Of a stretch of 64,000 nt of DNA, positions 1 to 64,000 are shown piece after piece. The notes below the pieces were generated by a model. It had not been told where the DNA came from. It ran no database searches and saw only the letters and a program-made list of their open reading frames with translations. The position numbers and the translations under genes were made by a program. Positions within the stretch are counted from its first letter, which is position 1. Every line of letters begins with the position of its first letter. The stretch is from Flavobacteriaceae bacterium (GTDB lineage: Bacteria > Bacteroidota > Bacteroidia > Flavobacteriales > Flavobacteriaceae), in the NCBI GenBank assembly GCA_029248185.1, contig JAQWJV010000009.1, positions 1 through 64,000 on the forward strand. The letters run 5' to 3'.

Positions 1-323
1 GCAATAGCTGCATCTTTTTCATAATCAATTGAAATTATTCGTCCAATTCTATTTGATTTATCTCCTTCTTTTACATTCGTGATATATTTTTCTCCTATGC
101 GAATTCTTAAACTATCTTCAATTGTAACTGTATAAAGATTAAAATCAGGGTGAAATGCTCTTTTTAATCTATCTGGTTCCCCATTTGCAGTTCCTTCTAT
201 ATAATCCATTAGTGTCACCGTAATTTGCTCAATTTCCGATTTGCTATTTTCAGTTTGAGCATTCACTTTGAATCCAAATAGAATTGCAAGTCCAATTAAT
301 CCAATTTTTATTGATCTTGTCAT
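1..323 (-). CDS. Secreted NTF2-like (putative lumazine-binding family) protein, 3' end missing
   Basis: The ATG at 321-323 opens a frame that runs off the left edge, so only the N-terminal ~107 residues are seen. The protein starts with a signal peptide (MTRSIKIGLIGLAILFGF, then a VNAQ cleavage-like site). The mature part contains DYIEGTANGEPDRLKRAFHP followed by DFNLYTV and SNRIGRIISIDYEKDAAI. This pattern is typical of the small periplasmic SnoaL/NTF2-like 'putative lumazine-binding' family common in Bacteroidota; the lumazine link is a family name, not shown function. The frame has no stops and good codon texture. Substrate unknown. Confidence 0.75.
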   Translation of the reverse strand, partial: MTRSIKIGLIGLAILFGFKVNAQTENSKSEIEQITVTLMDYIEGTANGEPDRLKRAFHPDFNLYTVTIEDSLRIRIGEKYITNVKEGDKSNRIGRIISIDYEKDAAI

Positions 324-389
324 GTTGATTATTTTTTGTTTTTAATGAAAGCTAATTAGCGTATATATTCGCCCTATGCGTGTTCATTT

Positions 390-615
390 CTGTTATATTT
401 TTGTTTTTGTTCAACAATACTTCCCGAATCAGCATGTTTTGTGGAACGTTTCGTTCTTAAAAAAATCATCCAAGGTGTTTTTATTTTTTCCATTTCTCGT
501 GTAGCGCCCTGACTATCTGTTTCTTTGTTTTTACCACCGTCATGGCCTAATAACTTCTGTGTACAAAAGATATCGATCCTCTTTTCCAAAAAAGGTGTGA
601 TCCGTGAAAGGGAGG
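390..615 (-). pseudogene. Decayed C-terminal fragment of a tyrosine recombinase (integrase)
   Basis: Read leftwards, the frame gives ITPFLEKRIDIFCTQKLLGH, then GATREMEKIKTPW about 12 residues later. This matches the end of tyrosine recombinases, where the usual text is ATHLLE-x(1,2)-DIRYIQKLLGH-x-KTTEIYTHVATREMEKIK-P. The LLGH box and the tail are clear, but the catalytic Tyr of the IYTHV box is gone (the stretch reads ETDSQ). The preceding RHSFATHLL histidine box is visible only as fragments in other frames. An open frame of about 129 codons covers the area (374-763) but is not a real gene. Probably the remnant of an integrated element. Confidence 0.6.
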
Positions 616-806
616 AGTATAATGAGGATAGGGATTGTAGGCTCATAATTTTGGGGTATAGAAATGGGTTGTGACTCCAAGTTACAAAAAAAAGAAAAGC
701 ATCCCAAGGGATGAATTTAAATAAAATCGGAGACCTGTTTTCCCTACGAACTAGCAAAAACAACCCATCCTTTATTTTTTTGAAAGAGGTTCAATATTTT
801 TAGCAA

Positions 807-954
807 TTATTTTAACGATTGATGCCCCATAACCTCCGTAAAATAGGTGATGACTGAGTTTTGATCAACAGTAATATGAGTGAGATAACTAGACACTTGA
901 TAGTCTTTAGCAACCTCCTTACTATATGGAATGCTAGTATAGAAAAACTCTCTC
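807..954 (-). pseudogene. Short coding-like remnant, unrecognised family
   Basis: Between the integrase remnant and the META lipoprotein, one leftward frame of about 48 codons lies between a TAG and a TAA. It has no start codon of its own but reads like real protein, e.g. SKEVAKDYQVSSYLTHITVD and later NSVITYFTEVMGHQSLK at the stop. I do not recognise the family. It is best explained as the 3' end of a gene whose front part has been lost, in the same decayed patch as the integrase tail. Chance cannot be excluded at this length. Confidence 0.3.
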
Positions 955-1008
955 TATTTAATCTAATGGGTTATCCCTTTAACTCATCGTCACGAGCTAA
1001 CTCTGCTT

Positions 1009-1743
1009 TCACTCCTTTAAGCGAAGGCTAAGCCATGTTTCCGATTCCTTTTTTAGGCTAAGGGTATTTCTTAAAATAGAATAGTTGTTGATTTGAGAAA
1101 GCGCTTGGGAGAATTCTTGTTCGCGGGAGTTGCGTTCTGCTTCACAGGCCCGTTCGGTATAGAAAAGCTCCGTCAACAAAAGGCCGTCTTCTTGAGTTGT
1201 ATACTTTCCACCTCCGCTGTTGCAAGGGGTTTGAATACTTACTGTCCCATCCGCTAAAAAAACAAGGCCCGTGTCTGCATCCAAAATGGAAGCACTAATT
1301 GCGTTGGGTATTCGGATAGAGACTACCGTCCAAGCATTCACTAAGTTCGCGTTTTCTGGTCGCATTAGGCTTAACACCACCTCTCCTTCATCATTAAATA
1401 GTTGAGCGCTGTTTTCTTCTAGCCTGAAGGTCAAAACAGCCTTGTCAAGAAGTGCTACTAATTCCTGTTCCCGTTTGCCTTCCGCTTCGGGACAACCAAT
1501 TAAGGTGGAGGCAATAAAAGAAAAAGTAAGAAGCTCGTCTGTGGTCGTAACGCTTCCAAAAAGAGAATTACAGCCTGCAGAGGCAGAAAAAGAACCTTCC
1601 TCAAACAATAGGGTTCCTCCCCCCTCAATGTCCCAATACCCAAAAATCGAATCTGGATAATTCGCAGTGGACACTTCCTTGGTACAACTGTAAACGGAAA
1701 GAAAGAAGAAAAGTAAAACAATGCTAATGAAACTGTTTTTCAT
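1009..1743 (-). CDS. Lipoprotein with two META (HslJ-like) domains
   Basis: A 244-residue exported lipoprotein. The signal peptide ends in a lipobox (SVYSC, Cys20). Two META/HslJ-type repeats follow. The first is at about residues 30-125, with FGYWDIEGGGTLLFEEG and the typical AGCNSLFG turn. The second is at about 135-240, with NAWTVVSI, TGLVFLADGTVSIQTPCNSG and a repeat of the Gly/Cys/Asn turn. META domains occur in E. coli HslJ and in many periplasmic lipoproteins; their biochemical role is poorly known. The gene is monocistronic, 37 bp downstream of the M24 peptidase on the same strand. Confidence 0.85.
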   Translation of the reverse strand: MKNSFISIVLLFFFLSVYSCTKEVSTANYPDSIFGYWDIEGGGTLLFEEGSFSASAGCNSLFGSVTTTDELLTFSFIASTLIGCPEAEGKREQELVALLDKAVLTFRLEENSAQLFNDEGEVVLSLMRPENANLVNAWTVVSIRIPNAISASILDADTGLVFLADGTVSIQTPCNSGGGKYTTQEDGLLLTELFYTERACEAERNSREQEFSQALSQINNYSILRNTLSLKKESETWLSLRLKE

Positions 1744-1780
1744 ACTTGGGTGTTTCCTACTACCGCAACAAGGATCATGC

Positions 1781-3100
1781 CTATTTTAAGTGGCTCCTTT
1801 TATTTCCGATCAAAATATACTCTGTTTGGCGTCCATTTACGTATCGAAATCCATCCGCACCAAAATAACCTGCTTCTTCCAACATCACGCGTACATCTTT
1901 CCCCCATTCGGGGATAAAAACCTTGGCATTCAATTCAATCGCATAAACCGTTTCTTCTTGTAAAGGATGGTCTCCCGAACCGGAAACCCCCTCTTGTGCG
2001 TCCCACATCCCAATAGTTGTTCCTGCAGAATGTCCGAAGAGACCCAAGGGATGGGTGTAGATCTGTGGGCGTAATCCTGCAGCTTTGCTGTCTGCTAGGG
2101 CCTGTTTCAAAATTGCATTTCCTGTTCTTCCTTTCTTGTAATTTTGCGTCAAATGATCCTGTACTGCATTGCCTTGGGCCAGAGCAGCTACCAAAAATTT
2201 GGGTGCTTCAATCTCTTCGGATTTGAGGACATAGGCCAATTCTTGACAATCGGTATTTAATGTGAGGTAACTAATGCCAAAATCACAATGCAATAAATCT
2301 CCAGGGGAAATCACATCGTATTTGGATTTCCCGTCAAAGGCATATAAATCACTTTTCCCTGTTCGTTGCACATCCACTGTAGGGTGAAACCAAGTATCCA
2401 ATCCAAGTGCAGCAACTTTTTCTCGTAACCACCACACCACGTCTTCAGTAGTCGTTGTACCGGGAGTAATTACCTGAGTAGAAAAAGCTTCTGATATAAT
2501 GTTGTGGGTAATCTCCACTAACTGACTAAATAGGGTCATTTCCAATGGGGTTCGGGTTTCAATCCATCGTACCGCTAGCGTTTCTGCAGAAACTATTTTT
2601 TTGTGATATGCCTTGGGTAAGGCATTCATCATACCATCATAATCGGTTTTGACCAAGCCATCTGCAATGCCATAATGTTCAGAAGTATTGATTCCAATCC
2701 GCTCTGGATTTTGACTTTGAATATAATCAGAAAGGGCTTGCCATTGATCGGGTTGTTTTTCTTTGTTCCAAATAGAGCGAATATTCTCTCCAAAATTATA
2801 TCGCGTAATGGCCACCGCATCCATACCCCCTTTGGTTTTAGAAAAAACTAAAATCGTTCGTCTTCGGGCATTGAGCCAAGTGGGGGGTAATAAGGTTTTA
2901 ACAACGGGATCTTCATTATATTCTCGAGTTATCAATACCCAAAGGTCCAAATTCTGCTCTTCCATTAACTTAGGAAGTAGGTTTTGAATACGCTCCTTTT
3001 GGATGGCATCAATCAGGTCTGCTCGCTCACGAAGGGGTAGAATCTTTTGACTAAAAAGGGCTTGACTAAACAAACAAATAAGGAGAATATACGGTTTCAT
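1781..3100 (-). CDS. Secreted M24-family metallopeptidase (Xaa-Pro aminopeptidase-like)
   Basis: A 439-residue protein with a signal peptide (LLICLFSQALFSQ). An N-terminal creatinase-like domain spans about residues 25-180, followed by a pita-bread M24 domain at about 190-430. The expected dinuclear metal ligands are present: Asp273 (HCDFG), Asp284 (LNTD), His357 (FGHSAG), Glu389 (AIELN) and Glu408/409 (MLEEAG). Family members remove N-terminal residues from peptides, often X-Pro. Location is predicted to be periplasmic. It lies divergent to recA, with its start 107 bp from the recA start. Confidence 0.85.
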   Translation of the reverse strand: MKPYILLICLFSQALFSQKILPLRERADLIDAIQKERIQNLLPKLMEEQNLDLWVLITREYNEDPVVKTLLPPTWLNARRRTILVFSKTKGGMDAVAITRYNFGENIRSIWNKEKQPDQWQALSDYIQSQNPERIGINTSEHYGIADGLVKTDYDGMMNALPKAYHKKIVSAETLAVRWIETRTPLEMTLFSQLVEITHNIISEAFSTQVITPGTTTTEDVVWWLREKVAALGLDTWFHPTVDVQRTGKSDLYAFDGKSKYDVISPGDLLHCDFGISYLTLNTDCQELAYVLKSEEIEAPKFLVAALAQGNAVQDHLTQNYKKGRTGNAILKQALADSKAAGLRPQIYTHPLGLFGHSAGTTIGMWDAQEGVSGSGDHPLQEETVYAIELNAKVFIPEWGKDVRVMLEEAGYFGADGFRYVNGRQTEYILIGNKRSHLK

Positions 3101-3162
3101 ATCAGATCATCTTTAATCTCTAAACCTACAAAAAAATTGTTAATAATGCAGCCATCTCTGAC

Positions 3163-3193
3163 TTGTAAGCCTTTAGAAGAAAATGTAATTTAG
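3163..3193 (+). promoter_or_regulatory. Probable recA promoter (Bacteroidota type)
   Basis: TTG at 3163-3165 is followed after 20 bp by TAATTTAG (3186-3193), 7 of 8 to the TAnnTTTG -7 consensus. The recA ATG lies 14 bp downstream. No LexA-type palindrome was recognised. Confidence 0.4.
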
Positions 3194-3207
3194 CCAAAAA
3201 GCAAGTT

Positions 3208-4215
3208 ATGTCAGATCAAAAAAGTGCCAAACAAAAAGCGTTACAACTCACGCTAGATAAGCTAGATAAAACCTATGGTAAAGGAGCCGTGATGAAAATG
3301 GGCGATGAAGCCATTGTCGAAGTAGAATCTATTTCCTCAGGTTCGCTTGGTTTGGATATTGCCTTGGGTGTGGGGGGCTATCCTCGTGGGCGTGTCATTG
3401 AAATATATGGTCCCGAATCTTCTGGAAAAACGACCCTGACACTACATGCCATTGCCGAATGTCAAAAAACAGGTGGAATTGCCGCTTTTATTGATGCGGA
3501 ACATGCTTTTGATCGTTTTTATGCTGAAAAATTAGGGGTCGATGTCGGTGAACTGATCATCTCACAACCCGACCACGGTGAACAAGCCCTTGAAATTGCA
3601 GACAACCTCATCCGTTCTGGTGCTATCGATATTGTCGTAATTGACTCTGTTGCGGCTTTAACACCAAAAAGTGAAATTGAAGGCGAAATGGGTGATTCTA
3701 AAATGGGGCTTCATGCCCGTTTAATGTCACAAGCCCTAAGGAAATTAACTGGTTCCATTAGCAAAACCAATTGTACTGTATTTTTTATTAACCAGTTGAG
3801 AGAGAAAATTGGAGTCATGTTCGGAAATCCAGAAACAACCACAGGTGGAAATGCCTTGAAATTCTATGCTTCCGTTCGCTTGGATATCCGTCGATCTACA
3901 CAAATTAAAAATACCGAATCTGAGGTTTTAGGAAATAAAACGCGGGTTAAAGTGGTAAAAAACAAAGTCGCTCCTCCTTTCCGTACCACAGAATTTGATA
4001 TCATGTATGGAGAAGGAATTTCTAAAATTGGAGAAATTATTGACTTGGGTGTAAATTACGAGATCATCAAAAAGAGTGGATCCTGGTTTAGCTACGGTGA
4101 CACTAAAATTGGTCAAGGACGTGATGCAGTAAAAAAGTTACTCATTGACAATCCCGAGTTAATGGATGAGCTAGAACAAAAAATAATGGATACCTTAAAA
4201 GCTGTTGACGCATAA
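3208..4215 (+). CDS. recA: Recombinase RecA
   Basis: Full-length 335-residue RecA. It forms an ATP-dependent filament on ssDNA for homologous recombination and activates the SOS response. Walker A is GPESSGKTT at residues 68-76. The L2 region reads [20 protein letters not shown] (about 193-212). The polymerisation and C-terminal regions are intact. The start is supported by the promoter-like element just upstream. recA is single-copy and highly conserved, so this is a firm call. It is followed by the broken pabB. Confidence 0.98.
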
Positions 4216-4223
4216 ATAAAATT

Positions 4224-5195
4224 GTGAGCGTTTCAACCAACTTTAATTCCCAGTTTTCTGAATAGATCTCATCGGGAGTTCCTATTATTTTCCTTTTAGA
4301 CTTTATGGGAGTAAGCCCCCAGTTTTATAGCTTCGAGGAAGCCGCAAATAAAGAAATTTACTTCAACTTCAAGGGCTTAACTAACGCTCCAAAAAGAGAC
4401 GCCAAATTAAGTTCATCCTTGAAGGTAACTCCTATTTGTGAAAAAACCTAAACTTCCGCTTTTGATTATGTAAAACATCACATTGGCAAAGGAGATGCCT
4501 TTTTACTCAACTTAACCTTTAAATCCCAGGTGGAAACAGAACATTCTTTATTGGATCTATTCTATGCCGCAGAGGCACCCTATAAATTTTACAAAAAAAA
4601 TGACTTTGTCGTGTTTTCTCCAGAGTGTTTTATTAAAATTGAGAACAACAACATCTACAGCTTTCCCATGAAAGGAACAATTGATGCCACACTTCCCAAT
4701 GCAAAGCGTCTTTTAACGGAAAATTTAAAAGAGCAATATGAACACAATACCATAGTAGATTTGATACGGAATGACCTTTCTAAAGTTGCAAAAGAAGTAC
4801 ACTTAAAACGCTATCGATATCTAGAAAAAATTAAATCTACTACTCATGATCTATATCAAAGTAGTTCAGAAATTTCGGCTAAACTGCCGAACAATTGGAC
4901 TCAGAATGTAGGCGATATTTTTCAAAATCTTCTGCCAGCAGGATCTATTAGCGGTGCGCCAAAAGACAAAACCTTAGAGCTTATTCAACAAGCTGAATCC
5001 GATCCGAGGGAATATTACACTGGAATATTTGGTGTTTACGATAATAAGCGATTGGAAAGTGCTGTAAACATTCGGTATATCGAAAAAAGAAATGGAAAAT
5101 TTTGGTTCAGAAGTGGAGGGGGTATTACTCATTTAAGTGAGCAAAAGGAAGAATATCAAGAATTAATTAATAAAATTTATGTTCCTTCTCTTTGA
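4224..5195 (+). pseudogene. pabB: Aminodeoxychorismate synthase component I, interrupted by two in-frame stops
   Basis: One continuous frame from GTG 4224 encodes a chorismate-binding enzyme of the short Bacteroidota type, about 320 residues. It is broken by TAG at 4263-4265 and TAA at 4449-4451. Before the second stop it reads IIFLLDFMGVSPQFY and EEAANKEIYFNFKGL; after it come SAFDYVKHHIGKGDAFLLNL, PMKGTIDA, TIVDLIRNDLS, LPAGSISGAPK and SGGGITHLSEQ, all hallmarks of PabB/TrpE. The enzyme uses chorismate and ammonia to make 4-amino-4-deoxychorismate for folate. No frameshift is seen and catalytic motifs are kept. A reinitiated product from GTG 4530 would lack the N-terminal strands. Either recent nonsense decay, suppression or sequence error. 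Confidence 0.8.
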
Positions 5196-5778
5196 GAGTA
5201 TTTGTGTTATTGATGGAGAAATCCAATCGCCTTTATGGCATGAGCAACGATACAAATCAGCCTTTCATAAAAGTTATAATGAATTCCTGAAAAACAGTTT
5301 ACTAGAGGGGGTTTTAATTCCTGAAAAATTAAAAAAAGGAAAGGTCAAACTGAGAATTTCGTATAATCAATTCGAAAAAAAAATAGAAGGGTCCAAATAC
5401 ACTTCGAAAGAAATCAAAACCCTTCAAATTATAGAAAGTAATTCAATAAATTATTCTCTAAAATAAAATGATCGTAAAAAACTAGATCAATTATTCTTGA
5501 AAAGGAACAGCTGTGATGACATTATTATCCTTAAAAACGGTTTGGTAACTGACAGTTCCTATGGCAACCTTGTCTTTTTTAAAAATGAGATTGGATATAC
5601 ACCAGAAGAGCCTTTGTTAAAAGGAACGCGAAGAGCAAAATTACTTCACGAGAAAAAAATTATCTTAAAAAAAATCAGTGTAACCGAAATAAAAGAATAT
5701 GAATTCTGTCAAGTAATCAATGCATTACTTGATTTAAATGAGGGCAATAAAATTCCTGTCGATAAGATCTGTTTCTAA
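5179..5778 (+). pseudogene. pabC: Aminotransferase class IV (aminodeoxychorismate lyase), one in-frame stop
   Basis: The ATG at 5179 overlaps the end of pabB by 17 bp. The frame reads LFESICVIDGEIQSPLWHEQ, stops at TAA 5464-5466, and continues without frame change as DDIIILKNGLVTDSSYGNLV and TPEEPLLKGTRRAKLL to 5778. These are the conserved strands of PLP fold-type IV enzymes such as PabC, which releases pyruvate from aminodeoxychorismate to give p-aminobenzoate. The total length of 199 codons fits the short Bacteroidota form. The stop sits where family members often have Tyr or Phe (SLK-stop-NDR). With pabB it forms a coupled, jointly damaged folate operon. Convergent 4-bp overlap with the acyltransferase. 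Confidence 0.75.
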
Positions 5779-6545
5779 GAGCGCTCTTTCCATATCCGAA
5801 TTGCTTCTTCCGAATGTCCTTTAGGATCTGACAGCAATGCAGTTTTTACACTCTGATGGGCTTGTTCTAGAAGTTTGGGAATATCGTTTTCCTTTAAGTT
5901 TGTGGTGGGAATAATTGCTAAGGCTTGGGCACGTAAATCTCCTGGAAAACCATGGGTAGTGTACCAAGGAAATTTGCGTTTACAGTCTAAAAAGACCAAG
6001 GGTAAAATGGGTAATTTATGCTCTATTGCCAATTTAAACGCTCCCTGTTTGAAGGGATTTAAAAGAATGTTTTCATCAAGGTATTCGGTCTCAGGAAAAA
6101 TACACACACTGTAACCTTTTGCAATAACCTTTTGTGCTCTACCATAAACTTCAAAACGGCTTTGTGAACTACTGCGGTCCACCATGATGGCTGCCCGTTT
6201 ATACAAAAATCCAAAAAGAGGAATTTTCACTAATTCCTTTTTTCCAACAAAAACAAAAGGCGTTTTACGCAATCTTAAAATAACCATTACATCCATGTAG
6301 CTGGTATGATTGGCTATGATCATAAAACTTTTCCCTTCTTCTGGAAAAGGGTTCGTTTTTTTTACCCAAAAACCCATTCCCAATAGGACAAAAGGCGCCC
6401 AGACGTTTCTTGCAATCCAAAATACATAACGATATCCATTCGGGAGTAAAACCAAAAAGGCCAAGGGGAAAAATAAAACAATGACAGGAATGGATGCCAG
6501 GAGATAGAACCAAATCCTCCATACAATAAGTAATCCCCTTTTCAC
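5775..6545 (-). CDS. 1-acyl-sn-glycerol-3-phosphate acyltransferase family protein (PlsC-like)
   Basis: A 256-residue inner-membrane protein with an N-terminal hydrophobic hairpin (residues 8-60). The acyltransferase signature NHTSYMD places the catalytic HX4D at His80-Asp85. A second block, FPETEYLDENILLNPFKQGA, matches the substrate-binding region of the PlsC/LPLAT family. The likely role is the second acylation step of phosphatidic acid synthesis, although paralogues acylate other lipids. The start codon is GTG; a TATCTTTG -7 element (6550-6557) lies so close that the mRNA would be nearly leaderless. Convergent with the pabC remnant. Confidence 0.85.
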   Translation of the reverse strand: MKRGLLIVWRIWFYLLASIPVIVLFFPLAFLVLLPNGYRYVFWIARNVWAPFVLLGMGFWVKKTNPFPEEGKSFMIIANHTSYMDVMVILRLRKTPFVFVGKKELVKIPLFGFLYKRAAIMVDRSSSQSRFEVYGRAQKVIAKGYSVCIFPETEYLDENILLNPFKQGAFKLAIEHKLPILPLVFLDCKRKFPWYTTHGFPGDLRAQALAIIPTTNLKENDIPKLLEQAHQSVKTALLSDPKGHSEEAIRIWKERS

Positions 6546-6549
6546 AAAA

Positions 6550-6557
6550 CAAAGATA
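6550..6557 (-). promoter_or_regulatory. -7 promoter element of the PlsC-like gene
   Basis: On the minus strand this reads TATCTTTG, a perfect TAnnTTTG. It sits 4 bp from the GTG start, implying a very short or absent 5' leader. Confidence 0.4.
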
Positions 6558-6611
6558 CTTATAACTAGTCTTTACATCAACAAAAGCTACTCCCTAAAAA
6601 TTAATAAGGCT

Positions 6612-6645
6612 TTGTTGTGCTACTGTCAGAGGAAACGTACCTTTG
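6612..6645 (+). promoter_or_regulatory. trpS promoter
   Basis: TTG at 6615-6617 (within TTTGTTG) is followed after 20 bp by a perfect TACCTTTG -7 element at 6638-6645. The trpS ATG is 14 bp downstream. This is the clearest two-part Bacteroidota promoter in the window. Confidence 0.6.
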
Positions 6646-6659
6646 CCAAAAAGTAATAA

Positions 6660-7628
6660 ATGGCACGTATTTTAACTGGAGTACAGTCAACGGGTACTCC
6701 CCACTTAGGAAACCTTCTTGGAGCCGTGCTCCCTGCCATTGAAATGGCCAAAGCGAGTACCGATGATTCTTTTTTATTTATCGCAGATTTACACTCGCTG
6801 ACACAAATTAAAAATGGAGAAACATTACGAGAGAACACCTTTGCAACAGCTGCCACTTGGTTGGCCTGTGGTTTAGACATTGAAAACACACATTTTTACC
6901 GCCAAAGCGATGTGAGTGAAGTATCGGAATTAGCCTGGTATTTAAGCTGCTTTTTCCCCTACCAGCGCTTGACCTTAGCGCATTCATTTAAAGATAAATC
7001 CGAGCAGCTTTCCGATGTAAATGCGGGTCTGTTTTCTTATCCCATGTTGATGGCTGCTGATATTCTATTATACGATGCAGAAATTGTTCCTGTAGGAAAG
7101 GATCAGCTTCAGCATTTAGAAATTACCCGAGATGTTGCCGCTCGTTTTAATCACCAAATGGGAGAAACTTTAGTCTTGCCCCAGGCTAAAATCCAAGAAA
7201 GTAGTCAATATGTTCCTGGAACGGATGGAGAAAAAATGAGCAAGTCAAAAAACAATACCATTAATATTTTCCTCCCCGAAAAAAAATTACGCAAACAAAT
7301 TATGGGAATCAAAACAGACAGTTCGCCTGTTGAAGAGCCTAAAGATCCCGAACAATGTAATGTCTTTGCCATTTACTCTTTATTAGCCCCCACCTCGTCC
7401 ACTCAAGCCTTAAGAGAAAAATATTTACAAGGAGGAATGGGCTATGGGTATGCTAAACAACTTTTATTTGAGTTGATTTTAGACCGTTTTGAAAAGGAAA
7501 GAAAACAATTTGATTATTACTATCAACATCCTGAAGAGGTACATCTCGCCTTAGCTAAAGGAGCTGAAAAGGCAAGCAAAGTAGCCGCTGAAGTCTTACT
7601 GAGAGTACGAGATAAAATCGGCTACTAG
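6660..7628 (+). CDS. trpS: Tryptophanyl-tRNA synthetase
   Basis: A complete 322-residue class Ic synthetase that charges tRNA-Trp. The HIGH motif appears as TPHLGN at residues 13-18, and the KMSKS loop as GEKMSKSKNN in the second half. PVGKDQLQHLEITRDVAARF is the typical active-site helix region. Length fits bacterial TrpRS. The 3' end overlaps dprA by 4 bp in convergent orientation. Confidence 0.97.
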   Translation: MARILTGVQSTGTPHLGNLLGAVLPAIEMAKASTDDSFLFIADLHSLTQIKNGETLRENTFATAATWLACGLDIENTHFYRQSDVSEVSELAWYLSCFFPYQRLTLAHSFKDKSEQLSDVNAGLFSYPMLMAADILLYDAEIVPVGKDQLQHLEITRDVAARFNHQMGETLVLPQAKIQESSQYVPGTDGEKMSKSKNNTINIFLPEKKLRKQIMGIKTDSSPVEEPKDPEQCNVFAIYSLLAPTSSTQALREKYLQGGMGYGYAKQLLFELILDRFEKERKQFDYYYQHPEEVHLALAKGAEKASKVAAEVLLRVRDKIGY

Positions 7629-8737
7629 ATCCATTCAAAATATTTTCCAGGTAAAGCACGAACCATTCCTTTCATTTCCATTTGCATTAGAAGTGAGGCC
7701 GTTGTACTGACCTTCCACCCCAAAGAAAAAGCCAAATGATCTAAATGACTCTTTTGCTCTTTTTTAAATTGAGTAAAAAGCTGTTGCTCCTCTGGGGTAA
7801 GTTCAACAAATAAAGGCTTTTGGATGGCTTTGGATTTGACTTGTTGGTTCCAACCAAGGGCCGTTACCACATCCATTGGATCGGTCAACACTTGTGTTTT
7901 TTGTTGTAAAAGTAATTGATGACACCCGCCACTCTTCAAATCAGAAGGACGACCCGGTACAGCAAACAATTCTCTACCATATCGATGGGCTAAATCTGCC
8001 GTATTCATGCTACCCCCTTTGACCCCTGATTCTACAATAACAGTAGCCTGGGCAATTCCAGCGATTAATCTATTCATCCTTGGAAAATTTGCTCGATTGA
8101 ACACTGCACCCGGCAAGAAATCCGTCAGCAAAATCCCTTGCTTTTCTATTGAGAGTGCATCTTTTCTGTGTTCAGGAGGATAAATCCTATCGAAACTATG
8201 GGCTAAACAAGCTATCGTTTCCAACCCTGCTTTTAAAGCAGTCCGATGGGCTATAATATCTATGCCTCGAGCCAAACCCGAACAAATAATTGGATTATAG
8301 GGTGCTAATCCATGAATTAATGCTTCACAAAATGCTCGCCCGTTTGGCGTGTTCTGCCTTGTGCCTACAATGCTGATAATCGATCGATCTCGGAAAGTAA
8401 GGGCGCCTTTATAAAATAAAACTAAAGGGGCATCAGCACAAAACGATAATGCTAAAGGATAGGCTGGAGTGCCAAAAAATAAACATTGAATTCCAAGATC
8501 TTCGATTTGTTGAGCCCTTTTTTTTGCCACGGGAAGTCTTTGTTTCCAGTTTTCTAATTCCCTACAAACTATTGCGCCCAAGCCCTCAATCTCATTCCAT
8601 TCTTGTGTTGACGTCTCAAAAATGGCTTCAGCAGAACCAAAGTGGGCTACCATTTTTTGAGCGCGATGCCATCCCATTCCAGGAATTGACTCAAGGAGTA
8701 AACAAGCTTCTAAACGTTTCATCGATTTGGGTTTCAT
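7625..8737 (-). CDS. dprA: DNA-processing protein DprA
   Basis: A 370-residue DprA/Smf. Family members load RecA on incoming ssDNA during natural transformation. It has an N-terminal helix-hairpin-helix-like segment (LLESIPGMGWHRAQKMVAHF), a Rossmann core with SIVGTRQNT and SGLARGIDIIAH, the ELFAVPGRPSD loop, and a C-terminal winged-helix (DprA_WH) from about residue 310. Its presence is compatible with competence but does not prove it, since dprA is near-universal. Divergent to the HU/SPOR gene. Confidence 0.93.
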   Translation of the reverse strand: MKPKSMKRLEACLLLESIPGMGWHRAQKMVAHFGSAEAIFETSTQEWNEIEGLGAIVCRELENWKQRLPVAKKRAQQIEDLGIQCLFFGTPAYPLALSFCADAPLVLFYKGALTFRDRSIISIVGTRQNTPNGRAFCEALIHGLAPYNPIICSGLARGIDIIAHRTALKAGLETIACLAHSFDRIYPPEHRKDALSIEKQGILLTDFLPGAVFNRANFPRMNRLIAGIAQATVIVESGVKGGSMNTADLAHRYGRELFAVPGRPSDLKSGGCHQLLLQQKTQVLTDPMDVVTALGWNQQVKSKAIQKPLFVELTPEEQQLFTQFKKEQKSHLDHLAFSLGWKVSTTASLLMQMEMKGMVRALPGKYFEWI

Positions 8738-8804
8738 TACGAATATACTAAACCTTCTTTCGATGCGTTGGTATGATTATAGTATTATTTTACTATTTTT
8801 GAGT

Positions 8805-9764
8805 ATGCAATTAACCCGGTACATCCAGGAACTTCTTTATCAATACGAATGTGTTACCATTCCTCATTTTGGTGCCTTCTTGACCCGTCCCTTGGCGGCA
8901 AAAGTGAGTGATAGGGGTGCGTTTTACCCTCCTAGAAAAGAGGTTACTTTTAATCAAATGTTAAAAACCAATGATGGGATCTTAGCGCACTATATTGCAC
9001 AAAAAGAGGCACTTACCTACGAACACACACTCAGACTCATTGAAAAAGAAGTGAGTAATTGGAAGAAAAGGCTGAAAACACAAACCCTTCGCTTTCCAGG
9101 AGTTGGAGAAATTCGTTTAAACTCTGATAAAAATATTACCTTTATCCCTTGGGGTAAGGTAAATTTTGAGATCTCGTCTTTTGGATTGTCATCTTTCCAA
9201 AGAAAAGTCTATCACAAACCATCTATTCAACCCAAAATAATTTCTAATATGGAACAAAACAACGATGATTTAATGTTTACTCCTGAAAAAGAGAATAAGA
9301 AAAAATCACCCCTATTACGCTATGCCGCTATCGGAATCATTGGTATTGCTTTATTAGGATCCTCTTACTATTTTGGAGATCAGTATGTTACCGAACAACG
9401 TGTTGTTTCTCAACAAGAGGCACAACAAAAAATAGAAAAAAAGGTAGAGGAAGCGACTTTCGATTTAGGTGCGCTTTCTGAAATTGAAATTGCAATTTCG
9501 GCAACTCCTGTTGCGGATGAAACTGTTCTGAATAAAAATTATTTCAGCATCATTGCAGGTTCTTTTCGCTCTCTGGACAATGCTGAAAAGAAAGTGGAAA
9601 TTCTCAAAGAGGAAGGCTACTCCGCAGAAATTGCCCAATCCAGTACAGAAGGCTTATACCGTGCAGCTTATGGTCGTTTTACATCCAAAAAAGAAGCGTT
9701 AAATTTATTATACTACATCAAATACACGCTTAAAGATGAAGCTTGGTATTTAGAAGAAAAATAA
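8805..9764 (+). CDS. HU-like (CCDC81-type) and SPOR domain membrane protein
   Basis: The chosen ATG at 8805 gives a 319-residue protein. An upstream frame extension to 8727 (MGFITNILNLL) is unlikely to be translated because family members start MxL-x-x-YIQELLYQYECV. The N-terminal ~120 residues match the Bacteroidota HU-CCDC81 domain pair (VTIPHFGAFLTR). A single transmembrane helix follows (YAAIGIIGIALLGSSYYF). A C-terminal SPOR domain at about 245-319 (YFSIIAGSFRSLDNAEKKVE) binds denuded septal glycan. It may tether the nucleoid-side HU-like domain to the division-site cell wall; that link is inference. Confidence 0.85.
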   Translation: MQLTRYIQELLYQYECVTIPHFGAFLTRPLAAKVSDRGAFYPPRKEVTFNQMLKTNDGILAHYIAQKEALTYEHTLRLIEKEVSNWKKRLKTQTLRFPGVGEIRLNSDKNITFIPWGKVNFEISSFGLSSFQRKVYHKPSIQPKIISNMEQNNDDLMFTPEKENKKKSPLLRYAAIGIIGIALLGSSYYFGDQYVTEQRVVSQQEAQQKIEKKVEEATFDLGALSEIEIAISATPVADETVLNKNYFSIIAGSFRSLDNAEKKVEILKEEGYSAEIAQSSTEGLYRAAYGRFTSKKEALNLLYYIKYTLKDEAWYLEEK

Positions 9765-9765
9765 G

Positions 9766-10983
9766 TTACATCTGGTAAATCCACCCTTTAGGATTAAGAG
9801 CTTTCACATTGTTAAAAATACTAAACTGTAATTCTGTCTTACCCGTTTGTTCATTTGTAAAGACTTCCCCAATTGCCTGCTTGGCATTTACTTTGTCACC
9901 CTTTTTGACATACAATTTGCCTAAATTTTTATACACTGATATAAAATTTCCGTGACGAATTAAAACCGAGGGATTACTCCCCTTAATCAATACAACCGAC
10001 ATGACTTCTCCTTCAAAAATGGCCCGCACTTGAGTCGATGGTGCTGTAGCCAATGTAACACCATTACTTTGAATCGTTGTTGTTTTAACCACTGGATGTG
10101 GCTGTCTACCAAATTTCTGGATCACAATCCCTTTTTCAAGCGGCCAAGGGAGACGTCCTTTATTTGCTGAAAAGTTAGCCGCAATTAGTTTGGCCTCTGG
10201 AGTAAGTTCAAATATTTTACTCCCTTTTTTTCCTGCAGCCTTATTTGACGCGGCTATAGCTTCACGAATCAAACGATTAATTTCTCGATCAATCTCTTTC
10301 CTTTTCTGCTGCTTTTTTAAAATCTGAGCCGCAAGAGTACGCTCTTTTCTTTTCAGGCTTTTAATTAAACTTTCTTGTTGTTTCTGTTCTTCTGCCAATT
10401 GTTCTTGAACGGCTCTATTTTCTTTAATTAGAGCTATTTTTTTTCCCTTTTCATCAATTAAAGTTTGATTTAACTGTTGCAGTAATTGTGTTTTTTCACT
10501 GATCGCAAGACCTTGTTTTCGTCTGTAACTTGCGTATTGTTTCAAATATTGAATGCGTTTGTAGGCCTGTAAAAAACTTTCAGAAGAAAATAAAAACATC
10601 AATCGATTCTTGAGCGATTTACTTGCATAAGACTTTTGAATCATCATCGCATAATCTTCTTTTAGAAGCTCTAATTCTTTGCGCTGATTCCCAATATTAC
10701 GTTGGTTTAAATTAATTCGTCGAGTAAGAATATTAACCTGTTCATTGGTCACTTTGATCAGTTCAACTCGAACACTGAGTTTGACTTGTAAATCTTCTGC
10801 CTCGTCAAGAGCGTTTTTTCGCGATTTGGTATTGGTAAAAAGCAATTGGTTTATTTGCTTAATTTCATTTTTTAATCGGATCCGTTGTGCTTCAAGCTCT
10901 TGTTGCCGCTTTGAAGTGTCTTGCGCCGAAACGCTGTGTATTCCGATCCATAAAAGAGCAATAAAACAAAACGTTTTATACAT
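9766..10983 (-). CDS. EnvC-like murein hydrolase activator (M23 fold, coiled coil)
   Basis: A 405-residue secreted protein with a signal peptide (FIALLWIGIHSVSAQ). A long coiled coil rich in K/E/Q spans about residues 22-250, followed by a LytM/M23 domain at about 280-405. Zinc-ligand positions are poorly kept: the usual HxGxDI site reads SNGVTLA, and the usual LHFEI reads LQFSIF. This fits EnvC, which activates amidases rather than cutting peptidoglycan itself. Same strand as DUF4292, 1 bp downstream of it, so probably one operon for outer-envelope maintenance and cell separation. Confidence 0.85.
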   Translation of the reverse strand: MYKTFCFIALLWIGIHSVSAQDTSKRQQELEAQRIRLKNEIKQINQLLFTNTKSRKNALDEAEDLQVKLSVRVELIKVTNEQVNILTRRINLNQRNIGNQRKELELLKEDYAMMIQKSYASKSLKNRLMFLFSSESFLQAYKRIQYLKQYASYRRKQGLAISEKTQLLQQLNQTLIDEKGKKIALIKENRAVQEQLAEEQKQQESLIKSLKRKERTLAAQILKKQQKRKEIDREINRLIREAIAASNKAAGKKGSKIFELTPEAKLIAANFSANKGRLPWPLEKGIVIQKFGRQPHPVVKTTTIQSNGVTLATAPSTQVRAIFEGEVMSVVLIKGSNPSVLIRHGNFISVYKNLGKLYVKKGDKVNAKQAIGEVFTNEQTGKTELQFSIFNNVKALNPKGWIYQM

Positions 10984-10984
10984 C

Positions 10985-11764
10985 TTAGAATTCTATTTTA
11001 GAATATCCTTCTGGAATCTCAAAAGGAAAATTTATTGACGAGGGGAATTCTGTTCGATTAAACTCCAATTCCAAACGCTGTAAGTTTTTTCCGTCATAGA
11101 GACTTACCTCTATTTGTTGAGGAATGTTTTCTCCATTAATCCTGGCATGATTCGGGTATTTGATGGTGAGGGTGCTTGATGTCCCCGGAAGGACCAAACG
11201 CTGCTCTTTTAGAATAAAATCAACCGGATCAAAAAATAAAGTAGGTGCTATTCCCTTGCGCTTTCCTTGGGGTGCTAAAATATAATATTGTGGATTAGAA
11301 ATTTGTTTCCACTTTCCTTCCCCTGGATCCAAAAAAGGTTTGCCTAGTAATAAATTTTCAATGTCAGAATATCCAAAATCTGAGTTCAGCGATGCGTTGA
11401 TTAAATCAAAGTTCCCTTTAAAATAATTTTTCTGAAATTTTTCATAAAAAGAAACCTCTTCTGGGGTTACCATAAGCTTTGCAATCGGAATGATCATGGT
11501 TGCACTCATCCAAACTTTCTTTTTATTTTCCATTCGGAGTTGAACAATGATTTGCTGTGTTCTCTTCCCGTCATTATATGTCGCTCGAATACGTGATCGA
11601 AGCCTGTTTACTCGAGGATAATTGGATTTAATTTTAGAGACTAAAGCCGAAATATCAACATTTTTTAGAGGGGTTTTCGTGGGTAAAACAGCCACCGTTT
11701 TACAAGCGCTAAACAAAAGAATAACCCCTATAAAAAAACCAACATATTGAAGCCTCTGTTTCAT
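10985..11764 (-). CDS. DUF4292 outer-membrane-type lipoprotein
   Basis: A 259-residue lipoprotein with lipobox FSAC (Cys21). The mature part is beta-rich with patterns such as NYPRVNRLRSRIRATYNDGK and KVWMSATMIIPIAKLMVTP. These resemble LolB/LolA-like fold lipoproteins and the Bacteroidota family DUF4292. Function is unproven; a LolB-like role in lipoprotein handling is a structural guess. It sits between the nucleotidyltransferase and the EnvC-like gene, 1-3 bp from both, so the genes are co-transcribed. Confidence 0.75.
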   Translation of the reverse strand: MKQRLQYVGFFIGVILLFSACKTVAVLPTKTPLKNVDISALVSKIKSNYPRVNRLRSRIRATYNDGKRTQQIIVQLRMENKKKVWMSATMIIPIAKLMVTPEEVSFYEKFQKNYFKGNFDLINASLNSDFGYSDIENLLLGKPFLDPGEGKWKQISNPQYYILAPQGKRKGIAPTLFFDPVDFILKEQRLVLPGTSSTLTIKYPNHARINGENIPQQIEVSLYDGKNLQRLELEFNRTEFPSSINFPFEIPEGYSKIEF

Positions 11765-11766
11765 AT

Positions 11767-12783
11767 TTACTGCAATTCTGAATAATCCCCTAGACTGACA
11801 AAGGTAGGGTTTCCTTTATAACGCACGTGATTCCCAATCATTGCTTTATCACTTTTTATATTGGTCAAATGACTTTGATTCTGAATTAAAACATTTTTCA
11901 ATTCACAGTTTTCAATGATCGTCTCAGCCCCTACGGAAACTCCAGGTCCTATTGTGCTGTTAAGAATTTGTGCCCCTTTTCCAATATAGCATGGAGGAAC
12001 AATCGTACTGTTTTCAATTACTGCTGTGGGGTCAACTAGTTCTTCTCCTTCCTCTTGTTTTAATTGAAGCATCTGCGCATTAGTTTGTAATGTTACTTCG
12101 GGATTTCCACAATCCATCCATGCATTTACTTCACCCGCTTTAAAAATTTTACCTTCCTCCATCATGGTCAGTATTCCTTGATTGATTTGATACTCCTCTC
12201 CGGGTTGTAAGTTTTCTTTTACTACAGCCTCTAAAGCAACCTTCAAAATTTCAATTTCTTTGAAATAATAAATTCCAATTACTGCTAAATCAGAAACAAA
12301 GTCTTTTGGTTTTTCAACCAAATTAATAATTCTATTTTCAGCATTTAATTCTACTACACCAAATGCTTCGGGCTGGGCAACTTGTTTTACCCATATTACT
12401 GCATCCGCTGAAGGGTCTAAAGAAAGATCTGCTCGAATTAAAGTGTCGGCATAGGCAACAACTGCGGGACCTTCCAATATAGCAGCAGCACACATAATGG
12501 CATGGCCTGTTCCCAAGGGTTCTAATTGTCTAAAAATATGGGGAATTGCACCCAATTCTATCGCTAATGCTTTTAACGAATTCTCAACTGTCTCATCAAA
12601 GAAAGCGGGGTCGCCCAAAATAAAGCCTATCTCTGTAATGGGTTCTGCAACTACTTTAGCAATTTCATGAACCAGCTGATGAACAATCGGTGAACCCGCA
12701 ACAGCCAGAAGGGGTTTAGGTGTTGTTAAACTATGGGGTCTCAATCGAGAGCCTCTGCCCGCCATGGGAACTATAATCTTCAT
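11767..12783 (-). CDS. Sugar-1-phosphate nucleotidyltransferase with left-handed beta-helix tail
   Basis: A 338-residue enzyme of the RmlA/GlmU pyrophosphorylase superfamily. The nucleotide-binding signature is MAGRGSRLRPHSLTTPKPLL at residues 7-26, and the catalytic core runs to about 235. Hexapeptide-like repeats (GKGAQILNSTIGPGVSVG, ETIIENCELKNVLI) form a C-terminal beta-helix. It makes an NDP-sugar for surface polysaccharide or cell wall; the sugar cannot be read from sequence. The gene is 6 bp downstream of dut on the same strand. Confidence 0.85.
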   Translation of the reverse strand: MKIIVPMAGRGSRLRPHSLTTPKPLLAVAGSPIVHQLVHEIAKVVAEPITEIGFILGDPAFFDETVENSLKALAIELGAIPHIFRQLEPLGTGHAIMCAAAILEGPAVVAYADTLIRADLSLDPSADAVIWVKQVAQPEAFGVVELNAENRIINLVEKPKDFVSDLAVIGIYYFKEIEILKVALEAVVKENLQPGEEYQINQGILTMMEEGKIFKAGEVNAWMDCGNPEVTLQTNAQMLQLKQEEGEELVDPTAVIENSTIVPPCYIGKGAQILNSTIGPGVSVGAETIIENCELKNVLIQNQSHLTNIKSDKAMIGNHVRYKGNPTFVSLGDYSELQ

Positions 12784-12789
12784 AAATTA

Positions 12790-13230
12790 TTATTGTTTTC
12801 CAGTGCTTCCAAAACCTCCCTCACCGCGTTCCGTTTCTGACAAGCGCTCTATGATTTGCCATTCAATTTGTTCATAACGAGCTAAAACCAATTGCGCGAT
12901 TCGTTCTCCGGGTTGGATTGTAAATTCTTCATTAGAAAGATTGACCAAAATTACTCCTATTTCTCCTCTATAATCGGCATCTACAGTACCCGGAGCGTTA
13001 AGCACAGTAATGCCAAATTTGGCCGCTAATCCACTTCGCGGTCTGACTTGTGCTTCAAAGCCTTCAGGAAGCGCTATTTTTAGACCCGTTCCAATAACAC
13101 TACGCTCAAGAGGCTTTAGGGTAACTGGTCCGTCTAATACGGCTTTTAAATCAACTCCTGCCGAAGCTTTTGTAGCATAGAAAGGAAGTGCATTTAGACT
13201 GTCATTTTGTACGGGAACTTTGATCATCAT
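12790..13230 (-). CDS. dut: dUTP diphosphatase
   Basis: A 146-residue trimeric dUTPase, hydrolysing dUTP to dUMP and PPi to keep uracil out of DNA and feed dTMP synthesis. All five motifs are visible: AGVDLKA (1), PRSGLAAK (2), [11 protein letters not shown] (3), GERIAQLVL (4) and the P-loop-like tail [10 protein letters not shown] (5). It heads the leftward operon with the nucleotidyltransferase, DUF4292 and EnvC-like genes. Confidence 0.96.
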
Positions 13231-13286
13231 TCGTTATTTTAAAGAATTTAAAAATAAGGAATTGCATGCTATGCTTTTGAGTAAAC

Positions 13287-13427
13287 CTAAAATTCTTTCC
13301 TAAAATTGTCAACTAAAATTATTCTTTTGGAAAGCGTTTCAGGTTCGACTGGCTCTTTTTTACAAGATAAGGTTGTTGTAAATATAACAATGAATAAGAC
13401 AGTAAAATAAACTGTTTTTGAATTCAT
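13287..13427 (-). CDS. Small lipoprotein of 46 residues
   Basis: In the gap between atpG and dut, an ATG at 13425-13427 opens a 46-codon frame ending with TAG at 13287. It begins MNSKTVYFTVLFIVIFTTT, then LSCKKEPVEP: a hydrophobic signal segment and a clean lipobox with Cys22, followed by a charged tail. The lipoprotein signal plus acidic/proline linker is characteristic and unlikely by chance. Only about 24 mature residues remain, so it may be a true micro-lipoprotein or the surviving N-terminus of a longer lipoprotein. No family recognised. Confidence 0.5.
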   Translation of the reverse strand: MNSKTVYFTVLFIVIFTTTLSCKKEPVEPETLSKRIILVDNFRKEF

Positions 13428-13497
13428 GGTACTCGATATGGGGGTTAAACAAATATTTAACTACAATATATATATAAAACGGTCTTTCTTTTAAGTT

Positions 13498-14355
13498 TTA
13501 ACCATTCAAGGCTTCCGCACCCCCTACAATTTCTAAAATCTCGTTGGTAATAGCGGCTTGACGCGCTTTGTTGTAGGTTAACTTTAATTGATCTCTCAAT
13601 TCGGTCGCATTATCGGTTGCTTTGTGCATGGCCGTCATACGGGCTCCATGTTCACTCGCGAAAGAGTCGCGCAAGGCTTTGTAAAGTTGCATCTTGATAC
13701 TTTTGGGCAACAGTTCGCTAATAATTTCCTCTTGAGTAGGTTCAAAAAGATAATCTCCTGCTGAAGTTGTTTCAGTAACTTCTGCCTCTATAGGTAAAAT
13801 GGTTTCAGTTAAAACTAATTGGGTGGCCGCATTTTTGAAACTATTATAAATAACCTCAACTTTATCGTATTCTTTGTTAGCAAAGGAATCCATAAAAACT
13901 TGAGCAATTTCACTGGAGTTAGCAAAGGTCAGCTCATCATAAATTCTATTGTTGTTTAGAGCAATAGAATGCTTTTTTGCTAAAATATCATCCCCTTTTT
14001 TCCCTAAAGTCAATAAGTGAACCTCGTAATTACTGTGGTCTGCCACGTATTGGTTTACTGCTTTGATGATGTTAGAGTTAAATCCTCCACACAATCCCCG
14101 ATTAGAAGTAACTGCAACAAGTAACACCTTATTTACAGGTCTAACTTGAGTGAAAGGATTGGGTGTATCTCCATCCAATGAACCACTCAAATTTTGAATT
14201 AATTCGGTTAACTTATCAGAATACGGTCGCATGGCTGTGATAGCATCTTGAGCTTTTTTAAGCTTCGCTGCCGATACCATTTTCATTGCAGAGGTGATCT
14301 GCATGGTCGAGGAGACCGATGCAATTCTATTCCGTATTTCTTTTAAGTTTGCCAT
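13498..14355 (-). CDS. atpG: ATP synthase F1 subunit gamma
   Basis: The 285-residue central stalk subunit. The N-terminal helix starts ANLKEIRNRIASVSSTMQIT and the C-terminal helix contains ARMTAMHKATDNATEL and YNKARQAAITNEILEIVGGA, both forming the rotor coiled coil inside alpha3beta3. Last gene of the leftward atp operon and 6 bp downstream of atpA. No atpD or atpC follows; in Bacteroidota these usually lie at another locus. Confidence 0.96.
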   Translation of the reverse strand: MANLKEIRNRIASVSSTMQITSAMKMVSAAKLKKAQDAITAMRPYSDKLTELIQNLSGSLDGDTPNPFTQVRPVNKVLLVAVTSNRGLCGGFNSNIIKAVNQYVADHSNYEVHLLTLGKKGDDILAKKHSIALNNNRIYDELTFANSSEIAQVFMDSFANKEYDKVEVIYNSFKNAATQLVLTETILPIEAEVTETTSAGDYLFEPTQEEIISELLPKSIKMQLYKALRDSFASEHGARMTAMHKATDNATELRDQLKLTYNKARQAAITNEILEIVGGAEALNG

Positions 14356-14361
14356 AATCGA

Positions 14362-15939
14362 TTATTCGAATTGTGCTGAAGTGCTTTTAGCTACTGCATT
14401 TAAAGTGTCTATTACTTCGTCCGTTAATTTTCCTGCTTTGATCGAATCTAATACCGGACGGTGTTTCGCATTCAATTCTTCTAAATAAGCACGTTCAAAA
14501 GCTTTAACTTGATTTACAGGAACGTTTCGTAACAAGTTTTTAGACCCTGCATAGATAATTGCTGTTTGATTTTCAACGGTAAACGGATCGTTTTGTGCTT
14601 GTTTTAAAATTTCAACATTACGTCTTCCCTTTTCAATAACATTTAAGGTAGCTGCATCCAAATCAGAACCAAATTTTGCAAAGGCCTCCAATTCACGGAA
14701 CTGTGCTTGATCTAATTTTAGCGTTCCCGATACCTTTTTCATGGATTTAATCTGAGCTGAACCTCCTACACGAGATACTGAAATCCCTACATTAATCGCA
14801 GGACGAACTCCTGAGTTAAATAAATCAGATTCCAAGAAGATTTGTCCATCTGTAATTGAAATTACGTTGGTAGGAATGTAAGCAGAAACGTCTCCTGCTT
14901 GTGTTTCAATGATTGGAAGTGCTGTTAGCGAACCGCCTCCTTTGACTTTATCTTTCAAAGAAGCTGGAAGGTCGTTCATCTCTTTAGCAATACTATCGTC
15001 AGCAATTACTTTTGCGGCACGTTCTAATAAGCGAGAGTGCAAATAAAACACATCCCCAGGGTACGCCTCACGTCCTGGAGGACGACGTAATAAGAGCGAT
15101 ACTTCACGATAGGCTACTGCTTGTTTAGATAAATCATCATAAATGATTAAAGCGGGTCTCCCTGTGTCTCTGAAATATTCTCCAATTGCAGCTCCAGCAA
15201 AAGGTGCATAAACCTGCATCGGTGCTGGATCAGAAGCATTAGCTGCAACAATCGTAGTATAGGCCATAGCGCCTTTATCTTCTAGTGTTTTAGCAATTCC
15301 TGCAACAGTAGAAGCCTTTTGTCCGATGGCAACATAGACACAATATACGGGTTCTCCTGCATCAAAAAATTCTTTTTGATTCAAGATGGTATCGATACAC
15401 ACCGTAGTTTTTCCCGTTTGACGATCCCCGATCACTAATTCTCTTTGTCCACGTCCTACAGGAATCATGGCATCAATTGATTTGATTCCCGTTTGTAAGG
15501 GTTCGTTTACGGGTTGGCGGAAAATAACCCCAGGCGCTTTTCGCTCCAACGGCATTTCAAAAAGCTCGCCTTCTAAAGCCCCTTTCCCGTCAATAGGATT
15601 ACCTAATGTATTGACAACACGACCGACAACACCTTCACCCACATTGATTGAGGCAATTCGTTGCGTTCTTTTGACGGTATTTCCTTCTTTTACTCCTTTA
15701 GATGGACCTAACAATACCACCCCTACGTGGTCTTCTTCTAAGTTAAGTACCATTCCTTCAAGGTTGTTATCAAAAGCAACTAGTTCACCATACTGTGCAT
15801 TGGAAAGTCCAAATACACGGGCAATACCATCACCCACTTCGAGTACAGTACCTACTTCATCCAGAGCGGATGCTGAGCTATAGCCTGATAATTTTTTTTT
15901 TAGTATTGCTGAAACTTCAGCGGGATTTACATCTGCCAT
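14362..15939 (-). CDS. atpA: ATP synthase F1 subunit alpha
   Basis: A 525-residue alpha subunit with the non-catalytic nucleotide site. The Walker A motif is [13 protein letters not shown] and the [20 protein letters not shown] segment is typical. Further signatures are [20 protein letters not shown] and [20 protein letters not shown]. Length and motifs are complete. Preceded by atpH (12 bp gap) and followed by atpG. Confidence 0.98.
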
Positions 15940-15951
15940 GATCGTTTTTCT

Positions 15952-16497
15952 TTAGATCGTATTCGTTTTTGTTAATGTTGTTTTTATCGCCTTCAACTGA
16001 TGCACAATACTAGCATCGTATTGTGTGTCGCCAATTTGAAGAATGAAACCGCCGATAATTGCCGGATCAACTTTATTTACAAGTTGTACTTTATCCTTAG
16101 TCAAGCCTTTTGCTTTTTCCAAAACAAGTTTTTCCAAAGCAGGAGATAATGGAACGGCGGTAGTAACTTCCGCTTGAATTTCTCCCTGAGTTTGAGCATA
16201 AAGGCGAACATACTGTTCTGCAGTTGCGGCAACAATCGCGAGGCGATTATTTTCAGCCAGAAGTGAAAATAATTTTAGCGTTTCAGGGCAAGCACCAGAA
16301 AAAATTGCCTTCAAAGCAGACTCTTTTTGAGCCACTGGAAGGATTGGATTTTCTAAGACCGTTTGCAATTCGTCATTTTCTTGCATTAGGACTCCCAAAG
16401 CAATCATATCTTTAGCAACTGCCTCAGAGGCTTTAGCCTCTTGGGCAAAAAATAATGTAGCTTTAGCATAACGAAGTGCAGCGCGCGTTCCTCCCAT
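15952..16497 (-). CDS. atpH: ATP synthase F1 subunit delta
   Basis: A 181-residue OSCP/delta subunit that fixes the peripheral stalk to the top of F1. N-terminal helices begin GGTRAALRYAKATLFFAQEA and the C-terminus has the usual VDPAIIGGFILQIGDTQYDA pattern. It sits between atpF (1 bp gap) and atpA in canonical order. Confidence 0.94.
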   Translation of the reverse strand: MGGTRAALRYAKATLFFAQEAKASEAVAKDMIALGVLMQENDELQTVLENPILPVAQKESALKAIFSGACPETLKLFSLLAENNRLAIVAATAEQYVRLYAQTQGEIQAEVTTAVPLSPALEKLVLEKAKGLTKDKVQLVNKVDPAIIGGFILQIGDTQYDASIVHQLKAIKTTLTKTNTI

Positions 16498-16498
16498 T

Positions 16499-16999
16499 TT
16501 ACTTTAAGTTGGTGTCTTTTAATAATTGTTCAACCAACTGCAATTGCTTGTCGTTGCTTTCCAATTCTTTTTGAAGCACTTTTTCAGCAATCTCCATCGC
16601 AATGGAACCTACTTGTTCTTTCAACTCGTTTACAGCTGCTCGCTTTTCATTTTGGATGGCGTCTTGTGCTTGCGCCAAGATTTTTTGTGCTTCAACTTGT
16701 GCTTCTTCTTTAGCGCCATTAATCAATTCAGAACGTGTTGCACGTGCTTCTTTGAGTAAAGCTTCTTTCTCAGCACGGGCTTCTTTTAAGATCCGTTGAT
16801 TGTCCGATTGCAAACTCTCCATCTCATTTCTCGCTGCTTCAGCAGAAGCAAGTGCATCTTTAATTGAAGTTTCGCGCTCATTGACTGCATCTAAAATAGG
16901 TTTCCACGCAAATTTTTTGAGCAAGAAAAACAAGCCTATAAAAATGAGGGATTGCCAAAAGAACAAGCCTAATGAAAATTCACCGATTAATTTTTCCAT
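16499..16999 (-). CDS. atpF: ATP synthase F0 subunit b
   Basis: A 166-residue peripheral stalk subunit. It has one N-terminal transmembrane helix (LGLFFWQSLIFIGLFFLLKK, residues ~10-29) and then a long charged alpha-helix rich in A/E/K/Q (about 40-160) that dimerises along the stalk. Gene order c-b-delta-alpha-gamma is standard. Confidence 0.95.
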   Translation of the reverse strand: MEKLIGEFSLGLFFWQSLIFIGLFFLLKKFAWKPILDAVNERETSIKDALASAEAARNEMESLQSDNQRILKEARAEKEALLKEARATRSELINGAKEEAQVEAQKILAQAQDAIQNEKRAAVNELKEQVGSIAMEIAEKVLQKELESNDKQLQLVEQLLKDTNLK

Positions 17000-17044
17000 C
17001 GTTTAAAACGTTAAGTTAAAAAGGGCCTTAACAGGCAACTAATG

Positions 17045-17236
17045 TTATACTGCAAATAACGCAGCAAAACCAATTCCCTCTACAAGGGCAGCAGCAATCA
17101 ACATCGCTGTTTGAATTTTACCATAAGCATCTGGCTGACGACCAATCGCCTCCATCGCAGAACCACCGATTCTACCGATACCCATACCTACACCGATCAC
17201 TACTAATCCGGCTCCTACCATTACTGGAATTTCCAT
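17045..17236 (-). CDS. atpE: ATP synthase F0 subunit c
   Basis: A 63-residue hairpin of two transmembrane helices around the polar loop GRQPDAYGK. The ion-binding carboxylate is Glu53 in ALVEGIGFAAL. The Gly after the Glu and the lack of the Gln/Ser-Thr sodium-ligand pattern suggest a proton-type ring. Rings of this subunit rotate against subunit a. Confidence 0.95.
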   Translation of the reverse strand: MEIPVMVGAGLVVIGVGMGIGRIGGSAMEAIGRQPDAYGKIQTAMLIAAALVEGIGFAALFAV

Positions 17237-17288
17237 AATTATAATTTTAAATTAAACACTCTTTTATTGACACATTGCTGTGTTTGGG

Positions 17289-18389
17289 TTAATGATGCTC
17301 ATGTTCTTCAGCGGCAAAACCGAAATAAAGCGCAGAAAGCATCGTGAAAATATAGGCTTGTAATAAAGCCACTAATAATTCTATAATCGAGATCGCGAAA
17401 GCCAATCCAAAGGACAATGGGCTTCCCAACCAACTTTTAAAAATAAACATCAAACCAATTAAACTCATCATTACAATATGTCCCGCTTGCATGTTTGCAT
17501 ACAGACGAATTAATAAAGAGAACGGCTTGATAAAAATTCCCAGTACTTCTATAGGAATCAAAATAATATATAATGGGACTTTAGCATACCATTTCATTGA
17601 AGCTCCAAGAGGGTCAAAAATATGGAGCCAGTAGTCTTTAGTACCTGTAAAGTTTGTAATCATAAAGGTAAGTAACGCCAAACCAAAAGTAACTGCAATA
17701 TTTCCTGTAACGTTTACTCCCAATGGAGTCAGACCCAACATGTTTAAAAACCAAATGAAAAAGAAGACCGTCAATAGGAAGCTCATGTACTTTCCATATT
17801 TTTTTTCTCCAATATTTGGGCGAGCAATATCATCTCTGATGTATAAAACAATAGGCTCAAAAAAGCGACCAATTCCTGCAGGAACACCTCCGTTTACTGC
17901 ATAAGTTTTGGCCAAACCTTTAAATAAGAAAAACATCAAAAAAGCGATCAATAGCATACTGGCCACTCCTTTGGTAATCGAAAAATCTAGAGGGGCAACA
18001 TTTGTCGCGTGATGGCTTTCGTCATAATTGATCGTTCCCGCAGCATCTGTACGGTAAATTTTTGAATGATCTAGTTTGTAATGGTATGCTCCTGATTGTA
18101 CGACTGCCTCTCCGTGATGTAGTTTTGAAGAAGAAAAAACATGCAATCCGTTGTCCCATAAAATAACAGGAAGAGGAATTCCAACATAAATATGTTTTCC
18201 GGATTCATTGGTGTAGGAGAACAAACTAAAATCGTAAGCATCTTGAAGGTGATGTGAAATATACGCTTTAATTTCTGCTTTTAAATCTCCCGAAGCTTCA
18301 CTTTCTTTAGCCTCTAGGGTGTAGGGTGCTGAAAACAACGCTGTGAGGAGAAGGAAAAGGGTATACAATTTGTTTCGCGTTGTCGGCAT
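17289..18389 (-). CDS. atpB: ATP synthase F0 subunit a with long periplasmic N-terminal extension
   Basis: A 366-residue subunit a. The essential Arg sits in SLLIRLYANMQAGHI, within the C-terminal membrane helices. The first ~140 residues are unusual for textbook AtpB but normal in Bacteroidota: a signal-like segment (YTLFLLLTALFSAPYTLEA) followed by a hydrophilic His/Tyr-rich domain before the first channel helix. The C-terminus is His-rich (EEHEHH). It is separated from the upstream DUF6168-like gene by about 150 bp that contain its own promoter-like element. Confidence 0.95.
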   Translation of the reverse strand: MPTTRNKLYTLFLLLTALFSAPYTLEAKESEASGDLKAEIKAYISHHLQDAYDFSLFSYTNESGKHIYVGIPLPVILWDNGLHVFSSSKLHHGEAVVQSGAYHYKLDHSKIYRTDAAGTINYDESHHATNVAPLDFSITKGVASMLLIAFLMFFLFKGLAKTYAVNGGVPAGIGRFFEPIVLYIRDDIARPNIGEKKYGKYMSFLLTVFFFIWFLNMLGLTPLGVNVTGNIAVTFGLALLTFMITNFTGTKDYWLHIFDPLGASMKWYAKVPLYIILIPIEVLGIFIKPFSLLIRLYANMQAGHIVMMSLIGLMFIFKSWLGSPLSFGLAFAISIIELLVALLQAYIFTMLSALYFGFAAEEHEHH

Positions 18390-18422
18390 AAAACTTGTTT
18401 CTGTGTAGTGTTTTTAGCGCTG

Positions 18423-18430
18423 CAAATGTA
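18423..18430 (-). promoter_or_regulatory. -7 promoter element upstream of atpB
   Basis: The minus strand reads TACATTTG, a perfect TAnnTTTG, 33 bp upstream of the atpB start. It suggests the six F0F1 genes can be transcribed independently of porW and bactofilin. A clear -33 TTTG is not seen. Confidence 0.45.
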
Positions 18431-18543
18431 AGGCTTTCGAATAAATAAAGAAATAAATAAAAGTTTTTTTAACCGACTTTTTTTGATCCTAAACAAAAGG
18501 GCATAAATCGGTTTGTAGAAAATCCCTTTAAGAAAAGTGATCG

Positions 18544-18903
18544 CTAGCTGTAACGCCTTGTTAAAACTACTATCTCCATTAAAAGACCAATTGCATAAGG
18601 AGCAAAAAAAATGAAAAACTCGGAGCGTGTTAAAACGCCATCCATCTCAAATCTGGGATGGAAATAAAAAAAGTATACCCCCAATTTTAGCGCAACGGTA
18701 ATCAAATAGAGAGTGGCTAGATTTTGTTTTTTGTGATGTATCCCCCAAGCTAAAAGAAAAAGTGCAATAATCGCTAAGATTAAATTGATTCCATAACTCG
18801 CAATTAAAAACGGACTTCTCCCCGGTAATAATTCGAGTTGAACAAATAAGCCCAAAGGCATCAATATTAACAGAAGGACAATATAAAAGAGGTTCTTTTT
18901 CAT
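18544..18903 (-). CDS. Four-helix membrane protein in the atp locus (DUF6168-like)
   Basis: A 119-residue integral membrane protein with four predicted helices: residues ~5-25, 33-53, 60-80 and 95-115. It reads like the small Bacteroidota proteins placed between atpZ and atpB (LFYIVLLLILMPLGLFVQL at the start). By position it may correspond to the AtpI-type assembly or ion-transport accessory proteins of other bacteria; that is inference. Its start overlaps the end of atpZ by 4 bp, indicating translational coupling. Confidence 0.65.
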   Translation of the reverse strand: MKKNLFYIVLLLILMPLGLFVQLELLPGRSPFLIASYGINLILAIIALFLLAWGIHHKKQNLATLYLITVALKLGVYFFYFHPRFEMDGVLTRSEFFIFFAPYAIGLLMEIVVLTRRYS

Positions 18904-19106
18904 GGATTATTCCAAAAGCTTTTGCTTTGTTTATAAATCAGCCATAAAACGATGATCAACCCAAAAACACTCAAAATTAAAGCAAAACGGGTAGTTTCAT
19001 ACTGTGCATCTAAAAAAATGCCCAGTTTGACGGCCCCATACATAATGATTCCGATTTGAAACGCAAGGCTAGAAAAGATCAGCCATCGATTAGGCTGTTT
19101 TTTCAA
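18900..19106 (-). CDS. atpZ: AtpZ/AtpI family protein
   Basis: A 68-residue protein with two transmembrane helices (LIFSSLAFQIGIIMYGAVKL and LILSVFGLIIVLWLIYKQ) joined by a short loop with LDAQYETT. Such proteins lie upstream of atpB in many bacteria and help assembly of the c-ring or divalent-ion uptake. It overlaps bactofilin by 17 bp and the next gene by 4 bp. Confidence 0.8.
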   Translation of the reverse strand: MKKQPNRWLIFSSLAFQIGIIMYGAVKLGIFLDAQYETTRFALILSVFGLIIVLWLIYKQSKSFWNNP

Positions 19107-19473
19107 GGGTATTGGTTAATTTTTTGACTCCATCTTCCTCTGAATGCATTGAACAATTCGCATTAAAAATTGCTCCAGAATCCACTATTAATTTCTGAAT
19201 AAAAACTTCCCCTTCCACATTGCTTCCCGTTTTGAGGGAAAGCGTTCCGGATACGGTTAGATTTCCTTTGAAAATGCCTTCAATATCGGCATTTGCGCAT
19301 AAAACTTTCCCAATCACTGAGGCTTCTCTTCCAATAATTACTCTTCCAATAGTTTCGACATCTCCCACTAATTTACCATCAATTCGAATGTCTGTTTTGG
19401 CTTTAATAGAGCCCTTTAAAACAGTGTTTTTATCAATTTTACTGTATTGTCCGTTTGAGTCTGTTGTTTTCAT
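19090..19473 (-). CDS. Bactofilin (polymer-forming cytoskeletal protein)
   Basis: A 127-residue bactofilin. Its single beta-helical domain is built from repeats such as KGSIKAKTDIRIDGKLVGDV, GRVIIGREASVIGKVLCANA and GIFKGNLTVSGTLSLKTGSN, flanked by short disordered tails. Bactofilins self-assemble into nucleotide-free filaments used in cell shape and envelope positioning. The start overlaps the porW stop by 4 bp. Its place between a type IX secretion lipoprotein and the ATP synthase recurs in Flavobacteria as far as I recall. Confidence 0.9.
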   Translation of the reverse strand: MKTTDSNGQYSKIDKNTVLKGSIKAKTDIRIDGKLVGDVETIGRVIIGREASVIGKVLCANADIEGIFKGNLTVSGTLSLKTGSNVEGEVFIQKLIVDSGAIFNANCSMHSEEDGVKKLTNTLEKTA

Positions 19474-21944
19474 TTTGATTCGTTTTTCCAGGTTTTGTTT
19501 TTCATATATGCTCGATATTGGGATGTCAAAGCTACAAAATTATCTAAAGTTTCGAGAGTTAAAGCACTTTTGATCCATGGATTTGCTTTTAACGTTTCTA
19601 TTTCTTGCGTGTCTCGGATGCCGTGTATTACAACAAATGAATAGGTTTCATCGTAAACATCTTGACTAACAGTCCAGTTGCTTTTGGTAGTAGATAATAC
19701 GCTTTTGACTTGATCAAAAAAAGCTAAAAACTGCGTCTCATTTCTATTTAAAAATGGGAAAATCCATTTGTAATTTTTATAAATCGCTCCTTTTTCTTCC
19801 AAGTTATTGTTTGCTTCTATTTGTTCAATCAATGCTTTTGCGTTGATCCCCTCTCTCTCAGCACTAAAATTTGTGGCGACCTCCCCAAGGGCTTGTTTCC
19901 ATGTAGCAACTCCATGGAGGCGTCCCTTAGTATGGGCTTTTAAAAGCGCAATTTTAGGTTCCATCTGACTTCCGCTTGTTACCACTTCTAGGGATTCAAT
20001 TTCTCTTAAAACATTTTTAAAGTCTTGCTTTTCGAATAAATCTAATGCCTTTGCATACAACTTTTCGGGGGTAATAACTCCAGAATCATCATAGTTGTCT
20101 GGATCTGAAAGAAGCCGTGCGAATGATGTGTCAGGATAATCTGCAACTAGGCATGCTTTATTTTCAGCCGCATCTTGAGGAAACTCTTTTTCATTCATTC
20201 GATATAAATGATACAAGGCTTGCACTGCAATTGCTTTTGGAGGTTTCGTTGCCAATAAGGTTTCTAAACGTGTTCTAGCTAAGGGAAAATCACCGAATTT
20301 TTCTTTATAAATCATTCCCAATTGTAAATATACTTTTTGATTTAGGCGACTAATACTGTCTTTGGCATCTTCTTTCTTCGGTAAAGCCATTACATAACTC
20401 TCAGGGGTTTGCTGAATGAAAACTACTTTTTTTGAGCTCAACTCAGCATCCTGTAATGTATTTGATAAAACTGTTTGTATAGATGCAGCCTGCCTCCAAT
20501 TATCTACATTGGGGCGATCTCCCCAATTTGCTTTGTACGTTTGACGTCCTTTCAAAACCACTTTTGGATTGTAAAAATAAAAGGCGTTTTGTCTGCTTCT
20601 CTGCGTTAAAAATTGATTCTTTTTTGACTGAGACTCGAGTGTTTTTTCTGCTAGGGATTGCTGTTCATCAATAAAATTTTGAAAAAACTGTAGTTGTTCT
20701 TCCTGATTCATGGAAAGTAAAGAAAGGATGCTGTCTGTTCTTTGGATTGTTTTTTCATAAACAATAACTTCAGTCAAATTCTCCCGTTTTCTTTTTAGTT
20801 TTTTGTAATCAACTGTGGATTCCTCAAAAAGAGGGAGTAGTTTCTCTAAATAGGCTCCTGTTTCTAAATAATTTCCTTTGCTGAAATAATAGTCGGTTAA
20901 ATCTTGATAATTTTCAATTTGAGTGTAAGAATCTACGGTGGCTGACGCTAATGATCGATTGAAATGTATCAATGCCAAGCTGTCGAGTCCTTCTTCCAAA
21001 TACAACCTTCCTAAAGAACGGTCAAGTAAATGTTCAAAAGGCTTGTTTTCATAATTTTTAAATAAGCGTTCAATGCCCTCAACTCTGTCTTCAAATATTG
21101 ATGAACTATTTAAGAGGGTTTGCTTAATTTTCGCATTGATATAAAACTTTCGAGAAGCTTTTCGTTTCAAATCAGTAATGGCTTCAAAAGCCCATAGTGC
21201 TGAATCTTTTTTTTCAAGCGCCTCAAAAAGTTGCCCTGTAATGAATAAATATCGGGCTCTTGATTTTCTTTTAGGGGATGCAAGAGCTGCTCTTTTCATA
21301 TAATAAGCCGCTGAATCTCTCTTTTTTAAATTAATAAATGCCTCAGCAACTGTAGCATTTGCTAATGGGTAAAATTGATTTCCCAGATTCAATGATTTGG
21401 CAAGGGGTCTCAAGTTTTGAATTGCCAATTCGTCGTTTTGCAAACGAATATTCGTTTTCTCTCGCCAAATTTTCCCTTGAATAAAAATACTTTGATCTGC
21501 TCCACTTTTTAATAAAAAATTAAACGCCTCGAGTGCTGGGAAAAAACGACGGTCAAAATAACGTGCTTTTCCAAGAAGGAGATAGGCCGCGTCAATCTGG
21601 CGATTGTATTGATTCCCATTGATGTTCATGGAGTGCTTTTGAATTGCTTTAACCGCTTTTTCTTCTGCTCGATCAAAACCCGGAACTATCGAAGATTGAT
21701 CGATATTCTCTCCCCTCAAATTAATGGGTTCGACCGGAATTAACTCATAAAAGTTATCCTCATACGCTTCATCTAAAATTTGTTTTCCTATCGCAAAGGC
21801 TTCTTTTCCATTAAACAACACATTATATTTCGTGGTAAGGGTGTGATACTCTTGATTGACAACTCCTTTCTTGCTTGTGCTACAGGAAAGCAGCACAAAA
21901 AAGATCAAGGGGAAAATCCAAAAAACAAGGCGTGTTCTTCTCAT
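19470..21944 (-). CDS. porW: Type IX secretion system lipoprotein PorW/SprE, TPR-rich
   Basis: An 824-residue lipoprotein with lipobox LLSC (Cys21) and then CSTSKKGVVNQEYHTLTTKY, typical of PorW/SprE. Tetratricopeptide-like helical repeats fill about residues 60-420 and 520-720 (AAYLLLGKARYFDRRFFPAL; QVYLQLGMIYKEKFGDFPLA). In F. johnsoniae SprE is needed for gliding and type IX secretion; P. gingivalis PorW links the PorK/N ring to the translocon. First gene of the leftward block ending in the ATP synthase. No other T9SS gene is seen here, as is normal. Confidence 0.85.
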   Translation of the reverse strand: MRRTRLVFWIFPLIFFVLLSCSTSKKGVVNQEYHTLTTKYNVLFNGKEAFAIGKQILDEAYEDNFYELIPVEPINLRGENIDQSSIVPGFDRAEEKAVKAIQKHSMNINGNQYNRQIDAAYLLLGKARYFDRRFFPALEAFNFLLKSGADQSIFIQGKIWREKTNIRLQNDELAIQNLRPLAKSLNLGNQFYPLANATVAEAFINLKKRDSAAYYMKRAALASPKRKSRARYLFITGQLFEALEKKDSALWAFEAITDLKRKASRKFYINAKIKQTLLNSSSIFEDRVEGIERLFKNYENKPFEHLLDRSLGRLYLEEGLDSLALIHFNRSLASATVDSYTQIENYQDLTDYYFSKGNYLETGAYLEKLLPLFEESTVDYKKLKRKRENLTEVIVYEKTIQRTDSILSLLSMNQEEQLQFFQNFIDEQQSLAEKTLESQSKKNQFLTQRSRQNAFYFYNPKVVLKGRQTYKANWGDRPNVDNWRQAASIQTVLSNTLQDAELSSKKVVFIQQTPESYVMALPKKEDAKDSISRLNQKVYLQLGMIYKEKFGDFPLARTRLETLLATKPPKAIAVQALYHLYRMNEKEFPQDAAENKACLVADYPDTSFARLLSDPDNYDDSGVITPEKLYAKALDLFEKQDFKNVLREIESLEVVTSGSQMEPKIALLKAHTKGRLHGVATWKQALGEVATNFSAEREGINAKALIEQIEANNNLEEKGAIYKNYKWIFPFLNRNETQFLAFFDQVKSVLSTTKSNWTVSQDVYDETYSFVVIHGIRDTQEIETLKANPWIKSALTLETLDNFVALTSQYRAYMKNKTWKNESK

Positions 21945-22004
21945 CTGAGTTGCATGTAAGGTAATAACAAGAAAACTAGTGTTTTAGTATATCTTGAATC
22001 CCAA

Positions 22005-22700
22005 TTAATTTGAAAAATACGCTTCTAACTCTTTGAGTGTGGATGCTGTAGTTTTTATGTCTTTTAAAATCACTCCCTTCTCCAGTAAAACAATCCGTTC
22101 GCAAACTTCTGTAACATGCGTTAAATCGTGACTGGAAATCAAAAAAGTGGTTCCGTATTTTTCGGCTTCTTCTTTTAAAAGATGTTTTAATCGAATTTGT
22201 GTCGTAGGGTCTAAATTTGCAAAAGGTTCATCAAGAATAACAATCTCAGGATGTCCTATTAATGCGCCAATAATTCCTGCTTTTTTCTGATTCCCTTTTG
22301 AAAAGTCCCGTAAGTATTTCTTTTGGTTCAGCACTTCTGAATTAAAAAAAAGCTCAAACCCTTTGACAAAAATGGTGACCTCTTCCTCCGTTTTTCCTCT
22401 CAAACGACCAATAAATTGATAATATTCTTCCACCGTTAAATAACCAATCAAATAGCTCTCGTCAATAAAAGCCGCTGTAGCGGGTTTCCAAGCTTCACTT
22501 TTTTGAACATCAATATCATTAATTGTAACACGACCACTTGTCGATTCAATCAAATCAAGTAATAAACTAAAAAAGGTCGTTTTGCCAGCACCATTATTCC
22601 CGACAAGGCCAAAAATTTCTCCTTTAGGAATTACAAGTTCTTGGAGGTCTAAGACTTTGACCCCTCCATAGGTTTTGGAAAGAGATTCTACTGAGATCAT
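22005..22700 (-). CDS. ABC transporter ATP-binding protein
   Basis: A 231-residue ATPase. Walker A is GNNGAGKTT, the signature segment is the degenerate LRDFSKGNQKKAGI, Walker B is EIVILDEPFANLDP, and the switch His is in ISSHDL. FSKGNQ in place of LSGGQ is typical of exporters paired with large hydrophobic permeases such as the next gene. It overlaps the permease by 4 bp, so the two form one transporter. Substrate unknown. Confidence 0.92.
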   Translation of the reverse strand: MISVESLSKTYGGVKVLDLQELVIPKGEIFGLVGNNGAGKTTFFSLLLDLIESTSGRVTINDIDVQKSEAWKPATAAFIDESYLIGYLTVEEYYQFIGRLRGKTEEEVTIFVKGFELFFNSEVLNQKKYLRDFSKGNQKKAGIIGALIGHPEIVILDEPFANLDPTTQIRLKHLLKEEAEKYGTTFLISSHDLTHVTEVCERIVLLEKGVILKDIKTTASTLKELEAYFSN

Positions 22701-24181
22701 ATATTGTTTTTGTTAAAGGCCGCAAGGGTCTCATATTTCTTACTTTGGTATGTCTTTTCAATTTGAGTTAACAATTGATTTTTGAATAAAAACCCCAACA
22801 CTCCTGCAATGAAAAGTCCAATAACTCCAGCATAAAAACCAAAAAATAGATTGGGTATATAAAAAACAACTACGGGTAAAACCAATTTGGGTAACGCAAA
22901 CAACATCTGTGTCAAGTTAAATCCTTGTGTGTTTTCAAAGGCTTTCGCCTTCACATTTAGCTTTATGGGTGTTACATTATAAGCTCCTGAAAAAAGATTA
23001 ATTAAACTCCCAAAACCAAAGTTAAACACGCCTGCTGCAACAATAATTAACATTGTCTTTTTGCCAAAATATAAATAGGGAAATGATAAAATTGTGCAAA
23101 CCACAACAGAAAACATCAGTAAATAAAGCTTGGATTTTAGGTATTCTATATAGGGCAAGTTCTGTCCCATCAAAAAAGAATAATATTCACTATCCCATGC
23201 GGGGACAAATTGCCCAAAAGAAATCATAAATCCTCCTGTAATAAATATCCCCGCAAAAATGAGGATAGTAGGATTGTCATTATAGATGTCCTGTGTAAAA
23301 AAAATCAATCCATAAAACAAAAACAAAAACCCCATCATTACAACTTGTCGAGCACGAATGTTTCTGATAATCAAACGAATATCATTTTTCAAAAGTACTC
23401 CCGTGGGACCCCAGGCATCAAGGAAGTGTAATTTTGATCCAATGATACGTTCCTTCTTTTTGCTTAGGCCTTTATCCAAATACAGTTGGGCTTTTAAAAA
23501 TTTCTCTGTTAGGTACCACATCAAAATAAAGACTGCTAAAGGAATCCCTAACCCTAAGGGTTGTGTATAAAGCAAATCAAAAGCTTGGTTAAAAAAAGAA
23601 AGTATGGGAACTTCCAAATACGTTTCTAACAAATAGCCGCCTGCAATGAAGGAAATGGTTCCAATGGCAACTCTTTTATTTTTATTGAAAAGAAAAACCA
23701 AAAAGTTATTTACCCCCGAAAGGGTTAATATTCCAATAAACCAGATCCACAAAGAAAGGGTTGTCCCGTTTTCTTTACTAACTACAATACAAAATGGAAG
23801 TAAAATGATCAGTGGAATAAAATTGAAAAAAGAAGTCAATGAACGCAGCATAACCCTTCGTATAATTTGCGCTTTTGTAATGGGTTGTATCAAAAGAGAT
23901 TTTACGTCAGACACAGGGGGATTTTGTAGAAAATAGCGGAACAAAAAATCCAATGCAAAGAAATAAATCAGCCATTGATTTACAACGCTTATCGGATCCG
24001 CCTCTGGAAAGACTTTTCTAATGATAAAAAAAAGACCAATCCCTAATCCTAAAAAAACCAATAAAAAATAAAGTGTTAAAAAACCAATAAAAATTCTTGC
24101 CGCCATTTTTAATTCCCATTGAGGAGCTCTAAAGAATTTTTTCTTTGCTAAAGAGAGGGATTGTTTAAGAGAAATAGACAT
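22697..24181 (-). CDS. ABC transporter permease, DUF5687 family
   Basis: A 494-residue polytopic membrane protein with roughly ten to twelve hydrophobic segments, e.g. IFIGFLTLYFLLVFLGLGIG (~30-50) and VMMGFLFLFYGLIFF (~285-300). It matches the Bacteroidota DUF5687 family that travels with an ABC-2-type ATPase. First gene of the pair. Substrate unknown; drug, lipid or peptide export are possible. Confidence 0.75.
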   Translation of the reverse strand: MSISLKQSLSLAKKKFFRAPQWELKMAARIFIGFLTLYFLLVFLGLGIGLFFIIRKVFPEADPISVVNQWLIYFFALDFLFRYFLQNPPVSDVKSLLIQPITKAQIIRRVMLRSLTSFFNFIPLIILLPFCIVVSKENGTTLSLWIWFIGILTLSGVNNFLVFLFNKNKRVAIGTISFIAGGYLLETYLEVPILSFFNQAFDLLYTQPLGLGIPLAVFILMWYLTEKFLKAQLYLDKGLSKKKERIIGSKLHFLDAWGPTGVLLKNDIRLIIRNIRARQVVMMGFLFLFYGLIFFTQDIYNDNPTILIFAGIFITGGFMISFGQFVPAWDSEYYSFLMGQNLPYIEYLKSKLYLLMFSVVVCTILSFPYLYFGKKTMLIIVAAGVFNFGFGSLINLFSGAYNVTPIKLNVKAKAFENTQGFNLTQMLFALPKLVLPVVVFYIPNLFFGFYAGVIGLFIAGVLGFLFKNQLLTQIEKTYQSKKYETLAAFNKNNI

Positions 24182-24240
24182 ATTAGGCTTTTGGAACTCT
24201 TACAATGATAATCATTTTTTTAAATTTGCCAAAAAAAGTT

Positions 24241-25284
24241 ATGTCGTCATTCCATTCGTTAAAGGTTTCTAATATTGAAAGAATAACCTCCAAAGCCGTA
24301 GTTGTCTCTTTTGAAATCCCCGATTCATTAAAAACAGAATTTGAGTTTCTTGCAGGACAATATATTGGTTTACAAGCTCAAATCAATGGGGAAAAAGTTC
24401 GCCGATCCTATTCCATTTGTTCAGCGCCTCAATCGGGAATCTTAGAAGTAGGGATTAAAGAAGTGCCCAAAGGTGTTTTTTCTGGCTATGTAAACAAACA
24501 GCTTGCTGTGGGCGACATCCTGGAAGTTAGTACTCCCGAAGGGCGTTTCACCCTAACTTCAGAAACTACCGACAACACCCTTGTTGGGATAGCCGCAGGA
24601 AGTGGTATCACACCCATTATGTCCATTATAAAATCCGTAATACTCGATCAGTCTAATTCTCAATTTGTTTTATTATATGGAAATAAGTCTCCCGAGGAAA
24701 CCCTGTTTTATGAAGAACTTTTAATGCTTGAAAAAGAAAATCCCAGACAATTAAAAATTCATTGGGTCTTCAGTCAAACTAATGTTACAGAAACTCACTT
24801 TGGTCGCATCGATGCTTCTCTGGTAAATTATCTTCTCAAGCAAACTGAAAATAAACACCCAAAGGCATTTTATCTCTGTGGCCCTGAAAGTATGATCAAT
24901 CAAGCTTCAAATCAATTATTAGAAAAAGGAATCAATAAAGAGCAAATCTTTTTTGAACTGTTTACTGCCAGTACAGAAACAGTGGCAGTGACCTCCGCCG
25001 CAGAAAGCGGAACACTCTCTTTAACCTGTGATGAAGTAACCCATTCCCTTGAGCTAGCCTCAGGTAAAACCCTTTTAGATATTGCGTTAGAGGCTAAATT
25101 AGATGTTCCCTATTCTTGTCAAGGTGGAGTTTGTAGTAGTTGTATTGCACGCGTAACAGAAGGAAAAGCCAGTATGCAAAGCAATCAAATCCTTACTGAT
25201 GCAGAAGTTGAAGAGGGGTTGGTCTTAAGCTGTCAGGCAGTGGCTCAATCTGAAACCCTGAGTCTTGACTTTGATGATGTCTAA
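24241..25284 (+). CDS. FNR-type flavoprotein reductase with C-terminal 2Fe-2S ferredoxin domain
   Basis: The ATG at 24241 gives 347 residues; the longer frame from 24205 adds an unlikely hydrophobic leader. The FAD-binding barrel carries RRSYSICSAP, the NAD(P)H domain AAGSGITPIMSI and CGPESMI, and the C-terminal plant-type ferredoxin CQGGVCSSCIAR plus LSCQ supply four Cys ligands. The architecture matches PaaE/PaaK-like oxygenase reductases and is widespread in Flavobacteria without paa genes. It passes electrons from NAD(P)H to a partner oxygenase or desaturase that is not in this window. Confidence 0.88.
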   Translation: MSSFHSLKVSNIERITSKAVVVSFEIPDSLKTEFEFLAGQYIGLQAQINGEKVRRSYSICSAPQSGILEVGIKEVPKGVFSGYVNKQLAVGDILEVSTPEGRFTLTSETTDNTLVGIAAGSGITPIMSIIKSVILDQSNSQFVLLYGNKSPEETLFYEELLMLEKENPRQLKIHWVFSQTNVTETHFGRIDASLVNYLLKQTENKHPKAFYLCGPESMINQASNQLLEKGINKEQIFFELFTASTETVAVTSAAESGTLSLTCDEVTHSLELASGKTLLDIALEAKLDVPYSCQGGVCSSCIARVTEGKASMQSNQILTDAEVEEGLVLSCQAVAQSETLSLDFDDV

Positions 25285-25302
25285 AACGCTTTTGTCTCTT
25301 TT

Positions 25303-26238
25303 TTAAAAAGAGATTAGATTGTATTGATACAAATTGAAGGAAACCGCCGTGATGATGAGGGTCAGAATCAATAGCTCTTTTATCAGGTTGTTTTTTATAT
25401 AATCTATACCGAGACCAAGAAAAAAAGCCGTTGGAATAAAGCTTAATAACCACTTTTCATTTCCATGATATAAATTTAAATATCTAAAAAGGATGCTAAT
25501 AATCAACCATATCAACATAAATTGAAACGCTCTATAAACACCCTGTTTGCCCAATGAATTCTTGTATTGAGTAGGTCTAAAGAAAAGGGCTATTACTACG
25601 CTCCCCAATATCGCTCCAAGCCAAAGGCTTTCGGATACTTGAAAATCAATCGTATTCACATTGACGCTTTTATAGAAAAAATGACCTGTTAAAAAATAAG
25701 AGCACACCATTAAAAATTGAGTAGTGCATAGAATTCCTGTTATCAAAATAATTCCATTTTTAAGTCTTCGATACTGAGGTTCAATAAAAAACAAGAAAGG
25801 AACTGTGTAAAAAAGAACAAAGTTGTAATTAAAGAAACTAATGCTGGTTATGAGAACACTGAGAAGGAAAATCTCCTGAGTGGGTTGTTTTTGTTTTAAC
25901 TCTCGCGTGTAAACATTTAGTGCAATCAACAAAAAAAGTCCAATCAATCCTCTTTTTAAGTCAAATGTTCCTTCTTGATTAAATAAAAGAATCGTTAAAG
26001 GAAAAGAAAGAAGGTGAGTTGCTCCAAATTTAGCATTCAATTTCTTGTTTTCTGAGAGGGATACTAAAAGGGTAATGAGAATGAATAAAAAACTAAATCT
26101 GACGGTTTTCAAAAAAGCATCTTGCTTTATATCGCCCAAGCTCATACAATACGTGATAAAAAGATTTGCAAAAAAGCACAAAAAAAAAGAAGCAATGAAC
26201 GCTTGAATACTTACCCTTTTAAATATCTTTGCAAACAT
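25303..26238 (-). CDS. Polytopic membrane protein, DUF6427 family
   Basis: A 311-residue protein with about eight to ten predicted helices. It starts MFAKIFKRVSIQAFIASFFL and contains FLFFIEPQYRRLKNG in a central loop. It resembles the Bacteroidota-specific DUF6427 family, usually found beside DUF6341 and purD as here. No function is known. Divergent to the DUF6341 gene with a 41-bp gap. Confidence 0.65.
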   Translation of the reverse strand: MFAKIFKRVSIQAFIASFFLCFFANLFITYCMSLGDIKQDAFLKTVRFSFLFILITLLVSLSENKKLNAKFGATHLLSFPLTILLFNQEGTFDLKRGLIGLFLLIALNVYTRELKQKQPTQEIFLLSVLITSISFFNYNFVLFYTVPFLFFIEPQYRRLKNGIILITGILCTTQFLMVCSYFLTGHFFYKSVNVNTIDFQVSESLWLGAILGSVVIALFFRPTQYKNSLGKQGVYRAFQFMLIWLIISILFRYLNLYHGNEKWLLSFIPTAFFLGLGIDYIKNNLIKELLILTLIITAVSFNLYQYNLISF

Positions 26239-26279
26239 ATTGGTTCAAATTTTAAATCAATTTATAAATTAATTCGCTT

Positions 26280-26507
26280 ATGAAAGCTTTTTTTGAAGGA
26301 ATCGCCTGGTTATTTGAAGAAATTCTTTTTCTTCCTTATGATCTTTTACGCCAACTAGAAAGTAGCAGTTGGACACTCGCCAACTCAGTCAATTGGATCT
26401 TTTTACTAATTGGATTTTCTGCTTTAATTTATTGGGTGTTACAACTCAACTTATTTGACAAAAATGGGGAAGAAGATAAAGATCCTTCCGCACATTCTTT
26501 TCTATAA
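26280..26507 (+). CDS. Small membrane protein, DUF6341 family
   Basis: A 75-residue protein with an amphipathic N-terminal segment (MKAFFEGIAWLFEEILFLPY) and one transmembrane helix (WIFLLIGFSALIYWVLQL), then an acidic tail. It matches the small Bacteroidota DUF6341 family found next to DUF6427 and purD. Unknown role. Convergent 6-bp overlap with purD. Confidence 0.7.
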   Translation: MKAFFEGIAWLFEEILFLPYDLLRQLESSSWTLANSVNWIFLLIGFSALIYWVLQLNLFDKNGEEDKDPSAHSFL

Positions 26508-27773
26508 ATCAAACCCGATATCGCTTCGGTAGTTTATTCCCTCATACTTGATTTTTGATAAAATTTCGTAGGAGCTTTTTACTGCCTCTTGATGATGCTT
26601 TCCAAAAGAAGTAATTGCCAATACGCGTCCACCAGACGTTTTTATTGAGTCTCCCTCTTGTTTGGTTCCTGCATGAAAAATCATTTTCCCATCAAGCTGC
26701 TTGAGACCCGAAATAGTTTTTCCTTTTTCATACGCCTCAGGATAGCCCCCTGAAACAGCCATTACCGTTGCGGCCGCAGAAGAATCTATCTCTAATGTAA
26801 CTGTATCAAGGCGTTCTTCATTTACCGCCTTAAGGATGGCTAAAAAATCGTTTTTAATTCTTGGAATCACCACTTCGGTTTCGGGGTCACCCATTCGAAC
26901 GTTATATTCAATCACTTTGGGTTCTTCTCCTACTTTAATCAAACCAATAAAAACAAAGCCTTTGAACGGCAGATTGTCTTTTTTCAAACCTTCAATGGTT
27001 GGTTTGATAATTTGCGTTTCAATTTTTTCTTTGAATTCCTCCGTAACAAAAGGAACTGGGGAAATGGCGCCCATCCCTCCGGTATTCAATCCTGTATCTC
27101 CCTCTCCAATTCTTTTATAATCTTTAGCCATTGGAAGCGTTAAATACGAAGATCCGTCAGTCAAAACAAAACAAGATAATTCTATCCCTGCCAAAAACTC
27201 TTCAATAACCACTTTTTTTGAAGCGGCCCCAAATTTACTTTCCAAGAGCATTTCACCTAATTCTCTTTTTGCTGTTTCTAAATCGTCTATAATAAGCACT
27301 CCTTTTCCTGCGGCTAGACCATCGGCTTTTAATACATATGGGGGGTTGCTTTGCTCTAAAAAAGCTTCTCCTTCAGCAAGGGTCTCGGACGTAAATTCAG
27401 CATAAGCTGCGGTAGGGATATTATGACGCATCATAAACGCTTTGGCATAAGCCTTACTTCCCTCCAAAGTAGCGGCCTCTTTTTGAGGTCCAATCACTCC
27501 AACAGAAGAGAGCAGTGGGTCCTTTAAAAAGAAATCATGTATTCCGTTAACCAAAGGATCTTCAGGACCTACAATCACTAACTGAATGTCATGGGCTAAA
27601 ACCGCTTTTTTTATCCCCTCAAAATCATTTACATCAATGGGAAGGTTGGTCGCACACGATGCTGTCCCAGCATTTCCAGGGGCTGCAAAAAGTTGGTCGC
27701 AATCTTTACTCTGTTTAATTTTCCAACAAAGGGTGTGTTCACGTCCCCCTCCGCCAATTACCAATACATTCAT
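26502..27773 (-). CDS. purD: Phosphoribosylamine-glycine ligase
   Basis: A 423-residue GAR synthetase: phosphoribosylamine + glycine + ATP to GAR, the second step of purine synthesis. It starts with the Rossmann-like MNVLVIGGGGREHTLCWK. ATP-grasp residues include LKADGLAAGKGVLI, the GTNTGGMG-type loop reads GDTGLNTGGMGAISPVP, and YNVRMGDPETEVVIPR is the metal-binding signature. Complete. Confidence 0.97.
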   Translation of the reverse strand: MNVLVIGGGGREHTLCWKIKQSKDCDQLFAAPGNAGTASCATNLPIDVNDFEGIKKAVLAHDIQLVIVGPEDPLVNGIHDFFLKDPLLSSVGVIGPQKEAATLEGSKAYAKAFMMRHNIPTAAYAEFTSETLAEGEAFLEQSNPPYVLKADGLAAGKGVLIIDDLETAKRELGEMLLESKFGAASKKVVIEEFLAGIELSCFVLTDGSSYLTLPMAKDYKRIGEGDTGLNTGGMGAISPVPFVTEEFKEKIETQIIKPTIEGLKKDNLPFKGFVFIGLIKVGEEPKVIEYNVRMGDPETEVVIPRIKNDFLAILKAVNEERLDTVTLEIDSSAAATVMAVSGGYPEAYEKGKTISGLKQLDGKMIFHAGTKQEGDSIKTSGGRVLAITSFGKHHQEAVKSSYEILSKIKYEGINYRSDIGFDL

Positions 27774-27788
27774 TCAAAATAATTTTTT

Positions 27789-27796
27789 CAAAGATA
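27789..27796 (-). promoter_or_regulatory. -7 promoter element of purD
   Basis: The minus strand reads TATCTTTG, perfect TAnnTTTG, 15 bp before the purD ATG. No clear -33 element. No PurR-like or riboswitch structure noticed in the short leader. Confidence 0.45.
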
Positions 27797-27831
27797 AACA
27801 CTAATGATGGATCTCTGTTTATAGTCTCTTT

Positions 27832-28791
27832 TTAATCTTTTAAAAAAGTGCGCATTTCTTTTTCAATTGTTTTGACAAAGGGCAAATGCGCTTTTTTGGC
27901 TTCAGGTTGTTGTCCTTTCAAGCTCAATAAATCTGTAGAATTAATGATTGGAAAAAAGTTTTCTAATCCTGCTAATCGACTTTGCTGATTGGGATGTTCT
28001 AAGCCATCTGATAGAAAAAGAACGGGCGTTTCAAAAGCAACAGCAGGAAGGGCAGAATGAATCCTTGAGGTAATCACTAAAGAGGCATTTGCAAGTAGCG
28101 CTAATTGCTTTGTTGCCGCTAAAATTCGTTCTTTTTCAGAAAATTGTTTTCGATCAATTAGTTGAGAGGTCCAAACCACCGTTTCGTCTAATGAATCCAA
28201 ATAAGCCTGCAGTCGTGAAATTGCCTTTCTATATCGAATATATTTGAAAGGAAACTTAAGTGTTTGAACCAGAATATTAAAAAGACCATTTGTATGGGTT
28301 CGTCGAAACGTTTGGGGTTCGGGTAATAAACGCTCCAAAGGGCTAATTACAACGATCCCTTTTCTCTCTTTTTTGAGATTTACAAAGGCCGCTCTTTTTA
28401 AGCTCAAGGTTAAACAAGCAGAGAAAAACGTTTTTATACCCTTACGCTCTAATACTTTTTGTGTGTGTAAATCACGACAGCCTATGGGTTGATGGGCTTT
28501 TAAATAAGCAATCCCCTTTTCATTTAACATTACTTTTTCTGCGGTAGGGTTCAGATGAAACGAAATAAATAGGGGGGTAATGTGAGCCGACGGAGGCCAA
28601 TGGGAGGGAGCTTCTATAAACCAACCATTCATAATAAGTTTGACCGGTTCTTCTGTGTAATCATCTAAAGAATCACGGTCTAATTCAGTACATTCCTCTT
28701 CCTCAATGAATTGCTTTGCTGCAATACTTTGAATGTAATCCCCCAAATTATTAGAGTTGGGATACGCCAAGACAGCTGCTTTTTTACTCAT
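27832..28791 (-). CDS. Polysaccharide pyruvyl transferase family protein
   Basis: A 319-residue protein of the CsaB/WcaK-type pyruvyltransferase family. It shows NLGDYIQSIAAKQFI near the N-terminus, a two-domain GT-B-like layout and the late motif SLVITSRIHSALPAVAFETP, in which the conserved SR-x-H is typical. Family members add a pyruvate ketal from PEP to sugars of surface polymers. Last gene of the overlapping M23-GH3-glycosyltransferase operon; its start overlaps the glycosyltransferase by 8 bp. Confidence 0.82.
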   Translation of the reverse strand: MSKKAAVLAYPNSNNLGDYIQSIAAKQFIEEEECTELDRDSLDDYTEEPVKLIMNGWFIEAPSHWPPSAHITPLFISFHLNPTAEKVMLNEKGIAYLKAHQPIGCRDLHTQKVLERKGIKTFFSACLTLSLKRAAFVNLKKERKGIVVISPLERLLPEPQTFRRTHTNGLFNILVQTLKFPFKYIRYRKAISRLQAYLDSLDETVVWTSQLIDRKQFSEKERILAATKQLALLANASLVITSRIHSALPAVAFETPVLFLSDGLEHPNQQSRLAGLENFFPIINSTDLLSLKGQQPEAKKAHLPFVKTIEKEMRTFLKD

Positions 28792-29845
28792 GAATTTCAG
28801 ATCGATTTAACATGTCTAGAAACGCTTTTTCCCTTTTTTGTATTGGATAGGCCTTTTGAATTCTCTGCCTTGCTTTAGACCCCAAATGTTCAGGCTCTTT
28901 TTTTAAGAAATCTACTAAAACACCACGATCAGTATTCGCCTTAAAAAGTAAACCCGTATTTCCAATGGCATCAGGAATACCGAAAACGGCTTTTCCAATG
29001 GGTACACATTCGCAAAGCATAGCTTCGCATAAAACATTAGGCAAGCCCTCAATTTCTGATCCTTGAAAATAAAATTGGTTTTTGCTGTAAAGTGTTTTCA
29101 GTTGTTCCCTGGTTTGGGTCTCTAAAAGTTGAATATTATCCGGTAGCGGATCTAAATTTAGACGGAGGGATTTAATCCCTGCAATGGTAAACTCATGAGA
29201 GGGAAGTGCCTTTGCCAATGAAATAAACAAAGGAATTCCTTTTCGATTAAAGGTGCGCTGGTCTGAAATATTTGCTACAGTCAGTACCGTGTTTTTTCGT
29301 TTCCTTTCATTTGGTTTCCAAAAAGTAGCATCATAAGCTGTAGGGACTTCTACTATAGGTGTTTGAAGATTAGGAATAAAATGTGAAATTCCTGACTGTG
29401 TTTTTGTGTCTTTTTTAGCTTGATCACATCCTTCCGCTAAGCTTTTATGGACTACCCAAATCTGATCGCTCAAGCTGTAGTTTAGACGGGCAATTTTTTG
29501 ACGACTGTTCTTTTTTAAAAAAACTCCATACGCCAATGAAGGGCTAGAAACCGCGTCATATCCTCCAACAATTATGGTGCTTTTCTTGCCAAAAAATTTG
29601 GTCCAAAATAGCGGTAAAAAAGAATGGTAATCATTAAACCAGCTTATTGTTGATTGAGATTGAAGAACATAAAAAAACCCTAAAAAAAACTCTCGAAATC
29701 GATTAAAGAAAAAACGAAAAGGGTCCTTATAAGGGGGAGAATGAATTAAAAGAACCGAAAAACCAAGAGACTCGAGTAGTGCAATGTCTTTGAGGACAAA
29801 AGTGTTTTTGACCGTGCACACCAAAGTTACTTTGTTGACTTTCAT
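28784..29845 (-). CDS. Glycosyltransferase, GT-B fold (GT4-like)
   Basis: A 353-residue glycosyltransferase. The C-terminal donor domain has VLTVANISDQRTFNRKGIPL and the retaining-enzyme signature GSEIEGLPNVLCEAMLCECV, where the EGLPNVLCEAM block binds the nucleotide sugar. The N-terminal acceptor domain is less typical, with a Phe-rich stretch. Coupled by 4-bp overlap to the GH3-family gene upstream. Sugar and acceptor are unknown. Confidence 0.85.
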   Translation of the reverse strand: MKVNKVTLVCTVKNTFVLKDIALLESLGFSVLLIHSPPYKDPFRFFFNRFREFFLGFFYVLQSQSTISWFNDYHSFLPLFWTKFFGKKSTIIVGGYDAVSSPSLAYGVFLKKNSRQKIARLNYSLSDQIWVVHKSLAEGCDQAKKDTKTQSGISHFIPNLQTPIVEVPTAYDATFWKPNERKRKNTVLTVANISDQRTFNRKGIPLFISLAKALPSHEFTIAGIKSLRLNLDPLPDNIQLLETQTREQLKTLYSKNQFYFQGSEIEGLPNVLCEAMLCECVPIGKAVFGIPDAIGNTGLLFKANTDRGVLVDFLKKEPEHLGSKARQRIQKAYPIQKREKAFLDMLNRSEIHE

Positions 29846-31356
29846 CGATTGTCTTCTTTAAAATTGAAAAGTGCATCTAATTCATCTGCTATTTTTCTAT
29901 TATCAGACACTTTTGGAATCTTGTTTTGCCCACCCAATTTTCCGATGCTTTTCATGAAGTTTTTAAATCCTCCCGAAACAACTGAACGAATCACTAGAGG
30001 TCTTAAAACTTTTCCCACAATGAGATCCTTATAATAAATGTTTTTCTCCTGCATACATTTGTCAATTTCGAGCGCAAAGGTTTCCATGTCTTTTGGTGCA
30101 GAATCAAATTCGATATACCATTCATGGAATGGTAATCCTTGGTTTGGATTAATTTGTGGTGCTACTGTGAACTCTCTGATTTGAACTGGATCAACCTCTT
30201 GTTCTATTGCACTTTTGAGCGCTTGTTCTACTTCGCTGACAATCACATGCTCTCCAAAAGCTGAGATAAAATGTTTAATTCGACCGCTGACAATTACTTT
30301 GAATGGAGAAAGACTGGTAAACTGAATTGTATCACCAATATTATACCTCCACAAGCCTGCGGTTGAAGAAATGATCATGACATAATTGACTCCCAATTTT
30401 ACTTCTTCTAATGGAATTGCTGAAGGGTCTTTATCAAAAAAGTGTGCTGCCTCTACAAATTCATAATAAATACCATGATCTACTAAAAGCAATAGCCCCT
30501 TGTCTTCTTGCTCATCTTGATAAGCAAAAAACCCCTCTGAGGCTGGATAAAGTTCAATACTGTCTGGAACACGACCGATCAATTTTTTAAATAGCGCTCG
30601 ATAGGGTTCAAAATTAACCCCTCCATACACGAAAAGTGAAAAGTTTGGAAATAATTCCCCCACAGGCTTACCTTTTTTACTAATCAAACGCTCAAAATAC
30701 ATTTGAACCCAAGAGGGAATCCCTCCTATAATCGTCATGTCTTCTTCTTGAGTTTCTGCAACGACCGCATCAACTTTTGTTTCCCAATCTTCAATACAAT
30801 TGGTCTCCCAACTTGGCATGCGATTTTTCTGTAAATAACTGGGGACATAATGGGCAACAATGCCCGATAAACGTCCTAATGCAACACCCTTTTTATCTTC
30901 TAAAACTGGACTTCCTTGAAGAAAAATATGTTTTCCATTTGTGGCACCTGCTTTTCCTGTTTTAAAAATATAATTTAGAATCGCTTCCCGAGCCGCTCGA
31001 ATATGTTGGGGCATAGACTCTTTGGTAATAGGAATATACTTTGCTCCTGAGGTGGTCCCGCTTGATTTTGCATAATAAAGTGGTCTTCCTGGCCAAAGAA
31101 CATCACTTTCTCCCTCCAAAACGGCATCAATATATTGTTTTAAGCCTTCATAATCTCTTATGGGAACCGCACTTTGAAATTCTTTTTGCCTTTTGATTTG
31201 GTTGAAATTATGTTCCCTACCAAAGCGAGTGTTTATTCCCCTTTTTATTAATCTTCTAAACACTTTTTTTTGAGCCTCAATTGGGTCTGTAATCCACTTT
31301 TGGTTTTTTCGATGGACAATCCTAGCGTATATTTTAGCTCCTAAAGCTTTAATCAT
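29842..31356 (-). CDS. GH3-family acyl-adenylate-forming enzyme
   Basis: A 504-residue protein of the GH3 family, named after plant auxin-responsive acyl-amido synthetases. Motifs include YYAKSSGTTSGAKYIPITKE (ATP loop), SLFVYGGVNFEPYRALF, ELYPASEGFFAYQDE and LWRYNIGDTIQFTSLSPFKV. Plant members adenylate carboxylates and join them to amino acids. Bacterial members are widespread in Bacteroidota and their substrates are largely unknown. Here it is overlapped by 4 bp on both sides by an M23 peptidase and a glycosyltransferase, hinting at an envelope-polymer modification; that is inference. Confidence 0.85.
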   Translation of the reverse strand: MIKALGAKIYARIVHRKNQKWITDPIEAQKKVFRRLIKRGINTRFGREHNFNQIKRQKEFQSAVPIRDYEGLKQYIDAVLEGESDVLWPGRPLYYAKSSGTTSGAKYIPITKESMPQHIRAAREAILNYIFKTGKAGATNGKHIFLQGSPVLEDKKGVALGRLSGIVAHYVPSYLQKNRMPSWETNCIEDWETKVDAVVAETQEEDMTIIGGIPSWVQMYFERLISKKGKPVGELFPNFSLFVYGGVNFEPYRALFKKLIGRVPDSIELYPASEGFFAYQDEQEDKGLLLLVDHGIYYEFVEAAHFFDKDPSAIPLEEVKLGVNYVMIISSTAGLWRYNIGDTIQFTSLSPFKVIVSGRIKHFISAFGEHVIVSEVEQALKSAIEQEVDPVQIREFTVAPQINPNQGLPFHEWYIEFDSAPKDMETFALEIDKCMQEKNIYYKDLIVGKVLRPLVIRSVVSGGFKNFMKSIGKLGGQNKIPKVSDNRKIADELDALFNFKEDNR

Positions 31357-32231
31357 TCGTCATAAAAGTTAAAAAAATTAGCTGGATTTAAAGGATAGCC
31401 CTCCATCCAAAGTTCAAAGTGTAAATGAAACCCTGTGCTATATTCGCCCGTATTTCCAGCGCTAGCAATAACTTCTCCACCGATGACTGCCTCGCCTTGA
31501 GATTTACTGAGCGAAGCATTGTGCTTGTAAACCGATAAAAACCCTGAAGCATGTTCTAAAATAATTACAAATCCGGTCTCCACTGTCCATTCAGCAAAGA
31601 TTACAGTTCCATCGGCAATTGCTTTTATAGGGGTGTTTTCCTCTAAGACAATGTCAACAGCAAAATGGGATTCCTCTTCATTAAACTCTTGGGAAATGGG
31701 GCCTTTAGCCGGGGGAAATAACAAGGTTTTAAGCTCTAACGAACTGTTGTTGTTGTTTGGATTGTATTTGTCTTCATTTGCGACAAATGCCCTCAGTAAA
31801 GAATCTTCCATAATAGCAGGGACAAAACTTGTACTTTGTTCTGATGAATTCGATAATCCCGCTTTCGAAAGATCTTCCTCTTGAAAAGAAATATCTTCTG
31901 AAATTACAGCACGCACAGCATTTAAATATTGAATATTTTGATTGTAAAGTGTAATCAATGAATCGGTTGTAAATAAATTCTGAATTGCTTTTTGTCTTAA
32001 TTCAGAGGAGTCATATCCTGGAATGTACTCTTTGAGAGAAGTATAGGAAATGGTCATAAAGATTGCAGTACATAAAAAAGACATCCCTAGAAAACCTGTC
32101 AAAAACACGCTAAATCTAGTAATACGCAACTGTGCTTTCTCTTCGAAAGTGTCTTCATTAATAATAACCATTCTGTAGGAACTGAATAGTTTTTTAATAA
32201 AACGTCTGCTTTTTGTTTCTTGTTTTGCCAT
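31353..32231 (-). CDS. Membrane-anchored M23 peptidase
   Basis: A 292-residue protein with an N-terminal membrane helix (FLTGFLGMSFLCTAIFMTIS, ~40-60), a helical linker and a C-terminal LytM domain (~185-285). The zinc ligands are complete: HFAVDI (His, Asp) and GFHLHFEL (His-x-His). It should therefore be a functional peptidoglycan endopeptidase, unlike the EnvC-like protein at 9.8 kb. First gene of the four-gene leftward operon. Confidence 0.88.
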   Translation of the reverse strand: MAKQETKSRRFIKKLFSSYRMVIINEDTFEEKAQLRITRFSVFLTGFLGMSFLCTAIFMTISYTSLKEYIPGYDSSELRQKAIQNLFTTDSLITLYNQNIQYLNAVRAVISEDISFQEEDLSKAGLSNSSEQSTSFVPAIMEDSLLRAFVANEDKYNPNNNNSSLELKTLLFPPAKGPISQEFNEEESHFAVDIVLEENTPIKAIADGTVIFAEWTVETGFVIILEHASGFLSVYKHNASLSKSQGEAVIGGEVIASAGNTGEYSTGFHLHFELWMEGYPLNPANFFNFYDE

Positions 32232-32240
32232 AATTCAACA

Positions 32241-32248
32241 CAAAGATA
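32241..32248 (-). promoter_or_regulatory. -7 promoter element of the M23-GH3 operon
   Basis: The minus strand reads TATCTTTG, a perfect match, 9 bp before the M23 start. The 5' leader would be only a few bases. Confidence 0.45.
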
Positions 32249-32313
32249 CGGAATCCTTCATCTGGAAAAAGACCCTCATTACATTTTGATGTAAATCAAA
32301 CTAAATATTTCTG

Positions 32314-32321
32314 TACATTTG
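32314..32321 (+). promoter_or_regulatory. -7 promoter element of tatA
   Basis: TACATTTG, perfect TAnnTTTG, 22 bp before the tatA ATG. A TTTG at 32285-32288 lies 25 bp upstream, longer than the usual spacing. Confidence 0.45.
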
Positions 32322-32343
32322 TTTTAAAATAATACAAATACTA

Positions 32344-32529
32344 ATGGCTTTAACATTTTTAGGCATGATCGGAGGACCACAAATTATTTTAATAATCGCT
32401 GTCGTATTATTACTTTTTGGAGGGCGTAAAATTCCTGAACTAATGAAAGGGTTAGGAAGTGGAATTAAAGAATTTAAAAACGCAACCAAAGAAGAAGAAA
32501 GTCCAAAGGTTGACGAAAAAAAAGACTAA
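32344..32529 (+). CDS. tatA: Sec-independent protein translocase subunit TatA
   Basis: A 61-residue TatA/E-type protein. The N-terminal transmembrane helix ([20 protein letters not shown]) ends in the typical FGGRKIPEL hinge, followed by an amphipathic helix ([19 protein letters not shown]) and a charged tail. TatA oligomers form the pore for folded twin-arginine substrates. tatC is not in the window, which is usual for the phylum. Convergent 4-bp overlap with the DUF4837 gene. Confidence 0.93.
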
Positions 32530-33500
32530 TTTACTACCTCTTTTAGTGAATTAATTATCGTGTTTAATTCAAACATGTAATCCCTTTTGTTTGCTGTAGG
32601 GGCAAATACAAATCCTTCCACAACCATTATTCTTTTCTTTATTGTATCCTGAATCATATAATTTACAAAAGGTCCTGCCATAAAATCATTGGCAACTTCC
32701 CAAGTCCCTTTGGTCAAATAGGTTTGTTTTCCCACTAATTCTGTTCGATAAAAATAGGGTCTAAATGCGCGTTCGGTAATCAGATAACTTCCTTCTAATC
32801 TTCCTGGAACGTAGGCTTTCCCAATAGAATCACGTATGGTTAAAATCCTTTCACTCAAAGCGCCCTTTAATGCATTTGCATTCAGGGAATACGCAATAAT
32901 ATTAAGATGCCCCTTTTGAACTTCCTTTTGTATCCACACAAAGTTGGTAGTGTCTTTAAAAGTTTTGTATGCCGTGGGATAAGTTAACTCAATCCCAAAA
33001 CGATCCGCTAAGGTCTTTTCAGTCGTAGGAGACTTCATTATCCTTCTCAGTTTCTCCTTTCGTTCATTTTCAACGATTGTTTCCTTGAGTAACTTCGTGT
33101 TTTCTTCGAAATAAAAGCCTTGATTTTCTGCATCCGTTCCAGATATTGTAGCCAATATTTGTGGTCTTGCAAACTGATTTTGACTCAAACGAAATCCTTC
33201 CAGTGAATCTTTTCTAAACCAAACAATATTTCTGTTCTGTCGAGCAAATCCCGTAAAGGCTTTAGGATTCATATAAACCAATGAAAATTGGGGCTCATCT
33301 AAAGGAAGCCCTTCATATATCGCTTGCAAACCATCCCTTACTTGATCTCCTAAAGCACTGTTCCAATCTTTTTGAGGCATAACCACAGTAACATGATTAA
33401 TATTTCCACTAGAGGTCGGCACATAAGAGCTGTTTTTATTGACCTCGCTTTTACAAGAGAAAGAAAGCCAAACAAGAAGTAATAATAACGCTTGTTTCAT
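32526..33500 (-). CDS. DUF4837 family lipoprotein
   Basis: A 324-residue lipoprotein with lipobox LSFSC (Cys16). The mature protein has two similar alpha/beta halves, with [20 protein letters not shown] near the start and [20 protein letters not shown] near the end, as in the Bacteroidota family DUF4837. Function unknown. It is the only gene between tatA and pgk on its strand, with no obvious partner. Confidence 0.72.
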
Positions 33501-33588
33501 CTAATCTATTTATTATTGGTTAAAAGGTATCGTATATCCAATCTATCGTTCTACTTTTTCCCTTTTTATAAGTGGTAAGATTTTTCTG

Positions 33589-34773
33589 TTATTTCAGGGC
33601 AGCAATCCCCGGAAGTGTTTTGCCTTCTAAACTTTCAAGCATTGCACCCCCTCCAGTGCTAATGTAGCTCATTTTATGCTCAAAGCCAAACTGCTTTACC
33701 GCTGCTACAGAATCTCCTCCTCCAACTAAAGAAAAGGCACCACTTTGAGTTGCCTCTGCTATCGAATCCCCAGCAGCAATTGTTCCTTTAGAAAAATTAG
33801 AAAATTCAAAAACACCCATTGGACCATTCCATAAAATGGTTTTACACTTCAAAATAAGATCATGAAAAATGGCTTGACTTTTAGGTCCTGCATCCATGGC
33901 CTCCCATCCCTGAGGAATATCCATAACGTCAAAGCTTTGCTGATTTGCGTCATTACTAAAAGCGTCTCCAGCTAAAACATCCACCGGTAAATGAATTTGA
34001 ACCCCTTTTGCCTCTGCTTTTTCTAATAATTCAAGAGCGTAATCACAATAGTCGGGTTCACAGATTGAATTTCCAACCTTTCCTCCCAGTGCTTTTGTAA
34101 AGGTATACACCATCCCTCCACCAATTATTAAATGGTCTACTTTGTCTAAAAGGCTTTCAATAATTGTGATTTTTGAAGATACTTTCGCACCTCCCAAAAT
34201 GGCTAATATTGGTTTCTCACCTTTCTCCATAACCTGTTCAATCGCAAGAACTTCTTTTTCTAAAAGGCTACCAAAACATTTATTCTCTTCAAAAAAACGG
34301 GCAATGATGGTTGTAGATGCGTGAGCTCGATGAGCGGTTCCAAAAGCATCATTGACATAAATGGTGCCTAAGCGAGATAACTGTTCTGAAAAAGAAACAT
34401 CTCCAGCTGTCTCTTCCTCATGAAACCTTAAGTTTTCCATCAATAAAATGGCTCCTGGCTCTAATGCCTCTGCTTGTGCTTCAGCAGCTGATCCTACAGT
34501 AGTAGTACAAAATTCTACGGGTCGCTCTAATACCTCAGCAACAGTTTGAACAATATGAGATAAAGAGAGTTTGGGATCGTGTCCTTTGGGACGTCCCAAA
34601 TGTGAAAGCAAAACACAGCTCCCTCCTTGATCTAGAATATAATCAATCGTAGGTTTAGCCGCTTCGATACGCGTTCGATCTGTAACTTCAAACGCATCGT
34701 TGAGAGGTACGTTGAAGTCAACACGAATAATTGCTTGTTGTTTTTTGAAATTTTGCTGATTTAAAGTACGCAT
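33589..34773 (-). CDS. pgk: Phosphoglycerate kinase
   Basis: A 394-residue glycolytic enzyme moving phosphate between 1,3-bisphosphoglycerate and ADP. Start chosen at 34773 (MRTLNQQNFKKQ), matching the family; the upstream extension to 34818 is not conserved-looking. Signatures: IRVDFNVPLN, LLSHLGRPKG, PILAILGGAKVSSKI, LWNGPMGVFEF and the nucleotide loop LVGGGDSVAAV. Complete. Divergent to holB. Confidence 0.97.
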   Translation of the reverse strand: MRTLNQQNFKKQQAIIRVDFNVPLNDAFEVTDRTRIEAAKPTIDYILDQGGSCVLLSHLGRPKGHDPKLSLSHIVQTVAEVLERPVEFCTTTVGSAAEAQAEALEPGAILLMENLRFHEEETAGDVSFSEQLSRLGTIYVNDAFGTAHRAHASTTIIARFFEENKCFGSLLEKEVLAIEQVMEKGEKPILAILGGAKVSSKITIIESLLDKVDHLIIGGGMVYTFTKALGGKVGNSICEPDYCDYALELLEKAEAKGVQIHLPVDVLAGDAFSNDANQQSFDVMDIPQGWEAMDAGPKSQAIFHDLILKCKTILWNGPMGVFEFSNFSKGTIAAGDSIAEATQSGAFSLVGGGDSVAAVKQFGFEHKMSYISTGGGAMLESLEGKTLPGIAALK

Positions 34774-34881
34774 AGGTATAAATTTTGTCAAAAATACAAT
34801 ATTGCCAAGTGTAGCCAAGTATATTTTACAAAGAACTGTTTATACACTCAAAAAAAACAAGAGTAAGTGTATCTTTACTTC

Positions 34882-35997
34882 ATGGTTTGGACAGGTGTCA
34901 TTGGACAGCAAGGAATAAAAAAACAATTAGAGCAGCTATTGACTTCTGGTCAAGTTCCTCATGCTCAGCTATTTACAGGGCTTCCTGGCTATGGTGGACT
35001 TGCTTTAAGCATCGAATTTGGATTGACTTTATTAGGAGAAATTAGTGACAGTATTACTAAAAAGCCGTTAGGAGAAAAAATTCAACTTCCTGATTTTCAT
35101 TTTGTGTTTCCCGTTGTTAAGAGGGGAAATGAAAAAGTCGTTTTTTCCAGTGATTATAGTCTGGAATGGTCTGCCTTCCTCAATGAATCTCCTTATGGAA
35201 ATTATAATGATTGGTTTGAGTCAATAAATGTTGGAAACAAACAGGGAATCATTGGAGTCAATGAAATTGAAAAATTGCATCGAAAAATGCATTTAAAATC
35301 GTACAGTGGAGGCAACAAAGTTTGCGTCATTTGGGGCGTTGAAAAAATGAATAAAGAAGCCTCAAACGCTTTTCTAAAACTTCTTGAAGAGCCTCCCCAA
35401 AAGACTTATTTTGTGTTAGTGGCGGAGGATAGTGAAATGCTCCTTCCCACATTACTTTCTAGATGCCAACAGATAAGTATTCCCCCCATCGAGGATAATG
35501 AATTAGGATCTACCTTAAGTCATGAAATTGAGGATAAAGACAAGCTAGTCTCTCAAGCTGAAGGGGACTTTAGACGCTTACAGGGCTTATTGCAAAACTC
35601 CAACAATAAAGAACACGAAGCCTTACTGATTAAAGGCCTTAGAACCGCATTTAAAGCGAAAGGAAACAAAGGTGTAGTCATCGACTTGATGCAGTGGTCT
35701 GGAGAATTAGGTTTATTAGGTAGAGAGGATCAGAAGGCCTTTTTAAATTTCGGCATTCAGTTTTTCAGAGATGCTTTTCTTTTAAATTATTCTTTAACCA
35801 CTCTGGTCCACTTCCGTTCTGAGAATAATTTTGATATGAATAAATTGGCTCCTTTCGTCAATAGCGAAAACATACAAGATCTTATCTCCTTATTTGAAAC
35901 AAGTCACTATCACATCCTAAGAAATGCCAATGCTAAAATGATCTTTGCTGAACTTGGGTTACAATTAACGCGACTATTAAACAAGTCGACTACCTAA
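34882..35997 (+). CDS. holB: DNA polymerase III subunit delta'
   Basis: A 371-residue clamp-loader subunit starting MVWTGVIGQQGIKKQLEQLL; the GTG at 34867 is less likely. The P-loop position reads GLPGYGGLAL and lacks the GKT, as expected for the non-hydrolysing delta' subunit. AFLKLLEEPPQKTYFVLVAE and TLLSRCQQISIPP carry the SRC arginine-finger motif. The C-terminal collar domain is present. Convergent, next to the methyltransferase. Confidence 0.88.
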   Translation: MVWTGVIGQQGIKKQLEQLLTSGQVPHAQLFTGLPGYGGLALSIEFGLTLLGEISDSITKKPLGEKIQLPDFHFVFPVVKRGNEKVVFSSDYSLEWSAFLNESPYGNYNDWFESINVGNKQGIIGVNEIEKLHRKMHLKSYSGGNKVCVIWGVEKMNKEASNAFLKLLEEPPQKTYFVLVAEDSEMLLPTLLSRCQQISIPPIEDNELGSTLSHEIEDKDKLVSQAEGDFRRLQGLLQNSNNKEHEALLIKGLRTAFKAKGNKGVVIDLMQWSGELGLLGREDQKAFLNFGIQFFRDAFLLNYSLTTLVHFRSENNFDMNKLAPFVNSENIQDLISLFETSHYHILRNANAKMIFAELGLQLTRLLNKSTT

Positions 35998-35998
35998 T

Positions 35999-36838
35999 TT
36001 ATTTTTCAAAAATGTAAATTTTCGAAGAATATTGACCGTTAAATAGAGCGAGCCAATTAGACCATATACCAACAAAAAATCCTTTGATAAATGCAAATCT
36101 GTTCCCTTGTTGCAATTCTGATAAATAAGAAATATAAATTGCATCAAACCATAAAGGATGAAAAGAACGAAAGCTAAATCCGGAAGACTCAACCAATTGA
36201 ATCAATCCTTTATCTGTGAAATGCCATAAATGCCTGGGAACATCCAATGCCGCCCAATGGGATCTATAATGTTTAGCATCATAACTCATTAAATTAGGCA
36301 CGGCTATAATCAGTGTTCCCTTGGTTTGAAGCTTACGATCTAGTTGTGTTAAGATTGCTTTTACGTCGGGTATATGTTCTAAAACATGCCATAAAGTAAT
36401 GGCCGAAAACGAGGTAGATTTTGAAATATAATCGATTGTTTTATAGACATTTAACCCTTTTTCTAGACAGACGTTACGTGCCATATCACTGGGTTCAACC
36501 GTAGTTACAGTAAAGCCTTTATTTTGAAGAAAATTTGCAAAAACCCCTACACCCGAACCATAATCAAGAACAGAAGTCTTGCTTTCTGATATGAAACTAG
36601 CCTTGTAGGAAAGCATAAGTTTTTGAACAATTACATATAAAAAATCAAAAAAGGAATGCTTTTCTGTTTTATGAGAACTGTAAGCCTCCGCTTGATAATA
36701 CAAGGCTAAATTAATTTCTTTAGGCAAGGCAGTATTGGCATACCCTTTTTCCTCATTCCAGAATATATCAAACTCCTCTGAAGACACCAAGTGGTCTTTG
36801 GCAGTGTATAAAAACCTTTTTTGTTCCACGTGAAACAA
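35999..36838 (-). CDS. Class I SAM-dependent methyltransferase
   Basis: A 279-residue methyltransferase. The best start is TTG at 36838, giving MFHVEQKRFLY and placing the gene 1 bp after the mnmG stop; the longer frame to 36892 would overlap mnmG by 53 bp. The Rossmann motif I is VLDYGSGVGVFANFL, followed by VEPSDMAR and a late ITLWHVLEHIPD (Methyltransf_11-like, UbiE/COQ5 superfamily). Its first codons are the parS site. Substrate unknown; similar proteins sit in Bacteroidota surface-glycan and housekeeping loci. Confidence 0.8.
   Translation of the reverse strand: MFHVEQKRFLYTAKDHLVSSEEFDIFWNEEKGYANTALPKEINLALYYQAEAYSSHKTEKHSFFDFLYVIVQKLMLSYKASFISESKTSVLDYGSGVGVFANFLQNKGFTVTTVEPSDMARNVCLEKGLNVYKTIDYISKSTSFSAITLWHVLEHIPDVKAILTQLDRKLQTKGTLIIAVPNLMSYDAKHYRSHWAALDVPRHLWHFTDKGLIQLVESSGFSFRSFHPLWFDAIYISYLSELQQGNRFAFIKGFFVGIWSNWLALFNGQYSSKIYIFEK
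36822..36837. promoter_or_regulatory. parS: parS centromere-like site 1
   Basis: TGTTCCACGTGAAACA, 16 of 16 to the chromosomal parS consensus TGTTNCACGTGAAACA bound by ParB/Spo0J. It lies at the mnmG/methyltransferase junction and encodes the start FHVEQ of the methyltransferase on the minus strand. A second identical site in the opposite orientation lies 1.9 kb away. Confidence 0.85.
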
Positions 36839-36839
36839 T

Positions 36840-38711
36840 TTAACGTCCCATGGATACCAAAAGCACACTGATATCACTGGGATTGATCCCACTGATACGG
36901 GAGGCTTGTGCGATAGTATCTGGACGGATTTTATTTAACTTCTCTTTCGCTTCATGGGATAGAGACGCGAGAATATCAAAATTGAAATCTCTCGGAATCA
37001 AAATATTTTCTAAACGTTTTAATTTATCCGCATTACGTTTCTCTTTGTCGATGTATCCAGCATATTTTATTTCAATTTCTGCTTGCTCAAATACATCATC
37101 GTCAATCTTGAAATCTTTAAGATAAGTCGAAATGGAATCAAACTGATGTAAATCCTTTCTAGTTATGGACGGTCGAGACAAAAGCTTTGAAAATTTGTCG
37201 GTTTGCGAAACGGAATCAGACTTTTTACTCGTTAGAAGGGTATTGGCTCTTGTAAGCTCATAACTCGTTTTCCTGAGAAAACTAACCAATGCTTTTCTTT
37301 CTGCTTGCTTATTTTCAACCTTTTTTAAGCGCTCATCCCCTAATAATCCCAACTCGAAAGCTTTAGGCGTTAGACGCTCGTCAGCATTATCTTGACGCAA
37401 CAAAGTTCTGTACTCTGCTCTTGAGGTAAACATTCTATAAGGCTCTTCTGTGCCTTTTAGAATGAGATCGTCTATGAGCACTCCGATGTAGGCATCTTGA
37501 CGACCGAGAATAAAAGGGGTTTTCTCTGAAGCCTTTTGATGCGCATTGATCCCTGCCATTAGGCCTTGGGCGGCTGCTTCTTCATAGCCTGTTGTTCCAT
37601 TAATCTGTCCTGCAAAAAATAGGTTTTGTATATTCTTGGTTTCTAAGCTATGAAACAATTGCGTTGGTGGGAAATAGTCATATTCAATGGCATACCCTGG
37701 ACGAAAAAATTTCACATTCTCGAAACCTACAACCGATTTCAAAGCCTTGTATTGAATGTCATCTGGAAGAGAAGTAGAAAAACCATTTACGTAAACTTCG
37801 ACTGTATTCCAGCCTTCGGGCTCAACAAAAATTTGATGCTGTGATTTGTCACTAAAACGATTGATCTTATCTTCTATTGAGGGACAATAGCGTGGTCCTG
37901 AACTTTGAATGGCTCCATTGAACATGGGGGACCGATCAAAACCAGAACGAAGGATGTCGTGAACCTCAAGATTAGTATGGGTTATGTGACAACTCAATTG
38001 ACGTTTTAGTGGAATCGTAAGGTCAGAGAACGAGAACTTTGACGGCACCGCATCCCCAGGTTGCTCTTGCATTTTCGAATAATCCAAAGAACGGCCATCT
38101 ACCCGTGGGGGAGTACCTGTCTTCATTCTTCCGATTTCAAACCCGAGGTTTTCGAGTGCTCCCGTTAAACCTACGGCAGCTTTTTCTCCTGCGCGCCCAC
38201 CTCCAAAATTTTTCTCGCCGATATGTATCAAGCCATTGAGGAAGGTTCCGTTCGTTAACACAACCGTTTTAGAAAATATTTTCAATCCTAAAGAGGTAAC
38301 AACACCTTTTATTTGATCTTGGTCCACAATAAGATCAACGATCATTTCTTGGTAAAAATCAAGATTGGGTGTTTTTTCAAGCATATTTCTCCACTCTAAA
38401 CTAAACAAACTTCGGTCTGATTGGGCACGTGGGCTCCACATTGCAGGACCTTTAGATTGGTTTAACATTTTAAATTGGATCGCTGTTCTATCGGTTACAA
38501 CTCCACTGTACCCACCAAGGGCATCAATCTCACGTACGATTTGACCCTTTGCGATACCCCCCATGGCAGGATTGCAAGACATCTGGCCTGTAGTTTGCAA
38601 GTTCATCGTTATTAGGATTGTTTTGGACCCCAGGTTGGCCGCAGCAGCTGCTGCCTCGCAACCTGCATGTCCAGCGCCAACAACTATTACGTCATAAGAA
38701 GTATCAAACAT
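36840..38711 (-). CDS. mnmG: tRNA uridine-5-carboxymethylaminomethyl modification enzyme MnmG (GidA)
   Basis: A 623-residue FAD enzyme that with MnmE modifies wobble U34 of several tRNAs. It opens with the dinucleotide fold VIVVGAGHAGCEAAAAAANL. Further signatures are MSCNPAMGGIAKGQIVREID, the GTPPRVDGRS region, FAGQINGTTGYEEAAAQG and MFTSRAEYRTLLRQDNAD. The C-terminal helical domain that contacts MnmE ends in GINPSDISVLLV. It overlaps ybeY by 8 bp and is bracketed by two parS sites. mnmG often lies close to oriC in bacteria. Confidence 0.97.
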   Translation of the reverse strand: MFDTSYDVIVVGAGHAGCEAAAAAANLGSKTILITMNLQTTGQMSCNPAMGGIAKGQIVREIDALGGYSGVVTDRTAIQFKMLNQSKGPAMWSPRAQSDRSLFSLEWRNMLEKTPNLDFYQEMIVDLIVDQDQIKGVVTSLGLKIFSKTVVLTNGTFLNGLIHIGEKNFGGGRAGEKAAVGLTGALENLGFEIGRMKTGTPPRVDGRSLDYSKMQEQPGDAVPSKFSFSDLTIPLKRQLSCHITHTNLEVHDILRSGFDRSPMFNGAIQSSGPRYCPSIEDKINRFSDKSQHQIFVEPEGWNTVEVYVNGFSTSLPDDIQYKALKSVVGFENVKFFRPGYAIEYDYFPPTQLFHSLETKNIQNLFFAGQINGTTGYEEAAAQGLMAGINAHQKASEKTPFILGRQDAYIGVLIDDLILKGTEEPYRMFTSRAEYRTLLRQDNADERLTPKAFELGLLGDERLKKVENKQAERKALVSFLRKTSYELTRANTLLTSKKSDSVSQTDKFSKLLSRPSITRKDLHQFDSISTYLKDFKIDDDVFEQAEIEIKYAGYIDKEKRNADKLKRLENILIPRDFNFDILASLSHEAKEKLNKIRPDTIAQASRISGINPSDISVLLVSMGR

Positions 38712-39075
38712 ACGTTTTTTGTTTCACGTGGAACATTTTGATAAAATTATCCTCAAGCTTTCGCATTACACTTTTTTCGTCCGAATTCCCGTCGTTATAA
38801 CCCATACAATGTAAAATGCCATGTGCTAAGACTCTAAGGCACTCATTTTCAATGGTTTGCGACTCTTCTTCTGCTGAGCGCTCCACAGCCCATAGCGAAA
38901 TAAAAAATTCTGCTCTGAGTGATTCTCCTGAAGTATAATTAAAACTAATAATGTCAGTGTCGGTATCGTGATCTAAATAGTTTACATTCATTTCAAATAA
39001 TTCCTCTTGTGAAACGAAATTATAAACCAATTGATCTACACTAAAATGCTGTTGGGAAATATACTGAAGAATCAC
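38704..39075 (-). CDS. ybeY: Endoribonuclease YbeY, start uncertain
   Basis: A metal-dependent RNase for 16S rRNA maturation and ribosome quality control. The zinc motif is present as LAHGILHCMGYND (H-x3-H-x5 type). VNYLDHDTDTDIISFNYT is the conserved strand block. GTG at 39075 gives 123 residues, short for the family (about 135-140). In-frame sequence further upstream still reads coding-like (RIIQFNNIPAFLDERFTVK) but offers no ATG, GTG or TTG. A -7 element at 39146-39153 limits any longer start to below about 39140. The tail MFHVKQKTYV carries parS site 2. Confidence 0.85.
   Translation of the reverse strand: MILQYISQQHFSVDQLVYNFVSQEELFEMNVNYLDHDTDTDIISFNYTSGESLRAEFFISLWAVERSAEEESQTIENECLRVLAHGILHCMGYNDGNSDEKSVMRKLEDNFIKMFHVKQKTYV
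38720..38735. promoter_or_regulatory. parS: parS centromere-like site 2
   Basis: TGTTTCACGTGGAACA, the exact reverse complement of site 1 and 16 of 16 to the parS consensus. It lies inside the 3' end of ybeY, where it encodes MFHVKQ on the minus strand. Confidence 0.85.
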
Positions 39076-39145
39076 CTTTACTGTAAATCTTTCGTCTAGA
39101 AAAGCAGGTATGTTATTAAACTGTATGATGCGTAACTCTTTTTTG

Positions 39146-39153
39146 CAAATATA
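39146..39153 (-). promoter_or_regulatory. -7 promoter element upstream of ybeY-mnmG
   Basis: The minus strand reads TATATTTG, a perfect match. It predicts transcription from about 39139, very close to the upstream end of the ybeY coding-like frame. Confidence 0.4.
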
Positions 39154-39215
39154 CAGGTTTTGGTTGGGTCAGTAATGCATATCAAAGAGAAGCCATTATC
39201 TTTACAAAAAAAAGA

Positions 39216-40697
39216 ATGAAAACACGCGTTCGATTTGCTCCTAGCCCAACAGGACCTCTTCACATAGGTGGGTTACGTACAGCTCTATTTAATTACTTAT
39301 ATACAAAAAAAGGAAAAGGAACTTTTATTCTTAGAGTGGAAGATACAGATCAAAATCGTTATGTCGCAGATAGTGAAGAATATATACAAGAAGCACTAGA
39401 ATGGTGTGGGATGGTCCCTGATGAAGGCCCTAAGAATGGAGGAGCATTTGGGCCTTATCGTCAAAGTGAACGAAAGGCTATTTATAAAGACCACATCGAA
39501 CAACTCATCCAAAAAGGAGGAGCTTACTATGCCTTTGATTCAAATGAGGTGCTCACTGAAGCACGGACAAAAGCGGAAAAGGAAGGGCAAACTTTCAAGT
39601 ATGGGGCTCACAATAGAATGGCATTTAAAAACAGTTTATCCCTCAATGAGGAAGAAACGATCAAGGCATTGAACGATAATTATGTGATTCGTCTTAAAGT
39701 CAATTCTGGAGAAACCGTAACCGTTCATGACGAGATTCGTGGAACTGTTCGTGTGGAAACGGCTGAATTGGATGATAAAATTTTAATGAAAGGTGACGGT
39801 ATGCCTACCTATCATTTTGCAAATGTTGTTGATGATTACCTAATGAAAATTAGTTGTGTGATTCGAGGAGAAGAATGGCTTCCTTCATTACCCCTACATA
39901 AATTAATCTATAGTGCCTTTGGATGGGACACTCCAAAATTTATGCACCTTCCCTTAATTTTAAAACCCAGTGGAAAAGGTAAATTATCAAAACGTGATGG
40001 TGATAAAGACGGTTACCCTGTCTTTCCATTGAGTTGGGGAAAAGACACTCCAGGATTTCGCGAAATGGGATTTTTACCACAGGCTATGATCAATTATCTT
40101 GCCCTTTTGGGCTGGAATGATGGTACTGAAAATGAATTGTTTACGCTTAGAGAATTAGAATCTAAATTTTCTGTTGATGGAGTTCAAAAGGGAGGGGCTC
40201 GTTTTGATTATGAAAAAGCAAAGTGGGTAAACCATCAGAAAATTACACAAACCGATACGCAAGAATTATTGGAATTCAAAAGCGTAAAAGAAAACCTCAT
40301 GGATCATCCTACTGAAAAACATGCTTTACTCGTCGATTTAGTCAAAGAACGATTGTACACCATGAATGATTTAAAGAGTGAATTGACCTTTATCCATAGT
40401 CCGTTTCCCTATGATGAAAAAGTTTTAGAAAAACTAAAAGGGAAGGATCCAATAAGAATTTTATCTAAAATAAAAGAAGAGCTAGAAAGAAGCCCTAGAC
40501 TGTCAAAAGAAGATTTAATGGCATGGGCAAAAGAAAATGGTGTTCCCGTTGGCGCACTGATGCAAAGCTTTCGTTTGGCATTAGTAGGTAAACTTACAGG
40601 CCCTGATTTATTTCAAATTTGTAATCTTCTGGGGAAAGACCTATCTTTAATGAGAATCAATAATTTGATAGAATTTATTAACCTAAAACTTACTTAA
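39216..40697 (+). CDS. gltX: Glutamyl-tRNA synthetase
   Basis: A 493-residue class Ib synthetase. The HIGH motif is APSPTGPLHIGGLRTALFNY (~7-27) and the KMSKS equivalent is KLSKRDGDK. The anticodon-binding C-terminal half is present. Together with glnS (41.6 kb) this genome has direct Glu and Gln charging. The stop is immediately followed by the SPFH gene with no gap, so the two are co-transcribed. Confidence 0.97.
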   Translation: MKTRVRFAPSPTGPLHIGGLRTALFNYLYTKKGKGTFILRVEDTDQNRYVADSEEYIQEALEWCGMVPDEGPKNGGAFGPYRQSERKAIYKDHIEQLIQKGGAYYAFDSNEVLTEARTKAEKEGQTFKYGAHNRMAFKNSLSLNEEETIKALNDNYVIRLKVNSGETVTVHDEIRGTVRVETAELDDKILMKGDGMPTYHFANVVDDYLMKISCVIRGEEWLPSLPLHKLIYSAFGWDTPKFMHLPLILKPSGKGKLSKRDGDKDGYPVFPLSWGKDTPGFREMGFLPQAMINYLALLGWNDGTENELFTLRELESKFSVDGVQKGGARFDYEKAKWVNHQKITQTDTQELLEFKSVKENLMDHPTEKHALLVDLVKERLYTMNDLKSELTFIHSPFPYDEKVLEKLKGKDPIRILSKIKEELERSPRLSKEDLMAWAKENGVPVGALMQSFRLALVGKLTGPDLFQICNLLGKDLSLMRINNLIEFINLKLT

Positions 40698-41633
40698 ATG
40701 GATACAACATCTCTATTTGTTATTATCGCACTCCTAGTAGTAATACTCTTTTCTGGTCTTTTTGTCGTCAAACAACAAACGGCTGCTGTTGTAGAGCGTT
40801 TTGGTCGTTTTTTGTCTATTAGACAGTCTGGACTTCACTTTAAAATCCCGCTTATTGATCGCATCTCGGGTCGGGTCAGTTTACGCATACTACAATTGGA
40901 TGTTATTGTAGAAACCAAAACCAAAGATGATGTCTTTGTCAAACTGAAGGTTTCTGTTCAATATAAAGTAGTTCAAGAAAAGGTTTATGATGCCTTCTAT
41001 AAACTAGATTATCCACAGGATCAAATTACTTCTTATGTGTTTGATGTCGTGAGAGCAGTCGTTCCAAAAATGAAATTAGATGATGTTTTTGAAAAAAAGA
41101 ATGAAATCGCTAATGCTGTAAAAGGGGAACTAAACGATGCAATGATTAATTATGGATATGACATCATTAAAGCACTCGTTACCGATATAGACCCCGATGC
41201 AGAAGTAAAAGCTGCAATGAACCGTATTAACGCGGCGGAACGTAAAAAAGTTGCTGCGCAATACGATGGAGATGCAGAACGAATTTTAATTGTTGAGAAA
41301 GCTAAAGCGGAAGCAGAGAGTAAACGCTTACAGGGTCAAGGTATTGCAGATCAACGTCGTGAAATTGCTCGAGGTTTAGAAGAATCTGTAGATGTTTTAA
41401 ACAAGGTGGGAATCAACTCTCAGGAGGCCTCAGCGCTTATTGTTGTTACACAGCATTATGACACGCTTCAAGCTATAGGTGGAGAAACAAATACTAACCT
41501 TATCTTATTGCCGAACTCACCCCAAGCCGGAAGTGAAATGTTAAATAATATGGTGGCTTCCTTCACTGCAAGTAATCAAATTGGGGAAGCGATGAAAAAA
41601 CAGCAACTAGACCAAAATAAAGAGAAAAAATAA
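40698..41633 (+). CDS. SPFH/band 7 (stomatin-like) membrane protein
   Basis: A 311-residue protein. The N-terminal membrane helix (LFVIIALLVVILFSGLFVVK) is followed by an SPFH domain (~25-190: QQTAAVVERFGRFLSIRQSG, TKDDVFVKLKVSVQYKV) and a coiled-coil alpha region with repeated A/E/K (~190-250). Stomatin/QmcA-like proteins form membrane microdomain rings that affect proteases and membrane order. Begins directly after the gltX stop. Confidence 0.88.
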   Translation: MDTTSLFVIIALLVVILFSGLFVVKQQTAAVVERFGRFLSIRQSGLHFKIPLIDRISGRVSLRILQLDVIVETKTKDDVFVKLKVSVQYKVVQEKVYDAFYKLDYPQDQITSYVFDVVRAVVPKMKLDDVFEKKNEIANAVKGELNDAMINYGYDIIKALVTDIDPDAEVKAAMNRINAAERKKVAAQYDGDAERILIVEKAKAEAESKRLQGQGIADQRREIARGLEESVDVLNKVGINSQEASALIVVTQHYDTLQAIGGETNTNLILLPNSPQAGSEMLNNMVASFTASNQIGEAMKKQQLDQNKEKK

Positions 41634-41634
41634 T

Positions 41635-43305
41635 CTAATTATTTTGTTTAGCCCAAGTATCTCTAAGACCGACAGTCTTATTAAAAACTAGTTCTTTCTC
41701 TGTCGAATCAGGATCGACAACAAAGTAGCCCAAACGTTGAAACTGTAAGTTGTCAAAAGGCTTTGCTGTCTTTAAACTGGGCTCAACAAAGGCTTTAATT
41801 ACAGTGAGAGATTCTGGGTTTACATGAGATTTGAAGTCAACATCTTTATCTTGATCTGGGGCAGGTACATTAAATAAACGATCATAAAGCCTCACCTCTG
41901 CACTCAAAGCATGTGCTTCTGAAACCCAATGAAGCGTTCCTTTGACCTTGCGCATACTCGACTCACTCCCGCTGCCGCTTTTGCTCTCAGGATCATAAGT
42001 ACAGATAATTTCTGTAATCTTTCCAGAAGCATCTTTTACAACCGATTCTCCTTTAATAATATATCCGTTTTTTAGGCGTACTTCTTTGTCAATTGTTAAT
42101 CTGAAGAACTTGCGGTTTGCTTCCTCTTTAAAGTCTTCCCGTTCAATCAAAAGGTATTTTGAAAAGGGAACTTTACGAAATCCTAATTCCGGCTGCTCTG
42201 GATTAATTTCTCCATCTAAGTACTCTTCTTTTCCCTCTGGATAATTAGAGATGGTTAGCTTAACGGGATCTAAAACAGCCATTACCCTGGGCGCTTTCAA
42301 GTTTAAATCTTCCCGTACTGAATATTCCAATAAAGACATGTCTATTACATTGTCTCTTTTAGCGACTCCTGCAGCATCAACAAAATTTCTTAATGAGGTA
42401 GGCGTATAGCCTCGTCTGCGTAAACCTGCAATGGTTGGCATTCTGGGATCGTCCCAGTCTTGAACAACGCCTTCTTGTATCAATTCCATAAGCTTACGCT
42501 TACTGGTAACGGTATAAGATAAGTTCATGCGTGCAAACTCTCTTTGTTTAGGTGCTATTTTGTCCAAAGGCGCTAGTGCTTCTAGAAACCATTCATAAAG
42601 GTCTCTATGAGGCTTAAATTCTAAAGAACATAAAGAATGAGACACCTGCTCAATATAGTCTGACTCCCCGTGCGTCCAATCATATAATGGATAAATACAC
42701 CACTGATCTCCCGTTCTATGATGTGTTTTATAAAGAATGCGATACATCACGGGATCACGAAGCAACATGTTGGATGCGGCCATATCTATTTTGGCACGAA
42801 GCACATGAGAACCCTCTGGGTGCTTCCCGACTTTCATCTCTTCAAAAAGAGTTTGATTTTCGGAAATTGATCGGTCTCTAAACGGACTATGGGTTCCTTG
42901 TAATGTGGGTGTCCCCTTTTGTGCGGCTATGGTTTCTGAATTTTGAGAATCTACATAGGCCAAACCCTTAGAAATCAAGTCCTGGGCCCAAAGGTATAAT
43001 TGATCGAAATAATCTGAAGCATAACATTCTAAGTCCCACTGATACCCCAACCACGCGATATTTTCCTTGATGGCATCTACAAATTGTTGTTCTTCCTTCG
43101 CTGGATTGGTATCATCGAAACGCAAATTTACAGGGGCATTATAACGCTCTCCTAAGTTAAAATTTAAGCAAATGGCCTTAACATGACCAATGTGTAAATA
43201 TCCGTTGGGTTCTGGAGGGAAGCGAAAGCGAAGGTTTTCTTTAGAAAACCCGGATGTTAAATCTTCCTCGATGATGTGCTCTATAAAATGTAAGGGACGT
43301 TCCAT
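41635..43305 (-). CDS. glnS: Glutaminyl-tRNA synthetase
   Basis: A 556-residue class Ib synthetase. The HIGH motif is PPEPNGYLHIGHVKAICLNF (~31-50) and the KMSKS equivalent is VTSKRKLMEL. MPTIAGLRRRGYTPTSLRNF and the beta-barrel anticodon domain (YFVVDPDSTEKELVFNKTVG) are typical. It means Gln-tRNA is made directly, so GatCAB would be needed at most for Asn. Convergent with the SPFH gene (1 bp gap); divergent to folB. Confidence 0.97.
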   Translation of the reverse strand: MERPLHFIEHIIEEDLTSGFSKENLRFRFPPEPNGYLHIGHVKAICLNFNLGERYNAPVNLRFDDTNPAKEEQQFVDAIKENIAWLGYQWDLECYASDYFDQLYLWAQDLISKGLAYVDSQNSETIAAQKGTPTLQGTHSPFRDRSISENQTLFEEMKVGKHPEGSHVLRAKIDMAASNMLLRDPVMYRILYKTHHRTGDQWCIYPLYDWTHGESDYIEQVSHSLCSLEFKPHRDLYEWFLEALAPLDKIAPKQREFARMNLSYTVTSKRKLMELIQEGVVQDWDDPRMPTIAGLRRRGYTPTSLRNFVDAAGVAKRDNVIDMSLLEYSVREDLNLKAPRVMAVLDPVKLTISNYPEGKEEYLDGEINPEQPELGFRKVPFSKYLLIEREDFKEEANRKFFRLTIDKEVRLKNGYIIKGESVVKDASGKITEIICTYDPESKSGSGSESSMRKVKGTLHWVSEAHALSAEVRLYDRLFNVPAPDQDKDVDFKSHVNPESLTVIKAFVEPSLKTAKPFDNLQFQRLGYFVVDPDSTEKELVFNKTVGLRDTWAKQNN

Positions 43306-43322
43306 TCCTTTATTTGTTTTTG

Positions 43323-43330
43323 CAAAGATA
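43323..43330 (-). promoter_or_regulatory. -7 promoter element of glnS
   Basis: The minus strand reads TATCTTTG, perfect TAnnTTTG, 17 bp before the glnS start. Confidence 0.45.
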
Positions 43331-43369
43331 ATGAATGGATGCTTTGCAGGGTATGAAGAAAACTGTGTT

Positions 43370-43377
43370 TATATTTG
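43370..43377 (+). promoter_or_regulatory. -7 promoter element of folB
   Basis: TATATTTG, a perfect match, 10 bp before the folB ATG. A TTTG at 43343-43346 is 23 bp upstream. Together with the glnS element it makes a compact divergent promoter region. Confidence 0.45.
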
Positions 43378-43387
43378 CTTCAATATT

Positions 43388-43762
43388 ATGGGAAAGATTT
43401 ATTTAAAAAACATTCGCTTATACGCTTTTCATGGCTGTATGGATGAAGAAGAAAAAATAGGGAGCGATTATGTTGTAAATGTCGTTGTTGATACTAACTT
43501 GGACCAATCTTCAAAAAGCGACCAACTCAAGGACACCGTTGATTATGTCGCCTTACATTCGATTGTAAAAAGTGAGATGGAACAACGCGCTAAATTACTA
43601 GAACACGTTGCTGATCGGATACTAATACGAATTATGAAAGAGCACCCAAGCGTTGAAAAAGCAAGCGTGAAAGTGGCAAAAAAGAACCCTCCCATAGGTG
43701 GAAATGTAGAAGAAGTAGCCGTAAAAAGAGAACTGCGGAGATCAGCTTTAAAATTCAATTAA
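43388..43762 (+). CDS. folB: Dihydroneopterin aldolase
   Basis: A 124-residue enzyme of the T-fold family converting dihydroneopterin to 6-hydroxymethyl-dihydropterin in folate synthesis. The start is ATG 43388 (MGKIYLKNIRLYAFHGC); the frame is open further upstream to 43190, but that part is antisense to glnS. Motifs include LYAFHGCMDEEEKIGSDYVV, DTVDYVALHSIV and the C-terminal VKVAKKNPPIGG. The pterin branch thus looks intact while the p-aminobenzoate genes at 4.2-5.8 kb are broken. Confidence 0.93.
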   Translation: MGKIYLKNIRLYAFHGCMDEEEKIGSDYVVNVVVDTNLDQSSKSDQLKDTVDYVALHSIVKSEMEQRAKLLEHVADRILIRIMKEHPSVEKASVKVAKKNPPIGGNVEEVAVKRELRRSALKFN

Positions 43763-43783
43763 ATATTAGTACTTTTGCCGCAT

Positions 43784-43854
43784 GGCATCGTGGCCGAGTG
43801 GCTAGGCAGAGCTCTGAAAAAGCTTGTACAGCGGTTCGAATCCGCTCGATGCCT
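43784..43854 (+). tRNA. tRNA with tRNA-Cys body but GAA (Phe) anticodon
   Basis: A full 71-nt cloverleaf without encoded CCA. The acceptor stem is GGCATCG paired with CGATGCC, with discriminator T73. The D arm is GCCGAGTGGCTAGGC, the anticodon stem GAGCT/AGCTT with loop CTGAAAA, the variable loop GTAC, and the T arm AGCGG-TTCGAAT-CCGCT. The anticodon at loop positions 34-36 is GAA, which reads Phe codons. Length 71, U73, the short D loop and the GTAC variable loop are the layout of bacterial tRNA-Cys, whose loop would be CTGCAAA. A single C35-to-A change would explain it. A scanner would call tRNA-Phe. Confidence 0.85.
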
Positions 43855-43856
43855 CT

Positions 43857-44543
43857 TTATTCTTCGATTATAATCTTTCCCAACAAATTCGCCTGTGTAA
43901 TTTGCTTTAATGGTTTTCCATAAACCCGTAACACACCACCGCCTACAACTTTGGCTTCAAGCAGGTTTGTCGCCATAATGTGAGCATAACCCCCTAAGAA
44001 ACTATTAATTTTACTTTGTTGTGTTGTTAGTTTTTCTGCATCGCAGCTTCCACTTGAATTTAAGGATAAATTAAAATTTGTTGCTTTACCATTCAAATGC
44101 ATTCTTCCAGCTGTGTTAATAACGGCATCCAAACGATCTACATCTACTTTTAAAGTAACTACCGCTCCGATTTTTGCTTCGACTTTTATACTTGTTTGCT
44201 TTATCGGTTCACCCGATAAAGTAACACCTTGATGCGCAACTATTCGGTCTAGAGGTTCACTGTGGTATAATTCTATATAAGTATAGCCTGGGTTTAAAAC
44301 GCTTTTTGCAGTTAATTTAATTTTGATGATTTTATTTTTAATAGATATTACCACATCGTCTTTGTGATCCCCATAAACTACCGCTTTATTCACTTCCGAT
44401 GGAATTAATTTAATATCTAAAGCAGAATACACTTTAACGCCATGAAAAGGGCTCATTGTAAGGGTTCTTCTATCAAGATCCTGAGAGAAGAGTGATAAAA
44501 AATTAAAAATAAGTACAAAAAATGAAATGCTTTTTTTTAACAT
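43857..44543 (-). CDS. Secreted GIN-domain (DUF2807) protein
   Basis: Start taken at ATG 44543 (MLKKSISFFVLIFNFLSLFS), giving 228 residues with a signal peptide; the upstream extension to 44573 is unlikely. The mature part is a right-handed beta-helix-like repeat domain: GVKVYSALDIKLIPSEV, VVTLKVDVDRLDAVINTAGR, FNLSLNSSGSCDAEKL. This matches the 'putative auto-transporter adhesin, head GIN' family DUF2807. It is widespread in Bacteroidota and of unknown function. Located 10 bp downstream of rnr. Confidence 0.82.
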   Translation of the reverse strand: MLKKSISFFVLIFNFLSLFSQDLDRRTLTMSPFHGVKVYSALDIKLIPSEVNKAVVYGDHKDDVVISIKNKIIKIKLTAKSVLNPGYTYIELYHSEPLDRIVAHQGVTLSGEPIKQTSIKVEAKIGAVVTLKVDVDRLDAVINTAGRMHLNGKATNFNLSLNSSGSCDAEKLTTQQSKINSFLGGYAHIMATNLLEAKVVGGGVLRVYGKPLKQITQANLLGKIIIEE

Positions 44544-44553
44544 AAAACAAAAA

Positions 44554-46707
44554 TTAAACCGGTATAAAATCAAGAAAACGGCGGAGAATATTTACTTTTT
44601 TAACTTTAATAGTAATCGTATCACCCAACTGAAATACTTTTTTTGTTCGCTCACCAATAAAGGCATGCTGACGGTCGTCGTAGTGATAAAAGTCTCCTTT
44701 TATATCAATTATGCGAATCATCCCTTCGCATTTATTTTCAATTAATTCAACATATAAACCGCGATCTGTTACCCCAGAAATCACGCCCTCAAAATGTTGG
44801 CCAACCTTATCTTCCATAAAAACCATTTGCATATATTTTATAGAATCACGCTCTGCTCGGGTTGCAAGTTGTTCTCTCTGTGATGCGTGTTGACATGCTT
44901 CTTCAATGGTTTGTTTTGAGGGATACGGTTTTTTATCTAAATAGGTTTGTAAAAGACGATGTACCATTACATCGGGATACCTTCTTATGGGAGAAGTAAA
45001 ATGAGTATAATGCGAAAAAGCTAAACCATAGTGCCCAATATTTTCTGTTGAATACTCCGCTTTTGACATGCATCTAAGGGTTAAGGTATCGATTAAGTTT
45101 TGCTCTCTTTTTCCGTTACAGGCAAGCAGTAATCCATTGATTTCACTACTCACATTTTTTTTGTTGGGGTTGAAAGAATATCCAAAAGGAGAAATTGTTT
45201 GCTTTAAATTGAATAATTTTTGTTCATCGGGATTATCGTGAATTCGATAAACAAATGGCGGCAAGGGCTGAAGGGTGTTAATAAATGCCGCTACTTTTTT
45301 ATTGGCTAAAAGCATAAATTCTTCGATTAATTTATGCGCGTCTTTAGAGGTTTTAAAATAAACAGAGTCAGGGTTGTTTTCTTCATCTAAATGAAAATTA
45401 ACTTCAACACGATCAAAAGAAATTGCTCCATTTTTCATCCGCTTATTGCGCCATGTTTTAGCTTGATAATCTAAAATATTTATGGCTTCAAAAACAGGAT
45501 TTGATATTGAATATGTTTCTCCTGTAAGAGAAACCTCTGCATCAACTTGTTTCGTTTGATTCTCAATTACATGTTGTACTTCTTCATAAGCAAAACGATA
45601 GTCGGAATTGATAACCGTTCTTCCATACCATTCATCTTGAACCTGTCCTTCCTTGTTTAAGGTAAAAACAGCAGAAAAAGTGAATTTATCCTCTTTAGGT
45701 CTTAATGAACATAAACCATTAGATAAAACTTCAGGTAACATGGGCACTACCCGATCGACCAAATAAACAGATGTTGCACGATCATAAGCTTCTTGATCCA
45801 AAAGGGTATTTGGTTCTACATAGTATGAAACGTCTGCTATGTGAATTCCTACTTCGTACGTTCCATTGGATAATACTTTAAAAGACAGGGCATCATCAAA
45901 ATCTTTGGCCGTTATAGGATCTATTGTAAAAGTCAAAACATCTCTAAAATCTCTCCTTTTTTTTATTTCTTTTGTGTCTAAGTCTTTATTAATTTTATCG
46001 GCAGCATCTTCAATTTCTTTTGGAAACTCATACGGCAACCCGTGATCATGTAATATTGCATGAATTTCAGTTTCTTTTTCGCCTGGTAAACCTAGACTCT
46101 TGATAATTGTAGCTGAGGGTGAATCTCTTTTTTCTTCCCATTCTTTAAAAACAGCGACTACTTTTTCACCGTCCTTGTAATCTTTTAATTCATTTCGCTC
46201 TATAAAGAGATCTGTATACATTCTCCCGTTTCTACATAAAACAAATCCAAAATCTTTATGCCGTTCAAAAACACCTACATATTCCTTATTCGCACGTTCT
46301 AATATTGTTTCAACATGAGCTTGAGCTATTTTATTCTTTCGTTGTATACTTATTTCAACAGTATCTCCGTGTAATCCTTTATTTAAAAACTTTCTTGGAA
46401 CGACAAGTTCATCGTCATATCCTTCAATACGAACAACCCCTTTGCCGGAGGGAATTATGGTTAATTGGGTTGTAAAAAGTTCTAATGATGTAGCGTTAAA
46501 CTGATATTGTCCTTTTTTGGATGACGTTATTTTCTCCTGACGATATAGCGTGTTAAGAACTTTAATAATATTGTTTCTCCCTTTGGTATCTTTAATATCC
46601 AAAGCTGCAGCGATTTGCTTGTAATTAAGAAGAACCTTCGGACGCTTTTTAAAAAGCGATAAAATTTTAAACTCTAAATGGGATTTTTCTTTTTTCTTTT
46701 TGGACAT
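44554..46707 (-). CDS. rnr: Ribonuclease R
   Basis: A 717-residue 3'-5' exoribonuclease. Start at ATG 46707 (MSKKKKEKSHLEFKILSLF) with a -7 element 20 bp upstream. Order: N-terminal helix-turn-helix (~10-70), cold-shock domains (~75-240), and the RNB catalytic domain with FTIDPITAKDFDDALSF, where the Asp cluster binds Mg. Next is the HYTHFTSPIRRYPDVMVHRL block, and a C-terminal S1 domain (~630-717, FEGVISGVTDRGLYVELIEN). Degrades structured RNA and rRNA fragments. Confidence 0.96.
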   Translation of the reverse strand: MSKKKKEKSHLEFKILSLFKKRPKVLLNYKQIAAALDIKDTKGRNNIIKVLNTLYRQEKITSSKKGQYQFNATSLELFTTQLTIIPSGKGVVRIEGYDDELVVPRKFLNKGLHGDTVEISIQRKNKIAQAHVETILERANKEYVGVFERHKDFGFVLCRNGRMYTDLFIERNELKDYKDGEKVVAVFKEWEEKRDSPSATIIKSLGLPGEKETEIHAILHDHGLPYEFPKEIEDAADKINKDLDTKEIKKRRDFRDVLTFTIDPITAKDFDDALSFKVLSNGTYEVGIHIADVSYYVEPNTLLDQEAYDRATSVYLVDRVVPMLPEVLSNGLCSLRPKEDKFTFSAVFTLNKEGQVQDEWYGRTVINSDYRFAYEEVQHVIENQTKQVDAEVSLTGETYSISNPVFEAINILDYQAKTWRNKRMKNGAISFDRVEVNFHLDEENNPDSVYFKTSKDAHKLIEEFMLLANKKVAAFINTLQPLPPFVYRIHDNPDEQKLFNLKQTISPFGYSFNPNKKNVSSEINGLLLACNGKREQNLIDTLTLRCMSKAEYSTENIGHYGLAFSHYTHFTSPIRRYPDVMVHRLLQTYLDKKPYPSKQTIEEACQHASQREQLATRAERDSIKYMQMVFMEDKVGQHFEGVISGVTDRGLYVELIENKCEGMIRIIDIKGDFYHYDDRQHAFIGERTKKVFQLGDTITIKVKKVNILRRFLDFIPV

Positions 46708-46726
46708 TATTTTATATAAGTTAAGA

Positions 46727-46734
46727 CAAAGGTA
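46727..46734 (-). promoter_or_regulatory. -7 promoter element of rnr
   Basis: The minus strand reads TACCTTTG, perfect TAnnTTTG, 19 bp before the rnr ATG. It sits at the left edge of the AT-rich intergenic region. Confidence 0.45.
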
Positions 46735-46737
46735 CAA

Positions 46738-47213
46738 TATTCGTTTTCTTCACTTTATGAACACTACTAACATTATATACATATTTTTTTCTTTTTTAAA
46801 TTAAATTCATGATGATGTATATAGTATGTTGATAGTGATTATAAAATATTATGGATTTAATATTCTATATAAAAAAGTGAAAAGAATAAACATTTTATTC
46901 TGTTCTATCAACAGACTAATCATATATAAATGAATGATTTACATTCATATAAACATGTTGTTTATAACAATAAATAGTGATAAAATTTAGGTTAAATAGG
47001 AATTTACTTAGTTTATAAATGACATCTTTTATGTGAATTGGATTGCAATAAGAAAAGAAATTTAACTTTGTTTTTATGATAATTAATTCTAGTGTCAAAC
47101 GCGTTTCAATGCACAAGGGATTACTTATATTAATTGTCAACAAATAATGAATAAACTAATAAACACGATTTAAACAGAAGGAAGGTCTTTTTTAATTTAG
47201 TAAAAAAATAGTT
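46738..47213. other. oriC: AT-rich non-coding region, candidate replication origin
   Basis: About 475 bp with no credible gene, between divergent rnr and rpiB. I counted 34 G+C in 46801-46980 (19%), far below the surrounding genes. DnaA-box-like nonamers: TTATGCACA at 47212-47220 (perfect to TTATNCACA, spanning the rpiB start), TTATGAACA at 46755-46763 (8 of 9), and CTATCAACA twice in opposite orientation (46827-46835 and 46905-46913), less close. TTGTCAACA is at 47134-47142 (7 of 9). An inverted motif TTGTTTATAACAA is near 46960. Two parS sites, mnmG and rnpA lie within 10 kb. Gene polarity on the right does not clearly support it. The region may also simply be a long regulatory gap. Confidence 0.4.
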
Positions 47214-47645
47214 ATGCACATAAGTATAGGAAATGATCATGCAGGACCAGAGTATAAAGAAGCTATAAGTATCCTTTTAAAAGAATTAGGACATGAAATT
47301 ACGAATTATGGTACTGATTCGTTAGCAAGTGTTGATTACCCAGATTTTATCCATCCAGTAGCGAAGGATGTGTCAGAAGGAAAAGTCGATTTTGGAATTA
47401 TTATTTGCGGAAGTGGGAATGGAGCCAATATGACAGCAAATAAATATCAAAAAATACGTTCCGCACTATGTTGGAATAAAGAAATTGTTGCTTTAGCTAG
47501 AGCACATAATGATGCTAATATTTTAAGCCTTCCCGCACGGTTTATTTCTATTCCACAAGCGATTGAAATGGTGAAGGTTTTTATACACACAGAATTTGAA
47601 GGGGGAAGACATCAAAATAGAATCGATAAAATTCCTTGTAAATAA
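47214..47645 (+). CDS. rpiB: Ribose-5-phosphate isomerase B
   Basis: A 143-residue RpiB/LacAB-type isomerase interconverting ribose-5-P and ribulose-5-P. It starts MHISIGNDHAGPEYKEAISI. The catalytic block reads FGIIICGSGNGANMTANKY, where the usual Cys is present in ICGSG, followed by KIRSALCWNKEIVALARAHN with the His of AHNDAN. Length is normal. Its stop overlaps the next ATG by 1 bp, so it is coupled to the GNAT gene. Confidence 0.93.
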   Translation: MHISIGNDHAGPEYKEAISILLKELGHEITNYGTDSLASVDYPDFIHPVAKDVSEGKVDFGIIICGSGNGANMTANKYQKIRSALCWNKEIVALARAHNDANILSLPARFISIPQAIEMVKVFIHTEFEGGRHQNRIDKIPCK

Positions 47646-48094
47646 TGCTTGTTTTTGAATGTAAAAAGTTCGATTTACTTTCATTAAAAGAAGTTCACGA
47701 TATGTATGCTTTACGTGCAGCTGTTTTTGTTGTTGAACAGGATTGTGTATATCAGGATGTTGATGGAAATGATTTTTCGGCTTATCATATTTTAGGAAAA
47801 AAAGAAAATAAAATTGTGGCTTATGCTAGATTATTAGCCCCAGGGGTATCTTATGCAAATTATGCTTCTATTGGAAGGGTTGTTACTTCCAAAGAAATTC
47901 GAGGAAAGGAACAAGGACACCAGTTAATGGAATATTGCATCAAACAGATCAAGCGTTACTTCCCAACAGAAAAAATTAAAATTTCTGCACAAGCACATCT
48001 TGAAAAATTTTATAATAAACATGCCTTCATGGTAACTGGAGAGGCGTATCTTGAAGACGGTATCCCTCACATAGGAATGATCTTAAAAAGTTAG
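47645..48094 (+). CDS. GNAT N-acetyltransferase, ElaA-like
   Basis: A 149-residue acetyltransferase. Its features match the ElaA subfamily: LHDMYALRAAVFVVEQDCVY-type N-terminal text, YASIGRVVTSKEIRGKEQGH (acetyl-CoA loop R/Q-x-x-G-x-G/H) and FYNKHAFMVTGEAYLEDGIP, where the E-x-G-I-PH tail is characteristic. Substrate unknown. Convergent with rnpA, 5 bp gap. Confidence 0.85.
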   Translation: MLVFECKKFDLLSLKEVHDMYALRAAVFVVEQDCVYQDVDGNDFSAYHILGKKENKIVAYARLLAPGVSYANYASIGRVVTSKEIRGKEQGHQLMEYCIKQIKRYFPTEKIKISAQAHLEKFYNKHAFMVTGEAYLEDGIPHIGMILKS

Positions 48095-48099
48095 AGAAG

Positions 48100-48456
48100 T
48101 TACACCTTTGCTAATAAAACCTTAATTTCTTGGATTAATATTGAAGTATCAATTTTTTTTCTACGGGTGTAAATTAACATGCAATTTCCCGAAAAGTAAT
48201 GCTGAGGCTCGGTTTGTTTAAGACCCTCACGTAGTTGTCTTTTAATGCGGTTTCGATCGACGGCTCTTTTAAAGTTCCTTTTTGAAACAGAGACCCCTGC
48301 GTAAAAAGAAGAATACGTTCCTGAGGTTTCGTATTTCAACATCAGATGTTTGGAACGAATAATTTTACCCTTATCAAATAAAAGATCAATTGCTGTCTTA
48401 CTTTTAAGTCGCTTGAGCGGAAAATTATTCTTCGGGTGCGACATAGTAGTTGTCAT
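48100..48456 (-). CDS. rnpA: Ribonuclease P protein component
   Basis: A protein of up to 118 residues that assists the RNase P RNA in 5' tRNA maturation. It shows NNFPLKRLKSKTAIDLLFDK, FYAGVSVSKRNFKRAVDRNR and IKRQLREGLK, i.e. the RNR motif region with the basic helix. The start is either ATG 48456 or 48444 (MSHPKNNFP), both inside the 3' end of the M1 peptidase gene. rpmH is not adjacent. In many bacteria rnpA lies near the origin. Confidence 0.93.
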   Translation of the reverse strand: MTTTMSHPKNNFPLKRLKSKTAIDLLFDKGKIIRSKHLMLKYETSGTYSSFYAGVSVSKRNFKRAVDRNRIKRQLREGLKQTEPQHYFSGNCMLIYTRRKKIDTSILIQEIKVLLAKV

Positions 48457-50248
48457 TCTTGTCTACATCGGCCATTAGATTACTCGGATCAATTACAATG
48501 ACTTGAATGTCCTCTTTAGGTTTATCAACAATAAAAGAATATTCAACATTTGCCCAATTCCAATCCTTTTGAACGGTCCAATCTATTGCATAAGGGTTTT
48601 CTTTTTCACCACGAAGCAATGAAATTGGGATATAATGAAGTTCCGTTTCACCATTTTTATACTGAATTAAAATTTCCAGAGGCATTGGCATTAATTCTTT
48701 TCGTTTGAGAAGAATTTGCGTGCCTTTTTCATCGGTACTTACTGCAGAAATAGCATAATCTATTTTGTTTGTGGTTTGAGTCCAGTCTGTTAAGAACCAT
48801 TGAAGTTGGAGTCCAGAAACACGTTCAGCAATCCGACGCAAATCATTAGGAAGAGGATGTTTGAATTTCCATTCGTCGTAATAGGTTTGTAAAATTTTAT
48901 AAAGATTATCTTTCCCAACAATATATCCCAATTGCCCCAGGAAAACAGCTCCTTTATTGTAGGCTGTACTTTCATAAGCATAATTGTGTTTATACCGATT
49001 TGCATTGGTACTTTGAGGCATTTCCATGCCCGAGCTGGCGAGATTAAAATATCCTCTGTAAGACCCCTCTAAAGGGAAATCTTTATTTTCTTCTAAAATT
49101 TCATTCTCAGCAAGAGTAGAAATAAAGGAAGTAAAGCCCTCATCCATCCATTCGTGTTTTGTTTCGTTTGTGGCTAATATGTGCTGAAACCAAGAATGGG
49201 CAAGCTCATGGGCAGTAACACCAAAAAGCGATCCGTATTGACGCCCTCCTGTGATAAGCGTAAGCATAGCATACTCCATACCGCCATCCCCTCCTTGTAC
49301 AACGGAATATTGTTTGTAGGGATAAACACCAATTTTTTCATTGAAAAATTCCATTAGTTTTGCGGTATGAGGCTGGAGTTTTTTACAATTATCAATGATA
49401 TCAGGTTTGTTTTTATAGAAAAAATGGAGGGTTACATCATTGGGTCCAGGATAGGTGTCATGAATATAGTCTGGATCAGCCGCCCAAGTAAAATCATGTA
49501 CCTGAGGAGCAATAAAATGCCAAGTAACATTTCCTTTTTTTGATTTTGGCTTTTTACGATCAGAATATCCCATGCCGATATCCTCAGCATTTTGTAGGTA
49601 GCCACTAGCGGCGACGACAAATTTTTTGTTTAATGTAATTTTAACATCAAAATCACCCCAAACACCATGAAACTCTCTACCGGTGTAGGGGTCAGCATTC
49701 CATCCTTCTCGATCGTATTCCGCCATTTTAGGATACCATTGCGCCATAGAGAAGGCAACACCCTCGCTAGAATTTTTTCCTGCTCTACGAATAACGTCAG
49801 GGACATGTCCTTCAAAAGACAATTCGAATGTTGTACTTCCTCCTGGAGGAATCGGTTGATTTAGTGGAACTTCCAAAATGGTCTCCGAATCCACAGGGGA
49901 CAATAAAACACCATCTTGAGTCAGACCTTTTACTTTTAAATAACCTTGTTGATCTAGGGTTAAAGAATCTACATCTATTTTGAAACGCCTGTTTTTGTCA
50001 GCAGCGTTTTTTAAACGAACTGCCATTTCGCTCCCTGGCTTAAATGCATTAAAGTACAGATGGTAAAAAACCTTGTTTAAGGTTTCAGGGGAGTTATTGG
50101 TATAAACTAATTTTTGAGTACCCTCATAGAGTGCAGTATCAGTGTCTAATGAGACTTCCATGGTATAATCTACGGCCTGTTGCCAGTATTGCGCGGATCC
50201 AATTTGAAAGATCAGTAGGCTAATTAAAAAAGAAAAGTTGCGTTTCAT
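48425..50248 (-). CDS. Secreted M1 family metallopeptidase
   Basis: A 607-residue aminopeptidase-like enzyme with a signal peptide (FSFLISLLIFQIGSAQ). An N-terminal beta domain is followed by the thermolysin-like domain with the exopeptidase motif GGMEYAML. The zinc site HELAHSWF plus downstream Glu in KHEWMDEGFTSF is complete. It likely trims peptides in the periplasm or outside. The 3' end overlaps rnpA by 32 bp. Confidence 0.9.
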   Translation of the reverse strand: MKRNFSFLISLLIFQIGSAQYWQQAVDYTMEVSLDTDTALYEGTQKLVYTNNSPETLNKVFYHLYFNAFKPGSEMAVRLKNAADKNRRFKIDVDSLTLDQQGYLKVKGLTQDGVLLSPVDSETILEVPLNQPIPPGGSTTFELSFEGHVPDVIRRAGKNSSEGVAFSMAQWYPKMAEYDREGWNADPYTGREFHGVWGDFDVKITLNKKFVVAASGYLQNAEDIGMGYSDRKKPKSKKGNVTWHFIAPQVHDFTWAADPDYIHDTYPGPNDVTLHFFYKNKPDIIDNCKKLQPHTAKLMEFFNEKIGVYPYKQYSVVQGGDGGMEYAMLTLITGGRQYGSLFGVTAHELAHSWFQHILATNETKHEWMDEGFTSFISTLAENEILEENKDFPLEGSYRGYFNLASSGMEMPQSTNANRYKHNYAYESTAYNKGAVFLGQLGYIVGKDNLYKILQTYYDEWKFKHPLPNDLRRIAERVSGLQLQWFLTDWTQTTNKIDYAISAVSTDEKGTQILLKRKELMPMPLEILIQYKNGETELHYIPISLLRGEKENPYAIDWTVQKDWNWANVEYSFIVDKPKEDIQVIVIDPSNLMADVDKNDNYYVAPEE

Positions 50249-50282
50249 AACTATGTTTTTGTAGCGTTAAAGATAAGCTTAC

Positions 50283-51140
50283 TTAGGTATTAAAATAGGA
50301 ATCAAAGTTAAAATGCGTATGCATGCGCACTCCTTTTTCGGTTTCTTTTAGGGAAATTAATTGATGGTTGGGGTCGTGTTCTAAAAAAAGAAAAGCATCT
50401 TCAGCAAGGGCAAGGTCCAAAAAGGATTTTTTTTCTTTTAAAGTCAATAAGGGCCGTGTATCATATCCCATAATGTAAGGAATAGGGAGATGTCCTACGG
50501 TAGGAATAAGGTCTGCAGCATAAAAGACTTTTTTCCCCTTATAATTCAGTAAGGGAAGCATTTGTTTTTCGGTATGCCCGTCAATTAAGAGTATAGAGAA
50601 AGGAAAGGGGGTTTGTTCAAGCAAGGGACCTTTTCCTCGAATAAAATTCAATTGTCCGCTTTCAAGAAGTGGTAGAATGTTTTCTGTTAAAAAAGAGGCT
50701 TTTTCTCTAGGGTTCGGATTTATTGCCCAATTCCAGTGGGATTCATGAACCCAAAATTTTGCATTTTTAAAGGCAGGTTCTAGGTGACCGCTTTTAGATT
50801 TTTGAACGGCACCACCACAATGATCAAAGTGCAAATGAGTAAAAAAAACATCCGTAATATCATTTTGACAAAACCCAGCTTCTCTCAGGGAGTTTTCTAA
50901 AGAATAATGACCCCACAGACCATAATGGCTAAAGAACTTATCTTCCTGCTTATTACCCATCCCTGTGTCGATTAAGATTAACCGGTTTCCATCCTCGATA
51001 AGTAAAGAGCGGGTGGCCATCTCAATTCTATTTTTTTCATCAGCAGGATTGGTTCTTTCCCAAAGTGTTTTTGGAACGACACCAAACATGGCGCCCCCAT
51101 CGAGTTTAAAATTCCCTGCTTCAATGACGTACAGTTGCAT
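50283..51140 (-). CDS. MBL-fold metallo-hydrolase
   Basis: A 285-residue metallo-beta-lactamase-fold hydrolase. The HxHxDH motif is complete: FFTHLHFDHCGG. A further His lies in WVHESHW and the Asp in LIDGHTEKQM. The N-terminus GGAMFGVVPKTLWE resembles N-acyl homoserine lactonase-like and related hydrolases, but no quorum-quenching role can be claimed. The start abuts the SMP-30 gene, so the pair is likely an operon. Confidence 0.85.
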   Translation of the reverse strand: MQLYVIEAGNFKLDGGAMFGVVPKTLWERTNPADEKNRIEMATRSLLIEDGNRLILIDTGMGNKQEDKFFSHYGLWGHYSLENSLREAGFCQNDITDVFFTHLHFDHCGGAVQKSKSGHLEPAFKNAKFWVHESHWNWAINPNPREKASFLTENILPLLESGQLNFIRGKGPLLEQTPFPFSILLIDGHTEKQMLPLLNYKGKKVFYAADLIPTVGHLPIPYIMGYDTRPLLTLKEKKSFLDLALAEDAFLFLEHDPNHQLISLKETEKGVRMHTHFNFDSYFNT

Positions 51141-52133
51141 TTATTTTAATTTTATGCGCATTAACATATTGGAAGCAGTCAGATAGAGATACTTTTCGTC
51201 TGCATCAAAGCCACAATTTGCTGTGGCCTTTCCGGGACGGAGGGTTCCCAAATGTTTGCCTTCAGAATCGATAACTAAAACACCACCAGGTCCTGTAGCG
51301 AAAAGAACTCCAGAGGAATGAACTTTTAGTCCGTCAAAAAGACCTGGACCTTTTCTGATGAGGTTTTTAGCGTCAAAAAAGACCCGTCTGTTCGTTAGTT
51401 TACCGTTTACTAAATCAAAAGCAGCGATGATTGAATTAGTGACATCAGAATTACCAACATATACTGTTTTTTCATCGGCAGAAAAGGCGATTCCATTTGG
51501 ACGAGAAAGGGTCTTATCTAAAAGAGTTAGTCCTGATGTTTGAGACCATTTATAAATTCCATTAAAAGAAAGTTCTTTAAGTGAATCTCGGTCTTGTTTT
51601 TTGAGTCCATAAGGAGGATCAGTAAAAAATAAATCGCCCTTGGCAGTAAAAACTAAATCATTGGGACTGTTCAACCATTTGCCCTTATAATGGTCTACTA
51701 AAGTTTCAAACTCAGCTTGTTTAAAATCCCATTCTTTTAAGCGTGCAATACGGCGATCCCCGTGTTGACATAGAATTAGGTCTCCCTGAGCATTTAGTGC
51801 CAAACCATTCGCTCCTTGATTTGCACTATGAGGTGCATGATTGGTCATTCCGCTGGGCTTTAAAAAAACACTCAGCCCATCTTTTTCGGTCCATAAATAA
51901 GCCGTGTTTTGGGGGACATCCGTAAAAATGACGCCATTTAAATGAGGAACCCAAACAGGTCCTTCTGCCCAACTAAAGCCGGACGCTAATATTTCTAAGG
52001 AAGCATTTTTAGGAATAAGAAGTTCCAATGCAGGGTCTAAGCGCTCTATTTCACCGACATTGTTTTGACCGTAGAGCGTCAAAAAAGAGAATAGAAAAAG
52101 GGATACTATACTTTTAGCCATAATTATATACAA
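51141..52133 (-). CDS. Secreted SMP-30/gluconolactonase family protein
   Basis: A 330-residue six-bladed beta-propeller with a signal peptide (SLFLFSFLTLYG). Blocks typical of the SGL family are FSWAEGPVWVPHLNGVIFTD, NQGANGLALNAQGDLILCQH, KWLNSPNDLVFTAKGDLFFT, DPPYGL and SRPNGIAFSADEKTVYVGNS. The Glu/Asn/Asp set binding the divalent metal is visible. Likely a lactonase acting on sugar lactones in the periplasm. Upstream gene of the MBL-fold protein; together they may open and process lactone substrates (inference). Confidence 0.86.
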   Translation of the reverse strand: MYIIMAKSIVSLFLFSFLTLYGQNNVGEIERLDPALELLIPKNASLEILASGFSWAEGPVWVPHLNGVIFTDVPQNTAYLWTEKDGLSVFLKPSGMTNHAPHSANQGANGLALNAQGDLILCQHGDRRIARLKEWDFKQAEFETLVDHYKGKWLNSPNDLVFTAKGDLFFTDPPYGLKKQDRDSLKELSFNGIYKWSQTSGLTLLDKTLSRPNGIAFSADEKTVYVGNSDVTNSIIAAFDLVNGKLTNRRVFFDAKNLIRKGPGLFDGLKVHSSGVLFATGPGGVLVIDSEGKHLGTLRPGKATANCGFDADEKYLYLTASNMLMRIKLK

Positions 52134-52163
52134 ATTACAAAATCTTAAACATTTAGGAGACGA

Positions 52164-54368
52164 TTAAACATTTGGGGTATTTTCCAGTAAATTAAGTAAG
52201 TCTTTTGCAAAGGTTAGCATAATTTTAATTTCATTAAGACTTGAGAGGCGATCTTTACCTTTAATTAACAAATGTGTTCCGTTGGATTCGATATGAAAAA
52301 TAGGGTGACTTTCAAAAAAGTAAATTAAATCAGAATGAAAAAGAGCTCTAATTGCGGTTCTGTCATTACCACTTAAATGGAACCGTTTTGAAAAGTCGGG
52401 GTGTTTTTTGAAGTTGATATCGTCAAACCCTGCCCATTGATAAAGTGTGGATTTAAAATCTTCTTTGTCCAAGACAAAAACGGGGAGTGTAGTAGGACTT
52501 TTAAAAAGCAAGAAAGTAGCTTTTAAATCTTCTTTAGTAATGAACGCTCCTTCAGAAAATGAGAGATCAAAGAGGGTAAAAGTTTTATTATAAAGTGAAT
52601 TGACGCTATAGTTGACAACCTTGGATTCGAAAAAAAGAAAACTTTCAATTCCTTTGGGTTCGCTATTAATTTTGGGGGAATAATTCCATTTTAATTGTTG
52701 CGCTAATTGTTCAATATTTTTTTGCCGATTGGATAAAGCGTTTTGAACCCCTATTAACACATTAATGGGTAGGCTTTTTCGTACAGCGAAAGGATGTTGT
52801 GTTTCGGAAGCGTGGATATCAAGGCCAATTGTCTCAAAAACACCATTTTTACGGACAAACGAGCGCTGATAATCGTGAAGCCCCTCCATTACTGTATGGT
52901 CCACAAAATCACATAAAGAGAAGTCTACAATGGCGTGTTCACTTTCAGGGATTTGATCCAACTTCATTTTTAGGCGGTAAAAATTTAAAAAACTACAGAA
53001 ATTTTTAACGCTCACATAATAGTTTCCGCTTTGTTCCTCACGATACATCAGCACATTGGGTTTGAAAATATTAAGAGAAAAAAGGAAAAAACTTTTTCGG
53101 AGGAATAGATGAACAATAAAGGTAAACACGATTCCAACAGCAATACCGACAATGAGACTTGTAAACAAGGTTGTGATGAGCGTAATTAAAAAGATGGTTG
53201 CTTGTTCAGGACCAATTTTATAGATACGAATTAAGTTTTCAGGTGAAGCCAACTTGTATCCTGTAAAAACAAGAATTGCAGCGAGGGCAGTAAGGGGTAT
53301 ACGTTGAATTTGATCTCCTAGTAGCACGACAAAAAGCACTAAAAAAGCAGCATGAAAAAAGTTTGCAGATCGATTAGTACCTCCGTTATTGGCATTCACG
53401 GAACTTCTTGCAATAACCGTAACGACATTCAAACCGCCTAAAAACCCACTGACAATACTTGCCAAGCCAAGGGCCCGAAGGTCTTTGTTGACATTGGAAC
53501 GTCTTTTTTTAGGATCTAATTTATCTACTGCCTTGATGCTGAGTAAGGATTCAATAACTGCGATTAAAGTGATGGAAAACACGACTCCAATGAAGTTTAA
53601 ATCGAAAAGTTTTTCAAAGTTAGGACTAGGAAGGTTAGAGAAGAGTTGGTCTGGAATTTTAATTAATAACTCAGGATCAATTGGCACGGCTTTATTCAAG
53701 ACCAAAGTATAGTAATACCCGATTCCTATAGAGCCGACTACAACCCACATGGGTGCTGGAATCAAATGAAAATAAGGGTTTCGTATTCTGCTGTACAGAA
53801 AAAGAAAAATTAAGCTACCCATTCCTAAAGCCCCCGCAAAAGGATGCAGTCCTAAAAAGAGCAAAAACGAATCGGGAATGCGCATAAGCTGTTCAACCGT
53901 TCCCCCAGGTATGGACGTAAGTCCCAGCATAACATGAAATTGTTTGGCTAAAATTCCGATTCCTATCGCGGCAAGCATTCCTTGTAAAGCTGAGGCTGGA
54001 AAAAATTCACTCATGGCCCCCAAACGCAAAACCCCAAAAAGAAACAACAAGCCCCCAGATAGAATTATAGCAGCTAGGGTAAATAAATAACCTTGATAAA
54101 GATCTCCATCCCCTAAAGTTGTTATGGCCGCTAATAGAACGATGACTAAACCATTTCCAGGTCCTGCAATGGTAACATGAGAGCCTCCAAAGAGAGCGAC
54201 TACAAGTCCTCCAGCAACTGCGGCAATAATACCAGAGAGCGGGGGAGCATCGGAGGCAATGGCAAGCCCTAAGCCCAAAGGTAAAGCAATGAGTGAAACA
54301 ACAAATCCTGCAAAAATATTCTGAGGTAATTCCTTTGCAAACGCTAAGACAGGACTTTTTTTAGCCAT
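52164..54368 (-). CDS. SulP-type anion permease with STAS domain and extended C-terminus
   Basis: A 734-residue inner-membrane transporter. The SulP core (~10-430) has FAGFVVSLIALPLGLGLAIA, VAGGLVVALFGGSHVTIAGP and VIARSSVNANNGGTNRSANF. A STAS-like segment around 450-540 includes HAIVDFSLCDFVDHTVMEGL. About 190 further residues follow, ending in RFHLSGNDRTAIRALFHSDL and FHIESNGTHLLIKGKDRLSS, unusual for SulP. Substrate could be sulfate or bicarbonate. It overlaps the universal stress protein gene by 8 bp, a pairing often seen with bicarbonate-type SulP proteins. Confidence 0.85.
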   Translation of the reverse strand: MAKKSPVLAFAKELPQNIFAGFVVSLIALPLGLGLAIASDAPPLSGIIAAVAGGLVVALFGGSHVTIAGPGNGLVIVLLAAITTLGDGDLYQGYLFTLAAIILSGGLLFLFGVLRLGAMSEFFPASALQGMLAAIGIGILAKQFHVMLGLTSIPGGTVEQLMRIPDSFLLFLGLHPFAGALGMGSLIFLFLYSRIRNPYFHLIPAPMWVVVGSIGIGYYYTLVLNKAVPIDPELLIKIPDQLFSNLPSPNFEKLFDLNFIGVVFSITLIAVIESLLSIKAVDKLDPKKRRSNVNKDLRALGLASIVSGFLGGLNVVTVIARSSVNANNGGTNRSANFFHAAFLVLFVVLLGDQIQRIPLTALAAILVFTGYKLASPENLIRIYKIGPEQATIFLITLITTLFTSLIVGIAVGIVFTFIVHLFLRKSFFLFSLNIFKPNVLMYREEQSGNYYVSVKNFCSFLNFYRLKMKLDQIPESEHAIVDFSLCDFVDHTVMEGLHDYQRSFVRKNGVFETIGLDIHASETQHPFAVRKSLPINVLIGVQNALSNRQKNIEQLAQQLKWNYSPKINSEPKGIESFLFFESKVVNYSVNSLYNKTFTLFDLSFSEGAFITKEDLKATFLLFKSPTTLPVFVLDKEDFKSTLYQWAGFDDINFKKHPDFSKRFHLSGNDRTAIRALFHSDLIYFFESHPIFHIESNGTHLLIKGKDRLSSLNEIKIMLTFAKDLLNLLENTPNV

Positions 54369-55224
54369 GATTTTTAGAGTGAATAATTAATACATCTGTT
54401 GGGAGTTCGGCTAAAATATGCTCCAAATCTCGAGGAAAAAAACGATGGTAAAAGCGCTGCTCCTCTTGCGCATTCATCACTAATAAATCGGCTCTTACTA
54501 CGCGAGCATAATGACCAATGGAATATCCTCTTCTCCCAAAAATACTTTGGGTTTCATATTTTAGTCCCTCAGTAATCTTAGAGGGTATTTTTTTGACAAT
54601 ATCTGTGACACGCAATTTTTCTTGTCGATCTATTTTTTGTTTTCTCAAGGTTGCTTTTCGTAAACTACGGTCGTCATTTACAGCAATAGCCACTCGAGAT
54701 TCACTTATTTCCTCTACGAGTGTAATTTTTTCAGAAGTCAAAGCGTTGGCAACATGGAAAGCGGCTTCAACCGTATCTTGGGTTTGGGGACTATCAAAAC
54801 CATTAACGACCACGTGTTTACAGGGGCTTCTTTCAATAGACGGGTTTAACATTAACAACACAGAACAGGGCGCTTGACGGGTTAGTTTTCGCGCAATGGA
54901 GCCTAAATAGTACTTAACAACATTTTCTCTTTTAAGGGCACCTAAAAGCAAAAGATCGATGTCAAATTCTTCACAGGCATTGGCTAATGTTGCAACGGGA
55001 TCACCTTCTTTCCAGTAGGTTTGAATTTGGTCCGATTGGGTGGGACATTCTTCCAATAGTTGTTGAAATACTTTCTCTTTCTTTGGCGTTTTCTTACCGA
55101 CATGGACAAAAATCAACGAAGCCTTAAAATACATCGCCAGCCGGCTGGCCTCATAGACATTCGCCTTGAGGGACGGAGAAAAAGCAAAACCAAACAAAAG
55201 CGTCTTAAAAGGATGAAAAGCCAT
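54361..55224 (-). CDS. Universal stress protein, tandem UspA domains
   Basis: A 287-residue cytosolic protein with two Usp folds (~5-140 and 145-285). The first contains DIDLLLLGALKRENVVKYYL then GSIARKLTRQAPCSVLLM, close to the ATP-binding G-x2-G-x9-G-S/T pattern. The second ends with ADLLVMNAQEEQRFYHRFFP and is more diverged. It is translationally coupled to the SulP gene and is probably its regulator; this is inferred from the overlap. Confidence 0.82.
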   Translation of the reverse strand: MAFHPFKTLLFGFAFSPSLKANVYEASRLAMYFKASLIFVHVGKKTPKKEKVFQQLLEECPTQSDQIQTYWKEGDPVATLANACEEFDIDLLLLGALKRENVVKYYLGSIARKLTRQAPCSVLLMLNPSIERSPCKHVVVNGFDSPQTQDTVEAAFHVANALTSEKITLVEEISESRVAIAVNDDRSLRKATLRKQKIDRQEKLRVTDIVKKIPSKITEGLKYETQSIFGRRGYSIGHYARVVRADLLVMNAQEEQRFYHRFFPRDLEHILAELPTDVLIIHSKNHG

Positions 55225-55238
55225 TACAATATAGTTGG

Positions 55239-55457
55239 TTACATTTTTTGAACAAACGCAGTTCGCAAAACAATACTCGTCTTTTTGATTTTACAATCAA
55301 TTTCTTCTGAACGGTCGGTAACTCGAATGTTTTTGACAACGGTACCTCTTTTTAATGTGATGCCCGCACCTTTAACTTTTAAGTCTTTGGTGAGTTTAAC
55401 GGAATCACCCTCATGTAGCGGCGTTCCATTTGCGTCGGTTATAATCATACTGTTCAT
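55239..55457 (-). CDS. PhnA-type small protein (C-terminal PhnA domain only)
   Basis: Start chosen at ATG 55457 (MNSMIITDANGTPLHEGDSV; the ATG at 55448 is also possible), giving 72 residues. It has the SH3-like PhnA/YjdM domain: DANGTPLHEGDSVKLTKDLK, VKGAGITLKRGTVVKNIRV and EIDCKIKKTSIVLRTAF. It lacks the zinc-ribbon N-terminus of E. coli YjdM. 'Alkylphosphonate' is a historical name with no support for that role. Confidence 0.82.
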   Translation of the reverse strand: MNSMIITDANGTPLHEGDSVKLTKDLKVKGAGITLKRGTVVKNIRVTDRSEEIDCKIKKTSIVLRTAFVQKM

Positions 55458-55553
55458 TTTCTCAAAGATACATTGAAAAAAGGGAAAGGACAAAGACGTT
55501 AGAGTACTAACTTTTCTGATTTTTTCTTTTTTTAAAAGAATTGAAAACCACGT

Positions 55554-56497
55554 CTATTGTTCTTGAAATTGCACAATTTCTATTTCATTTTGAAGCAGTT
55601 TGGCTAGTGTAAATGCGGAGGTCCCAATTATTAGGTTCATGTTTTCCAAATGCAATTTTTCTGCCTCATCTCCTGCTTTGTGATAAAAACCAAAATTTTT
55701 AAAGTCGAAAGAAGAAAGGGTTTGAGCAGGAATTTTAAAAGTTTCATGGAAAGCATAATTATCTGAACGTTTAAATAAATTTAATTCTTCGGCTTGAGGT
55801 AGGAATTGCACAAAATCAGTTGCAATTGTATTCATTTCATTTGCCATATTGGAGCGTTTGTATCCTGTTAGATAAACCTGATTTTCACCGGTACTTAGCG
55901 TTGTACCGATCATTTCAAAGTTGACCATATAGTCTAAGCGTACTCCTTCTTTTTTCATTCGCTCAGCCAAATGATAGGCCCCCTTTAATCCTTTTTCTTC
56001 GTCTGTAAAAAGTGCGACGATAACATTTTGTTTCCAGTCGTATTTGGCAAAAAGCGTGTAATTTGCATAACAGCTGTGGATCCTGCAGCATTATCATTGG
56101 CTCCGTTGAAGATGCTATCGCCTTCGCTTTTTTGGATACCGATGTGATCTAAATGAGCTCCAATTAACACCGTTTTTTGATTAGGATCATAAGGACCGAG
56201 CCGCCCAACGATATTATAGGATAAAATACCTTCGGTGGTCAAAGAATCTCGATAAGCGGGGTAGAAAGGCTCCACTCCGTGTTCTTTAAAATAGTTCGTG
56301 ACAAAATCCGCGGCTTTAAAGTATCCTCCAGAATTGGAATCACGCCCCTTCATGTCATCACTTGCCAACGTATACAAAATGGACTGGGTTTCTTCTAAGC
56401 TAATTTGATTTCTAATTTGTTGTTGGTCAAAAACGGGAAGATCAGTACAGTTCGTGATACATAGTATTCCTAAAGAGAGAAGAGTTAATTTTTTCAT
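55554..56497 (-). pseudogene. M28-family secreted peptidase, one frameshift
   Basis: Reading leftwards from 56497: a lipoprotein-like signal (LLSLGILCITNC), MKGRDSNSGGYFKAADFVTN, and the zinc block VLIGAHLDHIG with GANDNAAGSTAVMQITRFL. The frame then breaks at the A5 run 56049-56053. In another frame the protein continues as FAKYDWKQNVIVALFTDEEK, GLKGAYHLAERMKKEGVRLD and MVNFEMIGT to the normal end at 55554. Joining the frames gives about 314 residues, a complete M28 aminopeptidase fold with HLDH, D and EE. Either a recent one-event pseudogene, a phase-variable homopolymer, or a sequencing error. Confidence 0.8.
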
Positions 56498-56514
56498 TTG
56501 TTTTAAGTTACGGA

Positions 56515-56871
56515 TTATTGAGCGTGTTTATCAATTTCTATATATTCGGAAGTTCCTTTTTCTTTTCCACCATGGAGCCATTGCCAATTTAGTGAGAGTT
56601 TGAGTTTTCCTGTGGTTGTGGTTGACACCAGGGCAGTAGCCTTACCCGCTTTCAATTGTTGGGTGTTGGTCATACATTGATATAGCAGCTTGAGTTCAGC
56701 ACCTTTAAGATGTCCTATGATGGTCCCATAAGAGATGGATCCTCCAGAGTATATAGCAGAGACCCTACTGTTTAACTGTTTATATTCAAATAGTGTTTCG
56801 AAGTCTACTTGTCCCTTTTCAGAATTTTGAACTAAGACGAAGGTTTTTTGGTTGAGGTTGAATGAGGGCAT
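56515..56871 (-). CDS. Small beta-rich cytosolic protein, often labelled n-acetylglutamate synthase in databases
   Basis: A 118-residue protein. SAIYSGGSISYGTIIGHLKG, LLYQCMTNTQQLKAGKATAL and KLKLSLNWQWLHGGKEKGTS recall a Bacteroidota family with the pattern YSGG-x-I-x2-G-x-LIG and W-x-W-x-(S/G)G(D/K)-x-S-x-G. That family carries a poorly supported n-acetylglutamate-synthase label. There is no GNAT motif, so I treat the function as unknown. Located 17 bp after the MBL-fold gene on the same strand. Confidence 0.65.
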   Translation of the reverse strand: MPSFNLNQKTFVLVQNSEKGQVDFETLFEYKQLNSRVSAIYSGGSISYGTIIGHLKGAELKLLYQCMTNTQQLKAGKATALVSTTTTGKLKLSLNWQWLHGGKEKGTSEYIEIDKHAQ

Positions 56872-56888
56872 GGAGAATGTGTAAGGGT

Positions 56889-57569
56889 TTAAAAAGTAAG
56901 TTGTTCCTTGATTTCAGGTAAGATGAGGTTTATATTTCTTTCAGAAAAATAAGCCTTCACTTTTTGACGATCAATTGCAATGGGAGGAAATGTATCAAAA
57001 TGACAGCCAACAATAGTATTGCAAGCAATATAATCAGCGGCTAATGCGGCTTCTTCCATGCCCATGGTAAAGTTGTCTCCAATAGGTAAAACGGCAAGGG
57101 TAAGCGGAGGACACAGTTCAGGGATGAGTTTCATGTCATAGGTTAAGGCAGTGTCGCCAGCCAGATAAACACAAATTTCTTCATTCCAAACCACAAAGCC
57201 TCCGGGGTTGCCACCATAAGTACCGTCGGGTAAGACAGAAGAATGTATTGCAGAAACGTATTTAACCGTTCCAAATTCAAAAGGGTATTTTCCCCCATGG
57301 TTCATTGGATGTCCCTCCACCCCTTTGTTTTGATACCAGCTTACAATTTCAAAGTTTGAAATGAGGGTTGCTCCCGTGTTTTTGGCAATCTCTTCTGCGT
57401 CTAATACATGATCTTGGTGCCCATGAGTGAGGAAGATATAATCGGCCTCTATTTGATTGATCATAACTTCTTTTGCCAAGGGGTTTCCAGAAATAAAAGG
57501 ATCAAATAAGAGCTTTTTTCCTTGTGTTTCGATTAAAAAGCAGGCATGTCCATAATAGGTAATTTTCAT
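56889..57569 (-). CDS. Metal-dependent hydrolase, UPF0173/MBL family
   Basis: A 226-residue metallo-beta-lactamase-fold hydrolase. It begins MKITYYGHACFLIETQGKKL and has FLTHGHQDHVLDAEEIAKN (HxHxDH), YLAGDTALTYDMKLI and the late VGCHFDTFPPI with the last His. This is the YtkL/UlaG-like UPF0173 group common in bacteria. Physiological substrate unknown. Confidence 0.88.
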   Translation of the reverse strand: MKITYYGHACFLIETQGKKLLFDPFISGNPLAKEVMINQIEADYIFLTHGHQDHVLDAEEIAKNTGATLISNFEIVSWYQNKGVEGHPMNHGGKYPFEFGTVKYVSAIHSSVLPDGTYGGNPGGFVVWNEEICVYLAGDTALTYDMKLIPELCPPLTLAVLPIGDNFTMGMEEAALAADYIACNTIVGCHFDTFPPIAIDRQKVKAYFSERNINLILPEIKEQLTF

Positions 57570-57661
57570 AGTGTTAGATTTTGTTTTTTAAAAATAAACA
57601 AAATAATGGCTTAAGATGAATCTTTTGATTGCACTTACTCAGAAGAGGGAGAGTATATGAA

Positions 57662-58126
57662 TTATAATCTCATTTTTAGTAAATCTGGTTTGAACCCAAG
57701 TTTTTTGTAGGCCACTAATGCACTTTTGTTTTCTGCATAGACATCGAGTTGAATTTCATGGATCTTTTTGTCTTTTGCCCACTCGACAAGCTTTTGAATT
57801 AACTTTCCATTAATCCCTTTTCCGCGGTACTCGGGATGAACATACATAAACCCTAAATAGACAAATTGTTCGGGCTTTTTATATGCAACAGAATTTTGAA
57901 TTTGAGCATATCCAGAGCCCACAACTTCTCCTTTAAATTCTGCAACATACAATAAAGCATTAGGGTGTTCAATAAAACCCTGGATATCGTAGTATGAAAT
58001 GGGGTCGGCTCTTAAATTGGACGCAAAAGGGCGTTCATAGCGAATGAGGGCTTGTTCAAATGCTTTCAAAACAGGGAGGTCGTTGAGAATTGCTTCTCGA
58101 AGAATCAGATCCTTACTTTGTGACAT
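57662..58126 (-). CDS. GNAT N-acetyltransferase
   Basis: A 154-residue acetyltransferase. The acetyl-CoA loop reads YVHPEYRGKGINGKLIQKLV (R/Q-x-x-G-x-G), and NKSALVAYKKLGFKPDLLKM is the usual C-terminal strand-helix. Near the N-terminus, LRADPISYYDIQGFIEHPNA suggests a small-molecule substrate pocket. Target unknown. Located between the UPF0173 gene and lepA on the same strand. Confidence 0.85.
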   Translation of the reverse strand: MSQSKDLILREAILNDLPVLKAFEQALIRYERPFASNLRADPISYYDIQGFIEHPNALLYVAEFKGEVVGSGYAQIQNSVAYKKPEQFVYLGFMYVHPEYRGKGINGKLIQKLVEWAKDKKIHEIQLDVYAENKSALVAYKKLGFKPDLLKMRL

Positions 58127-58194
58127 AATAGATAAGATTTAAACTTTAATGTTTTTTAATAAACTATTGAAGTCTAAAAATAAGGAATAGAAAC

Positions 58195-59991
58195 TTAATC
58201 GTTTAATTTTAAAACAGCCATAAATGCTTGTTGAGGAATTTCTACATTTCCAATTTGTCGCATTTTCTTTTTCCCTTTTTTCTGTTTTTCAAGAAGTTTT
58301 CTTTTTCGTGAAATATCCCCACCATAACATTTGGCGGTGACATCTTTACGTAAGGCTTTTATGGTCTCTCTGGAGATAATTTTTGCGCCAATTGCTGCTT
58401 GAATGGGAATATCAAACTGTTGCCTTGGAATGAGTTGGCGTAATTTTTCACACATTTTTTTTCCAATGTTGTATGCATTGTCTGTATGAATTAATGCCGA
58501 TAAAGCATCGACAGGGCTTGCGTTGAGGAGGATATCTACCTTGACTAATTTTGAGGGACGCAAACCAATAGGTGCATAATCAAAAGAAGCATAGCCTTTA
58601 GAAACCGTTTTTAGACGATCATAAAAATCAAATACGATTTCTGCGAGAGGCATGTCAAAACTCAATTCAACCCGCTCTGGAGTCAAATAGGTTTGATTGG
58701 TTATTTGTCCTCTTTTTTCAATACAAAGCGACATTACATTTCCTACAAATTCAGATTTAGTAATAATGGTTGCTTTAATGTAAGGTTCTTCCACCCGATC
58801 CAAAAAGGAGGGGTCCGGTAAATCAGAAGGGTTATTTACTAATAAAATTTCCTCAGGATTTTTTTTGGTAAATGCATGATAGGAAACGTTAGGAACGGTA
58901 GTAATAACCGTCATATCAAATTCTCGTTCTAAACGTTCTTGAATAATTTCCAAATGGAGCATTCCCAAAAACCCACAACGAAATCCAAAACCTAAAGCGG
59001 CAGAACTTTCTGGAGTAAAAACCAAGGAGGCATCATTGAGTTGCAATTTTTCCATGGATGCCCTGAGCTCTTCATATTCTTCAGTGTCCACAGGGTAAAT
59101 TCCTGCAAAAACCATAGGCTTTACCTCTTCAAACCCTGAAATAGCCTCAGTGGTTGGGTATTCTGGGTCTGTAATGGTATCTCCTACTTTAATTTCTTTT
59201 GCCTCTTTAATCCCAGTAATAAGGTAACCTACATCTCCCGCATTGATTTTTTGCTTGGGTTCTTGAGTTAATTTTAAGGTTCCGATTTCATCTGCATTAT
59301 AGGTTTTCCCTGTTGCTATAAATTGAATTTTTTGTCCTTTCCTGAGGGAGCCATTCAAGATTCTAAAGTAGGTTTCAACACCCCGGAAGGGATTGTAAAC
59401 AGAATCGAAAATTAAGGCTTGTAAGGGCTGGTCTACATTTCCTTTTGGAGCAGGAACCCGTGAAATTATGGCATTTAAAATATCTTGAATCCCCAAACCT
59501 GTTTTTGCCGAAGCGGGGATAATTTCTTCTGGATTGCAGCCCAATAAATCGACAATATCATCGGTCACCTCTTCTACATTTGCAGAAGGAAGGTCTACTT
59601 TGTTGAGCACTGGAATGATTTCTAAATCATTTTCTAAAGCAAGGTATAAATTAGAAATGGTTTGTGCTTGGATACTTTGAGCAGCATCAATAATTAAAAG
59701 GGCACCCTCACAAGCAGCTATAGATCGAGAAACTTCATAGGAAAAATCAACATGACCCGGAGTATCAATCAGGTTGAGGATATAGGTTTCACCTTCATGG
59801 AGATATTCCATTTGAATGGCGTGGGATTTTATGGTAATTCCACGTTCGCGTTCCAAATCCATATTATCCAAAAGCTGGTTTTGCTTTTCACGCTCGGTTA
59901 CTGTTCCAGTAAAGTCCAACAGGCGATCGGCTAAAGTGCTTTTCCCATGGTCAATATGAGCAATGATACAGAAGTTTCGAATGTTTTTCAT
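58195..59991 (-). CDS. lepA: Translation elongation factor 4
   Basis: A 598-residue LepA/EF4 GTPase that acts on stalled or backtracking ribosomes. The start at ATG 59991 ([18 protein letters not shown]) gives the standard length; the longer frame to 60063 runs over the promoter. G1 is [10 protein letters not shown], the switch segment is [10 protein letters not shown]3 DTPGHVDF and G4 NKVDLPSA. The C-terminal lepA-specific domain contains [20 protein letters not shown]. Confidence 0.98.
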
Positions 59992-60014
59992 TTCGGCAAT
60001 TTCTTTGCTGGGGG

Positions 60015-60022
60015 CAAATATA
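60015..60022 (-). promoter_or_regulatory. -7 promoter element of lepA
   Basis: The minus strand reads TATATTTG, perfect TAnnTTTG, 23 bp before the chosen lepA ATG. It supports the shorter start. Confidence 0.5.
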
Positions 60023-60073
60023 CGGCTTTGGTTGTTGGGATTTTTAAAAATTATAAAAACCACTTAATTTTTT

Positions 60074-60081
60074 TATATTTG
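60074..60081 (+). promoter_or_regulatory. -7 promoter element of the DUF4389 operon
   Basis: TATATTTG, a perfect match, 29 bp before the ATG at 60111. It would drive the run of rightward genes toward dusB. Confidence 0.5.
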
Positions 60082-60110
60082 AATTTACACATTACTAAAT
60101 CTTATACATT

Positions 60111-60701
60111 ATGAAATTAACAGTAACTTATCAAGAGCGTTATTCGCGTTCTGAGCTTTTATTAAGAAGTATTTTTGGCGTCTTTTACATTGTAATGCCT
60201 CATTTTTTTCTTCTCATTTTTATGGGTATTTGGGGCAGTATCTTGTCCTTTATTGCCCTTATTTCTATTTTGTTAACAGGGCGATATCCTGAAAGCATGT
60301 TTGAATATCAAGTCCAATTATTGCGATGGCAATTAAGAGTTAATTCACGAATACAAAACCTTTCTGATGGCTATCCTGCCTTTGGTTTAAATGGTACGGA
60401 TGAATATACTTCTTTAGAAATAGAATATCCAGAAAGAATTAGTAGGGGAACAACTTTATTGCGATTGTTATTCGGAATTTTTTATGTCATTCTTCCTCAT
60501 GGATTTATCCTTTATTTTAGAGTTCTTTGGGGAGTTATACTTCAAATCTATGCTTGGGTTTCAGTTTTGTTTTCTGCCAAGTTTCCAGAGAGTGCGCACA
60601 CCTTTCTGGTCGGAACGCTACGCTGGCAGTATAGAGTGAATTTATACATGGGAAACATGACAGATGTTTACCCTCCTTTTTCTAGTAAAGAAGAGGTTTA
60701 A
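60111..60701 (+). CDS. DUF4389 membrane protein made of two tandem repeats
   Basis: A 196-residue protein with two copies of a ~90-residue unit. Copy 1 (~3-92) reads RYSRSELLLRSIFGVFYIVM and LRWQLRVNSRIQNLSDGYPA. Copy 2 (~105-192) reads RISRGTTLLRLLFGIFYVIL and LRWQYRVNLYMGNMTDVYPP. Each contains two hydrophobic helices around PH-F and W-G, and a conserved LRWQ-x-RVN. It matches DUF4389, unknown function, often beside DUF4870-like proteins as here. The stop is 1 bp from the next ATG. Confidence 0.8.
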   Translation: MKLTVTYQERYSRSELLLRSIFGVFYIVMPHFFLLIFMGIWGSILSFIALISILLTGRYPESMFEYQVQLLRWQLRVNSRIQNLSDGYPAFGLNGTDEYTSLEIEYPERISRGTTLLRLLFGIFYVILPHGFILYFRVLWGVILQIYAWVSVLFSAKFPESAHTFLVGTLRWQYRVNLYMGNMTDVYPPFSSKEEV

Positions 60702-60702
60702 G

Positions 60703-61227
60703 ATGTCTGCTGAAAAATATGTGAAACTTCCTCAGCCTCAGGATCTCTCTGAGCGAGAAAAGGAAGATGCAATGGGAGCTTATTTGATGATGTTTGCGGC
60801 ATTGGCAACAAGCCTCCCACTGCCAATCATCAATTTAATTGCAGCGATTGTATATTATTATATCAATCGGAAAAAAGGAAGGTTTATCCACTTTCATTGT
60901 TTGCAATCACTTCTATCACAGCTACCGACTACTCTTGTTAACTGGGGTCTTTTGTTTTGGGCGCTTCAAATTTTTTTCTTTGATAATTTTGAAGTGGATG
61001 ATTGGTTTTATGCTTATTTAGGCTTTGCCATTTTGGCAAATCTTATCTATTTTATTTTTAGCATTATGGCCGCCATTAGAGCCAGAAAAGGGATTTTTAT
61101 GTATTTCCTTTTCTTTGGTAGTTATGCATATCATCGGGTATATGGAGCGTCAAACGAGTTGAATTATGACAACGAAAAACTTCAAAACCCCAAAACGCAA
61201 AAAGTAAATAGCCCCCCTTTTCTATGA
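60703..61227 (+). CDS. DUF4870-like membrane protein
   Basis: A 174-residue protein with about four helices. The start is ATG 60703 (MSAEKYVKLPQPQDLSEREK); the longer frame from 60664 overlaps the previous gene. PIINLIAAIVYYYINRKKGR then FIHFHCLQSLLSQLPTTLVN matches the family pattern P-x-IVW-x(n)-K-x-S-x-F-x2-H-x2-Q. Function unknown. Coupled with DUF4389 upstream and overlapping the M48 gene by 4 bp. Confidence 0.72.
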   Translation: MSAEKYVKLPQPQDLSEREKEDAMGAYLMMFAALATSLPLPIINLIAAIVYYYINRKKGRFIHFHCLQSLLSQLPTTLVNWGLLFWALQIFFFDNFEVDDWFYAYLGFAILANLIYFIFSIMAAIRARKGIFMYFLFFGSYAYHRVYGASNELNYDNEKLQNPKTQKVNSPPFL

Positions 61228-62039
61228 ATAAAAAGATTTTCATTGAGCTAGTTAAATCACTTTTTTTATTTGGAGGAATTCTTGTGTTGTTCTATTTTGG
61301 GATTCAGTTCCTTTCGGAAGACAAAAAAGTTAGATGGTTTGCTTCTGATTCTGAATTCATTTCTTACGAAAAAGAGATACAATTAGGGGATTTAATCGCT
61401 GAGTATATCATTGAAAAAGACAAAAAGAAACGCATTCAAAATCAACTGATTGACTCGGTCGTTTGGGTGGTGAGTTCTCATTTACAAAAGGAATTGAATC
61501 TAACAGAATATGACTATAAAATTCAGGTTATAGATAGCCCTGAAGTAAATGCCTTTACCCTCCCAGGAGGAAGGATTTATGTAAATAAGGGTTTATTGAA
61601 ATTTTGTGATTCGGCAGAACAATTAGCGGCAGTATTGGCACATGAAATGGGTCATGTTGAAAAAAGACATACAATTTCTAAGTTGGTAAAAGAATTTGGA
61701 TTGAAAATTGTTTTTTCCGTTTTGGGGGGTGATGTTCTCTTATTAAATGAGTTATGGGAAACCGTTTTGTCCTCAAAATTTGATCGCTATCAGGAAAAAG
61801 AAGCAGATCAATTTGCACTTAATCTACTTGAAAAAGCACATATTTCTCCAACGGCAATAGCCTCTTTTTTTAGAAAATTAAACCGGCATAATTTAGATTA
61901 TAATGAAAAAATAGAACTCTTGATGACCCATCCACATAACAATTCAAGGATCAAGCGTTCTTTGGAGTATCAAACACAAAAAGATTTTAAACCTAAACGA
62001 ATCAATATAGATTGGAAAAACATCAAAAATAAATTTTAA
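61224..62039 (+). CDS. Membrane-anchored M48 family metallopeptidase
   Basis: A 271-residue protein. N-terminal membrane helix (LVKSLFLFGGILVLFYFGIQ), then an M48 catalytic domain: NAFTLPGGRIYVNKGLLKFC, the zinc site AAVLAHEMGHVEKRH and the third-ligand region KEADQFALNLLEKA. This is the HtpX/Oma1/BepA-like superfamily, acting in envelope protein quality control. Third gene of the rightward operon. Confidence 0.88.
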   Translation: MNKKIFIELVKSLFLFGGILVLFYFGIQFLSEDKKVRWFASDSEFISYEKEIQLGDLIAEYIIEKDKKKRIQNQLIDSVVWVVSSHLQKELNLTEYDYKIQVIDSPEVNAFTLPGGRIYVNKGLLKFCDSAEQLAAVLAHEMGHVEKRHTISKLVKEFGLKIVFSVLGGDVLLLNELWETVLSSKFDRYQEKEADQFALNLLEKAHISPTAIASFFRKLNRHNLDYNEKIELLMTHPHNNSRIKRSLEYQTQKDFKPKRINIDWKNIKNKF

Positions 62040-62042
62040 TTT

Positions 62043-62906
62043 ATGAAAAGGGGAATTCTAATTTTAAGAATAGCATTCGCACTTAGTTTCCTTTTTTCAG
62101 CCTACACCAAGTTTGTTGCTCCTGGCTTTTTTGAAATAACCCTTATGGATCAGGGATTGGCAAATAGTAGAGTATGGGCGTCTCATTTGACACGCTTTTT
62201 TATTGGCTTGGAATTTGGCTTGGGATTGCTATTACTTTTTCCAATTCATACCAAAAAGATTACAGCCTTAGCCTTATTTCTTCTCACGGGATTTACAGTA
62301 CACCTTCTATATCTTTGGGGCATAGGCGATACAGCAAATTGTGGTTGTTTTGGAGAAATGATCTCTATGACTCCGGCAGAGTCGATGCTTAAAAACAGCA
62401 TTCTCATCAGTATAGGAGCTTTTTTGTATTTAAAATCACCAAAAAGAAAAAGGGGAGGCTTGTTTTTAGGCATTGTTTTTTTAGTTGTCATTTTAAGTCA
62501 ATGGTTTTTACTTCCCATACCCAATTCTAGCGAGATGTCCTTTTCTACCTATACTCATTTCGAAAATGTAGGTCGTGTAGACCTTTCTAAAGGGGAAAAA
62601 TGGATTGCCGTTTTTAATTTAAGTTGTGAACATTGTCAGGAAGCAGCAATCGAAATGGGAAAACTACAACGGGAATTAGGGGTCTCTTTTCCTGACGTAT
62701 ATGCCCTTTATTACAAAGAAGGCGTTTTTTCAGTAAAAGATTTTGAAGTGCTCACAAAAGCAAAGTTTCCCTATCATATGATTGACGGGAATATTTTTTT
62801 TGATCTGATAGGAGAACACCCCCCACGGTTATATAAATTAATGGACGGAAAGGTTTCAGAATTTTGGGATCACGGCTTAAGCGATGCTTTGAAACAAAGT
62901 TATTAG
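62043..62906 (+). CDS. MauE/DoxX-like membrane protein fused to a thioredoxin-like domain
   Basis: A 287-residue protein with a four-helix MauE/DoxX domain (~1-145) that ends with the redox motif NCGCFGEM. A further helix (LFLGIVFLVVILSQWFL) leads to a C-terminal ~110-residue thioredoxin-like part with the motif NLSCEHCQEAAIEM, a CxxC. The pairing suggests electron passage from a quinone/VKOR-like membrane core to a periplasmic thiol exchanger. This is inferred from domains; direction and partner are unknown. It begins 3 bp after the M48 gene. Confidence 0.78.
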   Translation: MKRGILILRIAFALSFLFSAYTKFVAPGFFEITLMDQGLANSRVWASHLTRFFIGLEFGLGLLLLFPIHTKKITALALFLLTGFTVHLLYLWGIGDTANCGCFGEMISMTPAESMLKNSILISIGAFLYLKSPKRKRGGLFLGIVFLVVILSQWFLLPIPNSSEMSFSTYTHFENVGRVDLSKGEKWIAVFNLSCEHCQEAAIEMGKLQRELGVSFPDVYALYYKEGVFSVKDFEVLTKAKFPYHMIDGNIFFDLIGEHPPRLYKLMDGKVSEFWDHGLSDALKQSY

Positions 62907-62950
62907 CGCAAAACCCACTCCTTTTCTTTATTTTTACCAAAAAAATAGCT

Positions 62951-63943
62951 TTGGTTAAAATTGGCGACATAGAATTAAGTGATTTTCCACTTTTACTAGC
63001 CCCCATGGAGGACGTAAGCGATCCTCCTTTTAGAGCGCTTTGTAAGGAGCTGGGAGCAGACGTCGTTTACACCGAATTTATATCATCAGAAGGGTTGATT
63101 AGAGACGCTGCCAAAAGTGTTCAGAAACTCGATATATATGAAAAAGAACGTCCTGTAGGTATCCAAATTTTCGGAGCAAATTTAGACTCCATGATACGTT
63201 CCGTTGAAATTGTAGAGGCTTCTCAGCCAGATATTATCGATATCAACTTTGGATGTCCAGTAAAAAAAGTAGTGAGTAAAGGAGCAGGTGCGGGAATTTT
63301 AAAAGACATTCCTTTAATGGTGAAACTCACTGAAGCGATGGCTAAGCACACACATTTACCCATTACAGTTAAAACACGTTTGGGTTGGGACGATGATTCC
63401 ATTAAAATTGTTGAAGTAGCGGAACGCCTTCAAGATGCGGGAGCAAAAGCGATTTCCATTCACGGAAGAACCCGGGCTCAAATGTATAAGGGCGAGGCCA
63501 ATTGGCACTCCATTGCTGAGGTTAAAAACAATCAACGAATGCAGATCCCTATTTTTGGGAACGGTGATGTGGATTCTCCCGAAAAGGCAAAATTGATGCG
63601 CGACGCGTTTGGTCTGGATGGTGCGATGATCGGTCGAGCAAGTATAGGAAATCCATGGTTTTTTAATCAAGTCAAGCATTATTTTGAAACGGGAACACAT
63701 GCAGCCCCTCCTTCTATTGAAGATCGAGTGGCCGTGGCAAGAAGGCATTTAGAGATGGCGATTGATTGGAAAGGAGAAATCCAAGGTGTTCTTGAAACAC
63801 GCCGTCACTATACAAATTACTTTAAAGGAATCCCCAATTTTAAACCTTTGCGAACTCGGATGGTGACTTCGAATGAATCAGCAGGAGTCTTTGAGGTTTT
63901 TGACGAAATCATCGAGCACTTTTCGGCTCAAGAAATGGCATAA
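62951..63943 (+). CDS. dusB: tRNA-dihydrouridine synthase DusB
   Basis: A 330-residue flavoenzyme reducing uridine to dihydrouridine in tRNA D loops. The best start is TTG 62951 (MVKIGDIELSDFPLLLAPME), which matches family beginnings; the earlier ATG at 62864 lies in the previous gene. Motifs: MEDVSDPPFRALCKELGADV, DINFGCPVKKVVSKGAGAGI with the catalytic Cys, ISIHGRTRAQMYKGEANW and GNGDVDSPEKA. Full length. Confidence 0.93.
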   Translation: MVKIGDIELSDFPLLLAPMEDVSDPPFRALCKELGADVVYTEFISSEGLIRDAAKSVQKLDIYEKERPVGIQIFGANLDSMIRSVEIVEASQPDIIDINFGCPVKKVVSKGAGAGILKDIPLMVKLTEAMAKHTHLPITVKTRLGWDDDSIKIVEVAERLQDAGAKAISIHGRTRAQMYKGEANWHSIAEVKNNQRMQIPIFGNGDVDSPEKAKLMRDAFGLDGAMIGRASIGNPWFFNQVKHYFETGTHAAPPSIEDRVAVARRHLEMAIDWKGEIQGVLETRRHYTNYFKGIPNFKPLRTRMVTSNESAGVFEVFDEIIEHFSAQEMA

Positions 63944-64000
63944 GTCTTACTTTTTTTTCCAAGCCCTCTTGTTGCCCAAGCCGTGCTAATGGTTCCTAAA

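Follow-up and report, generated by a model that had tools for sequence, protein, structure and literature searches.

The window, that is, the whole 64,000-nucleotide stretch of contig JAQWJV010000009.1 that was analyzed, contains a single tRNA according to ARAGORN, which placed it at 43784-43855 on the forward strand, labelled it tRNA-Phe and read the anticodon gaa at position 33. The Rfam model RF00005 matched from 43784 to 43854 with 60.4 bits, compared with a gathering score of 29. Reading of the sequence revealed an acceptor stem of 7 bp, a D arm of 15 nt, the anticodon loop CTGAAAA, the variable loop GTAC, the pair G27-U43, A59 and the discriminator U73, and the CCA end is not encoded. 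In a free fold, the minimum-energy form was partly a cloverleaf, and the centroid was more so (z -2.27). An earlier note, made from the sequence alone, had described a tRNA-Cys scaffold with the anticodon GAA, U73, a 15-nt D arm and the loop GTAC; renewed reading of the sequence, ARAGORN and Rfam all agree with that description, and the presence of a tRNA with a GAA anticodon at this locus is confirmed. The tRNA had also been placed downstream of folB, and a PF02152 match indeed lies directly upstream. The start of folB was picked by eye as an ATG within an ORF of 190 aa. The features of the locus are compiled in Table 1.

Table 1. Positions of the tRNA gene, its diagnostic nucleotides and the neighboring genes in the window.
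Feature	Position	Strand	Evidence
Glutaminyl/glutamyl-tRNA synthetase gene (glnS-like), further upstream of the tRNA	41635..43305	-	Pfam PF00749, PF03950, PF20974
folB, dihydroneopterin aldolase, directly upstream of the tRNA	43388..43762	+	Pfam PF02152, E 5e-31, run on 43400-43759
tRNA gene with tRNA-Cys body and GAA anticodon	43784..43854	+	ARAGORN; Rfam RF00005, 60.4 bits; comparison with 32 genus relatives
Anticodon GAA (GCA in all relatives compared)	43816..43818	+	ARAGORN; relatives' loci
Position 35, A	43817	+	C in 32/32 genus relatives with the gene and in 107/107 GTDB stretches
Discriminator U73, cysteine identity element	43854	+	Sequence (T); PMC9976931
DUF2807 protein gene, downstream of the tRNA, on the opposite strand	43857..44573	-	Pfam PF10988

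Of the 37 genus relatives, 32 yielded an orthologous tRNA gene, whose anticodon was GCA in every case. For 24 of these 32 relatives, position 35 was the sole difference from the window tRNA, the other 70 positions being equal, while the remaining eight had one or two further differences (68 or 69 of the 71 positions shared). These orthologues thus show exactly what the earlier note had proposed, a tRNA-Cys body with one change of C35 to A. Five genus relatives (G002, G007, G008, G048 and G052) gave no match, perhaps owing to incompleteness, and are outside the 32. ARAGORN named tRNA-Cys gca at 29 of the 29 relatives' loci that were read (21 from the genus and eight from the order; seven more order-level matches were left out). 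The nearest relative by CysRS, G047 (97% identity), has the anticodon GCA, and its contig is collinear with the window contig and 92.4% identical over 22 kb. A single tRNA-Cys match was obtained in 31 of the 32 relatives; the remaining one, G013, had a full match plus a 52-nt fragment where one of its contigs begins. Because the relatives carry a single full match each, the changed gene is the ancestral tRNA-Cys gene.

The searches were extended to larger sets of genomes. In a scan of GTDB contigs that allowed A or C at position 35, C was present in all 107 stretches outside the window's assembly, and A solely in the window's copy. These 107 stretches match the window tRNA at the 69 other positions of the pattern, come from several genera as judged by their titles and include some of the genus relatives again, and the scan may omit records of the window's own or a very near genome. 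The exact GAA pattern occurred in one of 38 genus genomes, which was the window's own. A looser pattern, applied to 395 genomes of the order, retrieved GAA from one genome, again the window's own, and GCA from 101; because GCA was retrieved from only 101 of the 395, this pattern misses many tRNA-Cys genes, and one in 395 is no full census. The idea that GAA is common to the genus or the order was rejected, since it was not found outside the window's own genome in the genus, GTDB and order pattern searches. Relatives with the same GAA, which the earlier note had named as evidence against its reading, were not seen among the 32 genus relatives or the 107 GTDB stretches outside the assembly. Chance resemblance to tRNA-Cys is ruled out by the 70 other positions that equal tRNA-Cys(GCA) in 24 of the 32 genus relatives. 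The tRNA sequence had no match in viral contigs, and a search for a second genome of the window's species found none.

Compared with flavobacterial tRNA-Cys(GCA), the window tRNA shares the length, the stems, the 15-nt D arm, the variable loop and U73, but it has A instead of C at position 35. According to PMC9976931, the major cysteine determinants of E. coli and yeast are U73 and the anticodon GCA, and the common Phe identity set consists of G34, A35, A36 and A73. The window tRNA has U73 of the cysteine set, but GAA as sequenced in place of GCA; it has G34, A35 and A36 of the Phe set, but T at 43854 in place of A73. Without C35, part of a major cysteine determinant would be gone, and without A73, part of the Phe set. 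As written, the tRNA might be charged weakly by CysRS or PheRS. A normal tRNA-Phe(GAA) with A73 is present at G000:C12:82462 and equals the tRNA-Phe of the genus relatives G023 and G011. It has the anticodon in common with the window tRNA, which carries U73 instead; the bodies of the two differ, with 44 mismatches in an ungapped comparison with the tRNA-Phe of G023 or G011. Because this normal tRNA-Phe is present, a second tRNA-Phe(GAA) would bring no evident gain.

The assembly consists of 53 contigs with 1.9 Mb and is 89.46% complete. The Rfam survey, in which 150 of 165 first-look candidates were scored, yielded 26 tRNA matches, 25 of them above the cut-off, and ARAGORN named 25 tRNAs at the Rfam loci. 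No tRNA-Cys gca was among the 25 named tRNAs of this 89.46% complete assembly. A DNA search with the relatives' form of the gene, with E values up to 10 and a single first-look candidate, returned the window copy only and no second tRNA-Cys. However, tRNAs for Ala, Asn, Asp, Gln, Gly-TCC, Leu-TAA, Thr-GGT and Trp, which were seen in G023, were also not found, and therefore the failure to find a second tRNA-Cys carries little weight on its own. The single full tRNA-Cys match in each relative is stronger evidence.

Codon usage and the cognate synthetase were analyzed in the same genome. In 11 genes, there were 16 columns at which every relative compared has Cys and 87 all-Phe columns; the window genome encodes all 16 by TGT or TGC and all 87 by TTT or TTC. 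Under other thresholds and without G047, 17 Cys and 89 Phe columns were kept. A change of the genetic code was rejected on the basis of the 16 and 87 conserved columns. The CysRS of the window genome is intact. It was compared with the best 24 of 34 relatives with a CysRS match, the ten lowest-ranked being left out, and it had no private change at any of the 263 columns invariant in these 24 relatives; all five of its Cys residues are kept in 24 of 24. With no private change at these 263 columns, an adaptation of CysRS to the new anticodon was rejected as well. Because the Cys and Phe columns and CysRS are unchanged, the proteins still require Cys at the usual codons, and there is no sign of adaptation to the new anticodon. 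Ordinary Cys codon use and an intact, unchanged CysRS indicate that the cell needs a tRNA-Cys(GCA).

The base quality around the site was assessed by counting changes private to the window genome. Among 3140 first and second codon positions that do not vary elsewhere in the genus, two carried private changes, compared with three of 2755 for G047 and with 10, 5 and 7 of about 3150 for the three other genomes counted. Private amino-acid changes amounted to 10 of 1729, the ninth lowest value among 21 genomes. Across the aligned portions of 13 genes, the window's own branch had 234 synonymous codon changes and 27 non-synonymous ones, compared with 195 and 41, respectively, for the G047 branch (summed from the tabulated values). 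Changes of C to A plus G to T were not in excess, with 27 of 574 on the own branch versus 32 of 605 on the G047 branch. In the other tRNAs, the sole difference shared versus both G023 and G011 was a swapped base pair in tRNA-Met, which looks natural. Poor base quality of the whole contig as a cause of the A is thus not supported by the private changes, the codon changes or the C to A and G to T counts. These measures argue against a bad contig, but not against one bad base.

On the question of a sequencing error or a mutation in living cells, we infer that the A at 43817 is probably a wrong consensus base, with C35 read as A in one draft assembly, and does not mark a code-changing tRNA. A single consensus error is held to be most likely because a real change would deprive the genome of the one Cys tRNA that was found in it. 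A lone error that hits an anticodon is a rare event, and it is favored only since the alternative seems to cost the cell its Cys decoding. The locus would then be an ordinary and apparently single-copy tRNA-Cys gene of a flavobacterial genus, situated between folB and the DUF2807 gene. In the living cell, the tRNA would most likely read UGU and UGC with the anticodon GCA, and it would most likely be charged by the normal CysRS. The earlier note had considered an error or a second copy likely, which is in line with GCA at the same gene in all 32 genus relatives. In our judgement, a consensus error ranks before a true mutation together with an unseen second tRNA-Cys, and this in turn before a working recoded tRNA. 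When a draft genome shows an isolated anticodon change but its code and synthetase are unchanged, the reads should be consulted before recoding is claimed.

If the mutation were real, it could be tolerated through a second, intact tRNA-Cys(GCA) in the unassembled part of the genome, and the changed gene would be a decaying copy or encode a tRNA that carries a Phe anticodon and is charged poorly. The 89.46% completeness with 53 contigs, the several tRNAs of G023 that were not found and the local sequence quality, which looks good, are compatible with this possibility, but the relatives have one full tRNA-Cys match each, the scenario requires both a duplication on the window branch and a mutation that struck the ancestral copy, and no decay is seen elsewhere in the tRNA gene. 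We therefore consider it unlikely. It is very unlikely that the base is real in the fuller sense that the ancestral tRNA-Cys now has a Phe anticodon and is charged with Cys or Phe, that a second tRNA-Cys decodes cysteine and that Phe codons are at least slightly ambiguous. The earlier note had named both outcomes of such charging, Cys placed at Phe codons and an unusual Phe isoacceptor; neither gained support, given the apparently unchanged code, the unchanged invariant columns of CysRS and the presence of a normal tRNA-Phe.

Anticodon shifts by a single base have been described in animals and are rare among bacteria; for 61 Enterobacteriaceae, PMC3923123 gives one in section 7 and four in the discussion. 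The alloacceptor shifts described there (Rogers and Griffiths-Jones 2014) likewise involve a single-base change at position 35, the commonest site, in an orthologue at the same place. However, they were retained only if more than one test supported them, whereas the window case is one draft genome, and, unlike them, the window change removes the only Cys tRNA found in its assembly. Among the literature matches listed, none described a GAA anticodon in a bacterial tRNA-Cys. A true alloacceptor shift, in which the changed tRNA would be a substrate of PheRS and an additional Phe isoacceptor, with another tRNA reading cysteine, could build on the presence of all three Phe anticodon bases, and yeast PheRS charges a yeast tRNA-Tyr that was given GAA (PMC9976931). 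But A73 of the common Phe set is absent, a normal tRNA-Phe already exists, no compensating change was seen in the tRNA body, such shifts are few in the bacterial survey cited above, and this explanation also requires an unseen tRNA-Cys, so that it is highly improbable. If the changed base were real, an anticodon shift would have been caught in the act, in a bacterium with few tRNA genes.

Least credible of all would be a mistranslating tRNA that is still charged by CysRS and places Cys at Phe codons. In its favor, the tRNA-Cys body, including U73, is preserved, but CysRS is unchanged at its invariant columns and all conserved Phe (87 of 87) and Cys (16 of 16) columns are unchanged. A Phe-to-Cys change across the proteome should be very harmful. 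Furthermore, the lost C35 belongs to a major determinant of cysteine identity (PMC9976931).

Additional observations were made in the assembly. At G000:C33:5951-5985 on the reverse strand, inside a 69-kb contig, a gene resembling tRNA-Asn(GTT) is represented by its 5' half, which scored 27.9 bits over model positions 10-42; an intact tRNA-Asn was not found in the assembly by ARAGORN at the Rfam loci. The partial gene could be the leftover of an element integrated at tRNA-Asn. Two tRNA-Leu(TAG) genes of identical sequence, at G000:C1:17216-17297 and G000:C2:27138-27219, are situated at the ends of two contigs or within 40 bases of them, and may therefore represent a single gene located where the assembly broke. 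In the window itself, positions 60032-62075 form a segment of about 2 kb where G047 has about 90 bases between the aligned flanks; in G023, a shorter stretch covers window positions 60048-62888. The segment contains ORFs of 196, 187 and 271 aa, the last of which has an HExxH motif that we take to be like that of an M48-type peptidase.
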